Part shown: piece after piece, positions 1 through 22,046 of the stretch
Numbering within the stretch: the stretch's first letter is position 1
Layout of the letters: every line of letters begins with the position of its first letter
Assembly: GCA_001515955.1 (NCBI GenBank)
Contig: LOES01000126.1
Location: 1 to 22,046, forward strand
Direction: 5' to 3'
Source: Clostridia bacterium BRH_c25
GTDB taxonomy: Bacteria; Bacillota_A; Clostridia; Lutisporales; Lutisporaceae
Length of the DNA stretch: 22,046 nt
Position numbers and translations under genes: made by a program
The notes under the pieces: generated by a model
The model's input: only the letters and a program-made list of their open reading frames with translations
Databases searched by the model: none
Told to the model about the DNA's origin: nothing

Positions 1-201
1 AACAACACCTGACAGCTCATGTCCGATCGTTGACGGAGCCTTGATAAACGGGTGCACATCATGATAAAGATGGAGGTCGCTGCCACATACAGCCGAGTAC
101 TGTGTTTTAAGTAAAATGTCATTCGCATTAAGCGCCGGTATCTCACTTTCTTTGAAAATTAATTTTTTTGCCGACTCAACCCAGGCCATTTTTCTCATCA
201 T
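1..201 (-). CDS. Zinc-dependent medium-chain alcohol dehydrogenase, N-terminal part (runs off left edge)
   Basis: I translated the minus strand from ATG at 201; it is open to the window edge for 67 codons, so only the N-terminus is present. The protein contains CGSDLH at about residues 40-45, where the Cys is the usual first catalytic zinc ligand, and GHELSG at about 60-65, the conserved GHE zinc/active-site motif of GroES-like medium-chain dehydrogenases. Such enzymes oxidise or reduce an alcohol/aldehyde pair with NAD(P). The start lies 2 nt after the cupin stop codon, and its ribosome binding site (GGTGGTGGG) is also the sequence encoding the cupin's C-terminal Gly residues, so the two genes are probably translationally linked. 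ATGs at 198 and 189 are alternative starts. The family is secure; the substrate is unknown, though the operon implies a sorbitol/threonine-dehydrogenase-like oxidoreductase in the same catabolic route. Confidence 0.85.
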   Translation of the reverse strand, partial: MMRKMAWVESAKKLIFKESEIPALNANDILLKTQYSAVCGSDLHLYHDVHPFIKAPSTIGHELSGVV

Positions 202-203
202 AA

Positions 204-566
204 TTATTTCCCACCACCTTCAGGTTGTTTTTCCTTTGGAATAAGGGCATAGAACATTTCGATGCCGCCCTCTGTCAGCCCCTCTATCATTCCGTGCATT
301 TCTCCCGACCTTGCATGCATCATATCCCCCGGGCCCAATTCAAGTATTTCGCCCATTATATGTGCCCTGCCCCGTCCGCGAAGAATAATATATATTTCGT
401 CATGCTCAGGATGGATATGCGGCTCCCCGGCCTTACCCATAGGCCAATTTGCAACACCGCTGGACACTATATTTGAAGTTACTGAATAATCCTTCAGAAG
501 ATATTTGATTTTAAGTCTCTCAGATACCTGCGTCCATTCAATATTTTTTTCATTTACAATTTGCAT
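204..566 (-). CDS. Small single-domain cupin protein
   Basis: A 120-residue protein with one cupin barrel. Motif 1 is seen as H50-x-H52 followed by E57, inside GEPHIHPEHDEIY, and motif 2 as the LGPGD turn at 77-81 and H91; these are the usual 3-His/1-Glu metal ligands. Single cupins of this size act as isomerases, dioxygenases, lyases or binding proteins, and the sequence does not decide between them. The start at 566 has a GGAGGG site upstream. It sits 36 nt after the PreA-like gene and 2 nt before the alcohol dehydrogenase, so it belongs to the sigma-54 operon and probably acts on an intermediate of that pathway. No signal peptide or membrane segment is visible, so it should be cytoplasmic. 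No specific function can be given. Confidence 0.85.
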   Translation of the reverse strand: MQIVNEKNIEWTQVSERLKIKYLLKDYSVTSNIVSSGVANWPMGKAGEPHIHPEHDEIYIILRGRGRAHIMGEILELGPGDMMHARSGEMHGMIEGLTEGGIEMFYALIPKEKQPEGGGK

Positions 567-602
567 AAGCTGCCCTCCGTTTTGTTTTGTTTGGTTTTCA
601 AC

Positions 603-1760
603 CTATCTTTTGACCATATCAATTGCCTTTTTAGGGCAGAAATACGTGCAAAGTCCACAGCCGTCACACTTACTGTTAATTGATGCCTTTTTGCTGTCAA
701 AACTGATTCCGTCAAAAATACAAATGTCAGTGCATCTCCCGCAGCCTGAGCACAATTCTTTATCAATAGCCGCAATCAGTGTTTTTTCTCTCGATACATC
801 CTTAAGGCCTTTGATCCTATCACCTGTCACAATACCCTTGAAGTCCTCAATAGAGTCATATCCGTTTTTATCCATGTATGCAGCAAGGCCTTCATTCAGC
901 TTTTCGATTACAGAGTAGCCGTAGGTATATACAAGGAAGCAAACCTGGACAGTTGTAGCACCGGCAAGAATGAATTTGACAATATCCTGCCACTCCACAA
1001 CCCCGCCACAGCCGCTTATGGGGATATTCATTTTAGGATACATTTCAGAAATCCAACGCAGCGCATAATGGATGGACCATGGTCCTCCGTGTCCGCCGTA
1101 ACCACCATGCAAAACAGGCAGCTTTGCGTCAATGTCAATATCCATGCCCAGGCAGCGGCTGAAAGCACAGACTCCGTCCGAGCCGCACTTCTGCATAATG
1201 GCTGCAGTTACAACAGGGTTCTCTATTTGCGGTGTGATTTTTGTAAAAACCGGGATCTTTACTGCCTTCTTGACAACTGGAACAAAATCCTCCACCATTT
1301 GGTTGATGCGGCCAAGGGAACCCATTACATAGTCGCTGTGCGGGCATGAAAGGTTCATTTCAATAGCGTCGGCGCCAGCCGCCTCAACCATTTTTGCCCA
1401 GGCCTCCCAGTAATCGGCCGTACTGCAGCCGATGCTTGCAATAATCTTTGTTCTAAGGTTTTTCTTGCATTTCTTTATATCATTGCAGTATTCTTCGATA
1501 TCGTACTCATACCCCTGCTCATAGGACAGGTTGGTGGTGGAGTTGTAATCCTTGCAGCCCCTTTTAATAATTGTAAAACGTGGGGTTGGACTGTGAGCCA
1601 TAAGCTCCTCCTGGAATTTCGTCTTTAGAACAACTGCCCCCACACCGTACTTATCGGCTTTAACCACGTTATCGTAGGCCTTTGTGATTCCGGAAGAGGC
1701 TAAAATAATAGGCGAATCCAGCTCTAAGCCGCCATAATTAACCCTTAACTTTTTGTTCAT
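603..1760 (-). CDS. PreA-like dihydroorotate/dihydropyrimidine dehydrogenase family flavoprotein with two [4Fe-4S] motifs
   Basis: A 385-residue protein. Residues 1 to about 310 form an FMN-binding TIM barrel of the dihydroorotate/dihydropyrimidine dehydrogenase family: MNLSCPH at 135-141, GGYGGHGG at 219-226, a GCGGV phosphate loop at 250-254 and the QVC strand near 272. The C-terminus carries two ferredoxin motifs, C337-x2-C340-x2-C343-x3-C347 and C365-x2-C368-x2-C371-x3-C375-P. This layout matches PreA, the catalytic subunit of bacterial dihydropyrimidine dehydrogenase. However, the Cys used as general acid in that enzyme (ACGQ motif) is replaced by Leu149 in my by-eye alignment, and the substrate-contact NT(V/I) segment reads FSR at 200-202. 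It therefore probably reduces or oxidises something other than uracil/thymine. No PreT-like partner is in the window. The ATG at 1760, preceded by GAGGGG, is preferred over upstream in-frame starts, which have no ribosome binding site. Confidence 0.82.
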   Translation of the reverse strand: MNKKLRVNYGGLELDSPIILASSGITKAYDNVVKADKYGVGAVVLKTKFQEELMAHSPTPRFTIIKRGCKDYNSTTNLSYEQGYEYDIEEYCNDIKKCKKNLRTKIIASIGCSTADYWEAWAKMVEAAGADAIEMNLSCPHSDYVMGSLGRINQMVEDFVPVVKKAVKIPVFTKITPQIENPVVTAAIMQKCGSDGVCAFSRCLGMDIDIDAKLPVLHGGYGGHGGPWSIHYALRWISEMYPKMNIPISGCGGVVEWQDIVKFILAGATTVQVCFLVYTYGYSVIEKLNEGLAAYMDKNGYDSIEDFKGIVTGDRIKGLKDVSREKTLIAAIDKELCSGCGRCTDICIFDGISFDSKKASINSKCDGCGLCTYFCPKKAIDMVKR

Positions 1761-1788
1761 CCTTATTCCCCTCTTTATATATAGTGAG

Positions 1789-1822
1789 GTGCCCAAAATA
1801 ATGCTTAACATATTTCGGGCAC
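1789..1822 (-). other. Hairpin in the leader of the PreA-like gene
   Basis: On the minus strand, arms GTGCCCGAAATA and TATTTTGGGCAC pair over 12 bp (one G-U) around a 10-nt loop. It lies 29 nt upstream of the PreA-like start and inside the operon. No U-run follows it, so it is not a standard terminator. It could act as an mRNA stabiliser, a processing site or a binding site. Confidence 0.6.
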
Positions 1823-1903
1823 TTTCTTTCATTCTATATTGAACGCACAAAAGTATTTACATTGGGCAAAGTGCGAATTCAATAACAATCAAGGAAACAT
1901 TTA

Positions 1904-1945
1904 CGCGAAATTTGAATTAAGAATGTAAAATGTTTTTCGCGAAAT
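1904..1945. repeat. CGCGAAAT direct repeats in the gap between the DRE-TIM and PreA-like genes
   Basis: CGCGAAAT occurs at 1904-1911 and 1938-1945, each preceded by an A/T-rich ACATTTA- or ATGTTTT-type segment. The second copy is part of the 10-bp palindrome TTTCGCGAAA (1935-1944). CpG-rich motifs stand out in this AT-rich gap of about 190 nt (1761-1951). They might be an operator for an internal promoter; no convincing promoter was found. Confidence 0.35.
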
Positions 1946-1951
1946 ATATTA

Positions 1952-3211
1952 TTATTCTGCTAGAACGCGTTTTGCAATAGCAACAAAATCTTCTTCAGAT
2001 AAAAGTGTTCTTCTTACAAAGCATTCCTGCTTTACCTCTGTAAGTACCTGCTCCCGTTGTTCCTTGGTCGCAGCTTCAAACCCGTTTCTGTCAAGATAGA
2101 AATCAATTGTAAGCTTGCCGCTCAGGTAACCGATAAAATAGTCCTCCTCCTTGCGTCCGACTACATGGGGCAGGTAAGGATAAGCGATCGGCTTGAAGCC
2201 TGCCTGTCGAAGTGACTCGGTATAATGACTTACAACACCGGATTCTATACCAAAACAGTTTTTACCGAACACAGTTTTGTTTACATTCGGATGAATTCCA
2301 GTAATATCGCTGACTACACGGGATGTTTCCTGCAGCTTGGAAAGGTTGACATTTGCGCGGTTGCCCGTAAGAATACCGAAGGTTGTTGCAACCTCTTCAG
2401 TTGCAAGGTTACCGGTTCTCTCACCCAATGAGTTCATTGCTGTATGGATAACCTTTGCACCGTTTTGCACTGCAGCCATCGCAGTTGCCATACCCATGCC
2501 AAAATCATTATGGACATGGAATTCAAGCTGGATTCCGGGGAACCACTCGCTCATCTTTTTAACAGCATAACCTATTGCCTGCGGAGTTGCAACTGCGAAG
2601 GTATCAACAATAGTCAGGGCATCAGCCCCGGCCTCTACTGCAGTCTGGTACAGCTTCCTGCTGAACTCCAGGGGAGTTCTGGAAAAATCCCAGCCCATGA
2701 AGCAAGTCCATAGACCGGCTTTTTTAGCGGCTGATATATTATCATAAATTCTTTTTTTAACCTCGTCTTCATTGAGCTTGTAAGCATATTTACAAAGGTA
2801 AGGATTCACGGTATGCTCGACAATAATGCTGCGAACACCGCATTCAACTGATAATGCAACGTCCTCGGGATTTGCACGTGCAAAGGAAACAATCTCAGAT
2901 TTTAAATTCAGCTTCATGACCTCTTTAATCGCATCACGAAGTTCTTCAGATATGATAGGCATGCCTATTTCTATCCGGTCTACCCCAAGCTCGCTTAGCT
3001 GCTGTGCGATGCGCACCCTCTCACTCTTGGAATAGGCAACCTTTGGAGTTTGTTCCCCGTCACGAAGTGTACAATCGTGAATAATAACCTTTTCAGGAAT
3101 TCCCTTTAAATTCTCAGGCAAAAAGTTCAGGGGTGATATCCAGAAACGGTCATTATCAAAATACGGCTGACCTTCCAGGGGATAAAAATCAAATTCTTCA
3201 TATTTCTTCAT
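1952..3211 (-). CDS. DRE-TIM metallolyase family enzyme (isopropylmalate/homocitrate synthase-like)
   Basis: A 419-residue protein of the HMGL-like/DRE-TIM family, whose members make or break C-C bonds next to a carboxylate using a divalent metal. The signature HDCTLRDGEQ lies at 45-54, metal ligands H232 and H234 in the FHVHNDFG motif at 231-238, and the catalytic-loop motif NSLGERTGN at 260-268. A segment FGKNCFGIESG (315-325) resembles the GENAFAHESGIH segment that follows the barrel in isopropylmalate and homocitrate synthases, but its His before ESG is Ile. The C-terminal LeuA regulatory domain is absent and there is an N-terminal extension of about 40 residues. The ATG at 3211 has GGAGGT 7 nt upstream and is preferred over the upstream in-frame start at 3256. 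No other leucine or lysine biosynthesis genes are nearby; the operon suggests a catabolic aldol or Claisen (or retro-) reaction. Re-citrate synthase or a citramalate-type enzyme are weaker alternatives. Confidence 0.85.
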   Translation of the reverse strand: MKKYEEFDFYPLEGQPYFDNDRFWISPLNFLPENLKGIPEKVIIHDCTLRDGEQTPKVAYSKSERVRIAQQLSELGVDRIEIGMPIISEELRDAIKEVMKLNLKSEIVSFARANPEDVALSVECGVRSIIVEHTVNPYLCKYAYKLNEDEVKKRIYDNISAAKKAGLWTCFMGWDFSRTPLEFSRKLYQTAVEAGADALTIVDTFAVATPQAIGYAVKKMSEWFPGIQLEFHVHNDFGMGMATAMAAVQNGAKVIHTAMNSLGERTGNLATEEVATTFGILTGNRANVNLSKLQETSRVVSDITGIHPNVNKTVFGKNCFGIESGVVSHYTESLRQAGFKPIAYPYLPHVVGRKEEDYFIGYLSGKLTIDFYLDRNGFEAATKEQREQVLTEVKQECFVRRTLLSEEDFVAIAKRVLAE

Positions 3212-3231
3212 TGTCTTACCTCCGTATATCA

Positions 3232-3260
3232 CGGTGTGGCAAAACAATTTTGCCACACCG
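3232..3260 (-). other. Perfect 13-bp hairpin between transporter and DRE-TIM genes
   Basis: Arms CGGTGTGGCAAAA and TTTTGCCACACCG (3232-3244, 3248-3260) are perfectly complementary around a 3-nt loop. On the minus strand the hairpin follows the transporter stop by 27 nt and ends 20 nt before the next start codon. No U-tract follows on the minus strand, so it more likely stabilises the upstream mRNA end or marks a cleavage point than terminates transcription. Confidence 0.7.
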
Positions 3261-3287
3261 CAACAGTTTTTTAGTATAAAGGCTTTT

Positions 3288-4550
3288 TTATTTTAATATG
3301 TTAACCCAGTAGTTTCCAGTTGCGAGCAATGAAAGCAATACGGCAATGATAACTGAAGTATTCAGTCTCCCGGATGCTTTTAATTCGCCCATAACCTCTT
3401 TTTTATTGGCAATAATCAGGAACAGGATAGTAACGATCGGGAAGAACGTCAGATTGAAGCCCGAACCGTATGAGCTTATTGCGAAGGCGTTCCAGCCAAG
3501 CAAAGGAGCCGACAGTCCGAAGAGTGTAACAACCAGTTCACTGATTTTGAATCTATTTGATGTCAGATCAGCATCCCATTTCAGCAAGTCTGTTATGATA
3601 TATCCAGAAACCAGACATTGTGAAACCATCGTGGAAAGAACCGAGCCTAAAAGGCCAAGAGAAAGGAGAACAACCGATGCACGGCCCGCAAAGGGTTCAA
3701 ATGTTGCAGCCATTGTGCCTGCTCCAGTTACAACAATTCCTTGTGGAAACAGTACCGATGCAGTAGCTATGATAACGGCAAATTGTACAAATACCAGCAT
3801 AAAGTTTGTGTAGGTCAATTCGAAAACACTGAGAGACTTACGCTCTGAACCCCATTTGTTCTGCTTTGCGCCATAAGCTGCGAGAGCAGGAACATTGATG
3901 GCAATCGCCGCGCCCATAAGTCCGGAAAGAAGAACGAGCTCTTGAGAAGTACCTTTAAAAGTAGGAATGAATCCTTTTAATGCACCTGCCCAGTCAATCG
4001 GGACAATGAAGAGGATAAGAATAAAAGATCCAAGTAAAAGCCATACCATCCAACGTAAACACTGCTGTATGATCTTAACACTTTTTTCGCCCTTTGCAGG
4101 GTTAAGAACCACAGCCAATACAAAGACAAATCCGATTATAGTACCGATCTTTGGAGTTACTCCGAACAGGGTGCTCATAATGTTGCCTATCAGCGCATAT
4201 TGAATAGCATGGAATACGGTGTTGACTATAAAGATAGAAACGCCGGTAATCCAGGCAGCCCACTCGCCAAGATATTCTCTGGCTAAACTAACAGGGCCGT
4301 GGCCTGTTTGCAACGTCATTCTTACGAATAGAATACATACGATCCAAATAACAAAAACCTGCGGCAAGATTGCCCAAAGATATGTGAAGCCTGTCTTGGA
4401 AGCAACTGCACCTGCATTTGCAACTGTAGCTCCCCCAATATTGAGTGCTATGGCAAGCCACGCCGGACCCATCAGTTTGGCATATGCCTGCAGTTTTGAA
4501 AAACCGGTTTTAGTATTAGCCGTTTCAAGTGTCATTTTTTCCAATTCCAT
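3288..4550 (-). CDS. Nramp-fold (APC/LeuT superfamily) transporter lacking metal-binding motifs
   Basis: A 420-residue integral membrane protein with about eleven hydrophobic segments, of Nramp length and pattern. It starts TM1 with LMGPAWL (26-32), has the EPF-x-GRA and LGLLGSVLSTMVSQ segments (about 285-310) seen late in Nramp proteins, and GLMGAAIAINV (210-220) at the Nramp TM6 site. The metal-coordinating TM1 motif DPGN is replaced by GGAT (39-42), and the TM6 MPHN motif by AINV (217-220), in my by-eye alignment. It is therefore unlikely to carry Mn or Fe by the known mechanism. As second gene of the sigma-54 operon, between a hydrolase and metabolic enzymes, it probably imports the pathway substrate. 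The start at 4550 has GGAGGG upstream. An NCS1 nucleobase permease was considered but fits less well. Confidence 0.78.
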   Translation of the reverse strand: MELEKMTLETANTKTGFSKLQAYAKLMGPAWLAIALNIGGATVANAGAVASKTGFTYLWAILPQVFVIWIVCILFVRMTLQTGHGPVSLAREYLGEWAAWITGVSIFIVNTVFHAIQYALIGNIMSTLFGVTPKIGTIIGFVFVLAVVLNPAKGEKSVKIIQQCLRWMVWLLLGSFILILFIVPIDWAGALKGFIPTFKGTSQELVLLSGLMGAAIAINVPALAAYGAKQNKWGSERKSLSVFELTYTNFMLVFVQFAVIIATASVLFPQGIVVTGAGTMAATFEPFAGRASVVLLSLGLLGSVLSTMVSQCLVSGYIITDLLKWDADLTSNRFKISELVVTLFGLSAPLLGWNAFAISSYGSGFNLTFFPIVTILFLIIANKKEVMGELKASGRLNTSVIIAVLLSLLATGNYWVNILK

Positions 4551-4583
4551 TATCTAACCCTCCATTTGTAATTTAGTATTTAA

Positions 4584-5261
4584 TCACTTTATTGCAAATA
4601 CGCGGGCAGTAGAAGCTTCAAGACCTTTTAGTTTGAGAGCCCCGACAACCAATTTAAATTCACTTCCAAAACCGGAAGCCAGGAGTTCGGGAATGTTTGT
4701 GATGTATTCCAGAATGTAGATTTCTTTGCCAAGTAAAATATTATGCACAGGGAATGCTGCATCACCTGGTTTATCGGTCTGGAAATCTATAGCTACCATT
4801 GCGATTTCTTTTTCTACCATCCATTGGGCTGCATCCACCGACAGATAGGGTGAAACCTTGAAATAATCCTCCTTGCCCCAGTTGGCATCTGTATAGCCTG
4901 TTGTAACAACAAGGCGGACGCCCTTGAGCTTTTTGCCCTTTGTTGCTTCTTCAAGGTCTGCAGCGGTAATTTCCTCCAAATTCTTTTTGTCAGGGAAATG
5001 TGCCCAGACTGCATCCCCAGCGAGTACATCTACAGGGATGTTGTCGATGGTTTTTTCACCATTAAAGTAATTGTAGTGCATAGGTGAATCCAAATGTGTT
5101 CCGCCATGGCAGAAAAGCAAAGCTTTGCTTGCATACCTGTGTGAGCCTGTAGGATCGGTGTCAGGGACAAGAACATGTTCAAATTTTGGCTTCGGATACC
5201 AATCCACCGGAAAACAAGGCATGCCCTCATAGATTGTCAGTGTAAGGTCAATTGCTCGCAT
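4584..5261 (-). CDS. Cyclase-family metal-dependent hydrolase (kynurenine formamidase-like)
   Basis: A 225-residue protein with the hallmark HGGTHLDSPMH at 52-62, matching the HxGTHxDxPxH metal-binding motif of the cyclase family (H52, H56, D58 and H62 expected to bind metal). Characterised members include bacterial kynurenine formamidase and isatin hydrolase, which open amide or lactam bonds. It is the first gene after the sigma-54 promoter, with AAAGGAGG 8 nt before the ATG at 5261, and is followed after 33 nt by the transporter. First place in the operon suggests it performs an early ring-opening or deacylating hydrolysis. No tryptophan-degradation partners (kynureninase, tryptophan dioxygenase) are nearby, so kynurenine formamidase is not assigned. 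Length and motif fit the family; the substrate is unknown. Confidence 0.87.
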   Translation of the reverse strand: MRAIDLTLTIYEGMPCFPVDWYPKPKFEHVLVPDTDPTGSHRYASKALLFCHGGTHLDSPMHYNYFNGEKTIDNIPVDVLAGDAVWAHFPDKKNLEEITAADLEEATKGKKLKGVRLVVTTGYTDANWGKEDYFKVSPYLSVDAAQWMVEKEIAMVAIDFQTDKPGDAAFPVHNILLGKEIYILEYITNIPELLASGFGSEFKLVVGALKLKGLEASTARVFAIK

Positions 5262-5319
5262 TATATGCCTCCTTTAATGTTATTTATTTGAAACATGCAT
5301 GCTTCTAATAAATAAATAT

Positions 5320-5336
5320 AGCAAAGAGTGTGCCAA
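5320..5336 (-). promoter_or_regulatory. Sigma-54 (-24/-12) promoter for the catabolic operon
   Basis: The minus strand reads TTGGCACACTCTTTGCT, matching the RpoN consensus TGGCACG-N4-TTGCW in all key bases: GG at -24 (5333-5334), GC at -12 (5321-5322) and the correct spacing. Transcription should start near 5309, leaving a leader of about 48 nt to the hydrolase start at 5261. The adjacent sigma-54 activator gene supports the call. Confidence 0.9.
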
Positions 5337-5406
5337 TCTATTTTTTAAGTTAAAATGATAACAAATTCAATGCTTTTTGACAAAACATTAACAAATAATG
5401 CGTTGC

Positions 5407-5429
5407 TTTTTTCAACATTGTTGAAAAAA
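5407..5429. promoter_or_regulatory. Palindromic upstream activator site for the sigma-54 regulator
   Basis: A perfect inverted repeat: arms TTTTTTCAACA and TGTTGAAAAAA, 11 bp each, around one central base. It lies about 75 bp upstream of the -24 element, a normal place for an enhancer bound by a Fis-type HTH activator. It also lies just upstream of the regulator gene, so bound activator may repress its own transcription. Confidence 0.72.
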
Positions 5430-5449
5430 TATACACTCTATGCTACATT
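5421..5449 (+). promoter_or_regulatory. Possible sigma-70-type promoter of the regulator gene
   Basis: TTGAAA (5421-5426) and TACATT (5444-5449) with a 17-nt spacer, on the plus strand before the regulator. The -35 box lies inside the right arm of the palindrome, which would allow autoregulation. The -10 match is weak and the leader would be short. Confidence 0.35.
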
Positions 5450-5472
5450 AATAAATGAGGGGGTTGTATTAT

Positions 5473-6804
5473 ATGGATTTTTCTGCTTTTGACATACTTA
5501 CCGTTGGAATACTGGCAATTGACACGGATTGCAAAATAATATATCTAAATAAGGCCTATGCTGATTTTTTACAGTCGGATCCAGCCTCATTTATAGGTAA
5601 AGATATACGTGACGTGGTACACTACACAAAATTAGACCATGTTGTAAAATCCGGCATACCTGAAATCGGTGTTTGGCAGAGAACCGACAAGGGTTATCTT
5701 TTCGGCAACCGCATACCAATTTTCGAAAATGGCAGGATTGTAGGGGCCATTGCCGAAATGGTTCTTAAAAACTTTGAAGAGCTGGACGTTGTATCCCAGA
5801 AGCTGCGCGATATGGAAGCTCAAATCAGGTATTTGACCAAAGAACTTATAAATACCGAGATAAACAACAATGTTCAGCTGCTTTTTCAGTCGGATAAAAT
5901 GCGCAGTATTGTTGAGAAAGTACAAAAGATTGCACCTCTGGATACAACTATCCTTATTACCGGAGAGACAGGCTCCGGCAAAGAGGTCATTGCTGATTTA
6001 GTATACAAATACAGTGGCCGTCAGGATTTTCCCTTTGTCAAGCTGAATTGCGCCGCACTGCCGATGGAGCTGGTAGAATCAGAGCTTTTCGGATACGAAA
6101 AGGGTGCATTTACAGGCGCAAACCAGAATGGAAAAGTGGGTAAATTTGAAATTGCCAATAACGGAGTTCTGTTCCTTGACGAAATTTCTTCCATGCCCCT
6201 TGCCATACAGTCAAAGCTGCTCCGTGTTTTACAGGATAAAGAGGTTGAGCGTCTGGGAGGGAACACTAAGAAAAAAGCCAATGTTAAAATTATTGCTGCC
6301 ACCAATGAAAACCTGGAGGACCTTGTGCGCAAGCAAAAATTCCGGGAGGATCTATTTTACCGTTTGAATGTTATACAAGTAAATATTCCTCCACTTCGTG
6401 AACGCCGTGAGGATATCATTATGCTTGCAAATCATTTTCTCGAAAGATACTGTCAACGTTTTAATAAAAAATCAAAATACTTTACTCATACTGCCGCACA
6501 ATTGATTACCAGCTATGATTGGCCGGGCAATGTGCGGGAGCTGAAAAATGTTATGGAGCGCCTGGCTATTATGTGCGACGGTACCCTTGTCACACAAACC
6601 GATATTAAGGAAAATACACCAATCTATACAGGCGCAAAAACGATTAGAAGCTTAAAAGAGCAAATTGACCAGACGGAAAAGCGCATTATCACTACTGCAC
6701 TGGAAAAAGCAAACGGAAACAAAGCAATCGCAGCAGCTTCTTTAGGCATTAACCGGACAACCCTTTACAGCAAACTGGAAAAATATAACCTGCTAGACAG
6801 TTAA
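5473..6804 (+). CDS. Sigma-54-dependent transcriptional activator with N-terminal PAS domain
   Basis: A 443-residue bacterial enhancer-binding protein. Residues 1 to about 100 form a PAS-like sensor domain, followed by a helical linker to about 130. The AAA+ domain shows Walker A GETGSGKE (164-171), the sigma-54 contact loop GAFTGA (211-216), Walker B GVLFLDEI (231-238) and the arginine-finger region REDLFYRL (291-298). A Fis-type helix-turn-helix lies at about 414-438. There is no response-regulator receiver domain, so PAS probably senses a ligand or redox cue directly. The ATG at 5473 follows GAGGGGG at 5457-5463 and is preferred over the ATG at 5455, which precedes that site. It is the only plus-strand gene, divergent from the operon it very likely activates through the palindrome and -24/-12 promoter in the shared gap. 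The inducer is unknown, presumably the pathway substrate. Confidence 0.95.
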   Translation: MDFSAFDILTVGILAIDTDCKIIYLNKAYADFLQSDPASFIGKDIRDVVHYTKLDHVVKSGIPEIGVWQRTDKGYLFGNRIPIFENGRIVGAIAEMVLKNFEELDVVSQKLRDMEAQIRYLTKELINTEINNNVQLLFQSDKMRSIVEKVQKIAPLDTTILITGETGSGKEVIADLVYKYSGRQDFPFVKLNCAALPMELVESELFGYEKGAFTGANQNGKVGKFEIANNGVLFLDEISSMPLAIQSKLLRVLQDKEVERLGGNTKKKANVKIIAATNENLEDLVRKQKFREDLFYRLNVIQVNIPPLRERREDIIMLANHFLERYCQRFNKKSKYFTHTAAQLITSYDWPGNVRELKNVMERLAIMCDGTLVTQTDIKENTPIYTGAKTIRSLKEQIDQTEKRIITTALEKANGNKAIAAASLGINRTTLYSKLEKYNLLDS

Positions 6805-6847
6805 TTTATGTTAACATTGTATTATAACAAGGACTCTTTTTCAATGA

Positions 6848-6885
6848 AAAGGAAGGAACGTACTATATAATACGTTCCTTCCTTT
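6848..6885. terminator. Bidirectional terminator between the convergent regulator and trkH genes
   Basis: A perfect 15-bp stem, arms AAAGGAAGGAACGTA and TACGTTCCTTCCTTT, with an 8-nt loop, lies between two convergent genes. On the minus strand it is followed by TTTTCATT. U-tracts are short on both sides, but position and stem length make termination likely. Confidence 0.75.
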
Positions 6886-6899
6886 ATAATAATAAGCTA

Positions 6900-8387
6900 T
6901 TACTTTTTTACAGCCCCAACAACCATACTCCTTACATCCTTAATTATCCTAATCCCGGCAATAAATATCACATAAATCTCAAGTCTGCCAAATAACATGC
7001 CTACAGTCTGCGTCCATAAAACGACCGGTGGAGTTGTGGGAAGTGTAACTCCTACTGACAGGCCGACGGTGCCTATTGAGGAAGCAAATTCAAATAAGGA
7101 ATCCTGCAGAGAATAACCATTGGCAGCCATTACACTTGTACCCAGAAAGAATGTAACCATATATAAAAAAGCGTAATTTGAAGCCTCGGATATGTGCGTT
7201 TCATCAATGAATGTTTTGCCCTCAGTCCGATAGACAAAGTCCTCATTCACCATGTGCTCAGGCATAAATTTTCTTTTTATATTCCATAAGAAAGCTTTTA
7301 CCATTAAGTATACTCTGCCAAACTTTATTCCACCTGCTGTTGAACCTGCTCCTCCTCCGATCAGCATGAGAATGATGATCACAAATACCGGAAACGGGGT
7401 CCAGTTATTAAAACTGACAGTTGAGAAACCCGTTGTTGTAAGTGCTGTTACCATTTGAAATACAGAAATCCGTAATCCCTGGGATACACTCCCGTAAATG
7501 CCGTTTAAGGAAACAAAGGACGCAATTGTTATCGTAAATCCCAGTAAAACAAGCATGAAACGTATTTCTCCAACTTTAAAAAAGTTCCTGAACTTTCCTC
7601 TGACCAAGAGCAAGTGTGCCGCAAAGTTTGTTGTTCCCAAAAGCATTAAAATGATTGTTATCAGTTCGATAGGAAGGCTCTTATAAGCGCCTATACTATC
7701 AACTTGCGTCGAGAATCCACCGGTTGACAAGGCAGCTATTGAATGGTTTATCGCATCAAACAAAGGCATCCCGAAAATCACATAAAGAATTGTACCCGCC
7801 ACAACATACCCTGCATAGATAGACATAATTACTCTTGCCGATTTTGCAAGATTAGGCAAAAGTTTATCCGAATGTCCTTCGGCATTATAAAGCCTCATCC
7901 CGTATGTTCCCGACAACGCCGAAAGCATTACCAACACAAGACCTACTCCGCCGAAAAACTGCATGATACTTCTGAACATCAGATAAATCTTTGGAGTAAC
8001 AGTAACATCAACAACCGACAAGCCGGTGGTAGTCCAACCGCTCATCGCCTCAAAGAATGCCTGCGTGAAATTCAACTGCCTGGACAGCATAAACGGCAAT
8101 GACGAAAAAAAGACTGCCAAAAGCCAGACAGCAACAACGATTACCGTGTCTTGCCTGAGTGTTAACTGATGTTTCTTTCCGTCCCATATAAAAAGACTTA
8201 ACAAAAAACCTGTCAAAAGTGCCATTCCGGCAGGGATAACAAAGTTCAGTACATGTCCTGATTCACCTGGAAATCCAATCAACACAAGCAATGGCAGCAG
8301 CATTATACCACCTGTGAACATGGTTAAAATACCGATGTATCCTAAAGCAGTCTTATAACTTTCAATTAATTTATGATTGAACTGCAT
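6900..8387 (-). CDS. trkH: TrkH/KtrB-type potassium uptake channel subunit
   Basis: A 495-residue membrane protein of the SKT potassium-transporter family, made of four M1-P-M2 repeats. The four pore loops can be read: GWTTTG (117-122), LSTGG (220-224), LTTTG (316-320) and IGTVG (438-442), each with the filter glycine. It moves K+ inward across the cytoplasmic membrane and normally works with cytoplasmic RCK-domain regulators, whose genes are immediately upstream. Its ATG overlaps the preceding trkA stop by one nucleotide, so the two are translationally coupled. It is the last gene of a four-gene operon that ends at the terminator at 6848-6885. Length is normal for TrkH. The sequence does not separate a Trk from a Ktr naming. 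Confidence 0.95.
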   Translation of the reverse strand: MQFNHKLIESYKTALGYIGILTMFTGGIMLLPLLVLIGFPGESGHVLNFVIPAGMALLTGFLLSLFIWDGKKHQLTLRQDTVIVVAVWLLAVFFSSLPFMLSRQLNFTQAFFEAMSGWTTTGLSVVDVTVTPKIYLMFRSIMQFFGGVGLVLVMLSALSGTYGMRLYNAEGHSDKLLPNLAKSARVIMSIYAGYVVAGTILYVIFGMPLFDAINHSIAALSTGGFSTQVDSIGAYKSLPIELITIILMLLGTTNFAAHLLLVRGKFRNFFKVGEIRFMLVLLGFTITIASFVSLNGIYGSVSQGLRISVFQMVTALTTTGFSTVSFNNWTPFPVFVIIILMLIGGGAGSTAGGIKFGRVYLMVKAFLWNIKRKFMPEHMVNEDFVYRTEGKTFIDETHISEASNYAFLYMVTFFLGTSVMAANGYSLQDSLFEFASSIGTVGLSVGVTLPTTPPVVLWTQTVGMLFGRLEIYVIFIAGIRIIKDVRSMVVGAVKK

Positions 8388-9055
8388 TAAATATCATCTC
8401 TCCCCACAATGAGTTTAACGATCTTTTGCTGTATTTTTGGAGGTGATAATATAATAAGTTTATCATCTGCCTGAATTTGCGTTTTGCCTCTGGGGATGAT
8501 ACTGTTTACGCCTCTGATAATACATCCTATGATCGCTTGTTCGGGAATTGGAATCTCAGCAAGTGACTTTCCGCATACGGGAGAATTATCCCGGACCACT
8601 ATTTCCATGACGACAATCTTCCCTTCTTCAATAGGTATGAAACTGGTCATCTCAGCTATGGAGGCCATCTGCTCAATGATTCCCGTCATAATGTAAGTGG
8701 CACTTATGGCCGTATTAATTCCGAGTTTTTTGAACACCTCCACGTTTTTAGGATTGCTCACTGTAGCAAACACCCGCTTAACCCCGTAAACTTTTTTTAC
8801 AAGCTGGCATATTACAAGATTGTCCGCATCATAGGGTGTCAAGGCAATAACAATATCCGCCCCCTGAACATTTGCGTCCTCCAGGATATAAGGCTTGCTG
8901 CCGTCTCCATAGATAACGGGCGCATCATGCACGCGGGATAAATACTTGCAATATTCCTCATCGTCATGGATCATCGTTACACCATGTCCTTTGGAAAGTA
9001 AGGATTTTGCAAGAAAATCAATCTTTCTTCGCCCTCCTATCATTACTATATTCAT
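8387..9055 (-). CDS. trkA: TrkA family potassium uptake regulator with RCK_N and RCK_C domains
   Basis: A 222-residue cytoplasmic protein with an N-terminal RCK (Rossmann) domain, about 1-130, and a C-terminal RCK_C/TrkA_C domain, about 138-217 (MEIVVRDNSPVCGKSL through DDKLIILS). Such proteins form a gating ring under TrkH and respond to nucleotides (NAD(H), ATP/ADP), and in Firmicutes often to c-di-AMP at RCK_C. The usual GxGxxG dinucleotide motif is degenerate here, GGRRKI at 7-12, so nucleotide binding may be weakened or altered. GGAGG lies 7 nt before the ATG at 9055. The gene overlaps the upstream RCK gene by 4 nt and trkH by 1 nt. Confidence 0.92.
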   Translation of the reverse strand: MNIVMIGGRRKIDFLAKSLLSKGHGVTMIHDDEEYCKYLSRVHDAPVIYGDGSKPYILEDANVQGADIVIALTPYDADNLVICQLVKKVYGVKRVFATVSNPKNVEVFKKLGINTAISATYIMTGIIEQMASIAEMTSFIPIEEGKIVVMEIVVRDNSPVCGKSLAEIPIPEQAIIGCIIRGVNSIIPRGKTQIQADDKLIILSPPKIQQKIVKLIVGRDDI

Positions 9056-9489
9056 TTCAATTCCTCCATATTATCTATTAAAATCAGCTTTTCAAATTCG
9101 GTTATCGACAATCTTGAGGGATAGATAATCTGAATATTGAAGTCTTGATATACTATCTCTTTTTCTGTATCATAAAGCCGTGAAACCACTTTGGGAACAT
9201 TAAATATTCTGCTTGCAATTTGAGCAATCATTATGTTTACATTATCATCATCTGTGGCTGCAACTACCACATCAGCCTTCTCAATGCCCGCTCTTGTAAG
9301 CTCATCTATGTCTGTTGCGTCCGCAACGATACTAAACCCGCTATAATCAGGCGATAACTTTCTAAAAGATGAACTATATTTGTCGAGCGCAACAACATCT
9401 TTGCCCTGTGCTGACAGCATTGACGCTATATGTGCACCAAACCTGCTGCATCCGGCAACTATAATATAGTTGTAATTATTTTTTTTCAT
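9052..9489 (-). CDS. Short TrkA-N (single RCK_N domain) protein
   Basis: A 145-residue protein consisting of a Rossmann RCK_N domain only. The nucleotide motif is close to consensus, AGCSRFGAHIA with G13 and G18, followed by the acidic residue at the end of beta-2 (ALDK, about 32-35). No RCK_C domain follows. Paired with the next gene, which has RCK_C but a degenerate glycine motif, it suggests a hetero-oligomeric ring with divided labour: nucleotide sensing in this subunit and a second signal in the other. It overlaps the TPR gene and the next trkA by 4 nt each. A fragment formed by loss of RCK_C is possible, but the compact overlaps argue for an intact gene. Confidence 0.9.
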   Translation of the reverse strand: MKKNNYNYIIVAGCSRFGAHIASMLSAQGKDVVALDKYSSSFRKLSPDYSGFSIVADATDIDELTRAGIEKADVVVAATDDDNVNIMIAQIASRIFNVPKVVSRLYDTEKEIVYQDFNIQIIYPSRLSITEFEKLILIDNMEELK

Positions 9490-9887
9490 TTAACTTGTTC
9501 CTTTCTTCTGAAGTGTCCAATATTTTTATCATCATACTCAATGACATAGGGTATGGTTTCTTCTTCCTCCGGCTTATCGCCAAAATCCGGATTTACATTC
9601 CCAACCCTATAATAAAAGGATGTTATCCTCTCTAAATTTTTGCTTGCTGGTTTATATGTCGGGTCAAGTGCATTTGCAGCTCGATAGTGCTTGCCGGCGA
9701 GGCTCAAATCTTCTGTTAGCTCAGCGAGTATGCCAAGTAAATTATGCACTTCAGGAGCATGGTTATTTTCTAACATAGCATATCCTATATACTCCTGAGC
9801 AGTAGAATAATCCTTTCCCCGTAAGGCGTTTACAGCTTTTTCGATATTCCTTTCAAAAGAGTTATATGCTTCAATTCCGACTGGCAT
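9486..9887 (-). CDS. Small TPR-repeat protein of the Trk operon
   Basis: A 133-residue protein with helical tetratricopeptide-like repeats at about 13-45 and 47-79 (AxxxLxxxxxYxxAxxxxxxA pattern and a PEVHNLLGILAE helix), and a short acidic C-terminal tail with EEEE at 107-110. TPR proteins are protein-protein adaptors. As first gene of the operon, overlapping the first RCK gene by 4 nt, it may bind the RCK ring or TrkH; this is inference from position only. ATG at 9887 is preferred because GGAGGTGG lies 7 nt upstream; the in-frame ATG at 9902 overlaps that same site and lacks its own. No signal peptide or membrane segment is seen. I recognise no named gene. Confidence 0.8.
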   Translation of the reverse strand: MPVGIEAYNSFERNIEKAVNALRGKDYSTAQEYIGYAMLENNHAPEVHNLLGILAELTEDLSLAGKHYRAANALDPTYKPASKNLERITSFYYRVGNVNPDFGDKPEEEETIPYVIEYDDKNIGHFRRKEQVK

Positions 9888-9941
9888 TAATTCCACCTCC
9901 ATAAAATCTATTTCAGATTGCCTATATTAATTGCTTACAAT

Positions 9942-9970
9942 ATTATAGAATAGCGGAAAACATATAAATC
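9942..9970 (-). promoter_or_regulatory. Probable promoter of the TPR-trkA-trkH operon
   Basis: The minus strand has a perfect TATAAT at 9942-9947. The hexamer 17 nt upstream is GATTTA (9965-9970), a poor -35 box. A good -10 with a poor -35 next to repeated sites (9974-10045) is typical of an activator-dependent promoter. Confidence 0.5.
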
Positions 9971-9973
9971 CAG

Positions 9974-10045
9974 TGTTAAGAAAACCATTATTTTTATAAA
10001 GATTTTGTTAAGAACACTATTATCAATATAAAGATTTTGTTAAGA
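9974..10045. repeat. Three TGTTAAGA elements spaced exactly 32 bp apart (putative KdpE sites)
   Basis: TGTTAAGA begins at 9974, 10006 and 10038. The last two lie in an identical 18-mer, ATAAAGATTTTGTTAAGA (9996-10013 and 10028-10045). A 32-bp period is about three helical turns, which puts all copies on one DNA face. OmpR-family regulators commonly bind direct repeats, and kdpE is adjacent. They sit directly upstream of the Trk operon promoter. Confidence 0.65.
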
Positions 10046-10050
10046 TTTCC

Positions 10051-10080
10051 AGAAAAAAAAAGAAGCCTCATAACAAGGCC
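10051..10080 (-). terminator. Rho-independent terminator of the kdpDE operon
   Basis: On the minus strand, GGCCT and AGGCT pair (one G-U) around a 7-nt loop at 10064-10080, followed by a TCTTTTTTTTT tract (10051-10062). It lies 17 nt after the kdpE stop. The stem is short but the U-tract is strong. Confidence 0.7.
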
Positions 10081-10097
10081 ATAAATCTAATAAATCA

Positions 10098-10799
10098 CTA
10101 TTCATCTGCGAGACGGTATCCTACACCTACCTCTGTTAATATATATCTCGGTTGTGCAGGGTCCATTTCAATTTTTCTGCGTATATTCGCCATAAAGACT
10201 CGGAGGGACTGTGTATCATTTCCCGAATATGTACCCCAAATTTCATTAAGTATGAATTTATGAGTTAAAACTCTCCCCGCATATTTGGCCATAAGAGCCA
10301 TAAGCTTGTATTCAATAGGTGTAAGGTGTATTTCATCATCTGATATCAGAACACGGCGTTTCTCAAAGTCAATTTTTAACTCACCTATTAAAAATACGGC
10401 AGGAGAATCATTTTCGTATTGGCTGCTTTGATTTGAATGTCTTAATGCCACTCTTATACGCGCCAAAAGCTCCGCCACACTAAAGGGTTTTGTCAAATAA
10501 TCATCTGCACCGCTATCCAAAGCTTCAACCTTTTCCCGCTCATGTCCACGGGCCGACACTACAATGATTGCCGCTTTAGTAACCGGCCTTACCTCAGCTA
10601 TAACATCAAGACCATCAATGTCCGGAAGTCCCAAGTCAATAACTATGATATCCGGATTATGAGAGGAAACAAGAGAAATAGCTGCTTTACCGCTCTGCGT
10701 ATCAATGCACTTATAGCCCTGCGCTTCAAGGGATATACATATAAAATTACTAATAGGCTTCTCATCCTCAACAACAAGGATTAAAGGTTTATTGTCCAT
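10098..10799 (-). CDS. kdpE: KdpE-like OmpR-family response regulator
   Basis: A 233-residue two-domain regulator. The receiver domain (about 4-120) has the acidic pocket E11-D12, phosphoacceptor D55 (IVIDLGLPD), the conserved Ser82 and K104 (YLTKPF). A winged-helix DNA-binding domain of OmpR/PhoB type follows at about 133-230, with the LTPIEYKLM and YILTEVGVGYRL segments. It should be phosphorylated by the sensor encoded 5 nt upstream. ATG at 10799 is preferred, with AAGGAG about 8 nt away; the GTG at 10808 overlaps that site. No kdpFABC genes are present, so the nearest likely target is the Trk operon, whose promoter carries phased repeats. The symbol rests on similarity to KdpE and on the KdpD-like partner. 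Confidence 0.88.
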   Translation of the reverse strand: MDNKPLILVVEDEKPISNFICISLEAQGYKCIDTQSGKAAISLVSSHNPDIIVIDLGLPDIDGLDVIAEVRPVTKAAIIVVSARGHEREKVEALDSGADDYLTKPFSVAELLARIRVALRHSNQSSQYENDSPAVFLIGELKIDFEKRRVLISDDEIHLTPIEYKLMALMAKYAGRVLTHKFILNEIWGTYSGNDTQSLRVFMANIRRKIEMDPAQPRYILTEVGVGYRLADE

Positions 10800-10804
10800 T
10801 AATA

Positions 10805-12397
10805 TCACTCCTTTGCAGGTAATACAAACCTGAATGTTGCACCGACCGACGGATTATTAAACGCTGAAATTCTTCCTCCATGCGCAGTTATAATAGATTT
10901 GCATATTGCAAGTCCCAGCCCGGTACCACGCCTTCCCGTATCATTTATTGTTGCGGCAGTGTAAAATCTATTAAAGATCAAGGGTATATCCTCTTCAGAT
11001 ATTCCATTTCCATTATCCGACACTTCAAAAATTGCTTTATCATCTTCAACCCGCGTTTTTATTTCAATTGTTGAACCGTAAGGCGTATACTTTATCGCAT
11101 TGTCGAGAAGATTTACAAGCACTTGTTCAATAAGTGTTCCATCCATCGGCAGCATGATCAAATCATTAGGTATATTTATCTTTATAATGTGGTTTGCGGC
11201 AAGCTTTTTAATCCTTGAAACAGCTTCGGCAACAATTTCCTCCACCGCTTCCATATTCTTTTTTATCTCAATTCCTCCTTCATCAATCCGCGTTATGCTC
11301 AATATATTCTCTACTGAATGAATAAGCCAGCTTGCATCCTCATAAACGCCTTGCAAAAGTTTTATCCTTGCTTTTTTATCAAGAATATCGTCATTATCAA
11401 GAATTGTAGCAGTGGCGCCCAAAATTCCGGTAAGAGGGGTCCTCAAATCATGGGACATAGCGCGTAAAAGATTTCCACGCAGCCGTTCCCTCTCCATCTC
11501 CATTTTTGACTTCTGTTGTTTTTCTGACAGCCGCTCCCGCTCCATAGCCAATGCAATTTGTGTTGTTACCAACTCTAAAAGTGATTTTTGCTCATCAGAT
11601 AAGACCTCATTGTCAAAGCACGAAACACCTACAACACCGAGAGTACCGCTTTGGCCTTTAATTGGAAGGTAATAGGCATGACTGTCAAGGAATATTTCAG
11701 TGCCGGCTCCCATCGGATTACCTGTTTTAAACGTCTCTGACATTACTTGCATCTCAGTGAACGCTTTAAAAATATTCGTATGTTCATCATCCTTAAAAGT
11801 ATAAATGTACGGTTCTCCCAAGTTATCTGATAAATCAACCGTCGCAATTATGACAGAACGATTAAACAGTTTTGCTATGTTCTTGACTCCAACTTCTGCT
11901 ATTTGATTGATGCTTCTGACTTTTAACAGACTTCTGCTGATTTGATAAAGTATTTGTGCCCTCTTTTCACGCAGAAACGATAGCCGTGCCTCTTGTTTAG
12001 CTTTTGCGGTTAATGTGCTTGTGATAATTGCGGCTATAAGCATTATGACAAAGGTTACAGGATAATCCGGTCTATATGTCACAAACGTATAATAAGGTTC
12101 TGTAAAAAAGAAATTAAATGTCAGAACACCGACTACAGAAGCAGCAATCCCGTAAAAATAACCGTCTGTCTGTTTTGCAGCAAGCAATACACCCAATATA
12201 TATGCCACAATTATATTTGATTCATGAAAACCAATATACCTGAACAAAAAGGATAAGAGCGTTGCTAATGTCATAATGCCAATGGTTACGGCAAAATTCA
12301 CTGCTGCTAATTTTGCTCTTTGTGGGTTAGCATGATTATTATATTTTGTTTCACTTAAATCATCTAAAAATAAATTATCAATTTCACTTGATTTCAT
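10805..12397 (-). CDS. kdpD: KdpD-type sensor histidine kinase lacking the N-terminal KdpD domain
   Basis: A 530-residue membrane sensor kinase. Four hydrophobic segments in about 31-130 form the KdpD-type DUF4118 region (FFFTEPYYTF at 96-105 is typical), followed by a GAF-like domain (about 150-285), HisKA with H316 in SHDLRTPLTG, and a HATPase domain with N box NLLDNAIKYT (429-438), G1 DNGNGI (461-466) and G2 GTGLGLAI (491-498). Full KdpD is about 890 residues and has an N-terminal cytoplasmic domain with Walker motifs and a UspA-like fold; this protein starts directly before the membrane segments. The start is supported by AAGGTGA upstream and a promoter 70-100 nt away, so this looks like a natural short form rather than a broken gene. 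It probably reads K+ or osmotic status and phosphorylates the adjacent KdpE. Confidence 0.9.
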   Translation of the reverse strand: MKSSEIDNLFLDDLSETKYNNHANPQRAKLAAVNFAVTIGIMTLATLLSFLFRYIGFHESNIIVAYILGVLLAAKQTDGYFYGIAASVVGVLTFNFFFTEPYYTFVTYRPDYPVTFVIMLIAAIITSTLTAKAKQEARLSFLREKRAQILYQISRSLLKVRSINQIAEVGVKNIAKLFNRSVIIATVDLSDNLGEPYIYTFKDDEHTNIFKAFTEMQVMSETFKTGNPMGAGTEIFLDSHAYYLPIKGQSGTLGVVGVSCFDNEVLSDEQKSLLELVTTQIALAMERERLSEKQQKSKMEMERERLRGNLLRAMSHDLRTPLTGILGATATILDNDDILDKKARIKLLQGVYEDASWLIHSVENILSITRIDEGGIEIKKNMEAVEEIVAEAVSRIKKLAANHIIKINIPNDLIMLPMDGTLIEQVLVNLLDNAIKYTPYGSTIEIKTRVEDDKAIFEVSDNGNGISEEDIPLIFNRFYTAATINDTGRRGTGLGLAICKSIITAHGGRISAFNNPSVGATFRFVLPAKE

Positions 12398-12468
12398 TTA
12401 TATTTCACCTTCTGTTATGCTTATGACACGCACATTTTTTCGAGGATGTCAATATTGTTTTCTCTTAT

Positions 12469-12498
12469 ATTATAGTTCTCTAAAATGTCATTTGTAAA
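12469..12498 (-). promoter_or_regulatory. Probable sigma-70-type promoter of kdpDE
   Basis: On the minus strand TTTACA (12493-12498) and TATAAT (12469-12474) are separated by 18 nt, giving a start near 12462 and a leader of about 65 nt. The rest of the 285-nt gap (12398-12682) holds this promoter and the terminator at 12602-12650; no other structure was recognised. Confidence 0.6.
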
Positions 12499-12601
12499 TT
12501 ATATTTGCACATTATATTGTTGCGCCAGAATATTTCATGGTTCTGCATATTCTTTTTAAAGCTATACATTATGTCTGATTTATATCTTTATGTGATTATA
12601 C

Positions 12602-12650
12602 AAAAAACCTATAGACTAAACACATTCTTTTAAGCGTCCAGCCTATAGGT
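12602..12650 (-). terminator. Terminator of the histidine/one-carbon operon
   Basis: Arms ACCTATAG (12607-12614) and CTATAGGT (12643-12650) pair perfectly, with two more pairs beyond a mismatch. On the minus strand the stem runs into TTTTTTG, the expected U-tract. It lies 33 nt after the formimidoyltransferase stop. Confidence 0.75.
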
Positions 12651-12682
12651 ATCATTTTAGATCAGCCTACTCTTTATTACTG

Positions 12683-13629
12683 CTATTCCATCAGCCTGTT
12701 TTCCAATATCTGCTCCATGGAGAAATCCTCCACCCCCAGATAGTATACGGCTGTATCAATTAGCGCTTCCATAGGCAGCAGTCCTATTATCTCACTGCCT
12801 GTAATGGCCACACCATATCTTGCCGCTTCTATCCTTACAAGCTCAAAGGATCTGTAAAGGGCTGTCTTTGTATAGTCCGTCATGTTCATGGATATCTGGA
12901 CTATCCCCCTGTCCTTCAGCTCGATTCCTATTGCCTTGCAATATCTCAAGCCTCCGTTAAGGAATCTGACATTCCTTGCAATCTTATTTGCAATATCCAT
13001 GTTGTTTGTGCTCAAATTGACGTTGAAGGCTACAAGAGGCATTCTGGCACCGATTACAGTCGCACCTGCCGTTGGATGTATTGCTGCCTGGCCGTAGTCA
13101 GGTCTCCACTCCGGCAGCTTTATCTTCTCAGCCATTCCTTCGAATTCGCCCTTGCGGATATTTGCCAGATTCTCTCTCTGTGGATCTGCCGCTGCCTTTT
13201 CATACAGGAAAACCGGAAGATCATACTTCTCTGATGCTTCCTTTGCCACTTCCTTTGCAAGCTCAATAGCTTAGATGCTTCCTTTGCCACTTCTTTTGCA
13301 AGCTCAATAGCTTCTGTCATACTGACATTCTTTATGGGAATGAAAGGCACTACATCTATTGCCCCCATCCTCGGATGCTGCCCCTGGTGCTTGGTCATAT
13401 CTATAAGCTGTATCGCTATGCCCATAGCTTCAAGCATTGCATTCTTTACAGCCTGAGGCTCTCCCACAACTGTTACTACTACTCTGTTATGATCCTGGTC
13501 TCTCTTGTAATCCAGCAGCTTGACTCCGTCTTTTCCTCTGAAGGGATTCACTATTTTCTCTATTTTGTCCAAATCCCTGCCTTCACTAAAATTCGGTACA
13601 CACTCAATTATTCTGCTCATTCCGCTCAT
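12683..13629 (-). pseudogene. ftcD: Glutamate formimidoyltransferase, frameshifted by a 41-bp duplication
   Basis: The enzyme moves the formimino group of N-formimino-glutamate to tetrahydrofolate, the last carbon step of histidine breakdown. The upstream part (13629 to about 13275) encodes the family N-terminus, with VPNFSEGRD, DHNRVVVTVVG and GQHPRMGAIDVVPF. The downstream part, in another frame, continues with EKYDLPVFLYEKAA, AAIHPTAGATVIGARMP and FNVNLST to the normal C-terminus at 12683. The frames are separated by a tandem duplication at 13233-13314 whose net insertion is 41 nt. Removing one copy restores AKEVAKEASEKYDLP and a continuous 301-residue protein, the usual length of the single-domain enzyme. 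As it stands, translation goes out of frame after AKEVAKEAS. The start at 13629 has GGGAG upstream, 14 nt after hutU. Sequencing error is possible, but a 41-bp insertion is an unusual one. Confidence 0.88.
13233..13314. repeat. 41-bp tandem duplication inside ftcD
   Basis: Two head-to-tail 41-bp units (13233-13273 and 13274-13314) both begin GATGCTTCCTTTGCCACTTC. They differ at the 21st base (C versus T) and at the last base. The net insertion of 41 nt is not a multiple of three and breaks the reading frame. Confidence 0.95.
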
Positions 13630-13643
13630 TTGCTTTCTCCCTC

Positions 13644-15671
13644 TTATTTCTTAAATGCTTTCTCAACCAAGCCCTTAACCAGTTCTTCCTTTGGAATGTA
13701 CGGTATGGTTATATGATCGGTTTTCTGGTTATCTTTGTTGTACTCCATGCTTGTGGTTATGGAGTTCTCATTCCTTGCCCAGGCTCTTCTTGCAACTCCA
13801 CCCATTACATCCCATGGCATTGCTGATTTCAATATGTTGTCTGCTCTCTCGCTGCCGTCCAGCACCATCCCAAAGCCGCCGTTAATTGCTTTGCCTATGC
13901 CTACTCCGCCGCCGTTATGAAGTGCTACCAGGCTCATTCCCCTTGCAGCATTTCCTGCGAAGCACTGAGTAGCCATATCTGCCATTACATTGCTGCCATC
14001 CTTTATATTGGAGGTTTCTCTGAAGGGGGAGTCCGTACCGCTTACATCATGATGATCACGGCCCAGCATTATCGGTCCCACTTCGCCCTTCCTCACCATT
14101 TCGTTAAATTTCAGCGCTATCTTTGTTCTTCCCATAGCATCCTGGTACAGTATCCTTGCCTGAGTGCCCACAACCAGCTGGTTCTTTTCCGCATCCCTGA
14201 TCCAGACATAATTGTCCCTGTCCTGTCCTCTTCTGTTGGGATCAATGCAGTCCATTGCCGCCTTGTCTGTTTTTATAAGGTCCTCGTGCCTGCCGCTCAA
14301 GCATACCCACCTGAAGGGTCCATAGCCATAGTCGAAAAGCTCCGGTCCCATAATGTCCTCTACATAGGAGGGCCATATAAATCCGTCCTTCTCGTCCGTT
14401 CCATTCTTGGATATTTCCTTGACACCGGCATCATATACAGATTTCATGAATGCATTGCCGTAGTCAAAGAAGTAAGTACCCTTCGCTACCAATGCCTTTA
14501 TCATGTCAAAATGCTTTCTCAGGGACTGGTCAACCAGCTTCCTGAATTGATCCCTGTCAGACTTCAGCAGCTCAGTCCTCTGATCGAAGGTAATTCCCTG
14601 CGGGCAGTAGCCTCCTTCATAAACTGCATGGCAGGAGGTCTGGTCCGAGAGCAGTTCTATCTTTATATCATTCTTAACTGCATACTCAAGAAGGTCGACT
14701 ATATTTCCATGATAAGCTATGGATATTGGCTCCTTCTTCTTCATGTACTCATGGGCAATTTCAAATACTTCCTTAAGGTCCGCCGATATCCTTTTTACCC
14801 AGCCTTGGCTGTGTCTTGTTTTTATCCTGGAATAATCCACTTCTGCTATTATGCCTACTCCATTGGCAATCTCCACTGCCTTTGGCTGAGCTCCGCTCAT
14901 GCCGCCGAGGCCTGAGGTAATGAACAGCCTTCCCTTAAGATCCTCATCCTGAGGTATTCCAAGAATTTTTCTTCCTGCGTTCAACAGAGTATTGAAGGTA
15001 CCATGGACTATTCCCTGAGGCCCTATATACATCCAGCCTCCTGCAGTCATCTGTCCGTAACTGGCTACTCCCATCTGCTCTGCAATATCCCAATCCTTCG
15101 GATTGTCAAACATACCCACCATAAGGGCATTGGTTATTATTACCCTTGGAGCCTCGGGCTTGGATCTGAACAATCCCAGGGGATGGCCCGACTCTACCAC
15201 CAGAGTCTGCTCGTTTGTCATTGTCTCAAGATACTTCGTTAATAATCTGTACTGCATCCAGTTTTGACATACCTTTCCGGTCTCCCCGTAAGTTACCAGC
15301 TCATAGGGATAAAGGGCTATGTCAAAGCTGAGGTTGTTGTTTATCATAACCTGGAAGGCCTTGCCTTCAATGCAGTTCCCTTTATACTCATCTATTCCCT
15401 TTGCCTTGAGGTCTCCCTCAGGCCGGAAGCGGTAGCCGTATATCCTGCCCCTTGTAAGAAGCTCTTCCATAAACTCAGGTGCTGCCTGTTCGTGCAGCTC
15501 CTCCGGAATATAGCGGAGTGCATTCTTAAGAGCTGTCTCAGTCTGAGCTGCTGTGAGCTTGAAGCCCCTGTCCGGAGCCCTTCGGATTCCTTCAACAAAT
15601 TCAGGATAATCCGGAAGTACATTATCAAGCTTAACTGTCATTGCCTGTGCTATCTCACGATTGCTGACCAT
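13644..15671 (-). CDS. hutU: Urocanate hydratase (long form)
   Basis: A 675-residue urocanase, which hydrates urocanate to 4-imidazolone-5-propionate with tightly bound NAD+. Family landmarks are NWMQYR (about 136-141), SGHPLG, YIGPQGIVHGT (about 215-225), the glycine-rich NAD loop SGLGGMSGAQ (about 252-261), and CFAGNAARGM beginning at C570 followed by HNGGGVGIG. It is longer than the roughly 555-residue Pseudomonas/Bacillus form and matches the longer form found in many anaerobes, with extra sequence at the N-terminus and before the C-terminal motifs. GGGGAGGG precedes the ATG at 15671. It lies between fhs and ftcD in one transcription unit. hutH and hutI are not in the window. Confidence 0.96.
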   Translation of the reverse strand: MVSNREIAQAMTVKLDNVLPDYPEFVEGIRRAPDRGFKLTAAQTETALKNALRYIPEELHEQAAPEFMEELLTRGRIYGYRFRPEGDLKAKGIDEYKGNCIEGKAFQVMINNNLSFDIALYPYELVTYGETGKVCQNWMQYRLLTKYLETMTNEQTLVVESGHPLGLFRSKPEAPRVIITNALMVGMFDNPKDWDIAEQMGVASYGQMTAGGWMYIGPQGIVHGTFNTLLNAGRKILGIPQDEDLKGRLFITSGLGGMSGAQPKAVEIANGVGIIAEVDYSRIKTRHSQGWVKRISADLKEVFEIAHEYMKKKEPISIAYHGNIVDLLEYAVKNDIKIELLSDQTSCHAVYEGGYCPQGITFDQRTELLKSDRDQFRKLVDQSLRKHFDMIKALVAKGTYFFDYGNAFMKSVYDAGVKEISKNGTDEKDGFIWPSYVEDIMGPELFDYGYGPFRWVCLSGRHEDLIKTDKAAMDCIDPNRRGQDRDNYVWIRDAEKNQLVVGTQARILYQDAMGRTKIALKFNEMVRKGEVGPIMLGRDHHDVSGTDSPFRETSNIKDGSNVMADMATQCFAGNAARGMSLVALHNGGGVGIGKAINGGFGMVLDGSERADNILKSAMPWDVMGGVARRAWARNENSITTSMEYNKDNQKTDHITIPYIPKEELVKGLVEKAFKK

Positions 15672-15687
15672 TTTTAACCCTCCCCAT

Positions 15688-15728
15688 AAGTGTCTTTGCA
15701 GTTAGATGTTCTTTTCTGCAAAACACTT
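15688..15728 (-). other. Hairpin in the fhs-hutU gap
   Basis: Segments 15688-15701 (AAGTGTCTTTGCAG) and 15716-15728 (CTGCAAAACACTT) are complementary over 13 bp with one bulged base and a 14-nt loop. On the minus strand the hairpin ends just before the hutU ribosome binding site. No U-tract follows in that direction, so an RNA stability, processing or translation role is more likely than termination. Confidence 0.55.
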
Positions 15729-15769
15729 TATTTTTCACATCTCTTAAATTTAAACAATTTTTATGCTTC

Positions 15770-17452
15770 CTAGAATAATCCTGTTATTACACCCTTAGCA
15801 TCAATGTCAATCTTTTCTGCAGCAGGTATTCTGGGGAGTCCCGGCATTATCATTATATCTCCTGTCAAGCACACAATGAAACCTGCTCCGGCAGATACTC
15901 TCACTTCTTTCACACTTACCTTGAAGCCCTTTGGAGCACCTAAGAGGCTGGGATCATCAGACAGCGAATATTGCGTCTTTGCCATGCATATAGGCAGCTT
16001 ATCCAAGCCTATTTCCTCAAGCTTCTTCATTTCCTTTTGGGCCTTGGCTGAGAAAACCACACCGTCCCCGCCGTAGATTTCTTTTACTATTGTTTCTATC
16101 TTCTGCGCTATAGGCATCTCAACATCATAAAGATATTCAAAATCCGGTGCTGAACTCTCAACCAGCTTTACCAGGGTTTCAGCCATATGTATTCCACCTT
16201 CTCCGCCTTTTGCCCAACATTCATTCAGTGCAACCTCCACACCATAAACCTTGCACTTCTTGATAAGAAGCTCTATTTCCGCTTCACTGTCAGAGACAAA
16301 ACGGTTTACGGCAATCATAGCGGGAAGTCCGAACTTACGGATATTTTCAACCTGTTTTTCAAGGTTCGCAAAGCCTTTGTCCACTGCTTCAAGGTTCTCT
16401 TTGCCAAGCTCAGCCTTTGGCACTCCCCCATGCATTTTAAGAGCACGGATAGTTGCAACTATTACAACAGCAGAAGGCTTTAACCCCCCATAGCGGCACT
16501 TGATGTCAAGGAATTTCTCTGCTCCAAGATCAGCGCCGAAGCCTGCTTCGGTAACAAGATAATCTCCAAGCTTCAAGCCCAGCTTGGTAGCCATTATACT
16601 GTTGCAGCCGTGAGCTATGTTGGCAAAAGGTCCGCCGTGTATGAGAGCAGGTGTATTCTCCAAGGTCTGCACCAGGTTAGGTTTTATTGCATCCTTCATA
16701 AGCATTGCCATAGCCCCATGAACCTTCAAATCAGAACATGTAACCGGCTCGCCCCCATAGGTGTATGCTATAACCATTTTCCCGAGTCTTTCCTTCAGGT
16801 CCATCAAATCGTTGGAAAGACAGAGAATTGCCATTATCTCAGATGCCACGGTAATCATGAAGCCGTCCTGCCTTACAAAGCCGTTGGCTTTGCCCCCAAG
16901 GCCCACTACTACCTCGCGGAGTGCCCTGTCATTCATATCCATTACTCTTTTCCATACAATCTGTCTCGGATCTATATTCAGTGAATTCCCATGATTGAAA
17001 TGGTTGTCAATGGCTGCGGAAAGCAAATTATTAGCTGTAGTTATTGCATGCATATCTCCCGTAAAATGAAGATTGATATCCTCCATAGGCACTACCTGGG
17101 CATAACCGCCCCCTGCAGCTCCGCCTTTCACACCGAAAACCGGACCCAAGGATGGTTCTCTTAAGGCAATTACAGTCTTTTTGCCTATTCTGTTAAGAGC
17201 CTGGCCCAAGCCAACTGTAGTTGTTGATTTGCCTTCTCCTGCCGGAGTCGGGGTTATAGCCGTAACCAATACCAGCTTCCCGTCCGGTTTATCCTTTAAT
17301 CTCTCAAAAATGCCGAGATTGATTTTTGCCTTATATTTTCCGTAAAGCTCCAACTCATCCTCTTGTATTCCCCATTGTTCTGCTATTTCTGATACAGGCT
17401 TCATCTTCGCCTGCTGAGCGATTTCTATATCGCTGGGTACTTTAATCTCCAT
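15770..17452 (-). CDS. fhs: Formate-tetrahydrofolate ligase
   Basis: A 560-residue enzyme (family about 556) joining formate to tetrahydrofolate with ATP to give 10-formyl-THF, or running in reverse to make ATP. The N-terminal ATP loop [12 protein letters not shown] lies at 67-78, followed by [15 protein letters not shown] and [18 protein letters not shown], all hallmark stretches. Being first in a unit with hutU and ftcD, it probably handles the formimino carbon released from histidine: formimino-THF to methenyl-THF to formyl-THF, then formate plus ATP. The cyclodeaminase and FolD for the middle steps are not in the window. ATG at 17452 follows GGGAGG by 9 nt; in-frame ATGs further upstream lie on or before that site. 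No clear promoter was found in the 160-nt gap upstream. Confidence 0.97.
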
Positions 17453-17555
17453 CTGAATCATCCTCCCTTGTATTTTTCGCAACCATATATGCTTATTCTA
17501 TCCCAAGCAGCGTCACAAAAACGTCTAAAAATGACTTTTGTTGAAATATTTTATG

Positions 17556-17595
17556 AAAAGCAAAGAGAACGGTTCCTTTTGAACCATCCTCTTTG
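17556..17595 (-). terminator. Terminator of the acyl-carrier-protein gene cluster
   Basis: CAAAGAG and CTCTTTG pair at the base, then after a 3-nt internal loop GGTTC and GAACC pair around a 5-nt loop (17561-17595). On the minus strand it is followed by CTTTTC. It lies 17 nt after the reductase stop, between that operon and fhs. Confidence 0.6.
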
Positions 17596-17612
17596 TTTTT
17601 ATTATCTTTATG

Positions 17613-18329
17613 TTAAATAGTACCATTATCCACATGGATATTTTGACCCGTTATTGAAGCTGCTTTGTCAGATATTAAAAATGCTGCTGTTTCAGCAACG
17701 GAATCTATGCTTGTTTCTTTTTTCAGTGAAGTGCGTTTATATATCCTATTCTTTTGCTCTGATGTTAATGAATCACTCATCTTTGTTTCCATGAAGCCGG
17801 GGACTACACAATTGGAACGTATGCCAATGGATCCCCATTCTCTTGCTGTGTTCTTTGAAAATGCCTCCAGTGCACCTTTTGTAGCTGCATACATACTAAG
17901 CCCTTTGTATCCTGTATGGGCCGATACAGAAGAAATATTGACGATACTGCCGCTGATCTTATTTAAAAGCATATTCCTAATAATATACTTTGTCAGCATT
18001 ATTGGCGAAAAAACATTTATACTAAAGGAAGTATTTAGTTGATCAAGATTAGCATTAGTTACTATTTCATCATAGGCAAATGCCGCATTATTAACCAAAC
18101 CATCAAACCTTTCCCCACTTTTTTGCAAACCTAATATAAGGTCTTTAATTCGGTCTGTTTGAATTAAGTCAAATTCTTTGTGCAAATAATTAGGATTTGT
18201 CTCCAATAATGTGACATTACTATTTGTTTTTCTGCTAAGTCCTATAACCCTGTAAGCTTCTGCAAGCAGGGTCCTGGCAATAGCGCACCCCAAATCCCCG
18301 GATGTTCCGGTAACCAAAACTGTTTTCAT
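17613..18329 (-). CDS. FabG-like short-chain dehydrogenase/reductase
   Basis: A 238-residue classical SDR. The nucleotide motif TGTSGDLG lies at 7-14, NNAA at 80-83, the catalytic Ser134 in NISS, and Tyr147/Lys151 in YAATK, followed by VVPGFMETKM (175-184). Length and motifs fit 3-oxoacyl-ACP reductases. With a KAS III and two carrier proteins in the same operon, it probably reduces a beta-ketoacyl-ACP to the 3-hydroxyacyl form with NAD(P)H. Its start overlaps the ligase stop by 4 nt, so it is translationally coupled and is the last gene of the cluster. Another SDR substrate such as a nucleotide sugar cannot be excluded. Confidence 0.92.
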   Translation of the reverse strand: MKTVLVTGTSGDLGCAIARTLLAEAYRVIGLSRKTNSNVTLLETNPNYLHKEFDLIQTDRIKDLILGLQKSGERFDGLVNNAAFAYDEIVTNANLDQLNTSFSINVFSPIMLTKYIIRNMLLNKISGSIVNISSVSAHTGYKGLSMYAATKGALEAFSKNTAREWGSIGIRSNCVVPGFMETKMSDSLTSEQKNRIYKRTSLKKETSIDSVAETAAFLISDKAASITGQNIHVDNGTI

Positions 18330-19549
18330 CTTTTTCTCACCTTTTTCCCAGTATTAGTTTTTTCAATCTTATCCTTGATACTTATAATTCTAGGTATTTT
18401 CCACTTCTGAAGCTTATTAGCCAAACAGGCAAATATCCTCTTGTTTATATTCTCCTCTTTGACAGCCAGCACAACATCTGCAGCCAAGATCTTACCCAGC
18501 ATCTTGTTATCCATACCATAAATAAGAACATCAATTATATTTTCTATCTTTAAAATCTCTTCCTCGACCTCTATAGGGTTAACTATATACCCCCCCACAT
18601 TTATAAAGTCACTTTCCCTTTGAAGAAATCTTATTTTTCCATCCAAATACTCTACGATATCCCCTGTTTTATACCACTGGTCATTGCTATCAAGGTTGAA
18701 TTCTCCCATAATACTGCGATGAATGCATAATTCACTGTCTTCAATTTTTATCATATCAGCCATATAGTCTTCTATATGAAAATACTCTCCATCTGCTGCG
18801 AACAAGCTTCCTGCTTCTGTAGATGCGTATACATTTGTTATTTTGGCGGAAGGAAACTTCTTCGATAATAATGATTTCAGCTTCTCATCCATTTTTTCAC
18901 CACCTGAAGTGATGTTTTTTATAGAGTCATATTGATCATTAAGAGTAGGTATAATAAATCTATAGAAGGATGGTGTAGCTGAAACATTTGTTACTTTATA
19001 ATTCTTCAGCAGAAGGTTTATATCATATTTCCCAGGGTCGTTACCGATAACTACAGTATTTCTATTCATAAAAGCTTGCAGAAAAACTTGAAGCCCCGCA
19101 AAGTGTGTGGGGTTATAGCTAAACAACCATATATTATCTGCATATTTTGCGCTCTGCCGTACAGCCCTGGAAGCGCTTGAAAAACTGTGCTTTACCTTCT
19201 TTGGTTTCCCTGTGGTGCCGGAGGTAAATAAAGAAACACTCCAATTCTTCTTGTTCTTCTCAATCCTATTATATAAATCTTCCATATCTCTGATTTCAGT
19301 ATTTATAGAATAGACTTCTTTGATTTCACTATGGCGAAGCCCTTGATGTTGAAGCTCAGTATCACTCCAGTCTCCATCCAGCAATACTACTTCTTTACCA
19401 AAAGCGATGGATTTTGCCAAATGAAGAAATACATCCTTTGGATCCTTGCAGTAAATATATTTTTTCAAATCCATGGCATTCATTTGATTTATGAAATCAT
19501 TATAAGAAATGCTGTACTCTCTTAAGGTATCAATAATAAATACTTTCAT
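18326..19549 (-). CDS. Compact AMP-dependent acyl ligase (ANL superfamily)
   Basis: A 407-residue adenylate-forming enzyme, shorter than the usual 500-550. Core motifs are present: A3 TSGTTGKPKK (109-118), A5 YASTE (241-245), A7 YKTGD (293-297), the RESDFINVGGYIVNP hinge (311-325) and the A10-like NTGKK lysines (399-403). It should activate a carboxylic acid as acyl-AMP and pass it to a carrier-protein thiol. The N-terminal subdomain is reduced, as in other stand-alone acyl-ACP ligases. It overlaps the ACP gene upstream and the SDR gene downstream by 4 nt each, making that ACP the likely acceptor. The acid cannot be told from sequence. Confidence 0.9.
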   Translation of the reverse strand: MKVFIIDTLREYSISYNDFINQMNAMDLKKYIYCKDPKDVFLHLAKSIAFGKEVVLLDGDWSDTELQHQGLRHSEIKEVYSINTEIRDMEDLYNRIEKNKKNWSVSLFTSGTTGKPKKVKHSFSSASRAVRQSAKYADNIWLFSYNPTHFAGLQVFLQAFMNRNTVVIGNDPGKYDINLLLKNYKVTNVSATPSFYRFIIPTLNDQYDSIKNITSGGEKMDEKLKSLLSKKFPSAKITNVYASTEAGSLFAADGEYFHIEDYMADMIKIEDSELCIHRSIMGEFNLDSNDQWYKTGDIVEYLDGKIRFLQRESDFINVGGYIVNPIEVEEEILKIENIIDVLIYGMDNKMLGKILAADVVLAVKEENINKRIFACLANKLQKWKIPRIISIKDKIEKTNTGKKVRKR

Positions 19550-19770
19550 TTCTCAAGCCTTTCCAATACGTCTTTAATAGTATCTGGCATGCCTGCTTCA
19601 AAAATATCCACTTTAAATACATTTTCAATGTTGACTGTCAAAACTGCCAAGTCTATGGAGTCAAACCCAATATCATTTCTTAAAGAAGCCTCTTCATCCA
19701 ATATACTTATAGTCTCTCTATCTGAATTTTCGAGTATTTCATTAATTAACTCTAACAGCTTGTTTTTCAT
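19546..19770 (-). CDS. Acyl carrier protein (ligase-linked)
   Basis: A 74-residue acidic carrier protein with the phosphopantetheine site GFDSIDLA; the modified Ser is residue 38 from the chosen start, close to the usual position. Helix pattern and length fit a type II ACP. The ATG at 19770 has GGAGG 5 nt upstream; an ATG at 19782 preceded by GAGG would add four residues and is also possible. The gene overlaps the acyl ligase by 4 nt, so it probably receives the acyl group activated by that enzyme. It differs clearly from the other ACP in this cluster, suggesting separate roles. Confidence 0.92.
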   Translation of the reverse strand: MKNKLLELINEILENSDRETISILDEEASLRNDIGFDSIDLAVLTVNIENVFKVDIFEAGMPDTIKDVLERLEK

Positions 19771-19795
19771 GTTTTCCTCCATATAGAACCTCTAG

Positions 19796-20857
19796 CTATA
19801 TAAATAATATTTCTGAGCAGAATACGTCCGATAATTCCATGGCGGCAGCCCCCCATGACAGGCCAACACCGAAGCCGGACATTATTACCTTTAATTTTCT
19901 GACTTTGACATCATTCTTCAGCTTATCACATATTAAAAATGGGATGGTTGCACCTCCGGTATTCCCGAAGCTATCCATGTTTAGAGGCACTTTATCCAGA
20001 GGAATATCGGCCTTTTGTGCTATATGGTTTAACATAAAATTATTCGCTTGATGGAGAAGTACTTTGTCAACATCCTCTGAAGTCCATTCATTTAGTTCAA
20101 TTACTTCCTTAAGTATTACAGGCACCTCCCTAAGTGCAAAAAGGAAGATTCCCATTCCATCCATTTGAATATGTTCATCCGCTCTTATGTTTCCATCATC
20201 GTCCTTTTTCTCGACTTTAGATTCATCTGTACATGGGTATCTGTTTGAACCGGCAGGTATAATCAAACTATTTGCGCCTGAGCCATCGGTTTTTAATATA
20301 AAGGAGCTTCCGCTGTTTTCATCAGAAAACTCTACTGCGGTAGCGGACACACCATCGCCAAATATCAAAACTGTCGACTTGTCTTTAGGCGATACCCTTC
20401 TGCTTATGGTATCACCTACTACTAATATAATCCTTTTGCATGTTCCGGCTGATATAAACTGACTGGCTAAAAACAAGCCGTATATGTAAGCAGAACAGCC
20501 TAAGTTAATATCTAAAGTCAAAGTTGTTATTGGCAATCCAAGCCTGTCTTGCAATATGCAGGAGGTAGCAGGCATTATATAATCGGGTGTTTGAGAAATG
20601 AAAATAAGTCCGTCTATGCTTTCTTTCTCCCAACCTATATCTGCAATTAATTTTTCTGCAGCTGCATATCCAAGATCAGATGTTGTTTGACCTTCTTTTG
20701 CATAGTACAGCTGCTTTACCCCTATAATGCTTTTCATCTTTTTGACGTAATTCTCATCAAAATAGGGTTTTACCATTTCTTCTATAAGAATTGGGTTGTT
20801 AGGCACAGCACAGCATATACCCTTTATTTTTGCATTGTTAAACCTTGCTTTAGCCAT
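19796..20857 (-). CDS. Beta-ketoacyl-ACP synthase III family protein
   Basis: A 353-residue thiolase-fold condensing enzyme of the FabH type. The catalytic triad is Cys121 (NLGCSAY), His269 (LLHQAN) and Asn299 (FGNTGG), all intact; the GFGVGLSWGA segment near residues 330-339 forms the usual C-terminal glycine loop. FabH-type enzymes condense an acyl-CoA starter with malonyl-ACP. Here the neighbours suggest one round of extension on a dedicated ACP, followed by reduction by the SDR, rather than housekeeping fatty-acid synthesis, because FabD, FabF, FabZ and FabK/I are absent. GGGGAGGG lies 4 nt before the ATG at 20857. There is a 37-nt gap to the PPTase gene. Confidence 0.93.
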   Translation of the reverse strand: MAKARFNNAKIKGICCAVPNNPILIEEMVKPYFDENYVKKMKSIIGVKQLYYAKEGQTTSDLGYAAAEKLIADIGWEKESIDGLIFISQTPDYIMPATSCILQDRLGLPITTLTLDINLGCSAYIYGLFLASQFISAGTCKRIILVVGDTISRRVSPKDKSTVLIFGDGVSATAVEFSDENSGSSFILKTDGSGANSLIIPAGSNRYPCTDESKVEKKDDDGNIRADEHIQMDGMGIFLFALREVPVILKEVIELNEWTSEDVDKVLLHQANNFMLNHIAQKADIPLDKVPLNMDSFGNTGGATIPFLICDKLKNDVKVRKLKVIMSGFGVGLSWGAAAMELSDVFCSEILFI

Positions 20858-20894
20858 GTAACCCTCCCCTTGGCGCTTTCACCATTATGCCTTC

Positions 20895-21542
20895 CTATCT
20901 GATCTGATTAAGTAATTGCTCAGTGTCAGTAATAACAATACCTTCCGGAAATACCCCCTGGCTTGAACATACTGATAGCATATACTCTTCATCAATACTA
21001 TAGTCATTAAAAAAAGCTGTGTCATGCAGAGCATTAGTTGATAACAACGGAAGTGTCACTCCACTGCCAAGCATTTTTTGATAGCTCTCCCCCATTGTCC
21101 AGCACTTATAAAAATACTTCATCTGATCTGGAACTTCTATTTTTAACATCTCTTCATAATCATCTGCAGCAAGTATTGATTTGACCACATCAAAGTCCGA
21201 AGCTTTGATCTTCTCTATATCAATACCTATAGGAAAGCTGTCAAAGGCACCTACAATCCAATGACCGGAATGAGAAATATTAAAAAACACTTGCGGCATA
21301 TTATTTATATAAGGCTTTCCCATTTCATTGCGGAAAACCTCTATATCAGAATTCTTAACCTGGAACATATCACAAATTGTTGCACGTATGATCAAGCTTC
21401 CAAGTAAGCTTCTTTCTGCATCCTGCCACCTATAAAACTTTAGTATTTTTTCTTGCTCCTGCTTATCCAGAAAAGAAAGAATCTCCCGAAATAACAGGCC
21501 GTCAAGTTTTGTACAGTGCTTTAAAGCAAATATTTTAAGCAT
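20895..21542 (-). CDS. Sfp-type 4'-phosphopantetheinyl transferase
   Basis: A 215-residue enzyme that transfers phosphopantetheine from CoA to carrier-protein serines. Motifs from the chosen start: NEMGKPY (72-78), FNISHSGHW (87-95), GIDIE with metal ligand D108 (106-110) and WTMGESYQK with E152 and K156 (148-156). The usual WxxKE lysine is Gly here, a minor variation. Length fits the Sfp/AcpT group. ATG at 21542 begins one base after the ACP stop; upstream in-frame starts would overlap the ACP gene and have no better ribosome site, and translational coupling is likely. Its presence suggests the two ACPs of the cluster need a dedicated activating enzyme. Confidence 0.92.
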   Translation of the reverse strand: MLKIFALKHCTKLDGLLFREILSFLDKQEQEKILKFYRWQDAERSLLGSLIIRATICDMFQVKNSDIEVFRNEMGKPYINNMPQVFFNISHSGHWIVGAFDSFPIGIDIEKIKASDFDVVKSILAADDYEEMLKIEVPDQMKYFYKCWTMGESYQKMLGSGVTLPLLSTNALHDTAFFNDYSIDEEYMLSVCSSQGVFPEGIVITDTEQLLNQIR

Positions 21543-21543
21543 T

Positions 21544-21828
21544 TTACTTTTCAGTATTACCACCCTTATCAAGCACAAATTGAGCTAGAGTTTCTACAGA
21601 ACGCAAGTGCTTTTTGAACTCCGCAGGTGATATTCCCTGGAGCTTCACATTAAATACCTGTTCTATTCCGGCCACAACATCCAGGGCTTCAACAGAATCC
21701 AACCCTAAGCCTTCGCCAAACAAAGGAGTATCATCCCCAATTTCCTCTGGGGTAATATCCTCTAACTCCAAGCGGTTAATTAAAATATCTTCCTTTATAA
21801 TCTGCTTAATCTTTGCTATATCCATCAT
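21544..21828 (-). CDS. Acyl carrier protein (PPTase-linked)
   Basis: A 94-residue carrier protein with the modified Ser45 in GLGLDSVEALD and a C-terminal tail of about ten residues after helix 4. The loop ITPEEIGDDTPLFGEGLGLDS is of a type often seen in ACPs tied to FabH-like or glycan and secondary-metabolite pathways. GGAGGTG lies 8 nt before the first of two adjacent ATGs (21828, 21825). It is followed one base after its stop by the PPTase, and preceded by 14 nt after the partial gene at the window edge. It is probably the extension ACP used by the KAS III, but this is inference. Confidence 0.92.
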   Translation of the reverse strand: MMDIAKIKQIIKEDILINRLELEDITPEEIGDDTPLFGEGLGLDSVEALDVVAGIEQVFNVKLQGISPAEFKKHLRSVETLAQFVLDKGGNTEK

Positions 21829-21842
21829 AATGGTTACACCTC

Positions 21843-22046
21843 CTATGCTAATAATGACTTACTTAATCGAAGCTTTTCCTTAACTGTATATTTGAAGGGC
21901 TTCATAAAACGATTAATTATTTTAACCATGCTCTTATTCTTAACATTAACACAAAACATCAGCTTGTAGATACCCCTGTTATATTGACGCCAAATTGCTT
22001 CTCCCATAAGGAGCATTGCATATCCCATAAGCTGATATTCCTCTTT
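21843..22046 (-). CDS. C-terminal fragment of a possible GNAT-like acyltransferase (runs off right edge)
   Basis: The frame ending at 21843 is open to the window edge for 67 codons, so only the C-terminus is present. The visible part contains an amphipathic helix (LLMGEAIWRQYN), then GIYKLMFCVNVKNKSMVKII, which resembles the late GNAT pattern of a beta strand followed by N-x-x-(S/M) and a helix, and a basic tail (VKEKLRLSKS). If correct, it could be the acyltransferase that moves the finished acyl group from ACP to an acceptor. It is co-transcribed with the ACP cluster, 14 nt upstream of the ACP. The family call is tentative because only about a third of a typical protein is visible. Confidence 0.45.
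   Translation of the reverse strand, partial: KEEYQLMGYAMLLMGEAIWRQYNRGIYKLMFCVNVKNKSMVKIINRFMKPFKYTVKEKLRLSKSLLA

Follow-up and report, generated by a model that had tools for sequence, protein, structure and literature searches.

Which compound does the putative catabolic locus described here act on? The stretch of DNA that was analysed (the window, 22,046 nucleotides from Clostridia bacterium BRH_c25) carries a divergent PAS/sigma-54 activator opposite genes for a cyclase-family hydrolase, an Nramp-like transporter, an HMGL-like protein, a PreA-like flavoprotein, a cupin and an MDR dehydrogenase. The activator and these six co-directional genes lie where the initial annotation had placed them, and all are backed by Pfam. 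That annotation knew of no pathway with this combination, and the open-licence literature that we searched likewise describes no such gene set and holds no characterised match.

Regulation, gene order and distribution

The PAS/AAA+/Fis-HTH sigma-54-dependent activator (5455..6804, + strand; Pfam Sigma54_activat 1e-69, HTH_8 2.2e-13, PAS weak) contains the GAFTGA motif. Its score against the PrdR model NF041552 is 426 bits, below the cut-off of 795, so it is PrdR-like but not PrdR, and a role as the regulator of proline reductase was rejected. The consensus -24/-12 promoter proposed for the operon is an exact site, TGGCACACTCTTTGCT (5320..5335, − strand; 0 mismatches), and it recurs at the same position in both relatives examined (TGGCAT-GGACT-TTGC in L017 and TGGCAT-GGGCT-TTGC in L001). 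Sites with at most one mismatch number three in the window against 0.88 expected, and at least three were found in 6 of 100 shuffles, so that only the exact, rightly placed site counts. The form TGGCAY-N5-TTGCW, picked after the relatives' sites were known, turned up in 2 of 20,000 sequences made by simple shuffling of the intergenic stretch. With a sigma-54 gene encoded in all three related genomes, the promoter and the GAFTGA activator mark the operon, judged by its sequence, as sigma-54-regulated. The near-palindrome TTTTTTCAACAATGTTGAAAAAA (5407..5429, unstranded), similar in L017 and weaker in L001, is probably the activator-binding site. A hairpin in the transporter/HMGL intergenic gap (3232..3261, − strand), just 5′ of the ribosome-binding site, is matched in L017 and L001 by hairpins in the corresponding position whose sequences differ (−29.6, −23.4 and −34.4 kcal/mol, energies computed without a shuffle control).

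We compared three related loci, one of them split over two contigs, and the gene order regulator-cyclase-Nramp-HMGL-PreA was kept in every one found. This bears out both the proposed single sigma-54-controlled, catabolic-style unit and the co-occurrence of cyclase, Nramp-like and PreA-like genes that the initial annotation had suggested checking. The PreA-like gene is followed by the cupin and a first MDR dehydrogenase (MDR1) in L001 and L002, while in genome G003 these two genes lie on the second contig. The advice to look left of position 1 could be followed through the relatives, where the operon does continue, each of the three loci adding an IlvD/EDD gene and a second MDR dehydrogenase.

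Searches of genome samples, which overlap one another, show that the set is rare. Cyclase matches were found in 2 of 398 genomes of the phylum (G003 and G002) and 1 of 391 of the class (G003), with 0 of 299 in another draw that had no positive control and is therefore uninformative; HMGL matches in 2 of 393 genomes of the order (G003, plus G015 with a 43% paralog) and 3 of 25 genomes (G001, G002, plus G796 with a 43% paralog); and PreA matches in 1 of 197 (G003) and 2 of 46 (G001 and G002). No ortholog-bearing genome beyond G001, G002 and G003 appeared in these draws, but matches on contigs of equal length suggest that more diverged clades, too, keep pairs of the cyclase, HMGL and PreA genes together. 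Viral contigs gave no relatives by single-sequence query and one 37% fragment by alignment query. In plasmid records all relatives were below 60% identity, the Nramp-like protein had no match at E<=1e-20, and the annotated neighbours of four plasmid matches shed no light on the operon.

Kept and lost motifs in the enzymes

The cyclase-family (PF04199) metal-dependent hydrolase (4584..5261, − strand; Pfam 1.1e-24) passes its family model (87.6 bits, cut-off 23.1), and in an alignment of 19 sequences its metal motif HGGTHLDSPMH fits the pattern HxGTHxDxPxH. Its structure model (pLDDT 90) gave 34 Foldseek matches at E<=0.001, all of them cyclase-type hydrolases, isatin hydrolases and kynurenine formamidases included; such fold matches do not tell the subfamilies, and with them C-C from amide hydrolysis, apart. 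An assignment to KynB of tryptophan catabolism was rejected (TIGR03035, 43 bits, cut-off 223). By our own mapping, an enzyme that opens dihydrophloroglucinol presumably belongs to PF04199 as well. This isatin-hydrolase homolog of the 'cyclase' family uses Mn-dependent retro-Claisen hydrolysis to open its substrate, which is a cyclohexane-1,3-dione (PMC10470551), and we propose the cyclase of the operon as a candidate retro-Claisen C-C hydrolase.

The HMGL/DRE-TIM protein (1952..3211, − strand; Pfam HMGL-like 1.2e-60) resembles LeuA and NifV (2-isopropylmalate and homocitrate synthase) in its HMGL-like barrel and its LRDGEQ, H-x-HND and GERTGN motifs, but differs from them in having no first His of HESGIH, a two-residue insertion and a new N-terminal extension of about 37 residues. 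That His is present in all three synthases and absent from all seven orthologs and paralogs, as well as from 107 of 107 parsed relatives (13 of 120 unparsed, the 120 being the best of 954 at E<=1e-60); the position of the second His, where the insertion lies, holds His in 66 of the 107, Asp in 38 and another residue in 3. The best NCBIfam score, 302 bits against a cut-off of 517, does not identify the protein as LeuA or NifV (cut-offs of the ten best models, 414-748 bits). The catalytic His of 4-hydroxy-2-oxovalerate aldolase (DmpG/MhpE) sits in LRDGxH, and it too is absent, LRDGEQ standing there in 119 of the 120 relatives (one unparsed). Paralogs of 42-43% identity in four genomes have neighbours of sugar-acid type, four of them backed by Pfam and the others read by eye (all four have a GntR-like gene and a dehydrogenase of 2-hydroxyacid or Ldh_2 type, three have TRAP carriers and two have SDRs). 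We propose the protein as a candidate aldolase. Relatives that bear a name in their sources are usually called homocitrate or isopropylmalate synthase.

Like the NAD-dependent dihydropyrimidine dehydrogenase PreA, the flavoprotein (603..1760, − strand; DHO_dh 6e-33, Fer4) has a DHOD-type domain, two C-terminal [4Fe-4S] clusters and NLSCP, yet it scores 243 bits against the PreA NCBIfam equivalog cut-off of 335, and no PreT partner was seen by eye in the window or in L001, L002, L016 and L017. Alignment to 1gt8 places the catalytic Cys in the kept NLSCP, a motif literally present in 64 of the 120 best relatives. The DPD positions N609, N736 and T737, which we take to be pyrimidine-contact residues, are S, S and R.

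A proposed pathway and its rivals

At its left end the window holds a small cupin (204..566, − strand; Cupin_2 5e-10) and the N-terminus of an MDR (zinc) dehydrogenase cut by the window end (1..201, − strand; ADH_N 1.5e-8), whose 67 residues are 66-68% identical to those of L001 and L002. In the relatives' operon, the IlvD/EDD gene and two MDR dehydrogenases past the window edge point to a polyhydroxylated substrate. Our leading reading, held tentatively, is a sigma-54-activated anaerobic catabolism of a polyhydroxylated carbocycle, that is, a cyclitol or a hydroaromatic acid of quinate/shikimate type; the ring compound is probably plant-derived. We favour it because the operon, with IlvD and the second MDR, is conserved in all three loci; because, among solved structures, MDR1 of G003 best matches a ketose reductase (2.2e-51), its first six matches also including arabinitol (6.1e-49) and sorbitol (2e-44) dehydrogenases; and because the operon IlvD of G003 resembles its operon counterparts in G001 and G002 (66-67% identity) far more than 14 other IlvD-family genes of the three genomes (34-40%). 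Further grounds are the retro-Claisen opening by a cyclase-family homolog, the missing first His and the sugar-acid-type paralogs of the HMGL family, and an enolase-superfamily-like insert in the G003 operon (MR_MLE_C E 0.0012, below cut-off; AlphaFold model pLDDT 32).

From the genes, their order and their motifs we infer a possible sequence of reactions. The Nramp-like carrier would import the substrate, the two MDR dehydrogenases would produce a cyclic 1,3-diketone by oxidising hydroxyl groups on the ring, and the metal-dependent cyclase would hydrolyse a ring C-C bond by retro-Claisen chemistry to give a keto acid. The IlvD/EDD enzyme could then dehydrate a diol to a 2-keto-3-deoxy acid, which the HMGL/DRE-TIM enzyme, its acetyl-CoA synthase role lost, might split in an aldolase reaction, releasing pyruvate or oxaloacetate and a C3 fragment; the ferredoxin-linked PreA-like flavoprotein may catalyse one C=C reduction or its reverse. 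A long shot within this scheme is that quinate or shikimate is fermented without aromatisation by a long-missing route, in which two dehydrogenases would yield 3,5-didehydroquinate, the PF04199 enzyme would open it in the way dihydrophloroglucinol is opened, and a CoA-independent DRE-TIM split of the tertiary alcohol would give oxaloacetate and hydroxyacetone. Hydroaromatic fermentation was reportedly described in the 1990s; nothing on it was found in the open-licence literature searched. If true, this version would add a new way of cleaving rings and assign the LeuA/NifV-like fold a class of reaction new to it.

Unlikely, but the strongest of the rivals, is a reductive dearomatisation: with electrons from ferredoxin, the PreA-like protein would turn a gallate- or resorcylate-like carboxylated polyhydroxybenzene into a cyclohexane-1,3-dione, ring opening would fall to the cyclase, and the dehydrogenases and HMGL protein would complete the route, as for phloroglucinol with other enzymes. 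It would account for the apparently wider sharing of PreA, cyclase and HMGL than of the other genes, and the phloroglucinol system sets a precedent by pairing its cyclase-family hydrolase with a C-C lyase, a dehydrogenase and a reductase (PMC10470551), but such a route needs neither two MDR dehydrogenases nor an IlvD dehydratase. An Arg in the PreA-like pocket, present in 104 of the 109 relatives parsed out of 120, could hold the carboxylate; this residue, however, recurs across a much wider PreA-like family and is thus not specific.

A second alternative, which would fit any substrate, concerns the Nramp-like transporter (3288..4550, − strand; Pfam Nramp 2.4e-39): its task might be to provide the operon's Mn-dependent enzymes with Mn2+, and not to carry the carbon source. 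The characterised cyclase-family enzyme is most active with Mn2+ (PMC10470551), and Nramp-family YcsG of Bacillus subtilis is described as a Mn2+ importer (PMC10448178). We nevertheless consider this improbable. In the alignment to 10ky, a weak one at 28.9 bits, DPGN of TM1 is replaced by GGAT and MPH of TM6 is absent, and with these metal motifs missing an organic substrate is plausible for the predicted importer. The Nramp-family proteins PxpT and YcsG, moreover, are each reported to be required for the use of 5-oxoproline, PxpT for growth on it, although for PxpT the authors leave metal transport possible (PMC13274462). On YcsG, PMC13274462 and PMC10448178 are at odds.

Quite improbable as substrate is isosaccharinate or another sugar acid that is branched or lactonised, with the cyclase as lactone hydrolase, the MDR enzymes carrying out oxidations and the HMGL protein performing a retro-aldol on a tertiary 2-hydroxy acid. 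That moiety is the one found in DRE-TIM synthase products, and the sugar-acid-type paralog loci and the 8 and 7 IlvD-family genes of G001 and G002 agree with it. Against it, we know of no lactonase activity in the cyclase family, the PreA-like flavoprotein is left without a role, and the open-licence literature searched held nothing relevant on isosaccharinate genes.

Doubtful to a still greater degree is the catabolism of an N-heterocycle or cyclic amide, in which the PreA-like protein would act as reductase, the cyclase would hydrolyse the amide bond and C-C cleavage would follow. Relatives of PreA and DHOD use pyrimidines, amide hydrolases occur in the cyclase family, the 5-oxoproline role of PxpT is a parallel, a PreA-like protein of 31.5% identity lies within a purine-degradation-type cluster of Cetobacterium, and guanine deaminase-like and xanthine dehydrogenase genes adjoin the operon on the regulator side in L001 and L002. 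The presumed pyrimidine-contact positions are changed, however, and no PreT, amidase, dihydropyrimidinase, transaminase or ammonia genes were seen by eye in the conserved set. Pyrimidine degradation was accordingly dropped as first choice, the missed PreA cut-off adding to these points, and the substrates first suggested (cyclic amides, pyrimidines and pyridines) are less likely than a polyhydroxylated carbocycle. Purine degradation was discarded because neither the window nor L017 shows purine-type genes beside the regulator. Whatever the substrate, the labels 'PreA', 'LeuA', 'kynurenine formamidase' and 'metal transporter' are probably wrong for these genes.

Comparison with known systems

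If the carbocycle reading is true, it adds an anaerobic ring-opening route in which a C-C hydrolase of the cyclase family works alongside a LeuA-like lyase put to new use, and gives a first function to the HMGL subfamily that has no first synthase His. In Thermotoga-type inositol oxidation via diketo-inositol (IolM/IolN), an MDR dehydrogenase and two oxidations precede hydrolytic opening to a keto-sugar acid, the same succession that we propose here. MDR1, by contrast, falls under the IolM cut-off (178 and 193 bits against 450), and to our knowledge the Thermotoga-type route has no HMGL or PreA. With PxpT/YcsG the operon shares an Nramp-family gene in a catabolic setting, a likeness of family and context and not of compared sequences, but no 5-oxoprolinase genes were seen here (PMC13274462). 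The phloroglucinol cluster of Clostridium scatologenes (PGR, DPGC, TfD, TAL) is similarly anaerobic, and in it a cyclase-family hydrolase is accompanied by a C-C lyase as well as by a reductase and a dehydrogenase (PMC10470551). Neither PGR nor TAL (BKACE) genes were seen in the conserved set of the window and related loci, a survey made partly by eye. Where that cluster uses the NADPH-dependent PGR and a BKACE-family lyase, the operon described here has a PreA-like reductase and a DRE-TIM lyase, together with MDR dehydrogenases, an added IlvD dehydratase and an Nramp-like carrier (PMC10470551).

Gene order and promoter of the operon

According to Pfam assignments, the operon runs on the minus strand from approximately position 5261 to position 1 and encodes, in order, a cyclase-family hydrolase (PF04199), an Nramp-like transporter and an HMGL-like (DRE-TIM) protein, then a PreA/DHOD-like flavoprotein carrying two 4Fe-4S clusters, a cupin of small size, and an MDR alcohol dehydrogenase (MDR1), of which only the first 67 residues lie inside the window at its left end. 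Divergent from and facing this operon, the gene at 5455–6804 encodes a PAS/AAA+/Fis activator (Pfam), and a motif check found GAFTGA present.

Scanning the whole window, we found an exact -24/-12 match between activator and operon. Allowing up to one mismatch gave three matches versus 0.88 expected, and at least three were reached in 6 of 100 shuffles; therefore, the exact site alone counts as evidence. Upstream of it lies the palindrome TTTTTTCAACAATGTTGAAAAAA. Among the two relatives compared, locus L017 carries both promoter and palindrome at the positions seen in the window, and locus L001 carries the promoter at the same position with a weaker palindrome. When the 193-base intergenic DNA was put through 20,000 simple shuffles, 2 of them contained a looser promoter pattern, which had been picked only after the relatives' sites had been viewed. 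All three related genomes have a sigma-54 gene.

Directly downstream of the regulator, guanine deaminase-like and XdhA/XdhBC genes are found in L001 (967–6088) and in locus L002 (956–6225, by eye), the guanine deaminase-like gene scoring under the model cut-off; neither the window nor L017 has them beside the regulator. Between the transporter and HMGL genes, a strong hairpin occurs in the window (3232–3261), L017 (18618–18715), and L001 (9907–9997), differing in sequence and kept in position just before the ribosome-binding site, where it may serve to stabilise or process the mRNA; by eye, L002 has a similar repeat between these genes. The HMGL-PreA gap (1761–1951) has 191 bases with long inverted repeats, compared with 17 bases in L001, and may hold an extra regulatory element of the window's species. 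Elsewhere in the window, the formiminotransferase (FTCD) gene at 12683–13629 falls in two overlapping frames (13120–13629 and 12683–13249) and is therefore frame-shifted in this sequence, be it real or an error, and a small cluster at 17613–21828, with genes for ACP, a phosphopantetheinyl transferase, a KAS III-like protein, an AMP-ligase and an SDR, points to a biosynthetic unit, so far uncharacterised, for an acyl or aryl product.

Conservation and depth of the gene set

One GTDB genome scan yielded three distinct loci with HMGL protein identities of 73–88%, and the order regulator, cyclase, Nramp, HMGL, PreA was the same in all three. The cupin and MDR1 genes come next in L001 and L002; in genome G003, with its locus split over two contigs, they are on the second contig, which ends within PreA. 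Past the window edge, L001 and L002 continue with an IlvD/EDD gene, a second MDR dehydrogenase (MDR2) and a crotonase-like gene (for L002, by eye and by IlvD comparison), and G003 with an enolase-like orphan, IlvD/EDD and MDR2. The G003 operon IlvD shares 66–67% identity with its counterparts in the operons of L001 and L002, but only 34–40% with 14 other IlvD-family genes found in the three genomes, a split that marks it as a dedicated paralog.

Further genome draws, among them ones at phylum, class and order level, gave no ortholog outside these three genomes. Protein searches returned a close group and then an identity gap: full-length PreA relatives were at 68–85% with the next at about 51%, and full-length HMGL relatives comprised 20 at 70–90% and two at 59–61%, with the next at 51%. 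The cyclase had 48 relatives at E ≤ 1e-20. Source names among relatives include Clostridiales, Bacillota, a Treponema, and an uncultured Dysosmobacter. Each list gives one contig per protein cluster, the longest, and a pairing test took in the highest-ranking full-length clusters (43, 44, and 44), with partial clusters left out. Contigs of identical length recurred across lists as nine PreA-HMGL pairs (eight different lengths), seven PreA-cyclase pairs, and five HMGL-cyclase pairs. When lengths were jittered 2000 times, the respective pair counts averaged 0.09, 0.08, and 0.06 and never exceeded 4, 2, and 2. Such agreement suggests, short of proof, that equal-length pairs represent the same contig. 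All three pairings were found, on different contigs, in a clade with about 50% PreA/HMGL and 60% cyclase identity, and PreA-cyclase pairs only in a clade with about 50% cyclase identity. Because gene pairings seem to recur in diverged clades, the PreA/HMGL/cyclase trio appears to be an old module.

Candidate pathway and its rival

Taken together, a precedent for the cyclase, the MDR1 matches, IlvD chemistry and the neighbours of HMGL paralogs suggest catabolism of a polyhydroxylated ring, in which the MDR enzymes would oxidise the ring, the cyclase would open it hydrolytically, IlvD would then carry out a dehydration, and HMGL would perform aldol cleavage as the last step. The precedent is a Clostridium scatologenes "cyclase"-family enzyme with 25% identity to isatin hydrolase, for which dihydrophloroglucinol is the substrate of a ring-opening retro-Claisen hydrolysis that depends on Mn2+ (PMC10470551). 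We take the C. scatologenes enzyme to belong to PF04199. The solved structures that MDR1 matches best include a ketose reductase, arabinitol and sorbitol dehydrogenases, threonine dehydrogenases and an alcohol dehydrogenase of unspecified type; among NCBIfam models, threonine dehydrogenase scores highest for MDR1, though under the cut-off. IlvD/EDD enzymes dehydrate diol acids. Four loci hold HMGL paralogs (42–43% identity). All four also have a GntR-like regulator and a dehydrogenase of the 2-hydroxyacid or Ldh_2 type, three have TRAP carriers and two have SDRs; one 2-hydroxyacid dehydrogenase, two SDRs, and Ldh_2 are Pfam-confirmed and the others were assigned by eye. These loci (L018, L025, L026, and L027) appear, partly by eye, to be of sugar-acid type, with an HMGL subfamily that has lost the first His of HESGIH and has a WVSP N-terminal extension; L025 also carries FAH-like and 2-oxoacid:ferredoxin oxidoreductase-like genes (partly by eye).

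A cyclitol substrate fits the order MDR, MDR, cyclase, IlvD, HMGL, and a quinate-type acid would suit the DRE-TIM fold, which prefers tertiary alcohols, yet would leave IlvD idle. The main weakness is that the PreA-like protein and cupin have no clear task with either substrate. In the rival reading, the PreA-like protein would first reduce a hydroxybenzoate, whose ring would then be opened; this would better account for the PreA/cyclase/HMGL trio, but accounts worse for the MDR and IlvD enzymes. A plasmid of Cetobacterium somerae carries another PreA-like 4Fe-4S protein (L029, 7992–9092), located within a cluster of purine-degradation type.

Comparison with described systems

Literature searches among open-licence publications yielded no description of the operon's gene set. 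A 2020 Clostridia survey of Fe-S flavoenzyme clusters is built on another flavoenzyme family and lacks the words dihydropyrimidine, dihydroorotate, cyclase, HMGL, and Nramp (PMC7371122). We rate the proposed ring-opening catabolic operon as a combination, without description found in the open-licence literature, of known folds.
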